Shown here: positions 1-61,373 of the stretch, piece by piece | How positions within the stretch are numbered: the first letter of the stretch is position 1 | Layout of the letters: every line of letters begins with the position of its first letter | NCBI GenBank assembly: GCA_017535725.1 | Contig: JAFXTO010000032.1 | Location: 1-61,373 of the forward strand | DNA from: Bacteroidaceae bacterium | GTDB taxonomy: Bacteria; Bacteroidota; Bacteroidia; Bacteroidales; Bacteroidaceae | Length of the DNA: 61,373 bases | Reading direction: 5' to 3' | Made by a program: the position numbers and the translations under genes | The notes under the pieces: model-generated | Told to the model about the DNA's origin: nothing | Seen by the model: only the letters and a program-made list of their open reading frames with translations | Databases searched by the model: none

Positions 1-132
1 CTCCGTCCTGACGCCAGCTTCGAGCAGACCACGACTCGTGCCGCCCAGCGTGCAGCCCTGGAGGCTCAGAAGGATGGTGCTACCACCGCCGACTGGACGC
101 CGGAGGACGAGGAGGAGGAGGACGAGCCCTAA
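1..132 (+). CDS. C-terminal fragment, possibly HU-like DNA-binding protein
   Basis: The window opens inside an ORF that is open for 43 codons in frame 1 and ends with TAA at 130-132. The visible part is a linker followed by a strongly acidic tail (a run of Asp/Glu ending in EDEP). The fold is outside the window, so function cannot be read directly. Bacteroidota HU-like (HU-HIG) proteins commonly precede a smalltalk peptide gene, which is found at 759-866, so an HU-like protein is the best guess from context. The stop codon overlaps the first base of a small inverted-repeat element. Confidence 0.4.
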   Translation, partial: LRPDASFEQTTTRAAQRAALEAQKDGATTADWTPEDEEEEDEP

Positions 133-297
133 GACCCCCTCCTCACTCCCCCTCAAGGCAATGAAGGGTGAAAGCAGACTCTCCCCCCGCCCTCCCTTTT
201 AGGGAGGGAGCGAATACCAATGACTCTTGACAATCCCCAAGCACACGCCCTGCAATGGTAATTACTCTCCCCCTTGAGGGGGAGTGGGGAGGGGTCT
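132..297. repeat. MITE-like inverted-repeat element with AGACCC ends
   Basis: The segment begins AGACCC at 132, overlapping the upstream TAA stop, and ends GGGTCT at 297. The outer about 27 bases on each side are imperfect inverted copies rich in CCCCTC (132-158 against 269-297), and the interior has a further hairpin (CCCTCCC..GGGAGGG near 192-211). No ORF is carried. The ends resemble the outermost bases of the DUF559 element at 26098-26779, suggesting a nuclease-less relative. Confidence 0.5.
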
Positions 298-758
298 GAA
301 AAAAACAAGAAAAACCCCATTGTGAGTGGTCAGGCTCTGCGAGCCTTGGTGTCACGTAGCTGATTTCCCTGGTGAGAGCAGGCTCTCCCCGATAAAATCC
401 CCTCCGCACCACCAACCTTCGGTTTGACCACTCTCAATGGAAAAAACAACGCTTCGCTCAAAAACAATCTGCGGACTTGAACCACATTGGAAATCGCAAA
501 CGGACTGGTTTGTTTTTCAGTGAGCTGTAGCGAACGGTGTTCTTCAAGTATGAAGCACGGTGTCAATCTTTCAGCGGAAGTTCGTTTCCGATGGGGGTCT
601 GTGATTTGGGACAAATCTGTGATTGTCTTGTGAGCGGCTTGAAAGCTTGCTTGCGGAAGCCGTCTCACGAGATAAGCACAAAGGTCGAAGACCACAGACG
701 CACAGAGGTGTTTTTATGGTTTTTTGTCAAATTCAATCGAAAAGAAAGGAGGTTTCCT
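298..758. other. noncoding stretch, no gene recognised
   Basis: About 460 bases between the repeat element and the small peptide gene. Short open frames exist on both strands but look random in composition, overlap one another and have no recognisable family. Nothing with a convincing promoter or RNA fold was seen apart from the strong ribosome-binding site at its right edge. Confidence 0.4.
745..752 (+). promoter_or_regulatory. strong Shine-Dalgarno site
   Basis: AAAGGAGG lies six bases before the ATG at 759. Such a full anti-16S match is unusual in this window, where most genes start without one, and it fixes the start of the small peptide. Confidence 0.6.
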
Positions 759-866
759 ATGAACGAACAGAAGAAGAAGACAATCAAGAGGATTGTGGAT
801 ATCATCATCACGATTCTCACTGCCTTGCTCACCACCTTCTCGGCCAATGCTGCTGGATTGGTATGA
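759..866 (+). CDS. smalltalk-type small membrane peptide
   Basis: A 35-residue peptide with a Lys-rich start (MNEQKKKTIKR) followed by a hydrophobic segment of about 20 residues (IIITILTALLTTF). Size and pattern match the Bacteroidota 'smalltalk' peptides, usually located between an HU-like gene and an N-acetylmuramoyl-L-alanine amidase gene. The strong SD site six bases upstream supports translation from 759; a longer frame opening at 537 has no such support. No amidase gene follows, so the usual cluster is incomplete. Its function is unknown; a membrane or lysis-associated role is only inference. Confidence 0.6.
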   Translation: MNEQKKKTIKRIVDIIITILTALLTTFSANAAGLV

Positions 867-971
867 TTTGTGTACACAAATTCTCTCGAAAACGAGGGTG
901 AGCAATACCCCCCGGAATGCCAGGAAACAGGGGACACGCACACCAAAGGAGTGTCCTATCTGAATGCTGGG

Positions 972-1028
972 CGACCCTGTCAGGGTCGGTGTTGCCATTG
1001 CCATCCTATCCGCAGGTCGTACCGACCT
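972..1028. repeat. two REP-like perfect palindromes
   Basis: CGACCCTG-T-CAGGGTCG at 972-988 and AGGTCG-TAC-CGACCT at 1014-1028 are perfect short hairpins 25 bases apart. A similar palindrome (CTGGCGG..CCGCCAG) lies inside the coding sequence at 53978-53996. Confidence 0.5.
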
Positions 1029-1043
1029 ACGGCTATTGAGAGG

Positions 1044-1063
1044 AGACGCTTTTAGCGTCTTTT
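1044..1063 (+). terminator. short hairpin with T tract
   Basis: AGACGC and GCGTCT pair around a five-base loop, followed by TTTT. It is just left of a second, duplicated terminator, so it may be a remnant. Confidence 0.4.
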
Positions 1064-1073
1064 GGATAAACAG

Positions 1074-1110
1074 AAAAAAGGGAAATTCTCGATAGAATCT
1101 CCCTTTTTTT
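1074..1110. terminator. hairpin terminator, duplicated copy
   Basis: An A-rich arm, a stem around GATA and a T7 tract form a bidirectional-looking terminator. It is a near copy of the terminator at 2611-2645 that ends the minus-strand operon, and is part of the duplicated block described at 1099-1494. Confidence 0.65.
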
Positions 1111-1494
1111 GATGTTTTGGGGGGTGTCGGGCTCATTATTTGATGTGCCAGGGACTCCTTTTTTGATGTTTTTGGGGTTGTCGGGCTCTGTACTTGAGGT
1201 TGCCGGTGACTCCCTTTTTTGATGTTTTTTGGGCGTTGGGCTCAATATTTGAAGTTGCCGGTGACGGTGCCACCCTGTCCGCTGACGAAGGTGTTGTCGA
1301 GCTTGATGCCTTGGGACTTGGAGCCGGTGTTGGTGACGGTGAGGGTGCCACCTGTGGCTACGAGTGTTTCGGCACGGACACCGCGGGACTTGGGCCCTGT
1401 AGCGTTGACGGTGGTGGTGCCTCCGGCGATGGTCAGCGTCTGGTCTGCTTTCAGTCCTGTAGCACGGTCTTCCTCTTCTGTGTCGGTGTAGACA
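1099..1494 (-). pseudogene. duplicated 3' fragment of the carbohydrate-binding protein gene
   Basis: From 1242 to about 1494 the minus strand repeats the last roughly 83 codons of the intact gene at 2723-4024, including the same stop position. Homology ends abruptly within the codons for the DTEEED region. Downstream of the stop are three tandem units of about 56 bp (starting 1099, 1155 and 1210), each containing a copy of the gene tip (VTGN.KY) and a T tract; the intact locus has two such units (2635 and 2691). No start codon or signal peptide remains. This is a decayed partial duplicate. Confidence 0.75.
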
Positions 1495-1507
1495 CCTAAC
1501 CCAGCGG

Positions 1508-1549
1508 GGCATCTACATCAAGGACGGGAAGAAGGTTCTGATTAAGTGA
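1508..1549 (+). pseudogene. orphan type IX secretion tail
   Basis: The frame reads GIYIKDGKKVLIK and stops at 1547-1549, the typical end of a type IX secretion sorting tail. It is directly adjacent to the truncated minus-strand fragment, so it is the last piece of a deleted plus-strand gene. The bases after it (1550-1610) resemble 2507-2553, where a more decayed copy of the same tail (ending at the TGA of 2504-2506) is found. Confidence 0.55.
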
Positions 1550-1813
1550 GCGGCATGAAAGCTTGTATGCAGATGCCAGAACGCGAGGAACGTATCTAAG
1601 GTTGTGGGAAGTCTAAATAATGCGTTTTAATGTGAGATAATACAATAGTCCTCCACTTTTTCCAACTTTTCTCTATAAAATTGCAATAATCCAGCCACTT
1701 CTCAACATTTTTCACCCTTTCTCTTCTCCACTTTACACAATTATCCCTAACTTTGCAGCGGGTTTCAACCATAATGGCCCTTCTACAGGATTTTAAAGTA
1801 TATTATTGAGAAT

Positions 1814-2050
1814 ATGGAAGCGTTAACGAATAGGACGGTGTTCACTCCAGCACAGACGGCAATCATCAATGCTGTGGCTCACTTACGGACAGACGAAGAA
1901 GTGATGCTGCTGAAACGTGCCATCTCTCATTTCTTTTTTGAACGTGCCAATCAAGAGATGGACAAGCTTTGGGAAACAGGAGCTTGGAATGAGCAGACTC
2001 TTGAAGATTTGAAAACAGCACATCATCGGACTCCATACGTAACCCCGTAA
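1814..2050 (+). CDS. putative antitoxin of PIN toxin-antitoxin pair
   Basis: A 78-residue protein with no cysteine and a charged, helical composition. It sits immediately upstream of a PIN-domain gene: its TAA (2048-2050) overlaps the toxin ATG (2050-2052) by one base, the arrangement expected for a coupled antitoxin. No classical DNA-binding motif was identified with certainty, so the antitoxin role rests on position and size. The pair lies between two copies of a duplicated segment, suggesting it was acquired as a unit. Confidence 0.65.
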   Translation: MEALTNRTVFTPAQTAIINAVAHLRTDEEVMLLKRAISHFFFERANQEMDKLWETGAWNEQTLEDLKTAHHRTPYVTP

Positions 2051-2466
2051 TGAGAGCTGTTGTTATTGACACCAACTGCCTGCTTCAGATGATTTCCCGG
2101 CACAGTCCATATTTTGCTGTGTGGAAAGCATTTGATGAGGGCAAGTATTTGTTGTGCGTGTCCAATGAAATTATCTGCGAATATCAGGAAATCATCGGAC
2201 GAATAGCCAATCAATTTGTGGCAGAAAATGTTGTAGAGTTTATTTTGAACAGTCCTTTCTGCTTACGCTATGACCCACAATACCACTTTAACCTCATTAT
2301 CCAAGATCCTGATGACAACAAATTTGTGGATTGTGCCATAATCGCTAATGCGGATTATATTGTCAGTGAAGATTCCCACTTCAAGATGCTGGAAACCATA
2401 CACTTTCCTAAAGTGAATCTGATAACTCTTGAAAATTTCAAGAGTGATATATTACAAGGTGGATGA
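2050..2466 (+). CDS. PIN-domain toxin (putative toxin-antitoxin ribonuclease)
   Basis: A 138-residue protein with the layout of TIGR00305-type PIN toxins. VVIDTN near the start supplies Asp7, the helix IICEYQE supplies Glu44, and DPDDNKFVD..ADYIVSED supplies the later acidic residues (Asp94, Asp108). PIN toxins are magnesium-dependent RNases. Translation is probably coupled to the overlapping antitoxin gene. All expected acidic residues are present, so it looks intact. The RNA target cannot be predicted from the sequence. Confidence 0.85.
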   Translation: MRAVVIDTNCLLQMISRHSPYFAVWKAFDEGKYLLCVSNEIICEYQEIIGRIANQFVAENVVEFILNSPFCLRYDPQYHFNLIIQDPDDNKFVDCAIIANADYIVSEDSHFKMLETIHFPKVNLITLENFKSDILQGG

Positions 2467-2610
2467 AACACGATAAGTATATTAGGGAAAAAGGTTATGA
2501 TTAAGTGAGTGACATGAACGCTTTCTGAGTCGCGAACGTGAAGAACGTATGTAAGAGGATGGAATGAATTCATGTGGGAGATGACGCAGAAGTAGTCCTT
2601 GGGGTAAATA

Positions 2611-2645
2611 AAAAAGGGAGATTCTCGATGGAATCTCCCTTTTTT
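2611..2645. terminator. bidirectional hairpin terminator
   Basis: A5, stem GGGAGATTC / GAATCTCCC around a six-base loop, then a T tract. On the minus strand it ends the operon 7347-2723. Its duplicate is at 1074-1110. Confidence 0.75.
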
Positions 2646-2722
2646 GATGTTTTTGGGGTTGTCGGGCTCTGTACTTGAGGTTGCTGGTGACTCCCTTTTT
2701 TGATGTTTTTTGGGTGCTGGGC

Positions 2723-4024
2723 TCAATACTTGAAGTTGCCGGTGACGGTGCCACCTTGTCCGCTTACGAAGGTGTTGTCGAGCTTGATGCCTTGGGACTT
2801 GGAGCCGGTGTTGGTGACGGTGAGGGTGCCGCCCGTTGCGGTGAGGGTGGTGGCACGGACGCCGCGCGACTTGGGCCCTGTGGCGTTGACGGTGGTGGTG
2901 CCTCCGGCGATGGTCAGCGTCTGGTCTGCTTTCAGTCCTGTAGCACGGTCTTCCTCTTCGGTGTCGGGGTCAACGTAGACGTTGGCGGCGACGGTGACGT
3001 TGATGATGGGTGAGGTGGACTTGCTTCCAATGGTGAGGTCGCCGTCGCTGGCGATGGCCTTGCTACCGTTGGCGGTGGAGGTGAGGTTGACGGTGATGCT
3101 GCCACCGAGGAGTTGCATGTGGGGCACGATGGCGGGTGTGGTCTCAGGTGCGTCGAGACGGATGCCCTTGGTGTCCACGGCGGTCATGGTGACGTTGATG
3201 GTGCCATCGTTCATGATGAATTGTCCGTTGATTTCCTCTTCGGAGTTCGCGTCGGTCTCCACCTGCAGGGCGTCGCCTGCAATGCCGCTGAGGGTGATGG
3301 TTCCGCCGTTCATCTGGAAGTATTCACCCACGTGGATGCCGTCGGATGCCGCCTTGGTGATGGTGATGGCGCCCGTGGACTTCTTCAGGAGGAGGTATTC
3401 ATTGGTTCGGAGGGCGTGGCGTGCGTTGCCGGCGATGGAGAGTGAGCCGCCTCCGGTGACTTCGAGGTGTCCCTGGCAATTGAAGGCCGCTTTCTGGTCG
3501 CCGGCGGCATAGTCGCTGAGGCTATTGGTGGTTCCATCCTCGAGGATGAGGTCTATGCGCTTGCCGCACTGGATGTCGAGTGCGGCGCCGGTGGTGCTGG
3601 TGAGGTTGAGGCCATTGAGGTGGAACTTCGTCTTGTGCTCACCGTTGTAGGTCAGCGAGCCAGCAGAGCTGGTGCCCTGCAGGATGAATTCGTGCTCAAT
3701 GGTGGTGCAGGTGTTGGTGATGACGACATCGCCTCCGACGACGGACGCGGTGACACCTTCTGCGGTCTCGGGGATATCCACGTTGGCGGTGGTTCCGTTC
3801 CAGGTGATGGTGACGGGGTTGACCACGGTGATGCTATCGATTGCGGCGGTGGCGTAGCGCTCGTTGCCGATGGTGAGCATAGAGCCGGAGTAGGAATATG
3901 GGATGGATGCTGCTTCGTCAAGGGAGTAGCGGACGCTCTCGCCGCCGTTCCAGACGCGAATCCACTGGGCATTGGCCGTGAGGGAGGTTACGGCTAATAG
4001 GAGGGAGAAAAGGAGTCTATTCAT
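2723..4024 (-). CDS. secreted Cthe_2159-like carbohydrate-binding protein
   Basis: 433 residues with a clean signal peptide (ends ..TANAQ), a short beta-rich module around residues 20-80, and then a long run of short repeated strands rich in Gly, Thr, Asn and Ser. The layout and phrases such as AALDI and GIKLDN match the right-handed beta-helix 'carbohydrate-binding domain-containing' family (PF14262, Cthe_2159, known to bind acidic pectic glycans). It is the last gene of the VTC/DUF4956/DUF2490 operon and a recurrent partner of those families as I recall. Its 3' tip has been duplicated downstream and at 1242-1494. No catalytic residues are claimed. Confidence 0.75.
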   Translation of the reverse strand: MNRLLFSLLLAVTSLTANAQWIRVWNGGESVRYSLDEAASIPYSYSGSMLTIGNERYATAAIDSITVVNPVTITWNGTTANVDIPETAEGVTASVVGGDVVITNTCTTIEHEFILQGTSSAGSLTYNGEHKTKFHLNGLNLTSTTGAALDIQCGKRIDLILEDGTTNSLSDYAAGDQKAAFNCQGHLEVTGGGSLSIAGNARHALRTNEYLLLKKSTGAITITKAASDGIHVGEYFQMNGGTITLSGIAGDALQVETDANSEEEINGQFIMNDGTINVTMTAVDTKGIRLDAPETTPAIVPHMQLLGGSITVNLTSTANGSKAIASDGDLTIGSKSTSPIINVTVAANVYVDPDTEEEDRATGLKADQTLTIAGGTTTVNATGPKSRGVRATTLTATGGTLTVTNTGSKSQGIKLDNTFVSGQGGTVTGNFKY

Positions 4025-4051
4025 ATCTTATCTTAGATTCAGAAAGCGGAA

Positions 4052-4507
4052 TTAGTACAGGATTTTGATGGTCTTTTGCCCAAAGCGTGCGATGTAGATA
4101 CCGCGAGGAAGCCCGTCGAGGCTGAGTTCACAATGGGTGCGTGTGACGGTCTGCCGACGTACGAGTTGTCCGCTGGCGTTGAAGAGTTGCAGCTGGCCTT
4201 GTCCGTCTGCTACGACGCGTCCACCTTCGATGCAGAGCTTGCCCGATTCGGCTTTGAGTGCGTTCACACCTACTGCAATACCCGTGAAGGTGAGCTTGGT
4301 CAGGGTGGAGAGGGGCGCAGTGGTCGTGGTGCCGTTGGTGGTGGTGACGACGATGTTGGTGCCCTCGAAGGTAATCTTCTTCACTGTCTTCAGGGCCACG
4401 CTCTGAACCGTGGACGAAGAGGTGAGGTTGAGGTAGTTGTAAGTCTCGGCGGAAAGTGCGGCCGCAAAGCCGAATGTAAGCACGAGAGCGAGAAGGAATT
4501 TATTCAT
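4052..4507 (-). CDS. small secreted protein with type IX sorting tail
   Basis: 151 residues: a signal peptide (..AALSAE), a Thr/Ser-rich stretch with the Prevotella-type phrase VKKITFEGTN, a short beta segment and a C-terminal tail with LFNASGQLV, LPRGIYIARFG and KTIKILY, typical of type A sorting domains. It lies 27 bases upstream of the carbohydrate-binding protein gene on the same strand. No enzymatic domain is visible; it may be a small surface structural partner. It occupies the place where a CotH-like protein is often seen in related clusters, but shows no kinase motif. Confidence 0.7.
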   Translation of the reverse strand: MNKFLLALVLTFGFAAALSAETYNYLNLTSSSTVQSVALKTVKKITFEGTNIVVTTTNGTTTTAPLSTLTKLTFTGIAVGVNALKAESGKLCIEGGRVVADGQGQLQLFNASGQLVRRQTVTRTHCELSLDGLPRGIYIARFGQKTIKILY

Positions 4508-4642
4508 GTTGAAAGGTTGAAATGTTGAAACGTTGAAGGAATGTTGAAACGTTGAAAAGTTGAAACGTTGAAAGAATGTTTGAAGGTTGAAACGTTGAAA
4601 GGTTGAAAAATTGAAAGGTTGAAAAATTGAAAGGGTGGTGGT
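4508..4642. repeat. degenerate GTTGAAA minisatellite
   Basis: About 135 bases between two operon genes consist almost wholly of seven- to ten-base variants of GTTGAAA (with ACGTT, AGGTT and AAATT versions). The spacer contains no gene or promoter. Confidence 0.8.
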
Positions 4643-4650
4643 TGGAAGCG

Positions 4651-5706
4651 TTAGAATTTGAACTTATAGCCGATGGTGATGGCATGGATATTCATGTCTC
4701 CATCGTCGTCGTTCTCGTGGTTGAAGACGTAGCCGATGCCGAGCTTGTGGCCGTTCTGGAATGCATAGTCCACGCCCGCGGAGATGCGGTATTTGTCGAG
4801 GTGCATGCTCTCGCCGATGTTGTTGAAGGCCTCGAAGTAGCAATAGGGCGACCAGTTCAATCCTTTCTTATCGACTTCGAGGGTGAGGCGGGAGCGCAGG
4901 AGGTGGAGGGTCTTGCTGTCCTTCTCCTTCTCGGGGTTCAGCGTCTCGTGCTCGGTCAGATACGAGCTCGTTACGTCCGTGGGTGAGGCGTTGTCATCCA
5001 AGAGGTCCAGCTCGTAGATGGTTTCGCCCTCCTGCCAGTAGCGCATCAGCTCATCGTAGGTGACATCAGCCTCGCTGGTAGCCGGTGATTGGGCGTAACT
5101 CATGTCGCGGTACTTGTCGATGGTCTTCTGGCGGGACACCGTCTTCGTGGGTACGAAGGTGAGCTGGTAACGCTCGCGGAGGCTCAGGCGTAGCCACTTC
5201 CAGAATTTGATGGTGTAGGCGGCATCGATGCTGATTCGATGTCTGGCACGCCAATAGGCATCGGTGGAACGGGTGGTGACGTTCTTACCTTTATATTTAT
5301 AGGTAGTGGTGCCGTCTTCGTACGTCGGTCCGCCCAAAAACTCGATGAAATCGACGTTTTCTGATGTTTCATTAGGCCGATACTTATATTCAGTCTTGTA
5401 TTCAGTCACGGCGGGATAATGCTTCATGAGGAAGGTATATCCGATGCCGAATTTCCAATGTTTGTTGGGCTTCCAGCTGAGCCCCAGCCCGATGTCGAAG
5501 CGGTTGGCTTCATTGAACCATTCGTTGGTGCGGAATCCGGCGTCGAGTCCCAGCGAGAGGTTGTAGGGCAGTACTTTCGTCACACCGACCTCCGTCCAGA
5601 TGCCCCCCGTCGTTTTCCCTGCATCGTCATTCACATACTCTGCCTGGGCAAAGCCAGAAGTGGCCATGCCGCAAAGGAATACCGTTGCTATCAGTAGGCG
5701 CTTCAT
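4651..5706 (-). CDS. DUF2490-type outer-membrane beta-barrel protein
   Basis: 351 residues with a signal peptide (..SGFAQ), alternating amphipathic strands (LGLSWKPNKHWKFGIGYTF, LRLSLRERYQLTF) and a terminal Phe (YKFKF), the signature of an outer-membrane barrel. Length and the paired Trp/Arg-rich strands resemble the DUF2490 family. A long insert at about residues 100-150 and another at 200-250 are charged and probably extracellular loops. Third gene of the VTC operon; a role in exporting or anchoring a polymer is only inference. Confidence 0.7.
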   Translation of the reverse strand: MKRLLIATVFLCGMATSGFAQAEYVNDDAGKTTGGIWTEVGVTKVLPYNLSLGLDAGFRTNEWFNEANRFDIGLGLSWKPNKHWKFGIGYTFLMKHYPAVTEYKTEYKYRPNETSENVDFIEFLGGPTYEDGTTTYKYKGKNVTTRSTDAYWRARHRISIDAAYTIKFWKWLRLSLRERYQLTFVPTKTVSRQKTIDKYRDMSYAQSPATSEADVTYDELMRYWQEGETIYELDLLDDNASPTDVTSSYLTEHETLNPEKEKDSKTLHLLRSRLTLEVDKKGLNWSPYCYFEAFNNIGESMHLDKYRISAGVDYAFQNGHKLGIGYVFNHENDDDGDMNIHAITIGYKFKF

Positions 5707-5707
5707 A

Positions 5708-5757
5708 TTCTAAATCCTTAAATCCTTAAATCCTTAAATCCTTAAATCTTTAAATCT
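5708..5757. repeat. AAATCCTT tandem repeat
   Basis: Six or so copies of the eight-base unit AAATCCTT (last ones decayed) fill the spacer between the DUF2490 and DUF4956 genes. Confidence 0.85.
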
Positions 5758-5760
5758 CTA

Positions 5761-6474
5761 TTACATTTCCTTCGGCATCCGTCCGTAGCGTGCGATGCTG
5801 TTGCCCACGTCTGCGGGGTCGTTGTAGAAGATGCGGATGAGGGCGCTATCTTTGAGGAAGTCCAGCATACCTACTTCGATGCGTGTAATCTTCACGCCCG
5901 TCCGCTTTTCGAGGTCAGCCTTCAGCTCTTCGCGCTTCTCGGGAGTGATGAGGGTGACGTTATCGTAGCGGATGATTTTGGAACATTCCTGACTGATGAC
6001 CTTGGAACTCTCGAAGAGTGCCGCCATGCAAATGAAGGCGATGTTGACAAAGAGGATGGTGACGATACCCACGCCGTCCCAGTAGTCGGCCTTCGGGTGG
6101 TAGTCGCCATGAGCCAGGGCGTTGATGACACTCAGGGCGATGAGCATGAACAGGTAGGTCATCTCGCGGATAGGCACGGCCTCCGTGCGGAAGCGCATGA
6201 TGCCAAAGATGGCGAACAGACCCATGGCCGCTCCCAGTTGCATGCCGCCGCCATCCATCAGGCTAACGAGCAGGAAGATGCTCATCGACATCAGAATGAA
6301 GATGAACATGTAGTCGCGGCGAAGGCTACGAGGATAGTAGAACCTGCGGGCGATGATCAACACCACAATGAGGTTGATGACGAAGCGGATGACCAGCGAG
6401 ATAAACTGCTGAGGGTCGAAAAGAGTGACACCGAAGAGGTTGCCAATCACATAATTGATTTGTGTAAAGTCCAT
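5761..6474 (-). CDS. DUF4956 membrane protein
   Basis: 237 residues with four or five membrane segments in the N-terminal two thirds (FVINLIVVLIIA, FIFILMSMSIFLLVSLM, LGAAMGLFAIFGIM, YLFMLIALSVINA, IVTILFVNIAFICMAAL), then a soluble C-terminal domain of alpha/beta type. The central MRFRTEAVPIREMTY is characteristic of DUF4956. This family is commonly encoded beside VTC-domain polyphosphate polymerases, which fits the upstream gene. It may act as the inner-membrane partner of the polymerase, but no activity has been read from the sequence. Confidence 0.8.
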   Translation of the reverse strand: MDFTQINYVIGNLFGVTLFDPQQFISLVIRFVINLIVVLIIARRFYYPRSLRRDYMFIFILMSMSIFLLVSLMDGGGMQLGAAMGLFAIFGIMRFRTEAVPIREMTYLFMLIALSVINALAHGDYHPKADYWDGVGIVTILFVNIAFICMAALFESSKVISQECSKIIRYDNVTLITPEKREELKADLEKRTGVKITRIEVGMLDFLKDSALIRIFYNDPADVGNSIARYGRMPKEM

Positions 6475-6477
6475 ATT

Positions 6478-6552
6478 GAGTTTTTGAGTTTTTGAGTTCG
6501 GGAGTTGTTGAGTTTATGAGTTTTTGAGTTTATGAGTTTGGGAGTTTATGAG
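6478..6552. repeat. GAGTTTWT minisatellite
   Basis: Degenerate copies of TGAGTTTTTGAGTTTA fill the spacer between the DUF4956 and VTC genes. Confidence 0.8.
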
Positions 6553-6555
6553 TCC

Positions 6556-7347
6556 CTACGCCTTCGGCACAGAGAAGGGATGGCCGGTGAGTTTGGTGAG
6601 GGTGATCATCTTGAACTTGAAGTTGTTGTTCTTCAGGCGTCCGTTCGTCATGGCAGAGCCGATGCAGTACTTCGAGAAGCCGTGGGGCTTGACGCGCACC
6701 TGACGCAGGAGCTCGAGGATGGGGGAGTAGACGTTGCCGTCGCGCTTGAGCTCGATGATGACGAGGTCGCCCGTCTGGGCATCCGCCTCCGTCTCGTAGT
6801 TATGGAAGCGGACATTGAAGTCGATGGTCAGGCGTTCGGTCTTGCCGTAGTTTACGAGGGTGATGCGCTGGAACTGGTTCTGCACGGTGGGCAGGATGTC
6901 ATCGAAGGTCTGTCCCGTAAGCCCCTGAATGAACGCCGAACCGCCCGCCGCGAGCACATCGGGCAACTCCTGCGAGGGTACGGTGATGCGCTTCTTCTTG
7001 GTGCGACCGTGGTTGTTCTTGGTCTTCACTTCGAGGAAGGTCATGTCGGAGTCCATATACGTGCGGATGCGGATTTTCTGACGGGGCGCCCTTCCGTTGT
7101 GGTGTTCGAGGTAGAACATGTGTTCGGGCGTGTCCCAGTAGGTTGTGCGGTAGTTGGCAATGCGTTGCCCGTCGATTTGCTGGGCATAGTATTTGCCTTG
7201 TGCCAACTCCAGTAGCTCAGCCAGTTTGTGTTTGCTGGTGACAAATTTTGTGTCGGTTCGGTTCATCAGTTTGATGCCACTCATCTCATCCAGCGAGATG
7301 GGTTGCAGCTGATTGAGCCAGTGACGTATGGTTTCGTCGGTATTCAT
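6556..7347 (-). CDS. polyphosphate polymerase domain (VTC) protein
   Basis: 263 residues of a VTC-type tunnel fold. The basic residues expected to line the tunnel are visible: NRTDTKF (Arg30, Lys34), KIRIRTY (Lys91, Arg93, Arg95), FLEVKTK (Glu106, Lys108, Lys110), KKKR (117-120) and IIELKRDG late in the chain. Eukaryotic VTC4 makes polyphosphate from ATP; bacterial relatives with this core next to DUF4956 are less well understood. There is no SPX domain or membrane segment, so it is probably cytoplasmic and works with the DUF4956 membrane protein. First gene of the operon ending at 2723. Confidence 0.82.
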   Translation of the reverse strand: MNTDETIRHWLNQLQPISLDEMSGIKLMNRTDTKFVTSKHKLAELLELAQGKYYAQQIDGQRIANYRTTYWDTPEHMFYLEHHNGRAPRQKIRIRTYMDSDMTFLEVKTKNNHGRTKKKRITVPSQELPDVLAAGGSAFIQGLTGQTFDDILPTVQNQFQRITLVNYGKTERLTIDFNVRFHNYETEADAQTGDLVIIELKRDGNVYSPILELLRQVRVKPHGFSKYCIGSAMTNGRLKNNNFKFKMITLTKLTGHPFSVPKA

Positions 7348-7372
7348 TCGTGAAAAGAGGCTTTTTCGGGTG

Positions 7373-7380
7373 CAAATATA
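7373..7380 (-). promoter_or_regulatory. -7 element for the VTC operon
   Basis: The minus strand reads TATATTTG, a match to TAnnTTTG, 25 bases before the ATG. A clear TTTG -33 box is not seen. Confidence 0.5.
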
Positions 7381-7456
7381 GTAATAAGTTTATAGTTTAA
7401 GGTTTAAAGTTCAAAGTTTTTACGTCTTTTGCATAGATTTTTCAACAAAAAGGCAT

Positions 7457-7484
7457 TTTGAATCGACAAAAAGCATTATCTTTG
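7457..7484 (+). promoter_or_regulatory. Bacteroidota promoter for frr
   Basis: TTTG at 7457-7460 and TATCTTTG at 7477-7484 form a recognisable -33/-7 pair. Downstream, 7540-7645 is filled with ATTAAACTTTAA-type simple repeats before the frr ATG, so the leader is long and low complexity. Confidence 0.6.
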
Positions 7485-7539
7485 TACCCCGAAAGGAGCG
7501 AAACAGGCTCCTTCTGCTCATCAAACCTCACCGCTAACG

Positions 7540-7645
7540 ATGAAACATTAAACTAAAAAACCCGATAAACTTTAAACATTAAACTTTAACCATTACCCAT
7601 TAAACTTTAACCCTTAAACATTATACATTAAACTTTAAACTAAAA
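7540..7645. repeat. CATTAAACTTTAA simple repeats in the frr leader
   Basis: Degenerate copies of AAACTTTAAACATTA occupy most of the transcribed leader of frr. Confidence 0.75.
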
Positions 7646-7655
7646 CCCAACATAT

Positions 7656-8216
7656 ATGGCAGACATGAAAGAAATCCTCTCCGCCGCCGAGGAGCGTATG
7701 GAAGAGGCCGTGATGTATCTGGAAGAAGCCCTCTCGCACATCCGTGCTGGTAAGGCCAACGTGAAGTTGCTCGATGGCATCCGAGTAGACAACTATGGGG
7801 CGATGGTGACCATCAACCAGTGCGCCGCCGTCACCACACCCGATGCACGTACCATCGCTATCAAGCCTTGGGACAAGTCGATGTTCAAGGTCATTGAGAA
7901 GGCTATCATCAACAGCGACCTGGGCATTATGCCTGAGAACAATGGCGAAATCATCCGCATTGGAATCCCCCCGCTCACCGAGGAACGCCGTAAACAGCTG
8001 GTCAAGCAGTGCGGCAAAGAGATGGAACAGGCCAAGGTCAGCGTCCGCAACGCACGCCGCGATGGCATTGAACAACTGAAGAAGGCCGTCAAGGAAGGGC
8101 TCAGTGAAGACAACCAGAAGGATGGCGAAGCCGAACTGCAGAAGATGCACGACAAATACATCAAACAGGTTGAGGCTCTGCTTGCCGCCAAGGAGAAGGA
8201 AATCATGACCGTGTAA
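7656..8216 (+). CDS. frr: ribosome recycling factor
   Basis: 186 residues, normal for RRF. The N-terminal helix ([31 protein letters not shown]) and the [19 protein letters not shown] segment are diagnostic. RRF, with EF-G, splits the ribosome after termination. In the window it is on the other strand from pyrH, which often neighbours frr in other bacteria. Expression is probably from the promoter at 7457-7484. Confidence 0.95.
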
Positions 8217-8340
8217 GCAATTGAAAATTGAAAGATTGAAAATTGAAAGATTGAAAGATTGAAAATTGAAAGATTGAAAAATTGACAATTGAAGATTGAA
8301 AAATTGACAATTGAAGATTGAAAATTGATAATTGAAAAAT
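8217..8340. repeat. ATTGAAA minisatellite
   Basis: Copies of ATTGAAA, AGATTGAAA and ATTGACA fill the whole gap between frr and rsgA. Confidence 0.85.
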
Positions 8341-8345
8341 AGCAG

Positions 8346-9302
8346 TTGACAGGCGTCATCATCAGAAATACAGGAAGCTGGTATGTTGTCCGTTTGGACG
8401 ACGGCCAGCTTTTTGAATGTAAAGTGAAAGGCAATTTCCGGTTGCGTGGCATCCGGAGTACCAATCCCGTAGCGGTGGGTGACCGCGTGGAAATCAAACC
8501 GACAACAGACGGTTCCGATGCGTCGGCATCGGGCAAAACCGCCCTGATCACGGAGATCCATGACCGCCGAAACTATATTATCCGTCGTGCCTCCAACCTC
8601 TCCAAGCAGAGCCATATCATAGCCGCTAATGTGGATTTGGCTTGTCTGGTGGTGACCATTGTACACCCCGAGACGAACACGACGTTCATCGACCGCTTCC
8701 TTGCCTCGGCCGAAGCCTACCGCGTGCCCGTGGCACTCGTATTTAATAAGGTGGATCTCTATGACGCCGACGAGTTGCGTTACCTCGAAGCCATCATGTC
8801 ACTCTACCGCATGCTGAACTACGAGTGCTTTGCCGTGTCGGCACAGACGGGCGAAGGATTGGACGCCTTCCTCACGGCGTTACGTGGGAAAACAACCTTG
8901 TTCAGCGGTAATAGTGGGGTAGGGAAGTCCACGTTGCTGAATAGCCTTGTCCCAGAGGCAAAGGCGAAGACCGCCATGCTCAGCGCGGCCCACGACCAAG
9001 GGCAGCATACCACCACCTTCAGCGAGATGTACGACCTCGAGGGAGGGGGATGCATCATCGATACTCCGGGAATCCGGGGCTTTGGAACCTTTGATTTCGA
9101 ACCGGACGAGGTCAGTCATTATTTCCGCGAGATTTTCCAGATTGGACGTAATTGCCGCTTTGGCAACTGCACCCATACCCATGAGCCCGGTTGTGCGGTA
9201 CAGAAAGCCCTCGACAACCATGAGATTGCCGAGAGCCGTTATCTGTCGTACCTCTCCATGCTGGAAGACAAGGACGAGGGTAAGTATCGCGAGAAATTTT
9301 AA
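8346..9302 (+). CDS. rsgA: ribosome small subunit-dependent GTPase A
   Basis: 318 residues, circularly permuted GTPase: OB-fold at the N-terminus, then NKVD (134-137), SAQTGEG (165-171), P-loop GNSGVGKS (188-195), DTPG (239-242) and a zinc-binding end with Cys270, Cys275, His277 and Cys283. RsgA checks maturation of the 30S subunit. The start is TTG at 8346: an in-frame TAG lies at 8340-8342 and no ATG or GTG occurs before the conserved NTGSWY, so the TTG is forced. Cotranscribed with frr across a repeat spacer. Confidence 0.92.
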
Positions 9303-9322
9303 ATACCTTCTTGACTATCAGG

Positions 9323-9907
9323 TTATTCGGTTGGTGTGCGTCGGTTGCCTATGGCTCCTTCGCGCACAATGACTTGATGGATGTATCTGACGTTGCAGAA
9401 AACCTTGAAAGTCAGTTCCCATCGCTTTCCGTCGGTGGTCAGATAGCCGCCTTCCAAGGTGGCTGGATAGTTGGCCCACGCAGCATTACCTCCTTGGGGA
9501 TTGCGGTTGGGCATGGCAATGGTGTCCGGCACCTGCGAGAACACGAAGGCCGTTTCTGCCTCATTTTTGCTCACGCTTACGGGTTTCTTGAAGAGGAAGG
9601 CGGTGTCGTTCTTCGTGACGTTGACTCCCTGAATGACTCCTCTTCCGTGGGTGGGGCTGAGGTAAGCGACGTCGTAGGTTCCCTGATTCGCTTTGGTGAT
9701 GACGATGCTATCGCCGGCAGAGGGAATGTACTGGGCATAAGGATTGCTGCCTTCGCTCCATCCGACAAATGTGCCTTCGGGGAGCAGTACGGTGGGTTCA
9801 TCCTCCTGGGGTGTAGGATCATCTTCTTTTTCGTCGTTGCCGCAGCTACCGACGAGGCCGGCGCTGAGCAGCAGGCTCAGTGCCATGAATGCAAGTTTCT
9901 TGTTCAT
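9323..9907 (-). CDS. hypothetical lipoprotein
   Basis: 194 residues with a lipoprotein signal (SAGLVGSC), an acidic linker rich in Asp/Glu/Pro (residues 24-40) as used for surface lipoproteins in Bacteroidota, and a beta-rich domain. I do not recognise the family with confidence; a lipocalin-like barrel is possible. It is convergent with rsgA and has its own strong promoter at 9946-9976. Confidence 0.6.
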   Translation of the reverse strand: MNKKLAFMALSLLLSAGLVGSCGNDEKEDDPTPQEDEPTVLLPEGTFVGWSEGSNPYAQYIPSAGDSIVITKANQGTYDVAYLSPTHGRGVIQGVNVTKNDTAFLFKKPVSVSKNEAETAFVFSQVPDTIAMPNRNPQGGNAAWANYPATLEGGYLTTDGKRWELTFKVFCNVRYIHQVIVREGAIGNRRTPTE

Positions 9908-9945
9908 TTGTGTGTTTGATATTTGTGGTTCAACATTTCAGGGGC

Positions 9946-9976
9946 AAAGGTACGACATTTTTCTCTATGGTACAAA
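9946..9976 (-). promoter_or_regulatory. Bacteroidota promoter for the lipoprotein gene
   Basis: On the minus strand TTTG (9976-9973), a 19-base spacer and TACCTTTG (9953-9946): a textbook match. Confidence 0.7.
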
Positions 9977-10055
9977 TTATTAACGGGTATTTAGCAGCTA
10001 TTACTGAAAAATACCCGAAAATGAGTACTCTGAGCCGTTCAGGAGGTCTCGGAAT

Positions 10056-10174
10056 CCGGGAAACCTCCCTCGCGCGTACCTTATTTTATAAGGATTACTT
10101 GTGAACAAATGTGCCCGGGAAATCTTCCTCGCGCGTACCTTATTTTATAAGGATTACTTGTGAACAAATGTGCC
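10056..10174. repeat. tandem duplication including the 3' end of pyrH
   Basis: Two copies of a 59-60-base unit (10056-10115 and 10115-10174) differ at about two positions. The right copy contains the last 19 coding bases of pyrH; the left copy is downstream of the stop. Each copy contains the hairpin CCTTAT..ATAAGG. Confidence 0.85.
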
Positions 10175-10861
10175 GATGGGTTCGCCGTCGATGACCTTGC
10201 GGAGATTGCCCTTGACATCCATGTTGAAGACATAGATGGGGAGGTTGTTCTCCTTGCACATGGTGGTGGCGGTGAGGTCCATGACCTTCAGTCCGCGTGT
10301 GTAAATCTCGTCGAAGGTGATTTCATCGAACTTCGTGGCGGTGGGGTCTTTCTCTGGGTCGGCGGTATAGACACCATCCACGCGAGTGCCCTTGAGCATC
10401 ACGTCGGCTTCGATTTCGATACCGCGGAGCGAGGAACCGGTGTCGGTGGTGAAATAGGGATTGCCCGTGCCGGCACTCATGATGACCACTTCGCCTTGCT
10501 CCATAGCTTCGATGGCCTTCCACTTCGAGTAGAATTCACCGATGGGCTCCATGCGGATGGCCGTGAGCACGCGGCTCTTGACGCCGATGGCACCCAGGGC
10601 AGAGCTGAGGCCCAAGGAGTTGATAACCGTGGCACACATGCCCATTTGGTCACCCTTGACGCGGTCGAAGCCTTTGCCGGCACCAGAGAGACCACGGAAG
10701 ATGTTGCCGCCGCCGATGACGATGCCAATCTGCACACCGAGGTCGTGGATTTCTTTTATCTGTTCTGCGTACTCGGCAAGGCGGTGTTCGTCGATGCCGT
10801 AGCGTTGTTCGCCCATCAGGCTTTCGCCGGAGAGCTTGAGGAGGATGCGATGGAATTTCAT
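10154..10861 (-). CDS. pyrH: UMP kinase
   Basis: 235 residues of the amino-acid-kinase fold. KLSGESLMG at the N-terminus, IVIGGGNIFRG, the DQMGMCATVINSLGL helix and GTGNPYFTTDT are the classical bacterial UMP kinase signatures. It makes UDP from UMP and ATP, with allosteric control by GTP/UTP in most bacteria. Same strand as psd and pssA, but separated from pssA by a 190-base spacer with a minisatellite. Its 3' end has been duplicated downstream. Confidence 0.95.
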   Translation of the reverse strand: MKFHRILLKLSGESLMGEQRYGIDEHRLAEYAEQIKEIHDLGVQIGIVIGGGNIFRGLSGAGKGFDRVKGDQMGMCATVINSLGLSSALGAIGVKSRVLTAIRMEPIGEFYSKWKAIEAMEQGEVVIMSAGTGNPYFTTDTGSSLRGIEIEADVMLKGTRVDGVYTADPEKDPTATKFDEITFDEIYTRGLKVMDLTATTMCKENNLPIYVFNMDVKGNLRKVIDGEPIGTFVHK

Positions 10862-10879
10862 AAATAAATGAAAAATGAT

Positions 10880-11032
10880 ATAGTTTAGAGTTTAGAGTGT
10901 AGAGTTTAGAGTAGTTTATTAGTTTAGAGTTTAGAGTGTAGAGTTTAGAGTAGTTTATTAGTTTAGAGTGTAGAGTGTAGAGTGTAGAGTGTAGAGTGTA
11001 GAGTAGTTTAATAGTTTAGAGTGTAGAGTTCT
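10880..11032. repeat. TTTAGAGTG minisatellite
   Basis: A long array of TTTAGAG, TGTAGAG and TAGTTTA units in the spacer between pssA and pyrH. No gene is seen here. Confidence 0.85.
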
Positions 11033-11052
11033 TGAAGAGATGAAAATGAATA

Positions 11053-11751
11053 TTACTTTCTCTGGAACTTCCAGGTAATCAGCGAGAGGAAGATGTACCA
11101 GAGGATAATGGCGGTGATGGCGGTGATGCCCAAGGGAAGCAGCACCAGACAACCAATGAGGAAGCTGTATTTCACACGATTGTCCTGCCACGAGAAATTC
11201 TTGAACTTCAGGGAAAACAGAGGAATCTCGGCGATGAGGAAGCAACAAAATGCAATCAGGAAGAGGAACAGGAACAACGCATTGAAGCGAGGCGAGCAGA
11301 GAAATGACCGTTCACCCACAATCAGCGAGCTCCAGAAGAGGGCGTTGGCGGGGGTCGGTAGCCCGATGAAGCTGGTGGTCTGACGCGTGTCGAGGTTGAA
11401 CTTGGCCAGACGAAGAGCGGAGAATGCCGCCATGAGGAAGGCGGTGTAGGGCAACCAGGAAGAGGCAAAGCTCAGCCATTCGGGATATTGCACGAGCCCG
11501 AAGAGCTGGAAGACCATGGCAGAGGGTGCCACACCGAAGGTGACCACATCTGCCAGAGAGTCCAGTTCCTTGCCGATGGGAGAGCTGATGTGAAGGGCAC
11601 GAGCGGCCATCCCGTCGAAGAAGTCAAAGACGGCGCCCGCAACAATCATCGCGAGAGCCCATCCAAAATGGGCATGAAAAGCGGCACCCGTGGCCATGCA
11701 ACCGCAGATGAGGTTACAGCAGGTCAGGGCGTTGGGAAAGTTGAGCAACAT
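11053..11751 (-). CDS. pssA: CDP-diacylglycerol--serine O-phosphatidyltransferase
   Basis: 232 residues with several membrane helices. The CDP-alcohol phosphotransferase motif DG-x2-AR-x8-G-x3-D-x3-D is exact: Asp46 Gly47, Ala50 Arg51, Gly60, Asp64, Asp68. It makes phosphatidylserine at the inner membrane, the substrate of the adjacent decarboxylase. Only 34 bases separate it from psd, so the two are cotranscribed and together give phosphatidylethanolamine. Confidence 0.95.
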   Translation of the reverse strand: MLLNFPNALTCCNLICGCMATGAAFHAHFGWALAMIVAGAVFDFFDGMAARALHISSPIGKELDSLADVVTFGVAPSAMVFQLFGLVQYPEWLSFASSWLPYTAFLMAAFSALRLAKFNLDTRQTTSFIGLPTPANALFWSSLIVGERSFLCSPRFNALFLFLFLIAFCCFLIAEIPLFSLKFKNFSWQDNRVKYSFLIGCLVLLPLGITAITAIILWYIFLSLITWKFQRK

Positions 11752-11785
11752 TACTTATGGATGAATGACGAATGGTTCTACACGC

Positions 11786-12484
11786 TTATAGGTTCAGCTT
11801 CGCAATGAGGGTCTGGTTGCCCGTGGTGGACTGACCTACTTCCACGCATACCTTTGCATTGGTCGGGAGATAGACGTCCACGCGCGAACCGAATTTAATA
11901 AAACCAAGATGCTCGTCGATGAAGCATTCCTCGCCGACGGCGGGATAGGTGACGACGCGCCGGGCCACGGCACCTGCCACCTGGCGAGTGAGGACTTCCA
12001 CCCCTTCGGGCGTTTCGATGACGACGGTGGAACGTTCGTTGTCCGTGCTGGCTTTGGGTAGCCATGCGGCCATGAAGCGGCCATCGTGGTGTTCCACCCG
12101 CTTGATGGTTCCATCGACGGGAACCCAGTTGGCATGAACGTTGAACAGACTCATGAAGATGCTGACCATCAGGCGACGGTCGTGGAAGTACTCGTTCTCA
12201 TCAACCTCCTCCACCACGACCACCTTGCCATCGCAGGGGGCAATAACGATGCCCTCTGTCTCGCCCTCAAAAAGGCGGATGGGGCAACGGAAGAAATTCA
12301 CGGCAACAAGATAGACGGAAACCGACAAGCAGAGCACCAGATAGAACAACAGACTGGTGAAGCCAAAAGCGAAACCGAAGAACATGCATAGCAACGCCAA
12401 CGCGATGCCTCCCAGGATGAGGGTGCTGGTTCCTTCGCTATGAAGTCGTATGTTCTTTTTCAGTTTCCGTAGTCGTTTTACCAT
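11786..12484 (-). CDS. psd: phosphatidylserine decarboxylase family protein
   Basis: 232 residues with a hydrophobic N-terminal region (about 21-65), PCDGKVV near 83-89, [12 protein letters not shown] (114-125) and [12 protein letters not shown], in which Gly199-Ser200 is the self-cleavage site that yields the pyruvoyl group. This is the short form without the LGST motif of the E. coli enzyme. It decarboxylates phosphatidylserine to phosphatidylethanolamine. First gene of the psd-pssA pair, divergent from dnaE. Confidence 0.92.
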
Positions 12485-12527
12485 GTTTTTTTGCTTCCAA
12501 AGGGCACTTTATGTCCCTTTTTCAGGA

Positions 12528-12558
12528 CAAAAGTAGTTAAAATCTGCCATGCTGCAAA
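12528..12558 (-). promoter_or_regulatory. Bacteroidota promoter for psd-pssA
   Basis: Minus strand TTTG (12558-12555), 19 bases, TACTTTTG (12535-12528). It is back to back with the dnaE promoter. Confidence 0.65.
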
Positions 12559-12573
12559 AAAAATCGCTTCTTT

Positions 12574-12605
12574 TTTGGCAGTTTGGAGTAAGAATAGTAC
12601 TTTTA
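12574..12605 (+). promoter_or_regulatory. probable dnaE promoter
   Basis: TTTG at 12574-12577, a 20-base gap and TACTTTTA at 12598-12605 (one mismatch to the -7 consensus). Transcription would begin near 12611, which excludes upstream start codons including the ATG at 12605. Confidence 0.5.
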
Positions 12606-12640
12606 TGCCCGTTTTCAGACCCACCCCCCAAAAAAACACT

Positions 12641-15600
12641 ATGCAAGACTTCGTTCATCTGCACGTTCACACCCAATATTCACTCCTTGATGGTCAAGCG
12701 GCGATTCCAAAGCTCGTAGAGAAAGCCATCAAGGACGGGATGCGTGGCATGGCCGTGACCGATCATGGGAATATGATGGGGATAAAAGAGTTCTTCAACT
12801 ATTGCAATAAACGCAACAAGAAGTTGAAGGATGAGGGCAAGGAACCTTTCAAGCCGATTTTCGGGTGCGAGATGTATGTGGCCGCCCGCACACTCTATGA
12901 TAGAGACAAGGATTTGGATCGTGCGCGCTACCACCTTATTGTACTTGCAAAGAATGAGGTCGGCTATCACAACCTGGTGAAACTCGTCTCGAAATCGTGG
13001 GTGGATGGCTTCTACAACCGTCCTCGCACAGATCATGCGGAGTTGGAAAAACATGCCGAGGGACTCATTGTCTGTTCTGCCTGTCTGGCAGGAGAAATCC
13101 CCCGCCTGATTCTGAATGGTGACTTGAAGGGTGCGGAGGAACGCATTCTCTGGTACAAACGCATCTTCGGGGACGACTATTACCTGGAACTACAACGCCA
13201 TGAGGTTAAAGACCTCACCCAGCGTGCCAACCGCGAGACGTACCCCCTGCAACAACAGGTGAATGCGCAACTGATTCCTCTGGCTCACAAGCTGGGAGTG
13301 AAACTCATCTGTTCGAACGACGTTCACTTCGTGGACGAAGAGAACGCAGAAGCTCACGACCGTCTGATTTGCTTAGGAACGGGCAAGGACTTGGATGACC
13401 CCAAGCGCATGCTCTATTCCAAGCAGGAGTGGTTCAAGACGCGTGCGGAGATGAACCAGATTTTTGAGGACGTGCCAGAGGCGCTGGCCAACACGTGCGA
13501 GATATTAGATAAGGTGGAGGTGTACTCCATCGACCACGCCCCCATCATGCCGAACTTCAATATCCCTGCGGAGTTTGGAACCGAGGAGGAATACCATCAG
13601 CGTTTCACGGACGAACAGCTCTTTGAGGAATTCACACGTGATGAGAACGGCAATGTCGTCTGCGACCACGAAGAAGCAGAACAGAAGGTGAAGAGGCTGG
13701 GAGGCGTAGAAAAACTCTATCGCCTGAAGCTGGAGGCCGACTACTTAGGGAGCTTGGCTTACACGGGTGCCTACAAGATTTATGGAAATCCCTTGCCGCA
13801 GGAGGTGGACGAGCGCATACGTTTCGAACTTCATGTGATGAAGACGATGGGCTTCCCTGGCTACTTCCTTATTGTGCAGGACTATATCAACGCAGCCCGC
13901 TTCGAGCTGGGAGTCAGCGTTGGCCCCGGACGTGGCTCTGCCGCCGGAAGTGTGGTGGCTTATTGTCTGGGAATCACCAAGGTGGATCCTATTAAATACG
14001 ACTTGCTGTTCGAACGTTTCCTGAATCCAGACCGCATCTCCTTGCCCGATATTGACGTGGACTTCGATGACGATGGCCGAGGAAAAGTACTCTCTTGGGT
14101 GACGCAGAAGTACGGCGAGAACAACGTGGCGCACATCATCACCTACGGCACCATGGCCACCAAGTCTGCTATCAAGGACGTGGCACGTGTGCAGAAACTA
14201 CCGCTCGACGTGACCAATGCCTTGGTCAAGACCATCCCCGACCGTCTGCCAGATGCCGCCGACGGTAGTTCGCGCAAGATGAGCATCCCCAACGCCATTG
14301 CCTGTGTACCAGAGTTGCAGCAGGCAGCAGCCTCGTCCAATCCAGTCCTCCGTGACACCCTGCGTTATGCCCAGATGCTGGAGGGCAACGTCCGCAATAC
14401 GGGTGTTCATGCCTGTGGTGTCATCATCTGTAGGGATGATGTCAGCGACTGGGTGCCCATCAGTACCGCTGATGACAAGGAAACGGGCGAGAAACTACGA
14501 TGCACCCAGTACGAAGGCTCCGTCATTGAGGACACAGGACTCATCAAGATGGACTTCCTGGGATTGAAGACGCTGAGCATCCTCAACGAAGCCGTGGCCA
14601 ATATCCGCGAGAGTCTGGGTATCGAGGTGGACCTGGATAATATCGACATCGAAGACCCGCCCACTTACCAACTCTATTGCGACGGCCTGACCATCGGAAC
14701 CTTCCAGTTCGAATCTGCCGGTATGCAGAAATACCTGCGCGAGTTGCAACCTTCGACCTTCGAGGACCTCATTGCCATGAATGCCCTCTACCGACCGGGC
14801 CCCATGGACTACATTCCAGACTTCATAGACCGCAAGCAGGGGCGTAAGCCAGTGGAATACGACTTGCCCTGCATGGAAAAATACCTCAAGGACACCTACG
14901 GCATCACCGTCTATCAGGAGCAGGTCATGCTTCTCTCGCGTCTGCTGGCGAACTTCACCCGTGGTGAAAGTGACAACCTCCGCAAGGCTATGGGTAAGAA
15001 ACTCAGGGACAAGCTGGACCACATGAAGCCCCAGTTCATCAGTCAGGGCGAGTCCAATGGGCATGACCCTAAGATACTGGAAAAGATTTGGGCAGACTGG
15101 GAGAAGTTTGCCTCCTACGCTTTCAACAAGAGCCACGCTACCTGCTACTCGTGGGTCGCCTACCAGACGGCTTACCTCAAGGCCAACTTCCCATCGGAAT
15201 ACATGGCTGCTGTGATGAGCCGAAGCCTCGATGACATCGGTGAAATCACTAAGTTGATGACCGAATGCAAGACTTTGGGCATCAGTACTCTGGGCCCCGA
15301 CGTGAACAAAAGTCGCCAGAAGTTCAGCGTGGATGAGGACGGTCATATTCGCTTCGGCCTTGGGGCTATCAAGGGTCTTGGCGAGGCCGCGGTGGAAGCA
15401 CTCATTGCCGAGCGCGACAAGAGAGGCCCCTACACAAGTGTCTATGACCTCGTACAACGAGTGAATCTGCAAGCCCTGAAACGCAGTGGACTGGAGAACC
15501 TGATTATCAGCGGCTCTCTGGATAGCTTGCAGGAGGGTGTGCGGCGCGAACAATATCTGGGCCGCTCGCCCAAAGGTGAATCGTACCTTGATGTGCTGAT

Positions 15601-16366
15601 GCGCTACGGCTCACTTTACCAAGAGGGCAAGCGTGCCGCCGAAGCTTCGTTGTTCGGAGATTTCGAGGACGTGGAGATTGCACGTCCGCCATTGCCCACG
15701 GACTTCGACGAGTGGAGCACGCTGGAACGCCTCAACCGCGAGCGGGACTTGATAGGTATTTACCTTTCTGCCCATCCGCTGGATGACTATGCCGTCATAC
15801 TTACTGATGTCTGCAATACGAACGCTGCGGCCATGAAAGACCCAGCCAGCCTCGTCAACAAGGAAGTGACTTTTGGCGGAATCGTCACCAATGTGCGTAC
15901 TGGTGTCGGCAAGCGTGGACAGGCGTTCGGATTTGTTTCCATAGAGGACTATTCAGGAACCATGGAACTTCCCTTGTGGGGACAGGACTGGACCAAGTGG
16001 GGTTATTTCATGACGCTGGGGGCGGCCATCTTCATCACGGCCCGTGTGCAACCAGGGCGCTACAACCCCGACCGCATCGAGATTGTCATTGGCCGAATTG
16101 AGTTTCTTTCCGACGTGAAAGATAGTCTCATCGACAATATCACCGTGAATGTTCCCCTCTCTGAACTGACGGAAGATTTCGTGCTTTCCTTCCGGGAAAT
16201 CATCAGCAAACGTCCCGGTAACGCACGACTCTTCTTCCGCGTTATCGATCCAGAGGGACACATGAACCTGCTGTTCCGTAGTCGCACCATTCAGGTGTCG
16301 GTGGATCGCTTCCTCCTGAACTTCCTGCAATCGACGCCCGGACTGACGTATCAAATCAATGCTTAG
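12641..16366 (+). CDS. dnaE: DNA polymerase III subunit alpha
   Basis: 1241 residues from ATG 12641, normal for DnaE1. FVHLHVHTQYSLLDG begins the PHP domain directly at the N-terminus; the polymerase core has PGRGSAAGS and the catalytic DIDVDFDDDGRG; NKSHATCYSWVAYQTAYLK is in the fingers; an OB domain (VTFGGIVTNV..) is near residue 1080. The frame is open further upstream to 12491, but that extension has no homology-like features and would precede the promoter. Replicative polymerase of the chromosome. Divergent from psd. Confidence 0.95.
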   Translation: MQDFVHLHVHTQYSLLDGQAAIPKLVEKAIKDGMRGMAVTDHGNMMGIKEFFNYCNKRNKKLKDEGKEPFKPIFGCEMYVAARTLYDRDKDLDRARYHLIVLAKNEVGYHNLVKLVSKSWVDGFYNRPRTDHAELEKHAEGLIVCSACLAGEIPRLILNGDLKGAEERILWYKRIFGDDYYLELQRHEVKDLTQRANRETYPLQQQVNAQLIPLAHKLGVKLICSNDVHFVDEENAEAHDRLICLGTGKDLDDPKRMLYSKQEWFKTRAEMNQIFEDVPEALANTCEILDKVEVYSIDHAPIMPNFNIPAEFGTEEEYHQRFTDEQLFEEFTRDENGNVVCDHEEAEQKVKRLGGVEKLYRLKLEADYLGSLAYTGAYKIYGNPLPQEVDERIRFELHVMKTMGFPGYFLIVQDYINAARFELGVSVGPGRGSAAGSVVAYCLGITKVDPIKYDLLFERFLNPDRISLPDIDVDFDDDGRGKVLSWVTQKYGENNVAHIITYGTMATKSAIKDVARVQKLPLDVTNALVKTIPDRLPDAADGSSRKMSIPNAIACVPELQQAAASSNPVLRDTLRYAQMLEGNVRNTGVHACGVIICRDDVSDWVPISTADDKETGEKLRCTQYEGSVIEDTGLIKMDFLGLKTLSILNEAVANIRESLGIEVDLDNIDIEDPPTYQLYCDGLTIGTFQFESAGMQKYLRELQPSTFEDLIAMNALYRPGPMDYIPDFIDRKQGRKPVEYDLPCMEKYLKDTYGITVYQEQVMLLSRLLANFTRGESDNLRKAMGKKLRDKLDHMKPQFISQGESNGHDPKILEKIWADWEKFASYAFNKSHATCYSWVAYQTAYLKANFPSEYMAAVMSRSLDDIGEITKLMTECKTLGISTLGPDVNKSRQKFSVDEDGHIRFGLGAIKGLGEAAVEALIAERDKRGPYTSVYDLVQRVNLQALKRSGLENLIISGSLDSLQEGVRREQYLGRSPKGESYLDVLMRYGSLYQEGKRAAEASLFGDFEDVEIARPPLPTDFDEWSTLERLNRERDLIGIYLSAHPLDDYAVILTDVCNTNAAAMKDPASLVNKEVTFGGIVTNVRTGVGKRGQAFGFVSIEDYSGTMELPLWGQDWTKWGYFMTLGAAIFITARVQPGRYNPDRIEIVIGRIEFLSDVKDSLIDNITVNVPLSELTEDFVLSFREIISKRPGNARLFFRVIDPEGHMNLLFRSRTIQVSVDRFLLNFLQSTPGLTYQINA

Positions 16367-16373
16367 CCCATAG

Positions 16374-16440
16374 GCAACAGACAAGCCCCCTCTTCATTTA
16401 GCAATAGACAATCCCTCTTCATTAAGCAACAAACAAGAAC
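16374..16440. repeat. short direct repeats before trxA
   Basis: GCAACAGACAAGCCCC-type and GCAATAGACAATCCC-type units (16374-16400, 16401-16425) each end in CTCTTCATT, with a partial third copy after them. They fill most of the dnaE-trxA gap. Confidence 0.6.
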
Positions 16441-16473
16441 TACATACATTCATTCATAAAAACTATTAGAGAA

Positions 16474-16791
16474 ATGGCATTACAAATCACAGATTCCAAC
16501 TTCGACGACCTCGTTGCCCAGGGCAAACCTATGGTCGTAGACTTCTGGGCTACTTGGTGTGGCCCTTGCAAGAAAATTGGTCCCTACATTGAGGAACTGG
16601 CTACCCAGTACGCCGACCGCGTCGTTATCGGTAAAGTGGACGTTGACGAGAACGATGGCCTTGCCATCCGCTTTGGTATTCGCAACATCCCCACCGTCCT
16701 TTTCCTGCGCAACGGTGAAGTGGTTGACAAACAGGTCGGTGCTGCTCCCAAAGCTGCTTTTGAGGCTAAGGTGCAGAGCTTGCTCAAATAA
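16474..16791 (+). CDS. trxA: thioredoxin
   Basis: 105 residues, standard thioredoxin length. Active site WCGPCK with Cys29 and Cys32, the cis-Pro region NIPTVLF, and DFWATWC ahead of the site. No signal peptide, so it is cytoplasmic. It reduces protein disulfides using thioredoxin reductase, not seen in this window. Thirteen bases upstream of the following small gene, so probably cotranscribed with it. Confidence 0.95.
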   Translation: MALQITDSNFDDLVAQGKPMVVDFWATWCGPCKKIGPYIEELATQYADRVVIGKVDVDENDGLAIRFGIRNIPTVLFLRNGEVVDKQVGAAPKAAFEAKVQSLLK

Positions 16792-16803
16792 TCACACCGC
16801 ATT

Positions 16804-17121
16804 ATGGAAGACGATTTCCTGAAAGAGGCAGAGGATGACCTCCACACCGTGGACTTCATCCGTGCATACCTTCCGCAGGAGGTGAAGGACAAATTCACGG
16901 ACGATGACCTCTTCTACTTCATTGACCTCTTGGCGGACTACTATGTGGAAAGTGGTCTTTTAGACGCAGAGCCAGACGCCGACGGATTCGTGGAAATAGA
17001 CACGGAGGCGGTGGCGGCATCTATCGCTTCACGAGCCAAGAAAGAGGGATATGGCGAGTTCTCGCCAGAAGACCTCATCTGGGTCGTGCAAGGTGAACTG
17101 GAGTTCGGCGAACAGGAATAA
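16804..17121 (+). CDS. conserved hypothetical acidic protein
   Basis: 105 residues, very acidic and helical (EDDFLKEAEDDLHTVDFIRAYLP near the start; YGEFSPEDLIWVVQGELEF near the end). No cysteines or membrane segment. It lies right behind trxA. I do not recognise a named domain; it appears to be one of the small cytoplasmic proteins of Bacteroidota without a known function. Confidence 0.7.
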   Translation: MEDDFLKEAEDDLHTVDFIRAYLPQEVKDKFTDDDLFYFIDLLADYYVESGLLDAEPDADGFVEIDTEAVAASIASRAKKEGYGEFSPEDLIWVVQGELEFGEQE

Positions 17122-17125
17122 TCCC

Positions 17126-17166
17126 AAATCGGTCATTAGGCCGACACATAATCCTAATGACTGATT
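17126..17166. terminator. palindromic terminator-like element, copy 1
   Basis: AATCGGTCATTAGG (17127-17140) pairs with CCTAATGACTGATT (17153-17166) with one mismatch. Related elements are at 45485-45503 (half) and 45986-46033 (complete). Confidence 0.6.
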
Positions 17167-17256
17167 CGGAAAACTCCGACCTCTCCATTCGTAACAAACA
17201 AATGGCGGGCATGAAACTAACGTTCCATGTCCGCTTTCGTTATGGCGTGCGATGGT

Positions 17257-18288
17257 TCAGCGGGAGGTGTTCAGCAGGGTACGTGCAGCCTCTATGAGGG
17301 TGTCAATGCCACGGATGCAATCGGCATCGGCGAGACTCACGTACACATCGGGCTGGATGCCGAACTCTATTTGGTTCATCTGTGCATCAAACATGGGGCT
17401 TGCAGAAAAGCGCACGCTCCATCCGTTGGGTAGCTCGCTACTAAAGGGGAGACCACTGCCTCCGCCGGTCTGGTCGCCCATGATGGTGACAAGGGGGCAT
17501 TGCTTCACATCACGGACGAAGGTGTTCGTGGCGCTGTAGCAACGGCGGTTCGTGAGGACCACTACCCGTTTCTGCCAGCGTACTCCAGTGGAAGGTTCAA
17601 GGTATTGTTCCATGGGTTCGGAGAAATCGGAGTGACCACGACCCGTCTTGTGACGCATGTAACCCACGAGCCGTCGTTCGTTGGTGAACCGGCGTGCCAG
17701 CATTTCGGCGTTGGTGAGGTTGCCTCCGCTATTGTCCCGCAGGTCGAGGATGAGTCCGTTGCACGTTTGGAGGTAGTGGAGGGCTTCGCTGATGTTGCCA
17801 TCGCCGATTGCGCTCTGAAAACTACTACAGACTATATAACCAATATTGTCGGGCAGGATGCGGTACTTCAGCGATGAGGCAATCTTGTAATCCGTACCTA
17901 AATAGGCATCTTGCAACTCCTGCGAGAAATTCCTTGGATAGTCCTCATACCAGCTCCAGTTACGCCCCACATCGTGTGCTGCATAGAGGTTCACGTGCCC
18001 ATCGCGCAACTCCGAGAGCATCTCTGCGAGGACCTCGAACAGCTGTGTATTGGTCATCTTCTTCGACAGGCGTTGGCGATAACGGATTCGTATGACATTC
18101 CAGTCCACCCCGATGGCCTCGCGTTTGTAGTCGAGGAAGCAGTAATGCTCATCGATGAGGGTCCAGAGAGCCTCGAGGTTTCCCTCGGGCGTATTCTCAT
18201 ACACCTCCTCCTTCACGCAACCGCAGAGGGTCAGCGCCACGCCGACCAGCGGCAGCAATCGCCTGAGCATACGTAATATAGTATTCAT
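17257..18288 (-). CDS. S41-family peptidase lipoprotein
   Basis: 343 residues from the ATG at 18288, chosen because it gives a lipoprotein signal (GVALTLCGC); the frame stays open 38 codons upstream. The N-terminal helical part (WTLIDEHYCFLDYK) and the tail-specific protease core (NIGYIVCSSFQ, LILDLRDNSGGN, VVVLTNRRCYSATNTF) are S41 features. The serine in CYSATNTF is the likely nucleophile. An outer-membrane-associated protease is probable; the substrate is unknown. Convergent with the trxA pair and divergent from the patatin gene. Confidence 0.85.
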   Translation of the reverse strand: MNTILRMLRRLLPLVGVALTLCGCVKEEVYENTPEGNLEALWTLIDEHYCFLDYKREAIGVDWNVIRIRYRQRLSKKMTNTQLFEVLAEMLSELRDGHVNLYAAHDVGRNWSWYEDYPRNFSQELQDAYLGTDYKIASSLKYRILPDNIGYIVCSSFQSAIGDGNISEALHYLQTCNGLILDLRDNSGGNLTNAEMLARRFTNERRLVGYMRHKTGRGHSDFSEPMEQYLEPSTGVRWQKRVVVLTNRRCYSATNTFVRDVKQCPLVTIMGDQTGGGSGLPFSSELPNGWSVRFSASPMFDAQMNQIEFGIQPDVYVSLADADCIRGIDTLIEAARTLLNTSR

Positions 18289-18339
18289 ATTCTGTCCGTC
18301 CGAGTAAGTAGATAGCCCTTCGGGCTTTGATTGACGGTG

Positions 18340-18347
18340 CAAAGGTA
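18340..18347 (-). promoter_or_regulatory. -7 element for the S41 gene
   Basis: TACCTTTG on the minus strand, about 50 bases before the start codon. The -33 box is not clear. Confidence 0.55.
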
Positions 18348-18475
18348 CAACATTTTTTGTAAACACACGGCCATTCGGCGATAAAATCGCACAGGAGAGC
18401 ATGTTTCACAGCAAGTTTCCGCCTCCTTACCAGCACTTTTCCGTGAAACCTACCCGTTTATTCGTGGAAAATATT

Positions 18476-18483
18476 TACCTTTG
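18476..18483 (+). promoter_or_regulatory. -7 element for the patatin gene
   Basis: TACCTTTG 73 bases before ATG 18557. A GTTTA box lies 15 bases upstream, closer than usual. Confidence 0.55.
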
Positions 18484-18556
18484 CGGCGTCAAGCAACACA
18501 AGGCGGATCATAAGCGAGACGAAACAAAGAAGTGGAACCCACAACACAAATATATT

Positions 18557-20779
18557 ATGAAAAAGTTTTTGGTCATACTCGCTGCCGTGCTGATGTGTGG
18601 TGCGTTGAGCGCGCAACAAGACAGCACAGCTGTCCGTAGGAAGAAGGTTGCCGTCGTACTGAGTGGCGGCGGTGCCAAAGGTATGGCACATATCGGCGTG
18701 CTGAAGGTTCTGGAACGTGCCGGAATCCCCGTGGATATCGTCACGGGTACTTCCATGGGTAGCATCATTGGCGGCTTGTATGCCATCGGCTACAACGCCA
18801 CGGTACTTGACTCCGTGGCACGGGCTCAGGACTGGAGCTATGTCATCAGCGACAAGGAGGACTTGCGCAACCAGACCCTGAAAGACAGACTTAAAGAATA
18901 TACTTACCTCTTCACCACGGGACTGACGCTGAAAGAGAAAGATATGAACGCGGGAGGTCTCATCAAGGGCAAGAACCTGGCTGAGCTATTCCAGCAACTC
19001 TGCACGGGCTACAACGACTCGCTGGACTTCTCGCGCGACCTGCCCATTCCTTTTGCCTGTGTCGCCACGAATATCATCGACAACTCCGAGGTGGACTTCC
19101 ACAGCGGGCGCTTGCCACAAGCGATGAGGTCTTCGATGTCCATTCCAGGTGCCTTCTCTCCCATCCGGCTCGGCGACCAGGTGCTGGTGGACGGCGGTCT
19201 GAAGAACAACTATCCGGCCGATATCGCCCGTGAAATGGGAGCGGAAATCATCATCGGCGTTACCGTGCAAGGTGCCCCGAAGGTGGCAGAGCAAATGGGT
19301 GGGACCATGAGCATCATCAGCCAAATCGTGGACGTGAACTGTAAGAACAAGTACGACGAGAACCTGGCCATCACCGACCTGCACATGCAAGTGAATACCA
19401 AGGGCTACGGCTCTGCCAGTTTCTCGGCGGCCGCCATCGACACCCTCATTCGCCGCGGAGAGGAAGAGGCCATGCGCCACTGGGATGAAATCATTGCATT
19501 GAAACAGCGCATAGGCATCGATGAATCGTTCCACCCCACCATCCTGCAACCCCTGCGGCCGCAGGTGATGGCCGAGAAGCGGCGCGTCACCGGCTTCTCC
19601 TTCGAGAACATGACGCCACAGGTCGAGCGTTTCATCCGCAGTAAGTACGATCTGCACAAGAGGGACAGCGTGGATGCGCACCTGGCACAGCAAATCACGA
19701 CTACCATGAGGGTGGATCTCTTCTACCAGACGGCCGAATGCCGCTTTGTGCCGGACGGAGACGGTGTGCGCGTCATCGTTTCGGCAGGCAACCGCAAGTC
19801 GGTGCAGTTGCACGCCGGTGCACGCTACGACACCGAAGAACACGCCTCGCTACAGTTTGATGCCGATATCCCGCTGAAGTCGGCTACCCCAATGGCGGTA
19901 GACCTTACCGTCAGGCTCGGCAAACGCATCATGGCTAAAGGTGCCTGGACAATCCACCCCCGGAGCTTCACCCGACCGACGGTGTCCTACACGTATCGTC
20001 GCAACGACGTGGACGTCTACATCAACGGCGACCACGACTACAGCGTTCTCTACAACCAGTACCAGGCAGAGCTCCTGCCCATCAACCTGAACGCCCGCAA
20101 CCTCAACATACAAGCGGGGCTTCGTTGGGACTATGTGAACTACCGCGACAAGCTTGTTTCGGACCGGGCCAACAACAATATCGTCCTCGACAACGGTCAT
20201 TATTTCAGCTATCGCGCCCGACTGAACTACGACAACGAGGACAACTGGGTCTTCCCCACTCGCGGCCTCCGCTTGAAGGCCGAGTATGCCTACCTGACCG
20301 ACAACTTCACCCAGTTGGACGGGCAAGGCGGCATGCACGACGTCAGCGCCAACTGGCGGATATCGTTCACTATCGGTAAGCGATTCACCCTTCAGCCCAT
20401 GCTCTATACTCGTCTGATATTCGGTGATGTGGTGCCCCCGGTGTTCGGCAATGTCATCGGCGGCAACTGGTTCGGCCACTACGCTGAACAGCAGATGCCC
20501 TTCGCCGGAGTCGGTAACATTGAATACGTTAGGAAGCAGTTCATCGCCGCACAGCTACAGGCCCAGCAACGCATCGGGAGCAAGCACTATGTGCTCTTGC
20601 GCTTCGCCGCTGGTCAACAGTCCGATAAGATAAAGGAGATTTTCGACAACCGCACCCTCATCGGCGGGCAGATAGCCTACTATTACAATACCCTCGTAGG
20701 CCCCCTCGGTGCTACCCTGGGCTACAGCAACCGCACCAAGCAGTTGCACTTCTTCCTGAACCTCGGTTACGAATTCTAA
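18557..20779 (+). CDS. patatin-like phospholipase with outer-membrane barrel
   Basis: 740 residues from ATG 18557 (signal peptide ..GALSAQ; the open frame further upstream carries no signal). Patatin domain: oxyanion loop SGGGAKG (36-42), nucleophile elbow GTSMG (Ser66) and dyad aspartate in LVDGGLKNN (Asp212). After a linker, the C-terminal half has repeated amphipathic strands and ends LNLGYEF with a terminal Phe, as in BamA-like barrels. This is the PlpD-like layout (type Vd autotransporter). Expected to be an outer-membrane lipase. All catalytic residues are present. Confidence 0.9.
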   Translation: MKKFLVILAAVLMCGALSAQQDSTAVRRKKVAVVLSGGGAKGMAHIGVLKVLERAGIPVDIVTGTSMGSIIGGLYAIGYNATVLDSVARAQDWSYVISDKEDLRNQTLKDRLKEYTYLFTTGLTLKEKDMNAGGLIKGKNLAELFQQLCTGYNDSLDFSRDLPIPFACVATNIIDNSEVDFHSGRLPQAMRSSMSIPGAFSPIRLGDQVLVDGGLKNNYPADIAREMGAEIIIGVTVQGAPKVAEQMGGTMSIISQIVDVNCKNKYDENLAITDLHMQVNTKGYGSASFSAAAIDTLIRRGEEEAMRHWDEIIALKQRIGIDESFHPTILQPLRPQVMAEKRRVTGFSFENMTPQVERFIRSKYDLHKRDSVDAHLAQQITTTMRVDLFYQTAECRFVPDGDGVRVIVSAGNRKSVQLHAGARYDTEEHASLQFDADIPLKSATPMAVDLTVRLGKRIMAKGAWTIHPRSFTRPTVSYTYRRNDVDVYINGDHDYSVLYNQYQAELLPINLNARNLNIQAGLRWDYVNYRDKLVSDRANNNIVLDNGHYFSYRARLNYDNEDNWVFPTRGLRLKAEYAYLTDNFTQLDGQGGMHDVSANWRISFTIGKRFTLQPMLYTRLIFGDVVPPVFGNVIGGNWFGHYAEQQMPFAGVGNIEYVRKQFIAAQLQAQQRIGSKHYVLLRFAAGQQSDKIKEIFDNRTLIGGQIAYYYNTLVGPLGATLGYSNRTKQLHFFLNLGYEF

Positions 20780-20818
20780 ACCTAATTAACGTTTGGTCGC
20801 AAGCGTCCGGGCGACAGG

Positions 20819-21670
20819 TCAGCGCGGACGCAGGATGTCGAGCTGACGCACCCAGCCAATAAGAAATGCATGGCTGTAGGTGTGGCGACGGATTTCATTC
20901 GTGCGGCTCTGGCGGAAGTCCGCGAGGTAGGCCAATCGCAGCGTACACCGACGGAAAGGCAGGTCCACCGCTAACTGGTTTCTGAGGGTGGGGGCATTGA
21001 AGGGCGACGTGAAGCAGATATTATGATCGCGGTTCCCCAGTGTGAAGATCTCGTAGTAGCTCTGTCCGTAGGCCGGAGAGAACATCATCCCTATCAGAGG
21101 AATATCCATCTGGTCGCTGAGCACCAGAGGCTGCTTCCACAGACGGAAGCGCCAGAGGAAGCCCGCCGAGGCCGAGAGGTGCAGCTCGGCAATAGCCTGG
21201 GCGGGGTTGTTGCCGTTACGGGTGTTGTAGAGTCCGCCGAGGGAAGCACCCACCTGGGGACCAAGGAGCAGACGGAAGGGGCGGCCTCCAGCTGTTGCGA
21301 GGGCAGAAGGTGCCACAACGCCAGAGCCAAGGAAGCTATAATGCCACGCGACATCAAAATGCACGACACCTCCGATGTAAGTAGCCTTTTCGGGTGCATT
21401 CGTGGTGGAAGTGAGGTCCGCCTGCAACAGCGTCTGAAAGGTGACACAGGAGTCCAGCAGGTGGGTGACCCGCTGGGTACCGAAGAGGAAATTCAACTGC
21501 AGGCCGCTGTAGTTGAGGGGCGAGAGGTAGGTGTCCTGCTGACGAGCCCCGCCAATGCCGAAGAGGGTGGTACGGGAAGCACGGCGGAAGGACGTGGTCT
21601 CCTGGGCGGCAACAGGGTTGCACCATAGCAGGCTGAGTACACAGCCGAGGATGAGAAAGAGACGGGTCAT
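20819..21670 (-). CDS. DUF3316-like secreted protein
   Basis: 283 residues with a signal peptide (..NPVAAQ) and the phrase QDTYLSPLNYSG, which I associate with DUF3316 proteins of Bacteroidota. Alternating strands and Arg/Tyr-rich turns suggest a small barrel. Its ATG overlaps the parC stop (ATGA at 21670-21667), so translation is coupled to parC although the functions look unrelated. Confidence 0.7.
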   Translation of the reverse strand: MTRLFLILGCVLSLLWCNPVAAQETTSFRRASRTTLFGIGGARQQDTYLSPLNYSGLQLNFLFGTQRVTHLLDSCVTFQTLLQADLTSTTNAPEKATYIGGVVHFDVAWHYSFLGSGVVAPSALATAGGRPFRLLLGPQVGASLGGLYNTRNGNNPAQAIAELHLSASAGFLWRFRLWKQPLVLSDQMDIPLIGMMFSPAYGQSYYEIFTLGNRDHNICFTSPFNAPTLRNQLAVDLPFRRCTLRLAYLADFRQSRTNEIRRHTYSHAFLIGWVRQLDILRPR

Positions 21671-24375
21671 TCTTCGAAGAGGTTGAATTGTCCGGTGAGG
21701 GGGTCGATTACGGGATGATCAGGGTCTGCAGCTACGGGCTCCGAGGTGGTTCCTGCGTTGTCTTCGGGCTCGTTGTTCTCAAGGTCCTCCGAGCCCTCCG
21801 CGTCTTCCAGCTCCTCATTGCCTTCTGGCTCCTCACCTCCTTCCGGGAAGCGGGTAGGCTCCAGTTCCTCGATAGTTGCCAAGTTGAGGGTCGTAATTCG
21901 CTTGCCCTTAGCCTTGTAGCTCTTCTGTCCGATAAACTGTTCGGCATCAATTTCCATCGGATCACGGAAGTCGTCGGGAGCGCCGTAGGTAACCAGCAGT
22001 CGTGGGAACGGAACGTCGGTGAGCAACAGCAGACGGCTCTCGGGATTCTCGCCCAGCAGGTTCTGGTGGCGGACAGTCGCTTCGAGGGGGAAGCGCTTGA
22101 GGTAGGGGAAGCCCTGGTCGGCATCGAAGAGGGCGGCCGTCCACACCTTCTGCGGGTTGAACTTCTCGATGCGCAGGATATTCTGCTCGTAGTGGTTATT
22201 GAGGTCGAAGTTGGTGGTGTAGAACTCGCCATTGTCGAGAATCACCAGTATCAGGTCGTCGGAGTGGAACTCGCCGAGGTACTGCCCGTGGTCGTCGTAG
22301 TTCAGGCGCTTGACATCGTGGTCGAACCACACCTTGCGTCCGCCCAGGGTCGAACTGCCGTGACTCTTCAGCCCGATACGTTCCACGTCGAGTTTCGTCA
22401 GCAGGTTACCCAACGAGTTGCGCCCCTTGATCATGATATCGCTGAAACTCTTGTCGAAGGAGATGCGCTTCAGCTTGGGGTTGGGCTTCAGGATGACCTT
22501 GATGACTTCGGCCTCGCCGTTGGGATTGGCGGTGAAGTAAGCCACGCGGCTACCGGGCTTTCCCCGTGTGAGGTCGTACTCGCGGTCACGGGTGACGCTG
22601 GTGACATTGAAGCGTTTGATGAAGAAGGCTCCGTCGCGGCCGTCGCGGTACACACAATTATATATGGTACGCGTGTCGCCCTTCTTGAAGATTGCCACGT
22701 GGATAATCTGGCACTTGCGCTTCTCGGCCTTGCTGCGTTCGGTCTCGCCAACGAATACTTTTTCCCCGATACGGATGACCTTGTAGGTGCCGTCCTTGTA
22801 GAAGATGATGACATCGTCGAGGTCCGAACAGTTGCAGACGAACTCGTCCTTCTTCAGGCCCGTGCCGATGAATCCTTCCTCGCGGTTGATATATAGCTTC
22901 TGGTTGGCTTCCACGACCTTCGAGGCCTCGATGCTGTCGAAGCTGCGGATTTCAGTGAGGCGCGGATGGTCCTTGCCATATTTGTCCTGGATGAAGCGGA
23001 ACCAGTTGGCCGTGACTTCTATCATGTTCGCCAGGTCGCGGTCGATTTCCGCCACCTCTTCCTTCATGCGGGCAATGGCCTCGTCGGCCTTGTCCTTGTT
23101 GAACTTGGCGATGCGCTGCATCTTGATTTCCAGCAGCCGGAGGATATCCTCCTTGGTCACTTCACGCACGAACTGCGGATAGAAGGGCGTTAGCCGTTCA
23201 TCGATGTATTCACAGAGTTCATCCGTGGAGTTGGCATTCTCAAAAGGCTTTCCTTTGTAGATACGTTCCTCGATGAAGATGCGTTCGAGCGAGGCAAAAT
23301 GCAGCGCTTCCATCAGCTCGCCGCGACGGATGAGTAGTTCCTTGCGCAACAGTTCCTTGGTGTTGTCGACGGAGTATCGCAACACTTCCGACACGGTGAG
23401 GAAGCATGGTTTGTTGTCGTTGATGACACAGCAGTTGGGTGAGATGCTGGTTTCGCAATCGGTGCAGGCGTAGAGGGCATCGATGGTCTTGTCCGGGCTC
23501 GCTCCAGCCTTCAGGTGTATGAGAATCTCCACGTTGGCGGACGTCATGTCCTCGACCTTCTGTACGCTGATATTCCCCTTCTCGGCGGCCTTGAGGATGC
23601 TGTCGATGAAGTGGCTGGGGTTCTTGGGGGAGCCTGTGGTGCGTCCGTAGGGAATCTCGGTGATGGCCAGTGTCCTGGAATCCCGCTTCTCGATTTTGGC
23701 GCGTACTCTCACCGTGCCTCCGCGCTGGCCGTCGTTGTACTTGGAGACATCGATGCTGCCACCTGTCGGGAAATCGGGGTAGAGCTGGAAGGGCTCGCCG
23801 TGGAGATAGGCGATGGCCGCTTCGCAGAGTTCGTTGAAGTTATGAGGCAGAATTTTGGAATTGAGGGTGGTGGCGATACCCTCTGTGCCCTGGGCCAACA
23901 GCAGTGGGAACTTCACGGGCAGATAGATGGGTTCTTTGTTGCGCCCGTCGTAGCTGAGTTTCCATTCCGTGGTCTTGGGGTTGAAGACCACGTCCAGGGC
24001 GAACTTTGAGAGCCGTGCCTCGATATATCGTCCTGCTGCTGCCTCGTCGCCGGTGAGGATGTTGCCCCAGTTGCCCTGGCAGTCGATGAGCAGACCTTTC
24101 TGACCCAGCTGCACCAAGGCGTCCTTGATACTGGCATCGCCGTGGGGATGGAACTGCATGGTGTGTCCGACGATGTTGGCCACCTTATTATATCGTCCGT
24201 CGTCCATCCTCTTCATGGAGTGGAGGATGCGACGTTGTACGGGCTTGAAGCCGTCGCCGATATGTGGCACGGCACGATCCAGGATGGTGTACGAGGCGTA
24301 GTCCAGAAACCAGGTCTGGTACATGCGGTTCAGATGGTGGGTAATGCCATCTTGCTGCGCTAATTTTTCATCCAT
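21667..24375 (-). CDS. parC: DNA gyrase/topoisomerase IV subunit A (ParC-type)
   Basis: 902 residues. HIGDGFKPVQRRILHSM, HPHGDASI and AAAGRYIEARLS (Tyr of GRY is the DNA-attacking residue) define the breakage-reunion domain of type IIA subunit A. The C-terminal repeats lack a clear GyrA box, so a topoisomerase IV A subunit is favoured. The last roughly 60 residues are extremely acidic (EEPEGNEELEDAEG..). No subunit B gene is in the window. Preceded by a TACCTTTG promoter element and coupled to the DUF3316 gene. Confidence 0.88.
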   Translation of the reverse strand: MDEKLAQQDGITHHLNRMYQTWFLDYASYTILDRAVPHIGDGFKPVQRRILHSMKRMDDGRYNKVANIVGHTMQFHPHGDASIKDALVQLGQKGLLIDCQGNWGNILTGDEAAAGRYIEARLSKFALDVVFNPKTTEWKLSYDGRNKEPIYLPVKFPLLLAQGTEGIATTLNSKILPHNFNELCEAAIAYLHGEPFQLYPDFPTGGSIDVSKYNDGQRGGTVRVRAKIEKRDSRTLAITEIPYGRTTGSPKNPSHFIDSILKAAEKGNISVQKVEDMTSANVEILIHLKAGASPDKTIDALYACTDCETSISPNCCVINDNKPCFLTVSEVLRYSVDNTKELLRKELLIRRGELMEALHFASLERIFIEERIYKGKPFENANSTDELCEYIDERLTPFYPQFVREVTKEDILRLLEIKMQRIAKFNKDKADEAIARMKEEVAEIDRDLANMIEVTANWFRFIQDKYGKDHPRLTEIRSFDSIEASKVVEANQKLYINREEGFIGTGLKKDEFVCNCSDLDDVIIFYKDGTYKVIRIGEKVFVGETERSKAEKRKCQIIHVAIFKKGDTRTIYNCVYRDGRDGAFFIKRFNVTSVTRDREYDLTRGKPGSRVAYFTANPNGEAEVIKVILKPNPKLKRISFDKSFSDIMIKGRNSLGNLLTKLDVERIGLKSHGSSTLGGRKVWFDHDVKRLNYDDHGQYLGEFHSDDLILVILDNGEFYTTNFDLNNHYEQNILRIEKFNPQKVWTAALFDADQGFPYLKRFPLEATVRHQNLLGENPESRLLLLTDVPFPRLLVTYGAPDDFRDPMEIDAEQFIGQKSYKAKGKRITTLNLATIEELEPTRFPEGGEEPEGNEELEDAEGSEDLENNEPEDNAGTTSEPVAADPDHPVIDPLTGQFNLFEE

Positions 24376-24403
24376 AAGTGAGGAATAAATGAGATTTTGC
24401 GCG

Positions 24404-24411
24404 CAAAGGTA
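24404..24411 (-). promoter_or_regulatory. -7 element for parC
   Basis: TACCTTTG on the minus strand about 30 bases before the ATG. Confidence 0.6.
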
Positions 24412-24415
24412 ATAA

Positions 24416-24452
24416 AAAGTTTAAAGTTTAAAGTTTAAAGTTTAAAGTTTTT
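24416..24452. repeat. AAAGTTT tandem repeat
   Basis: Five copies of the heptamer AAAGTTT between the divergent parC and glyS promoters. Confidence 0.85.
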
Positions 24453-24459
24453 GCTTCTC

Positions 24460-24493
24460 TTTGCTGCTTTTTACCCCTTTTTCCGTACCTTTG
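24460..24493 (+). promoter_or_regulatory. Bacteroidota promoter for glyS
   Basis: TTTG at 24460-24463, a 22-base gap and TACCTTTG at 24486-24493. Confidence 0.65.
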
Positions 24494-24551
24494 CGGCCGC
24501 AAACTCGTAAACATTAAACTTTAAACAGGCGCGTAACGCGCGAGAACAACT

Positions 24552-26096
24552 ATGGCACAACAAGAAGATGTATTTAAGAAAATAGTTTCCCACTGCAAGG
24601 AGTACGGTTTCGTATTCCCCTCCAGCGACATCTATGATGGACTTGGCGCCGTGTACGACTACGGACAGAACGGCGTGGAGCTGAAGAACAATATCAAGCA
24701 GTACTGGTGGCAGTCCATGGTGCTCCTGCATCAGAACATTGTCGGCATCGATGCCGCTATCTTTATGCATCCCACCACATGGAAGGCCAGCGGTCACGTC
24801 GATGCCTTCAACGATCCCCTCATTGACAACCGCGACAGCAAGAAGCGCTACCGTGCCGACGTCCTCATCGAGGACCAGATGGCGAAGTACGACGAGAAGA
24901 TTGCCAAGGAGGTCGCTAAGGCTGCGAAGCGCTTCGGCGATGCCTTTGACGAGGCTCAGTTCCGCGCCACCAACGGTCGTGTTCTGGAACTGCAAGCCAA
25001 GCGCGATGCCCTGCACGAGCGCTTCCAGAAGGCCATGAACGCCAACGACCTCGACGAGCTGAAGCAGATTATCCTCGACGAGGAAATCGTTTGTCCCATC
25101 AGCGGCACACGCAACTGGACCGATGTTCGCCAGTTCAACCTGATGTTCAAGACGGAGGTGGGCTCTACGGCCGAAGGTACCTCTACCATCTACCTGCGTC
25201 CCGAGACGGCTCAGGGTATCTTCGTCAACTACCTGAACGTCCAGAAGACGGGTCGTATGAAGATTCCCTTCGGCATCGCTCAGATAGGTAAGGCTTTCCG
25301 CAACGAAATCGTTGCTCGTCAGTTCATCTTCCGTATGCGTGAGTTCGAGCAGATGGAGATGCAGTTCTTCGTCAAGCCCGGCACCGAGCTCGATTGGTTC
25401 TCCAAGTGGAAGCAGACGCGTATGGCCTGGCACCAGGCTCTGGGCTTCGGCGCAGAGAACTACCGTTTCCACGACCACGACAAGCTGGCGCACTACGCCA
25501 ACGCCGCCACGGATATCGAGTTCCACATGCCCTTCGGCTTCAAGGAAGTCGAGGGTATCCACTCCCGCACCAACTTCGACCTCAGCCAGCACGCCAAGTA
25601 CAGCGGCAAGAAGATTGAATACTTCGACCCCGAGACCAACGAGAGCTACACCCCGTTCGTCATCGAGACCTCCATCGGCGTGGACCGTATGTTCCTCAGC
25701 GTCGTATGCCACAGCTACTGCGAGGAGCAACTGGAGAATGGCGAGACACGTGTCGTCCTGCGCCTGCCCGCAGCCCTCGCTCCCGTGAAGCTCGCCGTGA
25801 TGCCCCTCGTCAAGAAGGACGGACTGCCCGAGATTGCACAGCAGATTGTCAACGACCTCCGCTTCCACTTCAACTGCAAGTACGACGAGAAGGACACCAT
25901 CGGCAAGCGCTACCGTCGCATGGATGCCATCGGTTGCCCCTACTGTGTCACCATCGACCACGACACGCTCAACGACCATTGCGTCACCCTGCGTGACCGC
26001 GATACGATGGAGCAGCAGCGCGTGCCCATCGCCGACCTCCAGTCCATCATCGAGGACAAGGTCAGCATCACCAGCTTGCTGAAGAGACTGCTGTAA
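24552..26096 (+). CDS. glyS: glycine--tRNA ligase (dimeric, GlyQS type)
   Basis: 514 residues of the single-chain class II enzyme found in Bacteroidota, not the alpha2beta2 form. Motifs seen: YGFVFPSSDIYDGLG.. at the N-terminus, TSTIYLRPETAQG and GKAFRNEI (motif 2), and the GVDRMFLSVV motif 3. The C-terminal anticodon-binding domain runs from APVKLAVMPLV. It charges tRNA-Gly. The TAA stop at 26094-26096 is followed after one base by the left end of an inverted-repeat element. Confidence 0.95.
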   Translation: MAQQEDVFKKIVSHCKEYGFVFPSSDIYDGLGAVYDYGQNGVELKNNIKQYWWQSMVLLHQNIVGIDAAIFMHPTTWKASGHVDAFNDPLIDNRDSKKRYRADVLIEDQMAKYDEKIAKEVAKAAKRFGDAFDEAQFRATNGRVLELQAKRDALHERFQKAMNANDLDELKQIILDEEIVCPISGTRNWTDVRQFNLMFKTEVGSTAEGTSTIYLRPETAQGIFVNYLNVQKTGRMKIPFGIAQIGKAFRNEIVARQFIFRMREFEQMEMQFFVKPGTELDWFSKWKQTRMAWHQALGFGAENYRFHDHDKLAHYANAATDIEFHMPFGFKEVEGIHSRTNFDLSQHAKYSGKKIEYFDPETNESYTPFVIETSIGVDRMFLSVVCHSYCEEQLENGETRVVLRLPAALAPVKLAVMPLVKKDGLPEIAQQIVNDLRFHFNCKYDEKDTIGKRYRRMDAIGCPYCVTIDHDTLNDHCVTLRDRDTMEQQRVPIADLQSIIEDKVSITSLLKRLL

Positions 26097-26097
26097 T

Positions 26098-26219
26098 AGA
26101 CCCACCCCCCGCCAAGCCCGTCCTCAGCAGAGGATTTCTGCTTCGGTCGCTCAGGACGGCTTGACATTCAGTCAACCCGTTAAATCCCTCGCTACCTGTG
26201 AGGGAGGGAGTGGTTACCT
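26098..26219 (+). repeat. left inverted arm of the DUF559 element
   Basis: 122 bases, inverted copy of 26658-26779. Contains an internal hairpin around CCCTCGC..GAGGG near 26186-26207. Confidence 0.85.
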
Positions 26220-26226
26220 ATGTGAA

Positions 26227-26628
26227 ATGGCTTACAAGACTTCCTGCCCAGACAGGTATGGATTGCTGAAAGGATTTGCACGGGAAAATCGTAAGAATCC
26301 TACTTTGGCTGAGGTCGTGTTGTGGGACAACATTTGAGATGAGAGCTTAGGTGTTAAATTCCTTCGTCAGCACATCATAGGTGATTATATTGTGGATTTC
26401 CTGGCCCGAAGTGAAGGACTAATCATTGAGGTCGATGGCGCCTATCATGCTGAACGACTCCAACAGGAGGACGATGCTGTCAGAACCGAGTTCCTCCGCT
26501 CAATGGGTTATAACGTCCTGCGTTTCACCAACGAACAAGTTTTATATGACACCGATAACGTCATACAACAAATAAAAGATTATTTCGAAAAAGGCATAAT
26601 TCTCAATAATAGCTACAATGTTATTTAA
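26227..26628 (+). pseudogene. DUF559 (Vsr/MutH-like) endonuclease with in-frame TGA
   Basis: Reading from ATG 26227, the frame encodes 133 residues with one TGA at 26335-26337. Before it: AYKTSCPDRYGLLK, then ENRKNPTLAEVVLWDNI; after it: DESLGVKFLRQHIIGDYIVDF, LIIEVDGAYH and GYNVLRFTNEQV. This is the complete DUF559 pattern, with the PD-(D/E)XK-like core in DYIVDF and IEVDG. The TGA sits where an Arg (CGA) is expected in NIRDE, so a single C-to-T change explains it. The part after the stop could start at a GTG at 26392 but would lack the first helix. Probably inactivated recently. Confidence 0.75.
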
Positions 26629-26657
26629 GAATATACTTAAGAGTATACATTTTCCAA

Positions 26658-26779
26658 AGGTAACCACTCCCTCCCTCACAGGTAGCGAGGGATTTAACGG
26701 GTTGACTGAATGTCAAGCCGTCCTGAGCGACCGAAGCAGAAATCCTCTGCTGAGGACGGGCTTGGTGAGGGGCGGGTCT
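26658..26779 (-). repeat. right inverted arm of the DUF559 element
   Basis: Inverted copy of 26098-26219. Its outer 15 bases overlap the predicted start of the FKBP-like lipoprotein gene (GTG 26765). Confidence 0.85.
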
Positions 26780-27406
26780 GTTTTGTTGCTCATATTAGCC
26801 CTTACCTCCTGCTCCTCCGACTCCGAGGACTATGATCCTTATTACGACTGGCAGTCGCGCAATGCTGCGTGGTATGAGCAGATTGCGGACTCCGCACGCA
26901 CGGCCATTGCCCAGGCCCGTAGTGAGTATGGTAGTGAATGGGAACAGCATTGTGACTGGCGGATGATTAAGTCGCTGATGATCAGCCCCTCGGTCCAGAA
27001 AGGCAGCACGACGGACAGCGTGTGTGTGCATATCATGAAGCGTGGTACGGGCGACTTCTCTCCGACCTTTTCGGACAGCATCCGCATCAGCTTCCGCGGA
27101 TGGCTGATGCCTACCCGCAACGAGTTTGGGGTCATGGAGGAGCTCACGTTCACCCAGACGTACTACGGAGACTATAGTCCTGCCACCGCAGCACCTCAAC
27201 TGGCGGCCGTAGGAGCGTTCACGGAGGGATTCTCCACCGTGCTTCAGTACATGGTGGAGGGCGACGACTGGATGGTCTATATTCCCCAGCAGCTTTTCTA
27301 TGGTAGCACCGATCAGGATGCCATTCCCGCCTACAGCACCGCCCGCTTCCGTATTCAGCTCTTAGCCATCTATCCTTCTGGCACCACGGTTCCAGAGTGG
27401 AAATAA
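26765..27406 (+). CDS. FKBP-type peptidyl-prolyl isomerase lipoprotein, probably divergent
   Basis: From GTG 26765 the protein has 213 residues: a short lipoprotein signal (SVLLLILALTSC), an acidic linker (SDSEDYDPYYD) and an FKBP-like domain (VHIMKRGTGDFSPTF, SIRISFRGWL, DWMVYIPQQLFYG, FRIQLLAIYP). An FKBP-like gene after glyS is, to my memory, a usual Bacteroidota arrangement. The frame stays open upstream through the right arm of the DUF559 element to an ATG at 26618, but that start would place about 50 hydrophilic residues before the signal. The native 5' end was probably replaced by the insertion. Confidence 0.75.
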   Translation: MRGGSVLLLILALTSCSSDSEDYDPYYDWQSRNAAWYEQIADSARTAIAQARSEYGSEWEQHCDWRMIKSLMISPSVQKGSTTDSVCVHIMKRGTGDFSPTFSDSIRISFRGWLMPTRNEFGVMEELTFTQTYYGDYSPATAAPQLAAVGAFTEGFSTVLQYMVEGDDWMVYIPQQLFYGSTDQDAIPAYSTARFRIQLLAIYPSGTTVPEWK

Positions 27407-27453
27407 CTGTTCTTCCTTATAAAATACAGGGACATCGCCACTAGCGGTGTCCC
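27368..27453 (+). repeat. gene-tip repeat, left copy
   Basis: The last roughly 40 bases of the FKBP-like gene, its stop and the first part of the terminator are repeated with about ten differences at 31544-31632. The two copies bracket the three-gene island 27454-31543. Confidence 0.75.
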
Positions 27454-27461
27454 TGCTTTTT
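27427..27461 (+). terminator. intrinsic terminator of the FKBP-like gene
   Basis: Stem CAGGGACATCGC / GCGGTGTCCCTG around CACTA, followed by CTTTTT. Confidence 0.8.
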
Positions 27462-28299
27462 AAAGGCTAATGATTACCTCTACAGGGAGGCCTGTATATT
27501 TCTCAATCAGTTCCACCGTCATTCCATCGGCCTTCATCTTGCGAGCTGTATCGTATTTCTCTTCCTCACGACCTTCCTCACGCCCTTTTGCGAGTCCTTC
27601 CTCACGCCCTTCCTTACGTCCTTCTTCACGTCCTTCTTCACGTCCTTCAGCTCTGCCCTCTATCTTGGCCGTTGTCAGGACATCCTCCTGCACCATGATG
27701 GCATCAAGGTGGCGGTCGTACGCGACACGCTCTGAAGGAGTCATAGTCATCACCTGTAGCTTCTCACGGGCCTCGCTGAGACCCGGAGTCTGAGTGTCGT
27801 CCTTGATATGTCCGTTCTTCAAATAGTCCAGCCACTCTTCCAATGGTGTGATGCACCAACTTCCTTTATAACGTTTAGGGATGAGAACATAATAATGAAT
27901 GTCATTTCTTTCTCCTTCGTGATAGCAATTACCCACAAAATCATGAAATAGGATGTAAATGGCATAGTAACGAGTAACATTTTGCCTTACTATTGGTAAA
28001 TCATCGAAAAGGGAACTCGAAGTACCATATAATATACGACTTAGATAGAATGGATCATCGAATAATGCAATCTCCACAAAGATAATTTCGTCCTTACTGT
28101 TTGTTGCCTTGATGTCGACGCGGTAGAATTCGTCATCCTTTTGTTTTTGATTGGCCTTGCTCTCCAGAAGATCCACAATCTTGACTTTCTCCTTAAGCAG
28201 CACGGTAATCAATCCTTCGAGCACGCCGAAGTTGGCTTTGTCGCGAAGCATGCGCTTCACGGCCCAGTCAAATCTAACATATTTGTTTTCTACTACCAT
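27460..28299 (-). CDS. Rpn-family PD-(D/E)XK nuclease / putative transposase
   Basis: 279 residues from ATG 28299 (the frame extends to a TTG at 28338, less likely). KYVRFDWAVKRMLRDKANFGVLEGLI and the acidic core FYRVDIKATN..IIFVEIALF match the PF12784/Rpn group. The C-terminal GREEGREEGRKEG-type repeats are typical coiled linker sequences. Rpn proteins are DNA nucleases that stimulate recombination in RecA-independent fashion; many copies occur per genome. First gene of the island and transcribed leftward toward the FKBP-like gene terminator. Confidence 0.85.
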   Translation of the reverse strand: MVVENKYVRFDWAVKRMLRDKANFGVLEGLITVLLKEKVKIVDLLESKANQKQKDDEFYRVDIKATNSKDEIIFVEIALFDDPFYLSRILYGTSSSLFDDLPIVRQNVTRYYAIYILFHDFVGNCYHEGERNDIHYYVLIPKRYKGSWCITPLEEWLDYLKNGHIKDDTQTPGLSEAREKLQVMTMTPSERVAYDRHLDAIMVQEDVLTTAKIEGRAEGREEGREEGRKEGREEGLAKGREEGREEEKYDTARKMKADGMTVELIEKYTGLPVEVIISL

Positions 28300-28364
28300 C
28301 GTTTCGTTTATCAATTGAGCAAATAATATGTTGTGCAACGTCCTCTTTCAAGGAAAGCACGGGG

Positions 28365-28395
28365 CAAAAGTAGGAAGAAAACGTGAATCGACAAA
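28365..28395 (-). promoter_or_regulatory. promoter for the Rpn-type gene
   Basis: Minus strand TTTG (28395-28392), 19 bases, TACTTTTG (28372-28365). The surrounding 38 bases (28364-28401) recur with two changes at 42205-42242. Confidence 0.7.
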
Positions 28396-28527
28396 GAAAA
28401 AACAAGGAAAATATCATCCAAAGACCAAAAATGCATCAAAACCAGCTATCAAGGTTAAGAAAAGGGCTACATTTTTCCACAAATTTATCACGAAATACTG
28501 AAAATACTCAAATTATTGTCCTTTTCA

Positions 28528-28558
28528 TTGGTTATTCAAAAGATTCTTCATACTTTTG
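28528..28558 (+). promoter_or_regulatory. promoter for the DUF4143 ATPase gene
   Basis: TTG at 28528-28530, a 20-base gap and TACTTTTG at 28551-28558. Confidence 0.6.
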
Positions 28559-28585
28559 CGCCGCCTAAGGTGCTTTCTGCATTGA

Positions 28586-28620
28586 GCAGATTACGTTGAA
28601 ATCTGCTTTTTGCAAAAAGC
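28586..28620 (+). promoter_or_regulatory. paired hairpins in the ATPase leader
   Basis: GCAGATT..AATCTGC (28586-28606) and the perfect 16-base palindrome GCTTTTTGCAAAAAGC (28605-28620) overlap by two bases, so they could be alternative folds in the leader of the ATPase mRNA. Confidence 0.45.
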
Positions 28621-28671
28621 AATAGTTGATACAAACTGCTTTATCCAGAAAGCAAAAAGAACGTACAAGTT

Positions 28672-29871
28672 ATGGATGCCTTATTTGAAAGACAAGATGC
28701 GTTACTACGTGCAACGAGTATGACGATTATCAGGAGTTTCATGGAACAGGTCAACTGGTCTGCCCCGATGCTCTGTATCAGAGGACCGCGTGGCGTAGGA
28801 AAATCGACTCTATTGCGCCAGTACGTCAAAAGCCACTTCGCCGAAGGTAGTGAAGATGTTCTTTATTGTTCGATGGACTGGGTATATTTCAGCCAGCATT
28901 CTATGTTGGAAGTGGCAGAGAAGTTCTATAAACACGGGGGAAAGTTACTCATTTTCGATGAAGTACACAAATATGAAAATTGGAGCCGCGAGGTGAAAGA
29001 AGTAGCGGAAACCTATCCGCAACTTCAACTTATGCTAAGTGGTTCGTCGCTGCTTAAACTGTTGGATGGGGACGTGGATCTGTCACGCAGATGTCGTGGC
29101 TATGATATGCCAGGCCTATCGTTTAGGGAGTATCTTCAGTTCTACAAAGGGATTGAGTTGCCAGCTTATTCCTTGGAGGAAGTGTTGGGTTCTGCGAAAA
29201 AGATTGCAGCAGAAGTCAATAAGGTGTGCCGTCCGTTGCAACATTTTCATGAATACCTGAAGTTCGGCTACTATCCTTTCTATCTGACGAATCCTTTGGA
29301 TTACTATGCACTCATTGAGCAGACAGTCAATTATGTCGTAGATGTGGAACTTCCTCAGCAACGTAAGGTGAGTCCTGTTAATTGCAGGAAGATAAAGGCA
29401 TTGCTTAATGTTCTTTCTCAGCTGGTGCCGTATGATGTGGATATTTCCAAGCTCTCTTCTTCAATTGGCCTGCAGCGTAATACAGTTATTGAATACCTGA
29501 ACCATCTTAAAGATGCTAAATTACTCCATCTGTTATTCAGCGACCTTGTATCTGTAAAGAAAATGCAAAAGCCAGACAAAATCTATTTGGAGAACCCCAA
29601 CCTATTATATGCCTTAGCTACAACACCCGTTAAAACCGGAACGGTTAGAGAGTGTTTCGTGGTCAACCAGTTGAGTCTTGCTCATACCGTAGAATACGGC
29701 AAAACACAAGGGGACTTCAGAGTTGATGGGAAATGGACTTTCGAAGTAGGTGGCGAGAGCAAATCGTTCGACCAGATTGCGGATATCCCCAACTCCTTCA
29801 TCCTCGCTGATGACATCGAATCACCGCGGAGCAACAAGCTGCCCCTATGGATGATAGGCTTCCTTTATTAA
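28672..29871 (+). CDS. AAA ATPase with DUF4143 C-terminus
   Basis: 399 residues. Walker A GPRGVGKST near 38-46, Walker B LLIFDEVHKY near 95-104, a sensor SGSSLLKL, the DMPGLSFREYL segment, then a C-terminal DUF4143 winged-helix/nuclease-like part (IDLIKLSSSIGLQRNTV-like start, KPDKIYLENPNLLYAL, FEVGGESKSFDQI). This group is abundant in Bacteroidota and often carried in accessory segments. Its function is unknown; a role in defence or conflict is inference. It sits in the island with an Rpn nuclease and a second ATPase. Confidence 0.85.
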   Translation: MDALFERQDALLRATSMTIIRSFMEQVNWSAPMLCIRGPRGVGKSTLLRQYVKSHFAEGSEDVLYCSMDWVYFSQHSMLEVAEKFYKHGGKLLIFDEVHKYENWSREVKEVAETYPQLQLMLSGSSLLKLLDGDVDLSRRCRGYDMPGLSFREYLQFYKGIELPAYSLEEVLGSAKKIAAEVNKVCRPLQHFHEYLKFGYYPFYLTNPLDYYALIEQTVNYVVDVELPQQRKVSPVNCRKIKALLNVLSQLVPYDVDISKLSSSIGLQRNTVIEYLNHLKDAKLLHLLFSDLVSVKKMQKPDKIYLENPNLLYALATTPVKTGTVRECFVVNQLSLAHTVEYGKTQGDFRVDGKWTFEVGGESKSFDQIADIPNSFILADDIESPRSNKLPLWMIGFLY

Positions 29872-29880
29872 CCCAACAAG

Positions 29881-29926
29881 AAAAAAGTTGACGCAAAAAC
29901 TATCCGATCATTCCGATACATTCCGA
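29881..29926. repeat. 46-bp repeat, copy 1
   Basis: 46 bases just after the DUF4143 gene are identical, by eye, to 42349-42394. They contain repeated CCGATCATT/CCGATACATT motifs. Confidence 0.85.
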
Positions 29927-29956
29927 TAAGTTGGGTTCTATAACCGGATATGGTTG

Positions 29957-31375
29957 TTATTTGTCAAACAGTTCCTCCATCGTTATAGGTATCGGTGATA
30001 TTTCTGAATACATATTCTCATGGAGCCCGTATGTAGTTACGAGACTTACTTGAATGCCACCTTTGTGTCCTGTTTCCTTTTGAAAGGTTTCCATACGTCT
30101 AACGATGTTTCTGTACTCCTTTTCATTAAGAGTATAATCATCTTTGGAATATTTCATTTCACATATTGTTACAACACCATCTGCGCGGTCTATAATCAGG
30201 TCTATTTGAACGGCAGGCCGACTGTTCTGACTGCGCCATGAATAATATTCATGTCTGATGGCATCAAGACGTAAGCCATGTACGATCTGCCTTACATGGC
30301 ACAGACATACACGTTCAAAAGTCAATCCATACCAATTGTTTTGCTCTGGGGTGCCGATCGTGTTGCGCCAAAAATGTTCATCTGTCACTCTACGAGTGCC
30401 AAATTGATAGTGGAATTGAGAAAAGAAATCTGTCAGCTGATAGATTCCATTCTTCTGTAATGCGCCGTTATTGTATCTGCGTACAAAGTCACAATGTTCC
30501 AAGTCGTCCAACATATCACTAAGATGACCATTATCTGTAATTTTCAATTCTGTCGCTATTTCTGTCCGCGTGTATCCGTCACGACGTGTACTGAGCAAGC
30601 GTACAATTTCCATATAAGACTCAGCATTTTTAAACAACGAGTTGAAGAGCCTTTGGTATTCATTTTCCAGTTCCGGCTCAGCGGAGAAGAAGAGCGTATC
30701 TATGTTGTCAGGGACATTCTTCTTTGGGTCAAGCAAACTCAAATAATAAGGGACACCACCAAGAACCATGTACGCCTGCAACACAGCAATTCTCGGCCAA
30801 CGGAACTTCCTACTATTGAGATATTCTTCTGTTTGTCCAAGAGAGAACGGACGAAGGTGCATAGTGTGTGTGGCACGTTTATGAAGCCCAGCTTTATTGT
30901 TAACGATATTACGCATCATCCATGATGTGGCAGATCCACATACAACAAAGTATATATTGTCCATCCACGATGCACGGCTATTCCAAAATAGGTCTAATGC
31001 TTGAAGAAATCCTGAGCGATGGGTGTCAAAACAAGGCAGTTCGTCAATGAATACGACTAACCGACGCTTGCGATTCCTGTTCTTGCGCTCCAACAACTCT
31101 GCAAGTTGTGTAAATGCCTCAATCCAAGATTTAGCTTTGCTTCCTTTGTGACCATATCGCACTAACGCATTATGGAAGGCTTCCATTTCCGTTTCTCGTG
31201 AACCATCGATGACACCTGTAGCATAGAAGTCAAACTGATCCTTAAAGAAACTTCGGATTAGGAAAGTCTTGCCGACACGGCGGCGACCATACAGTGCAAT
31301 AAATTCGCACTTCCCCGATTCCATATAGTCGGTGAGTTTGCCAAATTCCGATTCTCTGCCAATAATCTTTTCCAT
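29957..31375 (-). CDS. ATP-binding protein (archaeal ATPase / DUF234 type)
   Basis: 472 residues. IGRESEFGKL followed by LYGRRRVGKTFLI (Walker A) and RRLVVFIDELPCFD (Walker B), then a STAND-like core with RPFSLGQTEEYL. A winged-helix part (EIATELKITDNGHLSDMLDDL) is followed by a DUF234-like end with IDLIIDRADGVVTICEMKYS, a PD-(D/E)XK-like signature. Such proteins form part of many accessory islands; no biochemical function is assigned. Convergent with the DUF4143 gene. Confidence 0.85.
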   Translation of the reverse strand: MEKIIGRESEFGKLTDYMESGKCEFIALYGRRRVGKTFLIRSFFKDQFDFYATGVIDGSRETEMEAFHNALVRYGHKGSKAKSWIEAFTQLAELLERKNRNRKRRLVVFIDELPCFDTHRSGFLQALDLFWNSRASWMDNIYFVVCGSATSWMMRNIVNNKAGLHKRATHTMHLRPFSLGQTEEYLNSRKFRWPRIAVLQAYMVLGGVPYYLSLLDPKKNVPDNIDTLFFSAEPELENEYQRLFNSLFKNAESYMEIVRLLSTRRDGYTRTEIATELKITDNGHLSDMLDDLEHCDFVRRYNNGALQKNGIYQLTDFFSQFHYQFGTRRVTDEHFWRNTIGTPEQNNWYGLTFERVCLCHVRQIVHGLRLDAIRHEYYSWRSQNSRPAVQIDLIIDRADGVVTICEMKYSKDDYTLNEKEYRNIVRRMETFQKETGHKGGIQVSLVTTYGLHENMYSEISPIPITMEELFDK

Positions 31376-31447
31376 TTGCTTCTACTTAAAATAATGTTTT
31401 CAGATAGGAATGATAGAAAAATCCATATCTTGCCTAATTTGCTGTTG

Positions 31448-31476
31448 CAAAGGTACAAATAATAATTGTAATCAAA
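31448..31476 (-). promoter_or_regulatory. promoter for the DUF234 ATPase gene
   Basis: Minus strand TTTG (31476-31473), 17 bases, TACCTTTG (31455-31448). Confidence 0.65.
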
Positions 31477-31479
31477 AAT

Positions 31480-31524
31480 ATTTCGGGCGGAAACTTGATT
31501 TTTTTTAATGTTTCCGCCCGAAAT
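31480..31524. terminator. 15-bp hairpin with long loop
   Basis: ATTTCGGGCGGAAAC (31480-31494) and its perfect complement (31510-31524) flank a 15-base T-rich loop. It is upstream of the ATPase promoter and may end transcription from the right or act as a boundary. Confidence 0.6.
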
Positions 31525-31543
31525 AAAACCTCAAAAGTAACAT

Positions 31544-31632
31544 TTTATCCTTCTAGCACGACGGTTCCATAGTGGAAATAGTCGTTCTTTCTTATAATAA
31601 AATACAGGGACATCGCCACCAGCGGTGTCCCT
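31544..31632 (+). repeat. gene-tip repeat, right copy
   Basis: Diverged copy of 27368-27453: the coding tip is no longer part of a gene, and the terminator stem is kept but its T tract is replaced by the start of the MITE-like repeat. Confidence 0.75.
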
Positions 31633-31633
31633 T

Positions 31634-31820
31634 TAAGTAGGTGTTCATAATTAGTTTTATGTATTTTAGGTTTTATTTGGATGCAGATTTTTCTTTTAGC
31701 CGAAGAAGCATAGCGGGCTATGTGACTGAGGATAAGAGGAAAATATGCGCCAAAGAGAAGCTAAAAGACATGAAAAGCACCTACAAATAAATATGTAAAC
31801 TAATTTTGAATACCTACTTA
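31634..31820 (+). repeat. MITE-like element, copy 1 (187 bp)
   Basis: Ends are inverted repeats of about 25 bases (TAAGTAGGTGTTCATAATTA.. and ..GAATACCTACTTA). The interior has a palindromic TAGCGGGCTA region. The same element is found inverted at 55299-55484. It is flanked by CCTT on both sides (31630-31633, 31821-31824), which might be a target duplication. A further fragment of one end lies at 31829-31847. It encodes no protein. Confidence 0.8.
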
Positions 31821-31954
31821 CCTTTAGTATGATTCAAAATTAGTTTACGTTATACAAAAGCGTTCCGAAGGGGCTGTAGTTGTTCTTGTAAAAAAGTGGA
31901 GGTTCGTTTGCATAGACGAACCTCCGCTCATTTTAAATCAGGGATATTATCACA

Positions 31955-33799
31955 TTATTTAACTAATACCTTCTTGCCATTGATGATGTACACACCCTTC
32001 TTCAGGTTCTGGACATTTGTACGCTTGCCGTCTATGGTATAGACTTCTACGGAACTGTTGGTGGTGATTGCCTTGATGCCGTCGGCGATATTTGCAAAGT
32101 ACTCGACGTCGTGAGCAGGCATCGTGTCGTATGTGACACCTATCCAACCCATGAAGGTGAAACGTTCGGGATCTTCGGGCGTATAGTCGATGAGCTTCAG
32201 CTCAGCGCCAAATTCAACCTCCTGCTCTGACAGCAGGGTGTTGTCCACATAGTAACGGACTTTGTAGCTGTTCACCGTGTATGTAGCTGTGTAAGTGACA
32301 TCCTTGGCGGGCACAGTCTCGTCAGCATCCCATCCGGCGAAGGTGTAACCTTCCTTGGCGGGAGCTTCGGGAACAGTGATGGGAGAACCATAAGGCAGGG
32401 TGACGATATCCACGATAGCGCCGTTGGCCACGAATCTAATGGTGTAGCTGTTCACGGAGAATGTGGCGGTGTAGGTCACATCCTGTGCGGGCATCGTCTC
32501 AGACAATTCGGGCGTCCAGCCGGTAAAGGTATTACCTTCCTTCTCTGGATTAGCAGGAACAGTAATTGCAGCACCATAGTCCAAAGTCTCCTCGGAGATA
32601 ACTTCATCGTCGAGCATGAACTTTACTACAAACTGCAGGGGCTTGAAGTTAGCCACGAGATCGATGTCTGCTGTGGGGACAAAGGTATATTCAGCCGTGG
32701 TAGCTACTTCTTCTTCACCTACGGTCCAGTTCACAAACTGGTATCCTTCGGCGGGAGTAGCGGTCAGCGTTATTTCAGCGTTTCTTGCAACGATGCCAGC
32801 TCCTTCTACGGTACCGGTCTCTGCGGTAGCAACAGTTGCCGTTACATTATAAGTGGTAGCGTCTGAAACCTTGATTACCACATCTTCCAGGAGTGCAGAA
32901 CGGCCAGCTGTATTGGCAATGCGCAATTCACTGAGCACAATCTCCGAATTTTCGGCTATCGGACTATTGGCCTTCACTTTGAAGGAGAAGATAGTACCCG
33001 AAGTTCCGTTGATAGTCCTGTTTGTGGATGAACTGAGCACAAAGGTGGTATAACCCTCATAATCCTTGAACTTGAATTCCATCGGTGATGGAGTACGATC
33101 TGTATAATCGAATTTTCCATACTCACCCTCAACAATCTCCAGACCTTCTGGCAAAGTGAATTTTCCTGAAAGAGCGGAAATATTGTAAATATTGGGGTTA
33201 TCAAGGAGAATGTCAATTTGCTGTTCAGCTCCTTCGGCAATCCCTATTTCAGGGTTTGAAGCACTCATCTTGCAATCATCCAGACCATTGTGATATAGCT
33301 TGGCGGTGGTTACGTCAGTGGTAGCTATTTGATTCGCATTAGCATCGGAAATAACGATGTCATGTAACGTTATTTCGTGTTCACCTTCTGCTAATATGCT
33401 TGCATCTGCATAAATATTAAACGTGATAACTGCACCGGTACCAGGGGCAATGGTACCATCGACCATTACGATATTCGTTGATGTGGTGGTCACAGAACTA
33501 GATTTCTGATCATACTGCACGGAAGCTCCACGACCTTTTATACGATTGGTCTTGTCCACGCTCCAAATAGATAGGCCATTGGGCATATCGATAGTCACTT
33601 GTAGCGCAGTGGCTTCTTTGTCATTGTCGAGCATCAGTGATACTACTTTAGACCCACCATTTGGAATGATGACGTCTTCCATATAGAGTTTCACCTGAGC
33701 GGACGATGCTAATGACTGCGCCACGAAGAGCATCAGCAATAGACCTATTCGAGTCATCCGTTTGCTTATTTTTGTAATACTATTCATAATAGAATTCAT
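31955..33799 (-). CDS. large secreted protein with cohesin-like and InlB-type repeats
   Basis: 614 residues from ATG 33799 (33787 is an alternative). Signal peptide (..SLASSAQ), a cohesin-like beta-sandwich pair (about 20-300; VKLYMEDVIIPNGGS, VTIDMPNGLSIW), a divergent InlB B-repeat (TYNVTATVATAETGTVEGAG..), and three Listeria-Bacteroides type repeats (..FTGW, ..FAGWDADET, ..FMGWIG). It ends VYTIDGKR..GVYIINGKKVLVK, a type IX tail. A surface adhesin or scaffold-like role is likely; no catalytic site is visible. Downstream of and co-oriented with the giant dockerin-like protein. Confidence 0.8.
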   Translation of the reverse strand: MNSIMNSITKISKRMTRIGLLLMLFVAQSLASSAQVKLYMEDVIIPNGGSKVVSLMLDNDKEATALQVTIDMPNGLSIWSVDKTNRIKGRGASVQYDQKSSSVTTTSTNIVMVDGTIAPGTGAVITFNIYADASILAEGEHEITLHDIVISDANANQIATTDVTTAKLYHNGLDDCKMSASNPEIGIAEGAEQQIDILLDNPNIYNISALSGKFTLPEGLEIVEGEYGKFDYTDRTPSPMEFKFKDYEGYTTFVLSSSTNRTINGTSGTIFSFKVKANSPIAENSEIVLSELRIANTAGRSALLEDVVIKVSDATTYNVTATVATAETGTVEGAGIVARNAEITLTATPAEGYQFVNWTVGEEEVATTAEYTFVPTADIDLVANFKPLQFVVKFMLDDEVISEETLDYGAAITVPANPEKEGNTFTGWTPELSETMPAQDVTYTATFSVNSYTIRFVANGAIVDIVTLPYGSPITVPEAPAKEGYTFAGWDADETVPAKDVTYTATYTVNSYKVRYYVDNTLLSEQEVEFGAELKLIDYTPEDPERFTFMGWIGVTYDTMPAHDVEYFANIADGIKAITTNSSVEVYTIDGKRTNVQNLKKGVYIINGKKVLVK

Positions 33800-33892
33800 T
33801 AAGCTTTTGTTGTTGTTGTGAAAGGGAAATGGGTGGCAGCAGTACTGTGCAGCCATGCTGCCACCCTGTAAGAGAATTGTGAGATGATTGAC

Positions 33893-36800
33893 TTACTTTA
33901 TCACCTTCTGCGTCTTACCATCGGCGCGACGGATGATGTTGATTCCCTTCTTCAAGCCGTTGGTCAGGCGACCGCTGAGGTCATAGACCTTCTGCTTCAT
34001 GGCCTCCAGCGTGCTCATCAGGCTGATACCAGTTGCCTCGCCATTGATGTTGAAGCTGCGGGTGCCATCGTTCAGGCTCGAGAAGAGGATGTTCATCAGT
34101 TCGATGTTGCCGCTGTTAGCAGCGCACTTGACGTCGATGTAAAGCACAGCGCCTTCATTTCCGCTGAAGCTTTCGCCCTTGATGGAGGAAGCGAGCAGAC
34201 GGATGCTGCCATCCTGCTGTACGCGGCTCATCAGTTTGTGGCTCTCGCCGGCGCGCTCGCTGAGTGAAGCACGTACCAAGGTCATGCCGTTGGGCAGCAC
34301 CATGTCGAGCTGGAAGGCGGTGTAGTCGTAAACATTCTCCAGATTGATGGCGAAGCGCTTGACACCAGGCTCGAGTTCAGAGGCAATCATGCTCAGATGT
34401 TCGCCAGTGACTTCACCCTTGACACCTGCAACGCCTGCATAGCTACCCCAACTGCCGGATACTATGCGATTCACGAGGGCTGTCAGGTCACCGACCTCAA
34501 TGACGGTATTCTCATTGATATCAATGTTGAGGAAGAGTTCTTCGTCCTCCACAGGATCAGGCTGCAAGCTCGGATCAAGAATCATGTTGGTAATCTTCTG
34601 GTAGTCGAGCACGTTCACCTTGCCGTCTGTGTTAGCATCGCCGAGGAAGCGTGTGTTGTCAATAGCTTCTGCGAGAGCGTCTATCTCTGCCTGGATGGTA
34701 GCGACTGTGGCAATCTGAGTAGCATAGTCAGCATCACTGGTAACACCTTTCCATTTGTTTACACGATCATCACCATTTCCGGGATTATACTCAGCCTCCG
34801 AAATAGGATTACCATCTTTGTCGAAGTACTCATAAATCCAATTCTTATTGCCAAAATCGTCCTTTCCATTATAATCATTTCCTGTAGCAGAGTATTCAAT
34901 TGCTTCGCTGAGGATACCAATCTTCTCTCCAATACTAGCCTTGATAGCGACCAATCTATTGCGCAAGGTCTTGGAATAGGTATTGCCTTTGATTATAGCG
35001 TTAGAGCGGTTCGTCCACAGAGTGGTTACTTGAGCATTGAGCTCGTCACGTGCAGACCTATCAAGATACGTCTGGATGTAATAGCTTATATTACTTGTAT
35101 ACCAGTCATAAGAGTAATACTGAGCGGTCTTGTTCGCATTGTAGGTATCCAATCTCTCTCTACACTCATCAATCCAACCCTGTGCATTAGATGTTATTGT
35201 CGGATCTTCACTATCGATGAGATAGTAATATTTATTATTAGCATACTCATAAGCTGATACCTTTTCAACAGCAGCATCGAGAGCTTTCTGGAATCCATCG
35301 AGTTTAGCAGTCCATTCATTAAAGGCAGCTTCGTTGTCATCATATTGCTTCTGCCAATTATTGACCTTAGCCAGGGTTGCATCAAGATCCGTATCAATGG
35401 CATCGATGGCGTTCTGATACTCGTTCTGGAAGAAGGCAATGTTGGGTTCTGCATTCGCTGCAGCCTTCATCTCTGCAATGCTCTTCTGTATAGCAGCCAT
35501 CCATTCAGCGTAGGTTTGGTCTGCATCGTATGCCTTAGAGGTAACCCATTCGGCCTTGCCTTCGAGGGTTGCCTTGGCCTCCAGCTTCTCGAATCCAGCA
35601 TTGAGGGTAGCCAATGCGCCGGCATTGTCCATACCCATGGTGGTCTGCAGGTTGGCAATGTCCTCTTGCAATGCGATAAGCAGTTCGGTGCAAGCGACGA
35701 TATCGTTCCACTTGATGCCATTGGCAGGATCATCGACGTCCTTAACAGCAATCTCTGAACGACGAGTCTCCAGAGCGTCAATCTCTGTCTTGTACTGGGT
35801 TGCAGTAGCATCCACACCGTGGTTCTTAACATAGTTGTTATAGAGGTTGGTCAGCGTGTTGATATCAGCAGACAGGCTACTCTTCTCGAATGGGAACATG
35901 GCATTTCTCATCTGCCATTCAATTTCGGAGTTCAGATCTGCGATGTCTCCTTCCAACGATGACTTATTATCGTCAGCCAGTCCGTTGTTTTTTGCTGTCT
36001 CGATTTCATTAACGACCCATCTGTAATAGCTCTCAAGATAATCGATATTGGTCTGATACTTATACTGCTCAGCCAGACTCATAGCCTTTTGGAACTTCTC
36101 GGTCACAGGCTTGAGAGTCACTTGCAAAGCTTCGTATGCTTCGGTATTAGCCACATCAGCAGCCTTGTCATCCTTAGCATTCTGTATAGCCTGTTCGTAG
36201 TGGGCATTATAGGTATTCATAGCAGCGATAATATAATCGTGGTCTGCCACAATAGTACCTGCGGCGTAGCTGGCAGCGCGATCTTCCTCTGCTGCAGCAA
36301 CGTCTTCTGCATCGCTGTTGAGTAGATTCAGATCCGATTTGCGTACGTATGCGCCATATTCTGCATTTCCAGTCAGGGCTGCTATCTTGGCTGCATGGTC
36401 GGGAGTCTCAGCAATGATGTCCTTGTTTGCGGCTTCTTTCTTGTCAGCAGCCAACATTGCATCAATATTAGCCAGACCATCGATGGCTTTTTCAACGCCT
36501 CTGATGTCCATAGCCTTCACAGCATTGTCACCATTAGTTATCAGCTTCTGAACATCCTTGAAGGCGTTCTTCTTGACAGTCTCGTTGGTATAGCCAGCGA
36601 TTTCTGTCTTAGCAACATTAAGCTTATATGCATAGGTGCCGTAAGTGCTCTTATCTCCCTTCTTACTTGCCCAGAAGTCCTTGATGGCCTGATCGACGAC
36701 ACTGAGGAAGTCATTCTTGGCTTTTGTGATATCCTGTTCAATCTTCAAGGCATCGTCGCAGAAAGGTGTTGAGCTGTAAACATCGGGGCTGACGGTGGCA

Positions 36801-39800
36801 GCGTATGCCTGACCCTCGTCTGCGGTGAGCTGGTCGATAGCGGCCTTGGTATCCGTAATAGCTTTATCGAATGTCGGTGCGGCATTGTAGATGGCTTGGG
36901 CAATTTCGTCATTACTTGTGCTGTAGTCCTGACGGGCAGACATGGCAGCTGTATATGCCTGGGTTGCCTGCTGGATAGCCGTCATGAAGGTCTGGTGAGA
37001 GACGGCATTGTCTGCTGTAATCTGCTCCTTATATCCTTCAGACTGCTGAGCCTTAACCGTGTTGATCTTGTTGTTGATAGCGGCGAAGTCGATAGCGGCG
37101 CTGACAGCAATACCATTGACATAGTTGTACAGGACAGAACCCTTGGTCGTCTTACTTGCTTCAGCGGGCTTGATATTTGCGGTCTCAATAGCCTCAAGCT
37201 GCTTCAGGTACTCATCGCGCATCGTGGAGTTATCGTTGACCAAGATGGCGTTGTAGACCTCGTTATAAAGCTTTCTTGTAGCTTTAAGAGCTGCATCCTG
37301 TTCTTGATACTTAGCGAGGTTTGCCTCGGATTCTGCGTTAAATGCCTCCACCTTCTTCTTGAGGTTCGTAAGACTTGTCTCAAAAGAAGTCTTGTCTGCC
37401 ACAGCTTTGCGGCCTTCCAGACTCTTCTTCATATTGGCAAGGATAGTGGCCTTCTCTGTACTATATTTAGCTTTCAGACCTTCATAGTAAGATACGGCAT
37501 CAGCACCTACCTTTGCTGCATCTACCACGAGATCCTCGGGCTTGCAGGTGGTGAAGGAGTAAGTATAAACCTCTAAGTAGGCCTCATAGTTGTCACTCTC
37601 AGCCTTACCGTCGATCTTGAGAGCGTCAATCTTACCCTTGATGGCAGCGATGGAATAGACAGTCGTCACGTCCTTACCGCTAACCTTCTTCGTGACAGAA
37701 ATCTGGTCGTTGTTAATCCACTTGGCGGTGAGGGTTTCAGCATCGAATGCTTCCTTGATAGCTTGGGTGAGTTCAGCGATTTCGGTATCGATAGCTGACT
37801 TACGTGTCTCGTAATTCTTGAAGCTACTATCACCGGTCTTCGGAGTCTTGAACACGACGAAGGTGTAGTCTGCAGGAACGTTCTTCGTTGCAGCTGCAGC
37901 ATCCCAATCGCCATTGGCATCCGTCATCGTCAGTGCGCCAAGCTCTGTCTTCTCGTATGTATCCAGACCTGTAAGTGCACCGTCGGCAGCAGCCTTGGTG
38001 TCGTTGTTAGCAGTCCATTCCTTGTTAATCTGAATAGCCTCTGTCTCGAATGCGGCCTGTTGACCATTGAGGTTGGTATAGGTCTCATTGAGTTGAGCGA
38101 AAATATTGGAAGTCTTGTGATAGGTCATCGACTTAATCTGGATGGTGTGCCAGTTAGTGCCGCTCTTCCAGCGGGCAAGACCTAACTCTAAAGTGCCATC
38201 GGTAACAAGGACACCTTCCAACTTATAGGTGATGTTATCACTAGCGTCAGCTGTCACCTTCACAGGCGTCGTCACAGAATTGGCTGCTTCTGCATATACA
38301 TAGGCGATATCTGTCTTGTCCTTATTCGGATTGTTAGCTTGCTGGTCAACAGCATGGGCATACAATTCAATTTCATAGACACCATTGGGCAGGTTCGTCA
38401 GTCTCTGGCTGAACACTTTACCAGCAGTAGCAGGACCAGGAGCACTATTCCACTGCTCAACCATCGTTACACTGCCGACAGTTTTTGTCGTTCCAGAACC
38501 ACTCTGACGAGGCAGCACGCCAAGCACCCAGTCACTAACACCCGTCTTGACAAGAGCTGTGCTATTCTCTGCTACAAAGTCTGTAGCCTTGACACCATTT
38601 TTGCTGGTCTCCAGTGCGTTAACGTCGCTCTCAATCTTTGTCTCTTTTTTCTCAGCCGTGCCACCAGTCTTACCACGCCGACCGAGAGTGGAGGCGTCTT
38701 GACCAATCTTGTATAAAGCCTGCGTATCGTCAATCTGTTTCTGTAAGTTGTCGATATTGGTTCCCAGGGTGGTCTTGTCGTCACCATTCTTCTGCACATC
38801 AGCAGCAACGGTCTTTGCCAATGCTGTAAGAGCTGCCATCTCAGTGGTCAGTTCGTTCACAGTGCCTGCCATGCCATTAAGGATGGAGGTTGCATCGGCC
38901 GTCATCGACTTAATCTGGATGAGGTGCCAGTTACTTCCGGCCTTTTTCTTCTTGAGTCCCATTTCCAGCGTGCCATCTGTAACGGGAACATTGGCCAAGG
39001 TATAAACATTATTTGCTGCAGCTGTCGTCACCTTCACAGGAACTTCTACACCATTTGCATATACAAATGCGATATCCGTCTTGTCCTTGTTCGGATTTCC
39101 AGAACTCTGGTCAACGGCACTTGCATAGAGGTTAATTGTATAGACGCCATTGGGCAGACCAGAAAGCTTCTGAACGAGTGCCGTTCCGGTTGTATTGTCA
39201 GTAGAAGGTTTCCATTGATCAATCATCTGCATGCTGCCAAACTTACCATCAGCAGGTGTACGTGGGGTGGCACCAGAATGGCCAATTGCCCCAACTGCCC
39301 AGTTAGCATCGCTTGTTCCCACTTTGCCGGTGTAGTCAAGATCATAGGCTGCAGCACCAATGGCAGCCTTCGCTGTACCTGCAGTCGTGTTTGCAGTTGC
39401 GAAAGCACTTTCGATGTCAGTTTTCTTAGCTGCGTACACAGGAGCATCCGTGCTTGCAGAGAACTTTGGATAGGCGGTCTCAAACTCACCTTTGGCCTCA
39501 TTAAACGTCGTGACACTCGTATCATAGCTGCCATTAGCCTGCTCGCCATCGTACTTGGCAACCTTGGCATCCTTTTCAGCCATGTAACCAGCGATGTTTG
39601 TGAGGATGGAGCCATCTGTCGGGAGAGCCTTCATGGCGGCAGTGTGCTTCTTCTCACTTAGAGTTTCTGCCTCTTTGAGGGCGTTCTCAACAGCAGTCTT
39701 AATCTCATCAATCTTCTTCTGCTCCAGGTTCAGCTTGGTGTAGAAGTCGTAGTCGTCGCCTTCAGCCGTGTAGATAGCCTCGTCTTTGAATGCATCCCTT

Positions 39801-41344
39801 GCTTCTTTCAGAGCCTTGTCATACTTTGCAATTTCTTCCTGCACAGCCTTGTATCTGTCAGAAGCGGCCTTGGAATCTGCCTTGATATCATTAGCGGGAG
39901 TTGCAATATTCGGCATGGTCACCTTCACGTAGCTACCAGCCGTTTCCTTCTTGCATGCGTTGAATCTCTGGTCGGCGGTAGTCTTCGCGTCATCGATTTT
40001 CTTCTGGATATCAGCAACGCGAGTAGCATAGTACTTCTCCAACGACTCTGTGCCATATTTGTAGCCATAGACAACCTTCTTGGCATCGTCGAGCGTCTTC
40101 TGCAACTGGGCAATTGCTTTGATGTCAGCATCGTAAACGCCTGCATTGTCGTTAGCATTCTTCAGGTTATAAACCTCTGTGTTGGCTTTTGTGACGGCTT
40201 GTGTCCACTCTTCCTTTGAAGCGAGCGACTCTTGATTGACCGTGTTCTTTACGCCATCGGCCAATGCCTTGAGGTCATTAATGGCATTCTGAGCAGCCGT
40301 CTTGTTATAACTGCCTGAAATCGTGGAGGAAATCTTGATGGCATTCAGTACTGCCTGTAAGTCATCGTATTTCTCCTTAAGGGCATTGTAAGCATTTTGG
40401 GTGATCGTACCAGAACCATTTGTGCCGATGTATTTATCTTTAATCTCATCGATAGCAGCTTCGGTGGGCAGCAGGTTTAGGTTTGTTGCCTGATCCGTAG
40501 CAGCAGAACCAGCGTTGTAAGAAGCAAGGTTTGCATTATAAGCAGCATTGATTCTGTCGTTGATCTCCTTCATTTCTGCTTCAGCAGCAGGCAGGAGATA
40601 AGCGGCAGCATCAACCAACTTATTCTGCAGTGCGACGGTGGCATCGTGAGAATACTGCTTTCTGGACATCACCTCTTCGGTCACAGCAGCGCTGGCAGCA
40701 ATCTCGTCAATCTCCTTCTGCAGGGTGTTGGTAGTCTTGTAGAGCTCATAATTCTCATAATCGCTGTAGGAATCCTTGATGGCCTTAATCTTGGTGTCTC
40801 TGATGGCCTTAGCAGCGTTCACGTCTTCCTCGCGGGCGTAGGTATAGCCTTCAAGGGTGGCAATCAAAGAATTAACGTTGGTGGTAAGAGTTCCTCTTGC
40901 ACCATCGAAGTCGAAGTCAAGGTTGAGCTTCAGTTCGTCGAAAGAGTATTCGGCACCAGCTCCAACAGCAGATGCGGGAGCGTCGCTCGTGAAGATAATC
41001 TTTACTTCAGAAGCCTCGGCAAGAGTGAATTCATCTAATGATACATCCTGTTTGTTACCTGTTATGTTTTCAATCTTCTGAATTGACTTGTTTTTGGTAA
41101 CATTGTATAATTCCACGGTTACATTATACACTTTAGAGGTAAGTTTGAAATCATCAAACTTGTAAGTACCCTTTTTAAGTGGAATCGTGTACTCAATTTT
41201 CTGACCAGTGGAGCTAATGACACCCTCACTGACAGTTGCGCCTGTGCCATTCCAATTAAAGGAATGCGCCTGAACCAATGCTGCGCTTGCGCCCATAGGC
41301 AGTGCAGCCAGTCCCATCATGGAGTAAATAACTTTTTGATTCAT
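33893..41344 (-). CDS. giant secreted protein with CBM-like modules, dockerin-like and cohesin-like C-terminus
   Basis: 2483 residues from ATG 41344 (the frame extends to a TTG two codons upstream). After the signal peptide (..MGASA) there is a beta domain (30-160) and then long helical Ala/Lys/Asp-rich segments. Two homologous beta modules stand out (near 715-810 and 930-1030), sharing PNGVY.I.LYA.AVDQ..NPNKDKTDIA and ..NWH.IQIKSM. Near 2233-2295 is a dockerin-like pair (DANTDGKVNVLDY and DINENTVIEVGDL), then a cohesin-like fold and a type IX-like tail (KGINIIRRADGKTQKVIK). It is probably an extended cell-surface fibre with sugar-binding modules. Not a known cellulosome subunit. Confidence 0.75.
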   Translation of the reverse strand: MNQKVIYSMMGLAALPMGASAALVQAHSFNWNGTGATVSEGVISSTGQKIEYTIPLKKGTYKFDDFKLTSKVYNVTVELYNVTKNKSIQKIENITGNKQDVSLDEFTLAEASEVKIIFTSDAPASAVGAGAEYSFDELKLNLDFDFDGARGTLTTNVNSLIATLEGYTYAREEDVNAAKAIRDTKIKAIKDSYSDYENYELYKTTNTLQKEIDEIAASAAVTEEVMSRKQYSHDATVALQNKLVDAAAYLLPAAEAEMKEINDRINAAYNANLASYNAGSAATDQATNLNLLPTEAAIDEIKDKYIGTNGSGTITQNAYNALKEKYDDLQAVLNAIKISSTISGSYNKTAAQNAINDLKALADGVKNTVNQESLASKEEWTQAVTKANTEVYNLKNANDNAGVYDADIKAIAQLQKTLDDAKKVVYGYKYGTESLEKYYATRVADIQKKIDDAKTTADQRFNACKKETAGSYVKVTMPNIATPANDIKADSKAASDRYKAVQEEIAKYDKALKEARDAFKDEAIYTAEGDDYDFYTKLNLEQKKIDEIKTAVENALKEAETLSEKKHTAAMKALPTDGSILTNIAGYMAEKDAKVAKYDGEQANGSYDTSVTTFNEAKGEFETAYPKFSASTDAPVYAAKKTDIESAFATANTTAGTAKAAIGAAAYDLDYTGKVGTSDANWAVGAIGHSGATPRTPADGKFGSMQMIDQWKPSTDNTTGTALVQKLSGLPNGVYTINLYASAVDQSSGNPNKDKTDIAFVYANGVEVPVKVTTAAANNVYTLANVPVTDGTLEMGLKKKKAGSNWHLIQIKSMTADATSILNGMAGTVNELTTEMAALTALAKTVAADVQKNGDDKTTLGTNIDNLQKQIDDTQALYKIGQDASTLGRRGKTGGTAEKKETKIESDVNALETSKNGVKATDFVAENSTALVKTGVSDWVLGVLPRQSGSGTTKTVGSVTMVEQWNSAPGPATAGKVFSQRLTNLPNGVYEIELYAHAVDQQANNPNKDKTDIAYVYAEAANSVTTPVKVTADASDNITYKLEGVLVTDGTLELGLARWKSGTNWHTIQIKSMTYHKTSNIFAQLNETYTNLNGQQAAFETEAIQINKEWTANNDTKAAADGALTGLDTYEKTELGALTMTDANGDWDAAAATKNVPADYTFVVFKTPKTGDSSFKNYETRKSAIDTEIAELTQAIKEAFDAETLTAKWINNDQISVTKKVSGKDVTTVYSIAAIKGKIDALKIDGKAESDNYEAYLEVYTYSFTTCKPEDLVVDAAKVGADAVSYYEGLKAKYSTEKATILANMKKSLEGRKAVADKTSFETSLTNLKKKVEAFNAESEANLAKYQEQDAALKATRKLYNEVYNAILVNDNSTMRDEYLKQLEAIETANIKPAEASKTTKGSVLYNYVNGIAVSAAIDFAAINNKINTVKAQQSEGYKEQITADNAVSHQTFMTAIQQATQAYTAAMSARQDYSTSNDEIAQAIYNAAPTFDKAITDTKAAIDQLTADEGQAYAATVSPDVYSSTPFCDDALKIEQDITKAKNDFLSVVDQAIKDFWASKKGDKSTYGTYAYKLNVAKTEIAGYTNETVKKNAFKDVQKLITNGDNAVKAMDIRGVEKAIDGLANIDAMLAADKKEAANKDIIAETPDHAAKIAALTGNAEYGAYVRKSDLNLLNSDAEDVAAAEEDRAASYAAGTIVADHDYIIAAMNTYNAHYEQAIQNAKDDKAADVANTEAYEALQVTLKPVTEKFQKAMSLAEQYKYQTNIDYLESYYRWVVNEIETAKNNGLADDNKSSLEGDIADLNSEIEWQMRNAMFPFEKSSLSADINTLTNLYNNYVKNHGVDATATQYKTEIDALETRRSEIAVKDVDDPANGIKWNDIVACTELLIALQEDIANLQTTMGMDNAGALATLNAGFEKLEAKATLEGKAEWVTSKAYDADQTYAEWMAAIQKSIAEMKAAANAEPNIAFFQNEYQNAIDAIDTDLDATLAKVNNWQKQYDDNEAAFNEWTAKLDGFQKALDAAVEKVSAYEYANNKYYYLIDSEDPTITSNAQGWIDECRERLDTYNANKTAQYYSYDWYTSNISYYIQTYLDRSARDELNAQVTTLWTNRSNAIIKGNTYSKTLRNRLVAIKASIGEKIGILSEAIEYSATGNDYNGKDDFGNKNWIYEYFDKDGNPISEAEYNPGNGDDRVNKWKGVTSDADYATQIATVATIQAEIDALAEAIDNTRFLGDANTDGKVNVLDYQKITNMILDPSLQPDPVEDEELFLNIDINENTVIEVGDLTALVNRIVSGSWGSYAGVAGVKGEVTGEHLSMIASELEPGVKRFAINLENVYDYTAFQLDMVLPNGMTLVRASLSERAGESHKLMSRVQQDGSIRLLASSIKGESFSGNEGAVLYIDVKCAANSGNIELMNILFSSLNDGTRSFNINGEATGISLMSTLEAMKQKVYDLSGRLTNGLKKGINIIRRADGKTQKVIK

Positions 41345-41420
41345 AATCAAATAAATAATGGGTTAATGTATTTAATAAATTTAGTTTTTGCCTCTTTTTG
41401 GGCTTGTTTTAGGGTGATAG

Positions 41421-41455
41421 AGAGTCTATAAAGACTCTAATTCGGGGCAAAATTA
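41421..41455 (-). promoter_or_regulatory. promoter element and hairpin upstream of the giant gene
   Basis: Minus strand TAATTTTG (41455-41448), about 100 bases before the start. A hairpin AGAGTC-TATAAA-GACTCT (41421-41438) lies just downstream in the leader. A clear -33 box is missing. Confidence 0.45.
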
Positions 41456-41551
41456 CGCTTTTCCCTGCACATAGAATGAAGTGCAAGGTTTATTTTGGCC
41501 GAAACGAACAAGTTAGTATCCGAAATGTATGGTTTTGATGTATGGATGGGT

Positions 41552-41905
41552 TTATTGGTGATTCGATATGTATTGCTTTAGTTCAGACAAGAGGTTTTTT
41601 GTGGTCGAAAGGTAGATAGGGGGCTGTGTTCTGAAGCCAATTTTCTGTAGTTTCATGCTGATGAGTTCCACATAGGAGGTGTTCACGAGCAGGCTGCGCC
41701 CCAAGCGAAGGAACGGATTGGGGATTTGCTCACGTCGACTACATTCCTCTACCTTCGCCTGGAACACGGAGAGGTTCGAGAGCTCACTCTTCATGCGGCC
41801 GTCTGCAAAATGGAAGTCTGTGTAGTTGCGACTGGCCTGAAGATAGAGGACCTCTGAGAGGTCGACGACGCGAAGCTCGTCTCTGGACTCAATGATGATT
41901 TTCAT
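41552..41905 (-). CDS. stand-alone LytTR-type DNA-binding protein
   Basis: 117 residues covering only a LytTR domain: VLYLQASRNYTDFHF, the FLRLGRSLLVNTSYVELI strand-turn and a C-terminal LSTTKNLLSELKQYI. There is no receiver domain. LytTR domains bind pairs of short direct repeats spaced about two helical turns apart. The gene has a roughly 290-base leader with dense base pairing and its own promoter at 42206-42236, and it precedes the giant surface-protein genes on the same strand, so it may control them. Confidence 0.85.
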   Translation of the reverse strand: MKIIIESRDELRVVDLSEVLYLQASRNYTDFHFADGRMKSELSNLSVFQAKVEECSRREQIPNPFLRLGRSLLVNTSYVELISMKLQKIGFRTQPPIYLSTTKNLLSELKQYISNHQ

Positions 41906-41988
41906 ATATAATTATATTAAGGTACGCACGTGCGCGCATACGAATGTAAGGGATGGAGGCTGCCATTACTAAACTTGTGGATACAAGA

Positions 41989-42156
41989 AAAGCGTTGGCT
42001 TTCACCATTGCTCCTAAGGTTCACCACAAACCTCACAATCTATAGGAAAGCCAACGCTTTGTGCGCAAACTTAATAGATTGTGAGATAGGTGCCCTCTCA
42101 AGGAGCCAACCTGTAATGCTCGATCTGCTATTCGAGGTGGTGATTCTAGGAGCAAT
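41989..42156 (-). ncRNA. candidate structured leader RNA of the LytTR gene
   Basis: Reading the minus strand 5' to 3': a 20-base outer stem (42156-42137 with 42027-42007, three-base internal mismatch), a small hairpin (42136-42119), a 12-bp perfect stem (42085-42074 with 42043-42032), and a 14-bp perfect pairing between the loop of that stem (42060-42047) and bases beyond the outer stem (42002-41989). The last pairing crosses the others, so a pseudoknot forms if all are present. The 14-bp stem is followed by TTTTCTT on the RNA strand, so it could also serve as a terminator. No ORF of interest is inside. Confidence 0.6.
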
Positions 42157-42204
42157 TGAGCAAAAAAAGTGACTTCAAACCCGCATATTTCGGGCTGCAT
42201 GGGC

Positions 42205-42242
42205 GCAAATATAGGAAGAAAACGTGAATCGACAAAGAAAAA
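42205..42242 (-). promoter_or_regulatory. promoter of the LytTR leader (38-bp repeat copy)
   Basis: Minus strand TTTG (42236-42233), 19 bases, TATATTTG (42213-42206). The whole 38 bases match 28364-28401 with two changes. Transcription would run through the structured leader to the LytTR ATG at 41905. Confidence 0.65.
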
Positions 42243-42348
42243 GGGTGAAAAAGTAATCTGAGGAGAGCGAAAAAGACGCAAAACACTATCATTTTGCCCT
42301 TCATCGAAAAGAAATCGGCGATATAACCTGCAAGAATCGCAGAAAAGA

Positions 42349-42394
42349 AAAAAAGTTGACGCAAAAACTATCCGATCATTCCGATACATTCCGA
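42349..42394. repeat. 46-bp repeat, copy 2
   Basis: Identical by eye to 29881-29926. Here only 106 bases separate it from the 38-bp promoter repeat; at the other site the two are 1479 bases apart with the DUF4143 ATPase gene between them. Confidence 0.85.
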
Positions 42395-42436
42395 AAGAAG
42401 GTAATTTGTAAGGAAGAATCCTTCTCACTAAAGCCT

Positions 42437-42817
42437 CGCGCGCGGGCACGAGAGAGCCGAAAATCTCGTCACTTCGTCACATACTGATATAATCTGTTGT
42501 GCTCCAGTAAAATAATGTGTGACGAAGAGCGTGACGGAGCGTGACGAAGTGACGACACAGTCACAAATTGCGGGAAATATAATCCACAAATTGAGGTTAA
42601 TATGCGACATGAAGGCCAGCAACTGGCTTTATCTTTACACGAATTTATCATGAATTTATCATGAATTTTTCATAAATTGTGTGATTTCGTCACTTCGTCA
42701 CACCTCGTCACACTTCTCGTCACAGTTGTAAGTATCTAATAATCAAATAGTAGATGTCTGTAAATCTACGTTTGTGACGAAATGACGGGATTTTTTATGT
42801 TTTCGTGCCCGCGCGCG
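42437..42817. repeat. region bounded by a 15-bp GC-rich inverted repeat, with GTGACGAAGTGACG motifs
   Basis: CGCGCGCGGGCACGA (42437-42451) is inverted at 42803-42817. Between them are four clusters of the motif GTGACGAARTGACG in alternating orientation (near 42468, 42516-42562, 42687-42727, 42773). Several can pair as hairpins. No coding region is seen. I associate this motif with accessory and phage-like loci of Bacteroidales, which is a memory rather than a measured match. Confidence 0.6.
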
Positions 42818-42894
42818 TATACGCGCACGAGCGAGAACTGAGCACGTTTCTATGTTTCTACTGAACACTTAAGGACGAAAACAAAAACTCATTA

Positions 42895-43070
42895 GTACGT
42901 AAAGCCAATAAGATAGGTATCTTAGTCCAATAAGAACCGTATCTTAAGTTAATAAGATACGTATGTAAGGCTAATAAGATACGTATCTTAGCTCAATAAG
43001 ATAAGGACGTAAGTCCAATAAGATACGGACGAGTTGGCAAACACGTACGGACGTGATGGCAAACACGTAC
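42895..43070. repeat. 22-bp tandem array, eight units
   Basis: Consecutive 22-base units start at 42895, 42917, 42939, 42961, 42983, 43005, 43027 and 43049 with no gap. The first six share AATAAGA at exactly 22-base intervals (42907 to 43017); units 6-8 begin GGACG, and the last two share GGCAAACACGTAC. Partial units flank the array at 42873 and 43071. 22 is not a multiple of three and no ORF spans it. It is neither a CRISPR (no spacers) nor a simple microsatellite. Confidence 0.85.
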
Positions 43071-43160
43071 GGACGAGTGAATCGTTTGACGGTTGTCAAA
43101 CGGTCCATGCGTCTATATCTATTTATCTGAGGAGCTGCTGGAGTTGTTACATGCTTCCGC

Positions 43161-44795
43161 TCACTTGCGCGTCAGCGTCAGGTTCAGCGTGCCTACATAG
43201 CGGGCGTTCTTGCCCATTTGGTTGTCTGGAACACTCTTGTTGTCTGCGTTCTGGAGCACCTGTGGATTGGTGAAATAGGTGTGGCTGTGGCCTCCAAGGA
43301 CGAGGTCAATATTGCGGGTGCCGGCTATGAACTCTTCGTCGCTGAGACCGGCAGTCATCCAACCCAGGTGGGAGAGGCAGATGACGAGGTCGCATCCTGC
43401 CTGGTTCTTCAGGTAGTCCGCTATCGGCTGTGCCGTTGTAATGGGGTCCATGAAGCGGACACCCTCGCACGTGTGAGCTGCCACCAGCCCCTCTAACTGG
43501 GGTGAGACGCCGATGACGCCAATCTTCACGCCCGCGCGTTTAATAATAAGGTATGGTTTCACCAGTCCTTCGACGGGGGTTCCCGTGAAGTCATAGTTGC
43601 AGCATACGATGGGGAACTTGGCCTGACGGAAGATGCGAGCCATGTTTTCCAGCCCGAAGTCGAACTCATGGTTGCCGATGGTGGCAGCATCGTAGCCCAT
43701 CAGATTCATCAGGCCCACCTCCACATCGCCGCGATACAGGCTGTAGTAGGCAGAGCCCTGCGAGAAGTCACCGCTGTCGAAAAGCAGTAAGTCCGGTGAG
43801 TACTTGCGGAGGTCACGAATGAGGGCTGCACGGCGTAGGTAGCCTCCCTTGTCTGCCTGTGCGGTGTCGGCGAGTAGTGGGCTAAGCGGCTCTATGCAGG
43901 AATGCGTGTCGTTGGTGTGTACGACGAAAAGAGAAGCCCCTTTCCCGCTCCCCCTCAAGGGGGAGAGTTGAATGTTTTGCTGACGGTTATCGTTGGTCTT
44001 TGCGGACGCCTCGTTAGCTTGGTTGCGCACCTCGCTCTCAGGAGCAGGGGCGATGCTGATTCTTCCTTCGATCTTCGCCGTCGCCTTCTTGCCTTCCTGG
44101 TCCAGCAGTCTGAGATGAGTCATCAGTATTTCGCGCACGGGATCTTCGGTGACGATGCGTTCCGTAGAACGTTTCAGGGAGTAGAGCTTGTCGTTGCCAT
44201 CGGCCAGATAATCTAATGTCGCAATGACATAGGTGGCATCGGGGTCAATGGGTTTGCCAGCAATGGTCGCACTTTTCAGCTTGCCGTCGCGTGTGATGAC
44301 CAGCCGTGCGCTGCTGCTGACCCCTTCGCCGTGGACTGCTGCGATGTCCTGCATCAGCGCTTGTACGTCGCTGCCTTTCATCTTCAGGATGGTGAAGAAG
44401 TTCTCGAAGGGCGAGATGCTGAGGATGTCGCCGCGGCGCACCGTGTCCTTGGGCATGGCAGCACGCAGGCCACCGATGTTGCAGATGCCGAGGTCGGGCT
44501 GATAGCCCATTCGCTGGCCTGCCGCCACGAGTGCGTCGGCCACCCAGTTGCTCAGCAGGCTCTCTGGCCGTCCGCTGGTCATGTACATCTCGCTCTGTCC
44601 GATGTAGGGAGCTCGCAGGCTATCGACGCCAGCCCGGAAAGGAGCGATGAACGCTTCTGCCTCTGCCGACGGATGGGCGTCGAGGGCTTTCGTCACTTCA
44701 ATACGGTGTGGATGCAGGCTCTGCAACGTGTAGTGATGACTCTTGCAACCGACGAGCAAGAGGATGAAAAGGACAGGAAAAAGAGAACGTTTCAT
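43161..44795 (-). CDS. 5'-nucleotidase/metallophosphatase with swapped domain order
   Basis: 544 residues from ATG 44795, giving a lipoprotein signal (FILLLVGC); 26 more codons are open upstream without a signal. Residues about 30-260 are the 5'-nucleotidase C-terminal domain (SNWVADALVAA, NIGGLRAAMPKD, RGDILSISPFENF), and about 290-540 the metallophosphatase domain (VVHTNDTHSCIEP, FDSGDFSQGS, TIGNHEFDFG, GHSHTYF). In the normal enzyme the order is the reverse. The two parts are joined by a linker (NIQLSPLRGSGKGAS) encoded by a palindromic CTCCCCCTCAAGGGGGAG segment. Probably a fusion of two neighbouring genes. Periplasmic or surface phosphatase. Confidence 0.85.
   Translation of the reverse strand: MKRSLFPVLFILLLVGCKSHHYTLQSLHPHRIEVTKALDAHPSAEAEAFIAPFRAGVDSLRAPYIGQSEMYMTSGRPESLLSNWVADALVAAGQRMGYQPDLGICNIGGLRAAMPKDTVRRGDILSISPFENFFTILKMKGSDVQALMQDIAAVHGEGVSSSARLVITRDGKLKSATIAGKPIDPDATYVIATLDYLADGNDKLYSLKRSTERIVTEDPVREILMTHLRLLDQEGKKATAKIEGRISIAPAPESEVRNQANEASAKTNDNRQQNIQLSPLRGSGKGASLFVVHTNDTHSCIEPLSPLLADTAQADKGGYLRRAALIRDLRKYSPDLLLFDSGDFSQGSAYYSLYRGDVEVGLMNLMGYDAATIGNHEFDFGLENMARIFRQAKFPIVCCNYDFTGTPVEGLVKPYLIIKRAGVKIGVIGVSPQLEGLVAAHTCEGVRFMDPITTAQPIADYLKNQAGCDLVICLSHLGWMTAGLSDEEFIAGTRNIDLVLGGHSHTYFTNPQVLQNADNKSVPDNQMGKNARYVGTLNLTLTRK
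43934..43966. repeat. CCCCTC-type palindrome inside the nucleotidase gene
   Basis: CTCCCCCTCAAGGGGGAG (43948-43965) in a wider AGCCCCTTTCCC context matches the arms of the element at 132-297. It is in frame in the coding sequence. Confidence 0.65.
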
Positions 44796-44819
44796 ATCGT
44801 TAAAGTCGCAATTTGCGGG

Positions 44820-44827
44820 CAAAGATA
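44820..44827 (-). promoter_or_regulatory. -7 element for the nucleotidase gene
   Basis: TATCTTTG on the minus strand, 25 bases before the ATG. Confidence 0.55.
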
Positions 44828-44902
44828 CAGAAAAATGCCCAAAAAATGCGTACATGGAAGCAAAAACTTTCAACTTTCAACTTTCAACTCCCAACTTTTT
44901 TG

Positions 44903-44910
44903 TACCTTTG
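44903..44910 (+). promoter_or_regulatory. -7 element for rplS
   Basis: TACCTTTG about 92 bases before the ATG, preceded by AACTTTC simple repeats (44868-44890). Confidence 0.6.
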
Positions 44911-45002
44911 CGCCCGCTTTCCGCCTGGGTCGCTGACAGGATGCAGAGTTCCCTGTTATGCCCTCGCGTGACCGACACAACAATTTAAACCATTCAAAAC
45001 AA

Positions 45003-45371
45003 ATGGCAGACTTAATCAAAATTGCTGAAGAAGCATTTGCTACAGGCAAAACCTACCCCAAATTCAAGGCAGGTGACACCGTAACCGTAGCTTACAAAAT
45101 TGTCGAGGGTAACAAGGAGCGCATCCAGCTCTATCGTGGCGTGGTCATCAAGATCAGCGGTCACGGAGACCAGAAGCGTTTCACGGTTCGCAAGATGAGC
45201 GGCACCGTGGGCGTGGAGCGTATCTTCCCCATCTCGAGCCCGAACATCGACAGCATCACCGTCAACAAGGTTGGTAAGGTGCGTCGTGCCAAGCTCTACT
45301 ACCTGCGCGGCCTCACGGGTAAAAAAGCCCGCATCGCCGAGAAGCGTTCTGGTGCTCCCGCACAGGACTAA
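45003..45371 (+). CDS. rplS: 50S ribosomal protein L19
   Basis: 122 residues from ATG 45003. [29 protein letters not shown], the [14 protein letters not shown] segment and [19 protein letters not shown] are diagnostic. L19 lies at the interface with the 30S subunit. A longer open frame from 44958 has no support. Stands alone here, with its own promoter and a terminator (45426-45465). Confidence 0.97.
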
Positions 45372-45425
45372 TTTTGACGCTTCGCCGCAGACAAACAACT
45401 GCCCAGCAGACAAAAAACACTGCAA

Positions 45426-45465
45426 AGCCGCCTCGGACCTGTTCTGGGGCGGTTCCTTGTTTTTA
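45426..45465 (+). terminator. rplS terminator
   Basis: AGCCGCC / GGCGGTT stem with a 15-base loop, followed by CCTTGTTTTTA. Confidence 0.65.
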
Positions 45466-45484
45466 TAGGAATATATATATATTT

Positions 45485-45503
45485 GTCGGCCTAATGACCG
45501 ATT
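45485..45503. repeat. half copy of the palindromic element
   Basis: GTCGGCCTAATGACCGATT matches one arm of the hairpins at 17126-17166 and 45986-46033. The other arm is missing. Confidence 0.6.
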
Positions 45504-45618
45504 CGGGTTTATAGGAATGGATGTGCACCTGTCGGCGTCCTTGTATATGACAAAAGGTCGCGCAGAGGTCGCTTCTCACTATTTTTAGGTATCAAAAGTG
45601 CAAAAAAATGCCAAAAAA

Positions 45619-45650
45619 TTTGTGCGACTCATCGAAAGTGAGTACCTTCG
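45619..45650 (+). promoter_or_regulatory. promoter for the ferredoxin gene
   Basis: TTTG at 45619-45622, 20 bases, TACCTTCG at 45643-45650 (one mismatch). Confidence 0.6.
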
Positions 45651-45738
45651 CGCCGTCGAAAGGCACATTAGGTGCCCCGAGACATCCGACTTTACTCTTA
45701 CTCTATTACTCAAAACTCTTAACCAAAAATTCTCAACT

Positions 45739-45906
45739 ATGGCTTACGTAATTAGCGAAGACTGTGTAGCATGTGGAACCTGCATCGACGAATGTCCCGT
45801 TGGCGCAATTTCCGAAGGCGATATCTACAGCATTAATCCCGACGAGTGCACCGAGTGTGGCACTTGCGCTGATGCTTGCCCCCAGGGCGCTATCAGCCTG
45901 GGCTAA
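45739..45906 (+). CDS. 2[4Fe-4S] ferredoxin
   Basis: 55 residues from ATG 45739. Two CxxCxxCxxxCP motifs (Cys9, 12, 15, 19 and Cys37, 40, 43, 47) for two iron-sulfur clusters, the clostridial-type ferredoxin. The frame is open upstream to 45598, but this would put 47 unrelated residues before the conserved start and precede the promoter. Low-potential electron carrier for anaerobic metabolism. Followed by two strong hairpins. Confidence 0.95.
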   Translation: MAYVISEDCVACGTCIDECPVGAISEGDIYSINPDECTECGTCADACPQGAISLG

Positions 45907-45935
45907 TCCCCACAGTCGCCGAGACACACAAGAAC

Positions 45936-45976
45936 GTCCAAGGCCCCTGCACTTCTTTGGTGCGGGGGCCTTGGAC
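45936..45976. terminator. strong hairpin after ferredoxin
   Basis: GTCCAAGGCCCCTGCA and TGCGGGGGCCTTGGAC pair over 16 bases with one wobble. The following tract is only TGTAATT. Confidence 0.7.
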
Positions 45977-45985
45977 TGTAATTCC

Positions 45986-46033
45986 AAATCGGTCATTAGG
46001 TCGACAAATATATATTCGGCTAATGACCGATTT
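45986..46033. terminator. palindromic terminator, copy 3
   Basis: AAATCGGTCATTAG and CTAATGACCGATTT pair around an AT-rich loop, with T7 after the right arm. It separates convergent ferredoxin and GH2 genes. Confidence 0.75.
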
Positions 46034-46052
46034 GTTTTTTTGTGGTGCGGGC

Positions 46053-48485
46053 TCAGCGGGTTTGTAGCTGTAGTTTGGCCGGTTTCAGACCGTCGGCTGT
46101 TGCTGTGATGGTGACGTTGCCGGCTTCGCGTCCTGCACGCAGGATGGCGAGTGCGCGTCCCTGAAAGAGGCGGCGGTGGTCGGTGGCCGTCAGCTCATCG
46201 CTATAGTGGTCGCCGGAGGAGACGGCCAGGAGGGTCGCGTTCCCGCTGACGGCGAAGCGCACGTCCAGGTTGGCGGTGGGAACCACGCGTCCTTTCTTGT
46301 CCACGGCCTCCACGGTGATGTGCTGGAGGTCTATGCCGTCGGCACGCCATGCTTGTTGGTCGGGAGTCATACGGAGGGCAACGGCAGCGCTGGCCGTCTC
46401 TTCGCGGTGGCGAGCAACCACCTTGCCCCCATTGCGGGCGATGGCTTCGATATACCCTGGCGCGTAGGTCAGCTTGTCCCAGCGTATCTGGTTGCGTGCC
46501 TTGGGGTTGGCACGGTCGTTCTGCTTACGTCCGAGGCTGCGTCCGTTGACCATGAGTTCCACCTCGTCGCAGTTTGTGTAGATGGTCAGGTTCAACTCCT
46601 CACCTGCTGTCCGTGTCCAGTGGTCGGTGAGCTGACGGATGCGCTGCTTGACTCCGTTCCACTCGATGTCGCGGCTTTGCTCCTGGAAACAGAGGTGAAC
46701 TACGGGCTCATCGTCGCGGAAGATGCTGCGGGCGAGGTAAGCGTTGGGCTTAGTGGTGAGGTCGATGTAGAAGACACCCTGCGCCCATCCCTTGGCGGGC
46801 CACCCCTGGCTCTCGCCGAGGTAGTCAATGGCTCCCCAGTAGGCTAATCCGATGACCTTCGAGAGGTCCATCTCGTAGTAGTTAGGTCCCATGGCAGCTG
46901 TGGTGGCTTCGCTCTGGTAGAACATCATCCAAGGGAAGCGGCGTCCGTCGCCGGGGAAGTACATATACCTATAATTATAGGCAGCGATGTCGGTTTCCAT
47001 GACGAGTGGCGCTGGCAGCGAGTCGGTCTCCAGCGAACGTCCGCGTGGGTGCATGGCCACGGTCACGAGGCGGGTGTCATCGTAGCGTTGCAGCAGGGGC
47101 TTCATCATTCGGTAGGGGGTGACGCCCCAGTCGGCAAAGGGGATGTCCCAGTAGGTTTGCAGCTCGTTGCCGAGGCTCCAGAAGACGATGCTGGGGTGAT
47201 TGCGGTCGCGGCGAATCCACTCCGGGATGTCGTGCTGCCAGAGTTCCGTCCACGGCGTGCGTCCTCCGCAGTACTGGGTCAGCCACTTGTCGTAGAGTTC
47301 GTCGACGACGAGGATTCCCAGCGAGTCACAGAGGTCCAGCAGGCTCTCGGAGTAGGGATTGTGGGATGTACGGATGTGGTTGAATCCGAAGTCCTTCAGC
47401 AGCCGCAGGCGTTTCTCAATGGCTCTGGGGTAGGCTGCTGCGCCCAGCGCTCCTAAGGTATGGTGGTTGGCAATACCTTTCAGGATGACCTTGCGACCAT
47501 TGAGCTTCATGCCGAAGGCGGGTGAGAACTCCAGCTGTCGCACGCCGAAGCGCGAGCGCACGCAGTCGGCAACGCGTCCGTCGGCGTGGCAGATGGTGAC
47601 CTCGGCGGTGTAGAGGTAGGGGTCATCGACGTCCCATCGGTGGGCGTCCTTCAGAGCGATGGCAGCCAGCTGGTATTCGCGTGTCCTCTGGTTGCCGCGG
47701 AAGGGTAGGGTGGACGCCTGCTCAGCCACACAGCGTCCGTCGCGGTCGAGGATGCGGGTGATGAACTTCAGCTCACGCACACCACGTTCGAGGACGGTGG
47801 CCTCAGCCTGCACGAACACGCTGTCGGCACCATTGGTCTGGATGCGCAGGGGATGGCGTGTGAAGAAAACCTCGGGGTCGGTGGCCACCACGTGGACATC
47901 GCGGTAGATGCCGGCGCCAGTGTACCACCGGCTGTTGCTGACGCCACGTGTGTCGGCGCGAACTGCCAGCACGTTTTCCTCTCCCCATCGCAGAAGCTTT
48001 GTTACGTCGGCCTCGAATCCCAAGTATCCGTAGTCCGTCTTTCCGATGAACTCGCCGTTGAGCCATGCGTCGCCCGTGTAGAGGATACCCTCGAAGTCCA
48101 GCAGCACCCTCTTGCCCCGCCATGCCTCGTCGGGTGTGAACGTCTTCCGGTACCAACCGATGCCCATCTCCTTGAATCCTCGTGCCGAGAGTCGGCTACG
48201 GACGTTGGCGCCTGGGTCGCTCTCGTCGGGGCGTTCGTCAGCGCCCGGAGCCACCCACGGCTGCTCAATCTGGAAGTCGTGCGGCAGGTCCACGTGCCGC
48301 CAGTCGCTGTCTGCGGTCTGTGGCAACTGCCCCTCGGCAACTTCGCCGGCGTGGAAGCGCCAGCCAAAATTAAAAGGTTCGCGTATGCGCGCGTTATCGG
48401 CGTACAGGGAGGGGGCGGCGCTCAGGAAGAGAACCATGAGCAGGGCTGTTCGCATCAAGGGGGTTAGTCGTTGGGCGTGTTCCAT
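46053..48485 (-). CDS. glycoside hydrolase family 2 (beta-galactosidase-like)
   Basis: 810 residues with a signal peptide (..APSLYA; ATG 48455 is an alternative start). Sugar-binding domain (FNFGWRFHAGE, DLPHDF, GIGWYRKTF), immunoglobulin-like domain, and a TIM barrel with HIRTSHNPYSES and FWSLGNELQ, where the Glu is the likely acid/base; the nucleophile is probably the Glu in FYQSEATT. The C-terminal part resembles DUF4982 and another Ig-like domain. It probably acts in the periplasm on beta-linked galactosides or related sugars. First enzyme of the carbohydrate region. Confidence 0.88.
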   Translation of the reverse strand: MEHAQRLTPLMRTALLMVLFLSAAPSLYADNARIREPFNFGWRFHAGEVAEGQLPQTADSDWRHVDLPHDFQIEQPWVAPGADERPDESDPGANVRSRLSARGFKEMGIGWYRKTFTPDEAWRGKRVLLDFEGILYTGDAWLNGEFIGKTDYGYLGFEADVTKLLRWGEENVLAVRADTRGVSNSRWYTGAGIYRDVHVVATDPEVFFTRHPLRIQTNGADSVFVQAEATVLERGVRELKFITRILDRDGRCVAEQASTLPFRGNQRTREYQLAAIALKDAHRWDVDDPYLYTAEVTICHADGRVADCVRSRFGVRQLEFSPAFGMKLNGRKVILKGIANHHTLGALGAAAYPRAIEKRLRLLKDFGFNHIRTSHNPYSESLLDLCDSLGILVVDELYDKWLTQYCGGRTPWTELWQHDIPEWIRRDRNHPSIVFWSLGNELQTYWDIPFADWGVTPYRMMKPLLQRYDDTRLVTVAMHPRGRSLETDSLPAPLVMETDIAAYNYRYMYFPGDGRRFPWMMFYQSEATTAAMGPNYYEMDLSKVIGLAYWGAIDYLGESQGWPAKGWAQGVFYIDLTTKPNAYLARSIFRDDEPVVHLCFQEQSRDIEWNGVKQRIRQLTDHWTRTAGEELNLTIYTNCDEVELMVNGRSLGRKQNDRANPKARNQIRWDKLTYAPGYIEAIARNGGKVVARHREETASAAVALRMTPDQQAWRADGIDLQHITVEAVDKKGRVVPTANLDVRFAVSGNATLLAVSSGDHYSDELTATDHRRLFQGRALAILRAGREAGNVTITATADGLKPAKLQLQTR

Positions 48486-48515
48486 TGTTATTTCGTTGTT
48501 TTAGTTGTCCTCGCT

Positions 48516-48554
48516 TGTTGGTATTACTGAAAGACCTGTTGGTATTACTGAAAG
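48516..48554. repeat. 21-bp direct repeat
   Basis: TGTTGGTATTACTGAAAG occurs at 48516-48533 and 48537-48554, exactly 21 bases apart, between the GH2 start and the tRNA. Confidence 0.7.
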
Positions 48555-48586
48555 GAGGAAAGCGAACTACATCACTTTCCTCCTTT
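48551..48586. terminator. 12-bp hairpin downstream of the tRNA
   Basis: AAAGGAGGAAAG / CTTTCCTCCTTT around a 12-base loop. It follows the tRNA gene on the minus strand. Confidence 0.6.
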
Positions 48587-48591
48587 TGCAG

Positions 48592-48665
48592 TAGCGGGAC
48601 TCGGGATTGAACCGAGGACCTCATGATTATGAATCATGCGCTCTAACCAGCTGAGCTATCCCGCC
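48592..48665 (-). tRNA. tRNA-Met (CAT)
   Basis: The 74-base cloverleaf is complete: acceptor GGCGGGA / TCCCGCT, D-arm GCTC..GAGC, anticodon stem CATGA/TCATG with loop TTCATAA (anticodon CAT), variable AGGTC and T-arm CTCGG TTCAATC CCGAG. The CCA end is not encoded. The sequence is of elongator Met type; an Ile2 tRNA with lysidine cannot be excluded on the anticodon alone. Confidence 0.93.
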
Positions 48666-48692
48666 ATCACTGTCGTTTTTCAGATTCGGGTG

Positions 48693-48700
48693 CAAAGGTA
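48693..48700 (-). promoter_or_regulatory. -7 element for tRNA-Met
   Basis: TACCTTTG on the minus strand, 28 bases before the tRNA. Confidence 0.6.
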
Positions 48701-48740
48701 CGAATAAAGTTTCGAGCTTAAGGTTTAAAGTCCGTAGTTT

Positions 48741-49050
48741 TTGTGGCAGGACGTGCTATTTTAAGATTTATTTACATATTTCCCGCCTTTTTGCCACTTC
48801 TGAGATGCCACTTCCAAGCTGCCTTTGCCCCATGTCCATGCGTCGGCGCGTCCATGTCCTTGTATCAGATGTCGGCGCGTCAGTACGCCTGTGCGCGTGT
48901 GTATTTATTTAAGGTGTGCTGATTTGGACGCGGGTCGTTGCCGTTTAGGGTCTTCTGTTCGGATACGGTTGTTCTTTTTCGGCGCTTTCTTGCCCCGTGG
49001 AGCCCTTTTTGGCCTATTCTATCCGTTCTTCCTCTCTTTTTTCTGTTTTT
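48741..49050. other. noncoding stretch, no gene recognised
   Basis: About 310 bases between the tRNA promoter region and the promoter at 49051. Several short frames are rich in Cys, Phe and Arg and look spurious. It is T-rich near the right end. Confidence 0.4.
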
Positions 49051-49084
49051 TTTGTGCTCTAAAACCTCAAAAACACTATCTTTG
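49051..49084 (+). promoter_or_regulatory. promoter of a collapsed secreted-protein gene
   Basis: TTTG at 49051-49054, 22 bases, TATCTTTG at 49077-49084. Confidence 0.6.
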
Positions 49085-49115
49085 CACCCGAATAGTCTAA
49101 CTATATCAATAATGT

Positions 49116-49437
49116 ATGTGTGTTAAAGATATTTCGAGGACTAGATTAGTGCTCCTTTTGGCAATAACCTTGACGGGTGGTCTCACCCTGTCGGCACAGA
49201 CCGATTACACCTCCCTGATTACCAACCCCAGTTTCGAACAGAATGCCGATGGCTGGGAACACAAGAGCATGGGAGCCCAAGGCAACAGCGTCTTTGATAT
49301 CAAGGATGGAAAGACGTATATGAAATTCCGCAGCCACCCTAAAGGATGACTTCCAGACACTATCGCCACGCCCAGTCACCGGACAACCCACCCGTGGCAT
49401 CTATGTCGTCGGTGGACGCAAGATAGTGGTCAGATAA
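49116..49437 (+). pseudogene. collapsed secreted protein gene: N-terminus and sorting tail only
   Basis: From ATG 49116 there is a signal peptide (..GLTLSAQ) and the start of a galactose-binding-like module (LITNPSFEQNADGWEHK), open only to 49349. In another frame just downstream, the last codons read TRGIYVVGGRKIVVR and stop at 49435-49437, a type IX tail. The middle of the gene is deleted and the frames are no longer joined. The promoter (49051-49084) is intact. Confidence 0.7.
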
Positions 49438-49482
49438 CGAAACGATTCTTATCCAATAACCAACTAAAACCACAGAGAGACT

Positions 49483-51699
49483 ATGAGACAAAGAATGTTA
49501 ATGACATTGGCGGCAGCAGCCCTCACGCTGAACATTGCCGCGCAGGACATTTCTGTCAGCCGTGCCCGCTACCACCAGGGTGACGACATGAACTGGGCGA
49601 AGCCCGAAACCTCCGACGCCAGCTGGGAGGAGATGGACATCACCAAGACCTGGGATGACCAAGGCAAGGAGTTCAACAACACCTTCGTCTGGTATCGCGC
49701 CCACCTCACCATCCCGCGTAGCCTTCTCAAGGGCTACGACAACCCGAAGTTCGTCCTCTTCGACCTCCCGAAAGCCGATGACGCCGACGAGTGCTACCTC
49801 AATGGCAAGCTGATAGGCAAGACGGGTAGCTTCCCTGGCGACAAGGATGGCTACAGGTCGGCATGGAGTGCCGTGCGCAGCTATCCTGTGGACATCAAGT
49901 CGGGCGGCATCCGCTGGGATGAGGACAATGTGGTGGCCATCCGCGTGTACAACGGTGGCGAGCCAGGCGGTCTGTTCGACCGGCCGCTGTCCGTGCGTGT
50001 GCCCAGCGCCATGGATGGTCTTTCGATGCACTTCACCGACGTCAACGACGGTCAGGCATACTGCAATGTGGAACTGCGCAACGCCTATCCACAGGTTCAG
50101 AACGGCAAGCTGGATATCCAGATAATCGACCGCGCCAACGGAAGCGTGCTGAGCCAGCTCTCGAAAAAACTGACAACGAAAAAGGATAAGCCCGTGTCCG
50201 TCCGCGTGCCCTACGACAAGACCAAGTCGTGCCTGCTCACGGCCACCTACACCGACTCCAAGACGGGCAAGAACATCCAGCGTCGCCTGCCCCTGAAGTA
50301 CCTCCTGACGCCTCCCGCTCCCGCCACTCCTCGCTTCAACACGCCCGCCGTCTTCGGCGTCCGTCCGGGTTCGCCCGTCGTCTTCCGCTTTGGCGTCAGC
50401 GGCGAGAAGCCCATCCGGATTACATCCTCCAACCTGCCTGCGGGCCTGACTCTCACGGAGGAAGGTGTGCTCAGCGGCAGCATCCAGCGTCCCGGTGACC
50501 TCACCTTCACTGTCACGGCAGAGAACGCCAAGGGCCGCGAGCAGCAGCAGTTCACGCTGAAGGTCGGAAGCCAGATAGCTCTCACCCCGCCCATGGGATG
50601 GAACTCCTGGAACTGCTGGGCACTGAGCGTCTCGCAGGAGAAGGTGATGTCCTCCGCCCAGGCACTCATCGACAAGGGACTGGCTGACTACGGCTACTGC
50701 TACATGAACATCGACGACGGCTGGGAGGCTCCCGAGCGCAACCCCGACGGCACTATCGCCGTGAACGAGAAATTCCCCTCGATGAAGGCCCTCGGCGACT
50801 GGCTGCATGAACGCGGACTGAAGTTCGGTATCTACAGTTCGCCCGGTGACTACACCTGCGGCGGATACCTCGGCAGCATCGACCACGAACAGCAGGATGC
50901 CGAAAGCTACAACAGCTGGGGCATCGACTACCTGAAATATGACTGGTGCGGCTACGGCCGTGAGCATGCCAAGGAGAAGGACAAGGGCGTGGCCTCCTAC
51001 GTCCGTCCCTACCTGTTGATGCAAAAGTACTTGCGCGAGCAACCGCGCGACATCTTCTACAGCCTTTGCCAATACGGCATGGCCAAGGTCTGGGAGTGGG
51101 GACGCTACGTGGATGCCAACAGCTGGCGCACCACGGGCGACATCACCGACACGTGGCGCTCGATGTTCGACATCGGCTTCAGGAGGCAGGCAGGACTCGC
51201 ACCCTACGCCGCCCCTGGTCACTGGAACGACCCCGACATGCTGATTGTGGGCAAGGTGGGATGGAGCAGCAACTTGCGTGACAGCCGCCTGACGCCCGAC
51301 GAGCAGTACACCCACATCACCCTGTGGACACTACTGGCCTCGAACATGCTCATCGGCTGCGACATCGCACAGATGGACGAGTTCACCGTCAACCTGCTCT
51401 GCAACAACGAGGTGAATGCCATCAACCAGGACCTCCTGGGACAGCAGGCTGACCGCGTGGTGGATAACGGCGACATCCAGATCTGGGCACGCCCGCTGGC
51501 CGACGGCACTCATGCCATCGGTATCTTCAACGTGGGTAGCAAGGACCTGAAAGTGAACTTCGCCGACTACCTCCAGACAATGGGCATCAGCCAGCTGCAG
51601 AGCGCACGTGACCTCTGGCGACAGAAGGACCTCAACCCTGCCAGTCTCCAGTGGACGATTCCCACCCACGGGTGCGAGTATATCAAGGTAAGATACTAA
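49483..51699 (+). CDS. glycoside hydrolase family 27 alpha-galactosidase
   Basis: 738 residues. Signal peptide (..LNIAAQ), a GH2-type sugar-binding-like jelly roll (about 25-175), a linking domain, an Ig-like putative module (290-360), then the GH27 barrel starting LTPPMGWNSWNCW (368-379). The nucleophile is Asp487 (YLKYDWCGYG) and the acid/base Asp553 (RTTGDI). C-terminal beta domain to the end. It removes alpha-linked galactose, likely in the periplasm. Stop TAA overlaps the next ATG at 51699, so the two genes are coupled. Confidence 0.93.
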   Translation: MRQRMLMTLAAAALTLNIAAQDISVSRARYHQGDDMNWAKPETSDASWEEMDITKTWDDQGKEFNNTFVWYRAHLTIPRSLLKGYDNPKFVLFDLPKADDADECYLNGKLIGKTGSFPGDKDGYRSAWSAVRSYPVDIKSGGIRWDEDNVVAIRVYNGGEPGGLFDRPLSVRVPSAMDGLSMHFTDVNDGQAYCNVELRNAYPQVQNGKLDIQIIDRANGSVLSQLSKKLTTKKDKPVSVRVPYDKTKSCLLTATYTDSKTGKNIQRRLPLKYLLTPPAPATPRFNTPAVFGVRPGSPVVFRFGVSGEKPIRITSSNLPAGLTLTEEGVLSGSIQRPGDLTFTVTAENAKGREQQQFTLKVGSQIALTPPMGWNSWNCWALSVSQEKVMSSAQALIDKGLADYGYCYMNIDDGWEAPERNPDGTIAVNEKFPSMKALGDWLHERGLKFGIYSSPGDYTCGGYLGSIDHEQQDAESYNSWGIDYLKYDWCGYGREHAKEKDKGVASYVRPYLLMQKYLREQPRDIFYSLCQYGMAKVWEWGRYVDANSWRTTGDITDTWRSMFDIGFRRQAGLAPYAAPGHWNDPDMLIVGKVGWSSNLRDSRLTPDEQYTHITLWTLLASNMLIGCDIAQMDEFTVNLLCNNEVNAINQDLLGQQADRVVDNGDIQIWARPLADGTHAIGIFNVGSKDLKVNFADYLQTMGISQLQSARDLWRQKDLNPASLQWTIPTHGCEYIKVRY

Positions 51700-54600
51700 T
51701 GAAAAAGTTGTTATTGACCCTTCTTGCGCTGGCAGCATTGTTGCCAGCGCAAGCCTTTGATTGGCAAGCGAAGGTGGACACCATCTGGCCGGCGCGCCAC
51801 TACCGCGAGTTCAACGGCGACTGGTCGGGCGACCAGATGACACGTGCGTGGATAGATTGGCGACATCCCGAAGGAACCATCCTCGTCTATGGCATCCACT
51901 TCCCTACGGGCTACGTGCGCGCCGATGCCCTCTTCCAGTGTCAGGCAGGGAAGTACGTGACCTTCGGCGTCCGCATCGTGCACCCCGCCACGGGCACCGT
52001 GGTCCTCGAACACAGCGCCACCAGCACCAAGAACACCACGGCGGAGCAGCGTATGGAAATCATGCCGCCCACGGATATGCCCTATGATGGCTGGTATCGC
52101 TTTGAGCTCACCTGCCCCGACGGAATGAACACCCTCAGCCGCCTGAACATCATGGAGTTTCAGCGGGAGTCCAAACTGACCATCACGGACTCTGAGATTT
52201 TCATGGCACCCAGCGTTCACCTTTGGTGGAGCAGTACGGTGCCCGGCGCACCCACGGGTCAAGCCTACGACTGGACCTACCTCGAAGTGATGTACCCTCA
52301 GGAGTACCGCCACGTGGCCACCTATCAGATGGCCATCGGCACCGATGTCGGCTACTCTGGCATCCAGATGCCCACGCGCTCCGACGGCTCCTACGGCAAC
52401 AGCGTCCTCTTCTCCGTATGGGACAACGGCGATGTGGAGAAGGATCGCAACCTGCCAGAACACATGCGCTCCGCTGCTGTGGACGTTGGCGAGGGAGCCT
52501 ACGCCACCCGCTTTGGAGGCGAGGGCACCGGCAGTAGCATCCGCTTCTACGCCGACACCCTCTGGCAGTTCGACCACTGGGTGCAGTTCCTGCTCAACGA
52601 GCGTCCCGACCATACCCAGATACACACCACCACCGCCAAGGGCAATCCCAAGGTCATCGACTACCAGAGTACCCTGCAGTCCATGTGGTTCAAGATGTCC
52701 GACGAGCCGGACTGGCACTACATCGGCACCCTGCGCGTGGCAGGCGCCGACCGCCTGACCTCTGGCATCTACAGTTTCCTTGAAAATTTCGGCAATGGCG
52801 GCGGTGAGTTCCTGCACCGCTGCTACTTCCGCAATGGCGCCATGCGCTCCGCCGCCAGTGGGCAGTGGTTCCCCCTGAATAAGGCGGGCTACGGCAACAC
52901 GCAGAACAACGGTTCGCGCGAATCACGCTATGATTTCGGCCACGGCGTCACCGCCCTCTACGACAACACCTTCTACCTCGAAACGGGAGGTTATATGGGG
53001 ACACGTGACAGTGCCGACAGCTACCGCGCCCCGGCACTGGGCGAGATGCCGTGGGTGGACAGCATCGACATCGACCGCCTGAACCGTCGTATCGACCTCG
53101 CCGTCACCCGCAACCACGGCAAGACCGTGCAATCCGCCATCGAAGCCACCCGCACCGTATCTGACCCCGCTACTTGGAAGCTCACCAGCTACAGCGACGA
53201 GGAGACCGTGGGTGAGGGCGACAACGGACGTGCCGCCTTCATCCTCGACGGCGACGCCACCACCTATTATCATAATAAGTGGAAGAACGGTTCCATCGGT
53301 TATCCCCACACCTTCACCTTCGATGCCGGCGAGCCCGTCACCGTCAGCAGCATCGAACTCTACCAGAACCGCGACCAGGGCTATCGCGCCAAGCAGCTGC
53401 AACTCTATACCTCCGACGATGGTAGCCATTTCTCCCCCGTCAGCAGCCGCCTCGACGTGGAAGATACAGACTACCCCACCGTGGCCCTCGACTCCGCCGT
53501 CACCTCGCGTTACTTCCGCCTTCGTTTCCTCTCCGGCTACGGCAGCAACCTCGTCATCAACGAGCTGTACTTCAAGCATGAGTACCGCCTGCCCGACCTC
53601 CTCGCCCTCGCCGAGAGCATCTTTGTCCAGGAAGACCAGTTCGGCGGCTATGCACCCGCCGACCTCCTCGACCTCCACGCCGTCTACAACGCCCTCTCCG
53701 ACTCCGCCACCTCCACCTCTTCCTCGACCTCCGCCCTCCTCGCCGCCCTCCAGCGCTTGGGCGAGACCGCCCTTCCCCTCACTTACGGCGTTGTCGGCAC
53801 AGCGGAACACCTCTCCTCCTTCTGCGCCTATCAGCTCCACAACCTCGATGACCGCGGCGACCTCATCGCCACCTCGGATGGCACCCTCTCCATCGCCGGA
53901 GCTCCTTCCCCCTCTTCCCCCTCCATCACCTCCCCCTCTTCCTCCCCCACAACCTCCCCCTCTCAGAACCTTGTTGCTGGCGGTCCGTCCGCCAGTTTCC
54001 CCTCCCCCTCTTCCTCCCCCCAGCACCCCTGCAGCGTTACCAGCCCCCTCTCCAACTGGCTCATCCTCTACTCCGCCGCCTACAAGGAATACTACCTCTA
54101 TAACCTCGGTGCCCGCAAGTTCCTCAGCATCAGCGCCACCTCTGACCCCGCCCTCTCGGACGCCCCCTGTCCCCTCAACGTCACTCGCAGCGGCAACGGC
54201 TTCCTCATCGGTGTCAGCAAGGGATATGTAGGCATCGACCCCTCGAAGGATGACCCCGTGGGGCGCTACACCTCCGCCTCGAAGACCACCCTTTTCGAGC
54301 TTCGCAACAACTACGCCCTGACACCCGCCACCACCGATGTCCTCGCCCTCATCGAGGGCAGCCAGCAGCAGGCACACATCGAGGCTGCCTACAACGACCT
54401 CTGCCAGCAGGCCATCGCCACCTACTCCAAAGCCTTCGTCACCACCATCGACCGCTCGACCAAACTCATCCGCAACAGCAGCGCCCTCTCATCCAATGTC
54501 AACAGCACACAGCAGGACGCTCACAACCTCGCTAAGCTCGTCGACGGCAAGACCGGCACCTACTGGGAGTCGTGGTACTCAGGCATCACGTGGCCCAGTG

Positions 54601-55268
54601 AACCAGGCTATGTGCAGGCCAAGCTCACCACCCCCGTGCCTGCGTTCTACCTCACCTTCACGCCTTCGCAGCACGCACAGTACGGTCGCCCTGACATCCC
54701 GCAGGACTTACGCATCTACACCGGAGTCTCTCGTTCCGCCTTCGACTTCATCTGCGAACTCACCGACGATTTCCCAACGGAGGTCAGCGAGACCTACACC
54801 TCACCCGCCATCTTCAGTGGACAGGACATCGGCTTCATACGGATGGAATGCCTCGCCACGCTGGAGAACCGTGACGGCGGCCGTGTCTTCGCTATGAGTG
54901 AGCTGCAGCTGCACCCCGCCCTCGTAGATTCCACGGCCTCGCTCTACTGCCAGCGTCCGTGGGTACGTGACGCCGTGGATGCCCTAAGTCAGGAGATAGC
55001 CACGATGCGCGACCACATCCATGCCAAGAGCGCCACACCCGACGATGCCGCCCGTCTCCAAGCCGCCATCGACCGCGCTGAAGCCTCGTACCTCGACCCC
55101 ACTGGCATCAGCGCCCCCTGGCAGGCGTTTGATGCAGGCGATACCGCCCATCGCAACTCCCCGTATTCCGGGTTTACAGACCTCTCCGGTCGTCGCCTTA
55201 CCACAGTCCCCACCCGCAAGGGCATCTACCTCCACAATGGGCGCAAGTACTTTCATATTAATCCATAA
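51699..55268 (+). CDS. large secreted DUF3472 protein with discoidin-like domains
   Basis: 1189 residues from ATG 51699 (the frame is open from 51651 inside the previous gene). After the signal peptide (..LPAQAF), a DUF5077/DUF3472-type region covers about 20-490 (FNGDWSGDQMTRAWIDWR.., HLWWSSTVPGAPTGQAYDW). Two F5/8-type discoidin-like domains follow (about 500-640 and 920-1080). Between them is a Ser/Pro-rich stretch (about 740-790). The C-terminal end GRRLTTVPTRKGIYLHNGRKYF is a type IX tail. Surface-attached glycan-binding or processing protein coupled to the GH27 enzyme; DUF3472 has no proven activity I can recall. Confidence 0.8.
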   Translation: MKKLLLTLLALAALLPAQAFDWQAKVDTIWPARHYREFNGDWSGDQMTRAWIDWRHPEGTILVYGIHFPTGYVRADALFQCQAGKYVTFGVRIVHPATGTVVLEHSATSTKNTTAEQRMEIMPPTDMPYDGWYRFELTCPDGMNTLSRLNIMEFQRESKLTITDSEIFMAPSVHLWWSSTVPGAPTGQAYDWTYLEVMYPQEYRHVATYQMAIGTDVGYSGIQMPTRSDGSYGNSVLFSVWDNGDVEKDRNLPEHMRSAAVDVGEGAYATRFGGEGTGSSIRFYADTLWQFDHWVQFLLNERPDHTQIHTTTAKGNPKVIDYQSTLQSMWFKMSDEPDWHYIGTLRVAGADRLTSGIYSFLENFGNGGGEFLHRCYFRNGAMRSAASGQWFPLNKAGYGNTQNNGSRESRYDFGHGVTALYDNTFYLETGGYMGTRDSADSYRAPALGEMPWVDSIDIDRLNRRIDLAVTRNHGKTVQSAIEATRTVSDPATWKLTSYSDEETVGEGDNGRAAFILDGDATTYYHNKWKNGSIGYPHTFTFDAGEPVTVSSIELYQNRDQGYRAKQLQLYTSDDGSHFSPVSSRLDVEDTDYPTVALDSAVTSRYFRLRFLSGYGSNLVINELYFKHEYRLPDLLALAESIFVQEDQFGGYAPADLLDLHAVYNALSDSATSTSSSTSALLAALQRLGETALPLTYGVVGTAEHLSSFCAYQLHNLDDRGDLIATSDGTLSIAGAPSPSSPSITSPSSSPTTSPSQNLVAGGPSASFPSPSSSPQHPCSVTSPLSNWLILYSAAYKEYYLYNLGARKFLSISATSDPALSDAPCPLNVTRSGNGFLIGVSKGYVGIDPSKDDPVGRYTSASKTTLFELRNNYALTPATTDVLALIEGSQQQAHIEAAYNDLCQQAIATYSKAFVTTIDRSTKLIRNSSALSSNVNSTQQDAHNLAKLVDGKTGTYWESWYSGITWPSEPGYVQAKLTTPVPAFYLTFTPSQHAQYGRPDIPQDLRIYTGVSRSAFDFICELTDDFPTEVSETYTSPAIFSGQDIGFIRMECLATLENRDGGRVFAMSELQLHPALVDSTASLYCQRPWVRDAVDALSQEIATMRDHIHAKSATPDDAARLQAAIDRAEASYLDPTGISAPWQAFDAGDTAHRNSPYSGFTDLSGRRLTTVPTRKGIYLHNGRKYFHINP
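53978..53996. repeat. REP-like palindrome inside the DUF3472 gene
   Basis: CTGGCGG-TCCGT-CCGCCAG, perfect 7-bp stem, lies in the Ser/Pro-rich coding stretch and resembles the palindromes at 972-1028. Confidence 0.6.
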
Positions 55269-55298
55269 TTGAGCCCACATATAGATGACTATATCAGA

Positions 55299-55484
55299 TA
55301 AGTAGGTATTTAAAATTAGTTTACATATTTATCGTAGGTGCGTTTCATGTCTTTTAGTTTCTCTTTGGCGCATATTTTCCTCTTATCCTCAGTCACATAG
55401 CCCGCTATGTTCCTTCGGCTAAAAGAAAAATCTCCATCCAAATAAAACCTAAAATACATAAAACTAATTATGAACACCTACTTA
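55299..55484 (-). repeat. MITE-like element, copy 2 (186 bp, inverted)
   Basis: Reverse-complement relative of 31634-31820 over its whole length, with the same terminal inverted repeats. It ends 14 bases before the ATG of the HELGH protein, so it forms most of that gene's upstream region. Confidence 0.85.
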
Positions 55485-55498
55485 ACAATGACTATCAA

Positions 55499-56773
55499 AT
55501 GAAGATAAAGAACATCATCCTTTTGGCGGCAGTGGCTTTTGTAAGCTTATTCCGTCTGTCTGCTCAAGAAGTGCAGTCCTCCACCGATTACATTCTTCCC
55601 GGTGGAAAGGAAATCTACATTCCAGAAGAGCTTCGCAACAATGACTTCACCAGCAAGGATTCTCAATGGAGCTATTATCGCATGGCTTGTACGCCTAATG
55701 TGGTCTGTTTTTGGGAGAAAGGTTTTGGTGAAGACCTCAGCAAGGCTCCCGATCTCGATGGACATCCGATGACTGTAGACCTCGACAACCTGCTCTCGCG
55801 TGTGGAATATTTCTATAATGTCTATCGTGACATGATGGGCTTCCTGCTACCTGGCAGCAAGGCAGAGCGCTATCGTATGATGGTAATGCTCAAATACTCG
55901 CTCGAAGGCACGGCCTACGGAGGTTGTTATGATGCCACGATAGGTGGCCTATGGATTACGCCTAACCGCGTGCAGGACAAGACTCTCAACTGCATCGCCC
56001 ATGAATTGGGCCATTCGTTTCAGATACAAATAGCCTGCGACGGAAAATCGCAGGGTATGGGCGGCAGCATGTTTGAGACCAGCGCCCAATGGATGCTCTG
56101 GCAAGTGAACCCTCGGTGGACAACCGACGAATATTACCACTGGGAGGCATACAGGAAACAGATACACCTTAGTCTGTTCCATCCTGAAAACATGTATCAC
56201 GCTCCCTTTGTTATGGAATACTGGAGCATGTTGCACGGCCTTACCTACATGGCCGATTTGTTCCGAGGCGGCAAGCAAGGTGAGGATTTTGCGCAGGCCT
56301 ACATGAGGATGTACAATGTGGATATGCAACACATGGGCGACCAGCTACTCGACTGCTACAGCCGGCTCATCACCTTCGACTTCCCCGACAAACGCAAAGA
56401 GAGTCTCCGCTACGCCTTCGAGATGCGAAGCGAGATGAAGGACACCCTCGACGGATGGAAGAAACCTGTCAATGCGCCCCAGACCTACGGTTTCAATGTC
56501 GATGAAATTCCGCTGCCCGCTGTCGGCAAGACCGTCAAAGTGCAGTTCCGTGGTCTTTCCACTCAAGAGAATATCGGCTACCGCTATGGTCTTGTGGCTG
56601 TTGACCAAGACAACCATCCGACATACCTTGGTGCGCACTCAGAGCTGAAGAAGACGCTCACATACAAGAACCCTGGCAACACGACGCGACTCTATCTCGT
56701 AGTCGTAGGTTGCCCCACGAAGGAATACCAGTCGCAGGCCACTGCGACATTCGAGTATATAATCAAGTACTAA
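55499..56773 (+). CDS. putative secreted zinc metallopeptidase (HELGH)
   Basis: 424 residues with signal peptide (..FRLSAQ). NCIAHELGHSFQIQ carries an HExxH zinc motif with a second candidate ligand Glu in MGGSMFETSAQW about 20 residues later. N-terminal to it, a globular domain (YYRMACTPNVVCFWEKGFG). The C-terminal part is beta-rich. The layout resembles DUF6055-type proteins, but I cannot confirm the family. Directly downstream of a MITE-like repeat and 13 bases upstream of a flavodoxin-like gene. Confidence 0.7.
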   Translation: MKIKNIILLAAVAFVSLFRLSAQEVQSSTDYILPGGKEIYIPEELRNNDFTSKDSQWSYYRMACTPNVVCFWEKGFGEDLSKAPDLDGHPMTVDLDNLLSRVEYFYNVYRDMMGFLLPGSKAERYRMMVMLKYSLEGTAYGGCYDATIGGLWITPNRVQDKTLNCIAHELGHSFQIQIACDGKSQGMGGSMFETSAQWMLWQVNPRWTTDEYYHWEAYRKQIHLSLFHPENMYHAPFVMEYWSMLHGLTYMADLFRGGKQGEDFAQAYMRMYNVDMQHMGDQLLDCYSRLITFDFPDKRKESLRYAFEMRSEMKDTLDGWKKPVNAPQTYGFNVDEIPLPAVGKTVKVQFRGLSTQENIGYRYGLVAVDQDNHPTYLGAHSELKKTLTYKNPGNTTRLYLVVVGCPTKEYQSQATATFEYIIKY

Positions 56774-56786
56774 CCCCAAAACAATT

Positions 56787-57302
56787 ATGAAGATTTTGAT
56801 TTTACAAGGCTCTCCGAGAGCCAATGGCAACACCGCTTGGATGGCGGAAGAGTACAAGAAAGCTGCCGAAGCAGCAGGTCATGAGGTGACACTGGTCAAT
56901 GTAGCCAAGAAGAAGATTGCAGGCTGCTTGGCTTGTGAGTATTGTCACAACAAAGGCAATGGTGCTTGCATCCAGAAGGATGACATGCAAGAGCTTTATC
57001 CGCTGATGAACGAAGCAGAGGTGCTAGTGCTGGCTGCGCCCATCTATTACTTCACCCTCTGCGCCCAGATTCAGGCTCCCATCCAGCGCATGTACTGCGT
57101 CAACAAACCCGCCAATGTGAAGAAGATGGCACTGCTGATGTCGTCCTACTCTCCTGGCGTCTATGACGGAGCCACTGCCGAGTTCCGCGACATCTGCAAC
57201 TACTGGCAGGTGGAGAACATGGGCTTTGTCTCTGCCAAGATAGACGAGCAGAAGACTGAGGAAACCAAGCAGAAGGTGGTAGAATTGGTAGGGAAATTAT
57301 AG
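56787..57302 (+). CDS. flavodoxin-family NAD(P)H oxidoreductase
   Basis: 171 residues: LILQGSPRANGNTAWM binds the FMN phosphate; AGCLACEYCHNKGNGACIQKDDM holds cysteines typical of the iron-sulfur flavoprotein branch; AAPIYYFTLCAQIQAPIQR forms the isoalloxazine-binding part. It is a soluble flavin reductase. Thirteen bases after the HELGH gene and ended by a clear terminator at 57319-57354. Confidence 0.88.
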   Translation: MKILILQGSPRANGNTAWMAEEYKKAAEAAGHEVTLVNVAKKKIAGCLACEYCHNKGNGACIQKDDMQELYPLMNEAEVLVLAAPIYYFTLCAQIQAPIQRMYCVNKPANVKKMALLMSSYSPGVYDGATAEFRDICNYWQVENMGFVSAKIDEQKTEETKQKVVELVGKL

Positions 57303-57318
57303 GCGCGATAAATCATAA

Positions 57319-57354
57319 ATCCCAAAGCATTGCTGTTCTGCTTTGGGATTTTTT
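57319..57354 (+). terminator. intrinsic terminator after the flavodoxin gene
   Basis: ATCCCAAAGCA / TGCTTTGGGAT, 11-bp stem, loop TTGCTGTTC, then TTTTTT. Confidence 0.85.
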
Positions 57355-57356
57355 CG

Positions 57357-57364
57357 TATCTTTG
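57357..57364 (+). promoter_or_regulatory. -7 element for the DUF5597 gene
   Basis: TATCTTTG immediately after the upstream terminator and 25 bases before ATG 57389. Confidence 0.6.
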
Positions 57365-57388
57365 TCCGCAGATTGCAAACTACAGAGT

Positions 57389-59023
57389 ATGAGAAGACTG
57401 ATTATTTCTATTTTAGCATTGATTACAACACAAAGTATCTTTGCTGCTGACAGGCTATCGGCACTGCCCTGCCCCATTCTTGGTGGCGAGTTGAGCAATT
57501 CTGCTGCTACATCAGTGCAGGACATTGACGAGGTGATGCCACGGATGCGGGCATTGGGACTGAACACGGTACTCGTGCCTGCCTATTGGGAACTGATGGA
57601 GCCAGTGGAAGGGGAGTTCGACTTCACACTCATCGACCGTACAATTGACGTGGCGCGAAGGGAGCAGTTGCAAGTGGTGTTCCTCTGGTTCGGTGCGTGG
57701 AAGAACTCGATGTCGTGCTATACGCCCGGCTGGTTCAAGCAGGACACGAAGCGGTTCCCACGGGCGATGACTGCCGAGGGGAAACAGATGGAGATAGCAT
57801 CATGTTTCAGCGACAATGTACTGCAGGCCGACTTGAAAGCCTTCTCGGCACTCATGCGGCATATCCGCGAGAAAGACCCGCAGCACGAAGTAGTCGTCAT
57901 GATGCAGATAGAGAATGAGATTGGTATGCTGGAGTCAGCACGCGACCATTCGCCGTTGGCAGAGAAGGCTTATAATAAAGAAAGGTGGGCGGAGCGTTAC
58001 GGCACGGATGAATATGCCGACGAGAAGTTTATGGCGCTGAGCTATGCCCGCTATGTGGAGCATCTGGCTAAGGCGGCTCGAGAAATACACGACATGCCGC
58101 TCTATGTGAATGCTGCCATGAACAGTCGTGGACGCCGTCCTGGCGAATATCCGTCGGCAGGACCGTTGGCACATCTCATCGACTTCTGGCACGAAGGCGC
58201 ACCAAGCATCGACCTGCTCGCCCCTGACATCTACGACACAGGCTTCAAGTCGTGGTGTGCGCAGTATGCGATGCCTTTGCGTCCTCAGGATGGTGGGCGC
58301 TCGACCTCTGGTCGCTTGCTACCGAAGGGACGCAAGAAAGTGAAGAACCGTCTCTTTATCCCAGAGAGCCGCTGCTGCGAGAATAGCGGCGTGCGCGCCC
58401 TCTATGCTTTCGGCGAGCATCAGACTTTGGGCTTCTCGCCCTTCGCCGTCGACCAGGCCAGTCCAAAGGAAACAGAATCCGTAACACAGGCCTACGGACT
58501 GTTGCAACAATTGTCAAATGGTAAATTGTTAAATTGTAAATTGTCATGGGGGCTTCTCTTTGATCAGGAAGACCGCGAGCGTATCATCAATGACGATGGT
58601 GTGGTGATGACCTGCCGCCATTACTTTACTCTTCCCTGGGATTCCCGTGCCACCGACGGCAGCATGTGGCCTGAAGGCGGTGCCATGCTCATCCGTCTCG
58701 GCAAATTCGACTACCTGTTGGCAGGCAGCGGTGTAGTCATTGACTTCAAGACTCCGACGGAGAAACAACAAGAGCAACAGAAACAATTAGGCGAGGACGG
58801 TTTTGCCGAGGCAGGCGGAAACAACTCAAAGTTTAAAGTTCAAAGCACAAAGTTTAAAGGATCTCGTCTCGGCCTACTATCCGTAGATGAAGTTTCCATT
58901 TCTAACGATGGCACGATGCAATACCTTCGCCGTCATAATGGCGACCAGACCCACCAAGGCCGTCACGCCCGCATCGGCGTTGACGAATGGAAAATCCTCC
59001 ACATCCGTCTATATGAATATTAA
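57389..59023 (+). CDS. GH35/42-like hydrolase with DUF5597 C-terminus
   Basis: 544 residues from ATG 57389 with signal peptide (..TQSIFAA). GGELSNSAATS, TVLVPAYWELMEPVEGEFDF and the acid/base segment MQIENEIG indicate a GH35/42-like beta-galactosidase barrel; FIPESRCCE is the likely nucleophile region. The C-terminal part (..NGDQTHQGRHARI..) is DUF5597-like. Two simple-repeat segments are in frame inside the gene (58508-58547 and 58826-58859), so this protein has repeat-derived linkers that relatives probably lack. Confidence 0.85.
   Translation: MRRLIISILALITTQSIFAADRLSALPCPILGGELSNSAATSVQDIDEVMPRMRALGLNTVLVPAYWELMEPVEGEFDFTLIDRTIDVARREQLQVVFLWFGAWKNSMSCYTPGWFKQDTKRFPRAMTAEGKQMEIASCFSDNVLQADLKAFSALMRHIREKDPQHEVVVMMQIENEIGMLESARDHSPLAEKAYNKERWAERYGTDEYADEKFMALSYARYVEHLAKAAREIHDMPLYVNAAMNSRGRRPGEYPSAGPLAHLIDFWHEGAPSIDLLAPDIYDTGFKSWCAQYAMPLRPQDGGRSTSGRLLPKGRKKVKNRLFIPESRCCENSGVRALYAFGEHQTLGFSPFAVDQASPKETESVTQAYGLLQQLSNGKLLNCKLSWGLLFDQEDRERIINDDGVVMTCRHYFTLPWDSRATDGSMWPEGGAMLIRLGKFDYLLAGSGVVIDFKTPTEKQQEQQKQLGEDGFAEAGGNNSKFKVQSTKFKGSRLGLLSVDEVSISNDGTMQYLRRHNGDQTHQGRHARIGVDEWKILHIRLYEY
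58508..58547. repeat. AAATTGT repeat inside the coding sequence
   Basis: Six or so AAATTGT-type heptamers encode the linker NGKLLNCKLS in the DUF5597 protein. The unit class is that of the noncoding spacers elsewhere in the window. Confidence 0.75.
58826..58859. repeat. CAAAGTTTAAAG repeat inside the coding sequence
   Basis: Encodes SKFKVQSTKFKG in the same protein and matches the AAAGTTT repeat at 24416-24452 and the spacer near 7395-7420. Confidence 0.75.
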
Positions 59024-59034
59024 ACGAAAGTCTT

Positions 59035-59142
59035 ATGGAACCCATCTATCTATCCTGTTCGGGCGACAGCGGAGGCAGCTTTGCGAAGGGGCGACCTCTT
59101 CGAAAAGTCGCTCAGACGCACATCAGACTCTACGAATTATAG
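59035..59142 (+). pseudogene. possible remnant of a gene end
   Basis: A 35-residue frame ending ..AQTHIRLYEL resembles the end of the preceding DUF5597 protein (..LHIRLYEY). It may be a degraded duplicate of that gene tip. Weak evidence, short. Confidence 0.3.
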
Positions 59143-59230
59143 CATTGAAATAAAAGAGTAAATCATCACTTTCCGTAATATTGGTAATTCTTTCCAAGAT
59201 TTGGGTAGTACTTGATTGATAGAATCGTCG

Positions 59231-59238
59231 TACCTTTG
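59231..59238 (+). promoter_or_regulatory. -7 element for the flavodoxin-lipoprotein gene
   Basis: TACCTTTG, about 103 bases before ATG 59341, with CTTG 16 bases upstream. Confidence 0.5.
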
Positions 59239-59340
59239 CACCCTGTAAACAGGTTGCGATTCTGGCGGCGCCTCGGCATAGTTCAAACGAGTTTGACTCT
59301 GCTCTCGGCTTGCACAGAATTGCCGACGAATTGAAACGTA

Positions 59341-60567
59341 ATGAAAATGAAGATTTTGATTAAACGAGAGCAAAGAAAACGTGTTTGCTTTGCCGAGAGT
59401 GAAAAATCTCGAAGGTTTAGCTCGACGGCCCAAAGGGGAAAGTCAACGAAGTTCAAGCAGATTGTATTGTTTTTGATGTCGCTCCTGATGGTATGCTGCA
59501 CGAAAGACGACGAGGCAAAGGCCGCCACCGTGCAGGAGGCTGGAAAGACACTGGTGGTGTACTATAGTTACACGAACAACTGTCACGAGATAGTGACCTC
59601 TCTGACGAGTCAGATTCAGGCTGACGTGATGCGGATTGAACCTGCGGACAAGGCGCAGAAGTACGAGGCAAACGGCTACGCCATCGGTACGGCGCTGCTG
59701 AACGCTATCAAGGCTGCGCCCAACGATGCAGCGAGTTATCCGGCTATCGACCCTGTGAGCATCACCGACCTCTCGCAGTACCAGAACATCATCATCGTCA
59801 CGCCGCTGTGGTGGAGCCAGATGGCGGCCATTATGCAGACGTACCTATTTAATTACGGTGCGCAGATGGCGGGTAAGCACGTAGCGCTGATTGTGTCGAG
59901 TCACAGCAGCGGTATCAGCGGTGTGGTGGCCGATGCAGAACGACTGGTGAAGAACGTCACTTGGATGGGCGATGCCCTTTGGATCAATGCAAGTAACCAC
60001 GGGAACCGCGCCTCGCTAATTCAGAACTGGCTGCCAACGCTGAACTTCGCAGAAAAACAAACTACTATGAGCAAGATGTATATCACTATCGACGGACAGG
60101 CACAAGCTGTGACGCTCGTCGACAATCAAGCAACAAAGACGCTTGTCGAGAAATTGCAGCAGGCTCCCGTCACCGTGACGCTCAGCAGCAGCGGTGACTT
60201 CGAAATTTGGGGAGCACTGGGTTTCTCGCTGCCCACAAGCAACGAGCAGATTAACGCGCAACCGGGTGACGTCATCCTGTACAACGGTTCGAATATCTGC
60301 ATCTTCTACGGCACGAACTCGTGGAGCTACACCCGTTTAGGTAAGATTGACGGCCTGTCGGAGAGCGAACTTCGCACGTTCCTCAAGGCTGGCGAGGGCA
60401 ACATCACCGTTACGCTGTCGCTCTCGTCTGGGACAACCACCATCAATAGCGTCCGTAGCGTAGCTACAGAAAATGACGCATACTACTCGCTCAGCGGGCA
60501 GCGGCTGGCTCAGGCTCCTGCCCATGGAATATACATCGAAAACGGAATCAAAAAAATAGCGCGATAA
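59341..60567 (+). CDS. flavodoxin / cyclophilin-like lipoprotein with sorting tail
   Basis: 408 residues as annotated from ATG 59341. The lipoprotein signal (IVLFLMSLLMVCC) begins only at about residue 40; the first 39 residues are basic and look unlike a normal N-terminus. Then a flavodoxin domain (TLVVYYSYTNNCHEI, IIIVTPLWWSQMAAIMQTYLF, SHSSGISG), a cyclophilin-like beta barrel (about 245-360; GDFEIWGALGFSLPTS) and a short type IX-like tail (YYSLSGQRL..HGIYIENGIKK). Flavin-linked reductase on the envelope is likely. Three bases upstream of the hydrolase gene. Confidence 0.8.
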   Translation: MKMKILIKREQRKRVCFAESEKSRRFSSTAQRGKSTKFKQIVLFLMSLLMVCCTKDDEAKAATVQEAGKTLVVYYSYTNNCHEIVTSLTSQIQADVMRIEPADKAQKYEANGYAIGTALLNAIKAAPNDAASYPAIDPVSITDLSQYQNIIIVTPLWWSQMAAIMQTYLFNYGAQMAGKHVALIVSSHSSGISGVVADAERLVKNVTWMGDALWINASNHGNRASLIQNWLPTLNFAEKQTTMSKMYITIDGQAQAVTLVDNQATKTLVEKLQQAPVTVTLSSSGDFEIWGALGFSLPTSNEQINAQPGDVILYNGSNICIFYGTNSWSYTRLGKIDGLSESELRTFLKAGEGNITVTLSLSSGTTTINSVRSVATENDAYYSLSGQRLAQAPAHGIYIENGIKKIAR

Positions 60568-60570
60568 GGT

Positions 60571-61373
60571 ATGAAGAAAGTATTATTAGCCGCAGTGCTG
60601 ATGGGAATGATGCTCACGGGCTGCAATCAGAAGAGTGATAACAATCAAAACGAAGAAGATATGAATACAACGCTGACATTGACTCAGGAGTGGGACAAGA
60701 CGTTCCCCAAGAGTGACAAGGTAGACCATAAAAAGGTCACGTTCAAGAACCGTTACGGCATCGAACTGGCTGCCGACATGTACACGCCGAAAGGCGCAAC
60801 GGGCAAGTTGGCTGCGCTGGCTGTTACAGGACCGTTTGGGGCCGTGAAGGAGCAGACAAGCGGTCTCTATGCCCAGCACATGGCTGAGCGTGGTTTCATT
60901 ACGATTGCTTTCGACCCCTCTTTCACCGGAGAGAGCGGGAGCGAGCCGCGTCGCATGGCTTCCCCCGACATCAACACCGAGGATTTCCTCGCCGCTGTTG
61001 ATTTCCTCTCTGTTCAGGAGAATGTCGACCCTGAGCGTATCGGCATCATCGGCCTTTGTGGATTTGGTGGAATGGCTGTGAATGCCGCTGCGCTCGACCC
61101 ACGCATCAAAGCCACTGTCGCATCAACGATGTACGACATGACGAAAGTGAACCGTGAGGGCTATTTCATGAGCGAGGACAGCAAGGAACAGCGGATGGAG
61201 AGACGCAAGGCTATGGCAGCACAGCGCACGGAGGACTATCGCACAGGCGCTTACAAGCGTGCAGGCGGGGTCGTCGACCCGCTGCCCGACGACGCACCCT
61301 GGTTTGTGAAGGACTACCATGCTTACTATATGACAAAGCGCGGCTACCATGAGCGTAGCGGGAACTCTACAGA
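60571..61373 (+). CDS. alpha/beta hydrolase lipoprotein, truncated by window end
   Basis: ATG 60571 gives a lipoprotein signal (LMGMMLTGC). The fold is visible: ELAADMYTPKG, FITIAFDPSFTGESG, and a nucleophile elbow IGLCGFGG with Cys instead of Ser, as in dienelactone hydrolase-like enzymes. At least 267 codons are open to the end of the window, where the gene runs off. It is three bases behind the flavodoxin lipoprotein, so the pair is probably cotranscribed. Esterase-type activity is likely; substrate unknown. Confidence 0.85.
   Translation, partial: MKKVLLAAVLMGMMLTGCNQKSDNNQNEEDMNTTLTLTQEWDKTFPKSDKVDHKKVTFKNRYGIELAADMYTPKGATGKLAALAVTGPFGAVKEQTSGLYAQHMAERGFITIAFDPSFTGESGSEPRRMASPDINTEDFLAAVDFLSVQENVDPERIGIIGLCGFGGMAVNAAALDPRIKATVASTMYDMTKVNREGYFMSEDSKEQRMERRKAMAAQRTEDYRTGAYKRAGGVVDPLPDDAPWFVKDYHAYYMTKRGYHERSGNST

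Follow-up and report, generated by a model that had tools for sequence, protein, structure and literature searches.

A DUF559 nuclease gene between inverted C-rich hairpin arms beside glyS, probably a decayed copy of a mobile unit

Arms and genes at the glyS locus

The window is the whole stretch of DNA analysed here (61,373 nt). Two inverted arms enclose one DUF559 gene directly downstream of glyS, and a shorter element lies near the start of the window. The features are:

132-297, no strand assigned: looks like an arm-only (nuclease-less) element, with arms at 136-158 and 272-294 and a hairpin at 183-208
24552-26096, + strand: glyS (glycyl-tRNA synthetase), the upstream neighbour, named in the initial sequence reading and used as the anchor in relatives
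26098-26219, + strand: left inverted arm with an AGACCC start, a C-rich tail and a hairpin (repeat search and alignment)
26114-26185, + strand: stretch of ~72 nt within the left arm, absent from the shorter same-site arm in G065 (L116) (sequence reading)
26186-26204, + strand: core hairpin of the left arm, CCCTC-loop-GAGGG (sequence reading; a hairpin there also in predicted folds)
26227-26628, + strand: DUF559 (PF04480) nuclease gene, interrupted by an in-frame TGA at 26335-26337
26618-27406, + strand: FKBP_C-type ORF, probably a lipoprotein, its N-terminal part read through the right arm
26658-26779, - strand: right inverted arm, 119/122 identical to the left arm (repeat search and alignment)
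26692-26763, - strand: matching 72-nt stretch within the right arm (alignment and sequence reading)

An earlier sequence-only reading had described inverted 122-bp arms with about three mismatches in the outer 14 bases. We found exactly this: the left arm and the reverse-complemented right arm differ at arm positions 7, 12 and 14, and the repeat search lengthens the arms to 135 nt at 95% identity. The insertion point was also placed correctly, one base past the glyS stop, since the TAA occupies 26094-26096 and the left arm starts at 26098. The gene between the arms matches the Pfam profile PF04480/DUF559 at 112 bits, above the cut-off, as does its paralogue. No other ORF of at least 60 aa was found wholly between the arms, so no HUH tyrosine transposase gene lies there. 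Hence, DUF559 stands as the sole gene inside, as had been claimed, but the in-frame TGA at codon 37 had been overlooked and the reading frame is not intact. Because of this stop, the window copy is probably broken and non-functional.

The 132-297 element had been proposed as a possible nuclease-less relative. Its inverted arms are 23 nt long at 96% identity with a C-rich hairpin between them, and it does look like an arm-only relative of the DUF559 unit. We think it fairly probable that the segment beside glyS represents a degenerate copy of a mobile unit in which a pair of inverted C-rich hairpin arms encloses a single DUF559 gene.

Form and dispersal of the arms

The usual arm in this genus consists of a C-rich tail and a short hairpin such as AGACTCTCCCCCCGCCCTCCC-loop-GGGAGGGAGC, and arms of this form surround both other stand-alone DUF559 genes of the window's genome. 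Most DUF559 arms in the genus are ~20-50 bp, and the 122-bp arms of the window are unusually long. As we read it, the long arm is a normal arm plus the same ~72-nt stretch in both copies. Since both arms share this stretch, they would either have been homogenised after that change or derive from a single source.

We searched with a generic arm pattern, whose expectation was 0.00 in 100 shuffles of the window. The window holds a single match, at 183-208; its own long arms do not match the pattern, so their significance rests on the 119/122 identity. The window's genome holds 143 matches, and numbers range from 0 to 143 per genome across 61 genomes of the genus; these counts are pattern matches in which an arm with six C in a row counts twice and arms beside DUF559 genes are included. 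The reversed pattern, used as control, gave 0 matches in all 61 genomes. Counting the two window arms themselves, the window arm matches 31 times in its genome. Shuffled sequences fold less well than either window arm (z -2.7 and -3.3), and the folding of a normal short arm is unremarkable (z -1.1). Two further copies of the long arm, 83-84% identical and in direct orientation, lie elsewhere in the window's genome (G000:C66:10755-11040).

The glyS-lipoprotein junction in relatives

We searched 139 genomes of the genus with the lipoprotein gene; 86 matched, and 30 loci were taken (L104-L133). In all 30, glyS lies near the lipoprotein gene. We found that the junction varies widely in content. 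Two relatives (G065 and G067) carry a DUF559 unit that reads without the window copy's stop, and four (G107, G138, G129 and G002) carry C-rich arm pairs without the full gene. In G002, the last 16 nuclease codons are left between the arms (alignment score 80; shuffles reach at most 31). The nearest relative, G043, reads as having an apparent scar, six others (G111, G029, G123, G019, G016 and G113) have AT-rich inverted pairs, and G026 has a GxxExxY gene (PF13366). The nuclease thus appears to have been lost or broken at this junction in several lineages. Since the window copy is broken and stop-free DUF559 occurs at the same junction in two relatives, the window insertion need not be recent.

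Other relatives have clean, short glyS-lipoprotein spacers. In G102, the lipoprotein start and the glyS stop overlap; glyS is 95% identical there over its last 150 aa. No target-site duplication was seen at the glyS insertion. The junction (window 26060-26830) is thus a hot spot that has received DUF559 units, C-rich pairs, AT-rich pairs and a GxxExxY gene.

One DUF559 sub-family occupies the glyS junction in the window's genome (G000), G065 and G067 and a different place in G005. The G005 copy is 86% identical in amino acids to the window copy, compared with 84% for the same-site copies, and it adjoins a gene that reads, by eye, like L-rhamnose isomerase.

In the window, the FKBP_C-type ORF stays in frame across the right arm, and at several filled junctions the lipoprotein frame likewise reads across it (PSLxGRxGG...). 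Because the frame runs through the arm, the right arm appears to have become the beginning of the lipoprotein signal sequence. Elsewhere in the genus, other genes start with the arm-like peptides SAPSQKGRAGGES and APSLTGRGRGGS (L103:13979-14948 and L046). Arms may have become the N-termini of proteins more than once.

The nuclease family and its constraint

We found that the DUF559 profile matches PDB 3hrl ('Endonuclease-Like Protein', E 5e-38) and PDB 3r3p ('Mobile intron protein', E 5e-6), the latter of which we take to be I-Bth0305I, and weakly matches PvuRts1I (E 3e-3). E15, D43, E54, D56, H60 and D69 are invariant in 14 DUF559 sequences; these acidic and histidine residues are presumably the catalytic ones. 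On these profile matches, DUF559 is a small PD-(D/E)XK nuclease of the Vsr/EDxHD homing-endonuclease type.

Both the nuclease family and its homing kinship are already known. A 2005 study reports that a profile of YcjD, the Escherichia coli DUF559 member, detects Vsr (PMC1189080), and a DUF559 gene has been placed in the EDxHD homing family (PMC9403480). The Caulobacter DUF559 protein VsrA is reported to be required for the DNA-damage response upon removal of a cytosine methyltransferase (PMC12907096), which indicates that a DUF559 member can act on DNA in cells.

The dN/dS ratio is 0.04-0.12 in the six of 19 DUF559 pairs where it was computable, four of the six spanning the whole metH insert and some host codons; DUF559 is under purifying selection where measured. 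Among 50,697 phage records, DUF559 matches occur in six, four of them under helicase annotation.

Inverted arms accompany DUF559 genes

Enrichment of DUF559 genes between inverted arms bears directly on the mobile-unit idea. In the genus set (70 loci, with 74 hits reduced to 68 distinct DUF559 genes), 59 of the 68 genes are flanked within 400 bp by an inverted pair scoring at least 30 bits. In comparison, inverted flanks of at least 30 bits were found at only 5 of 247 other ORFs from these loci (247 of 283 ORFs, from 36 loci, were testable; the remaining flanks were too short). These control ORFs rule out ordinary flanking terminators or REPs. The top four arm-flanked control ORFs include one 23S-IVP gene and one GxxExxY gene. 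With this enrichment, and with glyS/FKBP junctions that lack the insert (e.g. G102, G038 and G048), the mobile unit suggested by the sequence-only reading is well supported.

A second, named set came from a scan of public genomes and is mostly alpha-, beta- and gammaproteobacteria, plus Nitrospirae, Planctomycetota and others; it is the best 80 of 542 confirmed stretches, found with proteobacterial-type patterns, and is therefore an uneven sample. Here, inverted or direct flanking copies occur at 57 of 79 DUF559 genes compared with 19 of 388 control ORFs, and inverted copies alone at 50 of 79 compared with 11 of 388 (79 of 80 loci and 388 of 469 control ORFs were tested, the flank being too short otherwise). 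At one Neisseria gonorrhoeae locus (L180), copies of ~115 bp beside DUF559 are direct, not inverted; the other Neisseria locus (L181) has no flanking copies at threshold. Loci without arms at threshold (9/68 in the genus, 22/79 in the named set) count against our main reading.

The arms also vary with the protein. Across 56 of the 68 genus loci (those whose arms reach 30 bits and whose ORF is readable), arm similarity tracks DUF559 protein similarity (Mantel r 0.22, p 0.002), whereas no such relation holds for the sequence immediately outside the arms (r -0.005, p 0.56). The rank correlation between arm and protein drops to 0.13 without close pairs, which counts against our main reading.

Arm number follows gene number as well. 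DUF559 is patchy in the genus (37 of 61 genomes), and arm matches climb with the number of DUF559 genes (rho 0.63) over these 61 genomes, which are not independent by relatedness and many of which are incomplete; three genomes with weak hits only (G011, G057 and G060) were scored zero for DUF559 number. At least 10 arm matches occur in 22 of 34 genomes with a strong DUF559 hit compared with 3 of 27 without, and no arm match occurs in 2 of the 34. These comparisons show that the arms and the DUF559 gene form one unit that is found at many unrelated sites, with arm-only derivatives dispersed.

In-frame insertion and the metH alleles

DUF559 was found in 222 of 395 genomes of the phylum, and open frames of at least 390 aa hold 46 of the best 150 DUF559 matches listed there. 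Pfam found DUF559 and host domains together in 8 of 8 frames scanned. The in-frame hosts are methionine synthase, leucyl-tRNA synthetase (two sites), RecG, HsdR, HsdM, an Eco57I-type enzyme and a methylmalonyl-CoA mutase fusion. On both sides of the nuclease, arm-encoded peptides continue the host frame (e.g. SPSPKEKG and LPLGEDLGEG, by eye). In five genus genomes, DUF559 also lies, by eye, in frame upstream of an apparent guanylate kinase (L042, L045, L051, L078 and L079); the frame in L051 contains a stop.

We explored methionine synthase further. The metH query matched 94 of 120 genomes of family f6, most open frames being ~890-930 aa. At one linker, in the 51 of 72 loci given where the pattern was located, 23 alleles carry arm-DUF559-arm and 28 are empty. 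The empty allele reads ...LLPFIEAEKDGK..AGKILMAT and the filled allele ...LLPFI-arm-DUF559-arm-GKILMAT. Filled alleles are without linker codons present in the empty ones; hence, host bases were replaced. No target duplication was seen at the metH insertion, and the empty alleles read have neither arms nor DUF559. Two insertion points, a few codons apart, occur within one genus.

In that genus, the query matched 138 of 150 genomes, and 15 filled and 24 empty alleles were read. The filled and empty states require at least 10 changes on the host-gene tree, forced by well-supported branches (mean with shuffled labels 12.2), in a non-random sample of long frames and best-scoring short ones (39 of 41 loci given were used). 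Plain excision could hardly bring back the replaced codons, and we therefore take most of these changes to be gains or replacements of alleles. Of 20 closer pairs, only about two (L336/L345 and L260/L347) have a nuclease core that is clearly more similar than the flanks; this counts against our main reading, and recent transfer of metH inserts is at most suggested. As the alleles read, filled and empty forms alternate among species of one genus, with metH bases replaced and the target not duplicated.

All 23 filled metH frames run straight through arm-DUF559-arm, and no intein domain was found in L169, the one of the 23 that was Pfam-scanned. As read in the metH frames, the DUF559 unit would thus not be housed in a self-splicing intron or intein.

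These alleles bear on two other explanations. DUF559 could be a free-standing homing endonuclease gene that spreads by allelic recombination, the arms being pre-existing, inert REP-like landing sites. The EDxHD homing kinship reported for the family (PMC9403480) would fit, as would the filling of the same metH, leuS, recG and hsdR sites in several genomes. However, the metH arms come and go with the gene, and free-standing homing leaves copies at unrelated sites and the arm-only derivatives unexplained. We therefore judge it improbable. The second explanation, an immobile housekeeping nuclease of very-short-patch repair beside terminator-like or REP hairpins, draws on the proposal that the DUF559 protein VsrA acts in this repair in Caulobacter (PMC12907096). 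It is at odds with the patchy presence in the genus, with the rarity of such flanks at control ORFs, with in-frame insertion in unrelated genes and with the repeated changes at one metH site, and we give it very little credence.

Position of the units relative to genes

We compared outer arm ends with ORFs predicted by length only. Among 44 nearest ORF stops within 60 bp, 26 lie at -4 to +7 bp, compared with 2 of 23 nearest ORF starts within 60 bp (22 more stops and 18 starts lie beyond 60 bp). In the loci read, the DUF559 unit either adjoins a stop codon or lies in frame within a host protein.

Other gene families with the same layout

Two other families in the same genus share this layout. 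In the loci L388-L417 and L418-L447, we found 20 of 30 GxxExxY/PDDEXK_3 genes and 19 of 28 genes for the 23S-IVP four-helix bundle (28 of 30 were testable) between inverted arms. Each family has its own arm type, differing from the C-rich DUF559 arms. Examples of arm-flanked GxxExxY or 23S-IVP genes are L071:9001-9364 and L088:8863-9247. Since these families share the layout, and IVP is not known to be a nuclease, a mover independent of any nuclease is possible. Either such layouts represent sister classes, or hairpin-bounded units of any kind are moved by a host process.

The latter leads to a third alternative, in which the arms are a hairpin element driven by the host or mobilised otherwise (by replication slippage, another enzyme or a RAYT) and DUF559 is one of several passengers. 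The two families with their own arms speak for it, as does the sharing of the glyS-lipoprotein junction by DUF559 units, AT-rich pairs and a GxxExxY gene in different species. So do the arm matches in 12 of the 27 genomes without a strong DUF559 hit, 92 of them in G018, which has no DUF559 hit at all; this distribution counts against a nuclease-driven reading. On the other side, the arms are family-specific and co-vary with DUF559 sequence, arm matches increase with DUF559 number, and the nuclease is under purifying selection where measured. We consider passenger status unlikely, though less so than the two alternatives above.

A proposed mechanism

The reading that we favour, and hold to be reasonably likely, is a REPtron-like or homing-like element whose copying is promoted by a Vsr/EDxHD-type nuclease and not by a transposase. 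DUF559 would cut at, or close to, the hairpin arms or an unoccupied target site. Repair would then take the element, or another arm pair elsewhere, as its template, and the unit would thereby be copied without a transposase. Arm pairs that lack the gene would depend on a nuclease acting in trans, as has been proposed for REPs and RAYTs. Copying-in by repair would explain both replacement rather than duplication and the arm-only derivatives.

More tentatively, DUF559 nucleases might be the missing mobilisers of C-rich palindromic repeats in many bacterial phyla, acting by transposase-free, nuclease-primed copying. Arms and gene kept open in the host frame would then allow survival inside essential proteins without splicing, and GxxExxY and 23S-IVP would be the heads of two sister classes.

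Comparison with known systems

REPtrons (REP with RAYT/TnpA-REP) are already known (PMC3733652). Like the DUF559 unit, they are described as having a gene between short palindromes, many dispersed gene-less copies, positions close to gene 3' ends and specificity between gene and repeat (PMC3733652, PMC2817692). The DUF559 unit differs in having a PD-(D/E)XK nuclease where REPtrons have an HUH tyrosine transposase, and its arms are C-rich, typically start near AG(A/C)CC and have no GTAG tag (by eye).

The DUF559 nuclease is homologous to EDxHD/Vsr-like homing endonucleases (PDB 3r3p; I-Bth0305I), and the two have in common repeated insertion at a single site of conserved genes and a patchy presence among close species. 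In contrast, the DUF559 unit lies in a protein frame with no intron or intein seen, carries hairpin arms of its own at both ends and also exists as arm-only copies. The unit thus appears to resemble REPtrons in its anatomy and homing endonucleases in its distribution.

Palindromes in frame are already known from Rickettsia (PMC10969869), and Rickettsia palindromic elements and CGTC REPs resemble the DUF559 unit as palindromic repeats in frame in unrelated genes (PMC10969869, PMC3733652). The former are described as ~150 bp, too short for such a gene, and the latter as having no known mobilising gene (PMC10969869, PMC3733652), whereas the DUF559 unit carries a nuclease inside and has no CGTC tag at the arm end (by eye). 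For the arms read in this genus, we rejected DUF559 as the partner of CGTC REPs: CGTC occurs only within the 72-nt stretch of the window arm, and the arm ends lack it.

MITEs have similarly short, inverted-repeat, gene-less derivatives, and at least one internal deletion of the full DUF559 unit is visible (G002). Unlike for MITEs, no DDE transposase parent was seen for the DUF559 unit, and no target duplication at glyS or metH.

In the literature, covered mostly at the level of titles and abstracts, we found nothing joining DUF559 to REP-like arms, to arm-only copies or to splicing-free in-frame insertion. The DUF559-arm unit is apparently a widespread, undescribed kind of mobile unit, with nuclease-bearing copies in frame in metH, leuS and recG and no sign of splicing. 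Since filled and empty alleles of these three genes occur in related species, gain, cost and mechanism are directly measurable.

In E. coli, the DUF559 gene ycjD looks stable, which counts against our main reading. We rejected this locus as an empty-site test, since the alternative allele is the eef efflux operon (PMC12817139) and not an empty site. The C-rich repeat beside ycjD recurs elsewhere, at a median of 4 places per genome with a match.
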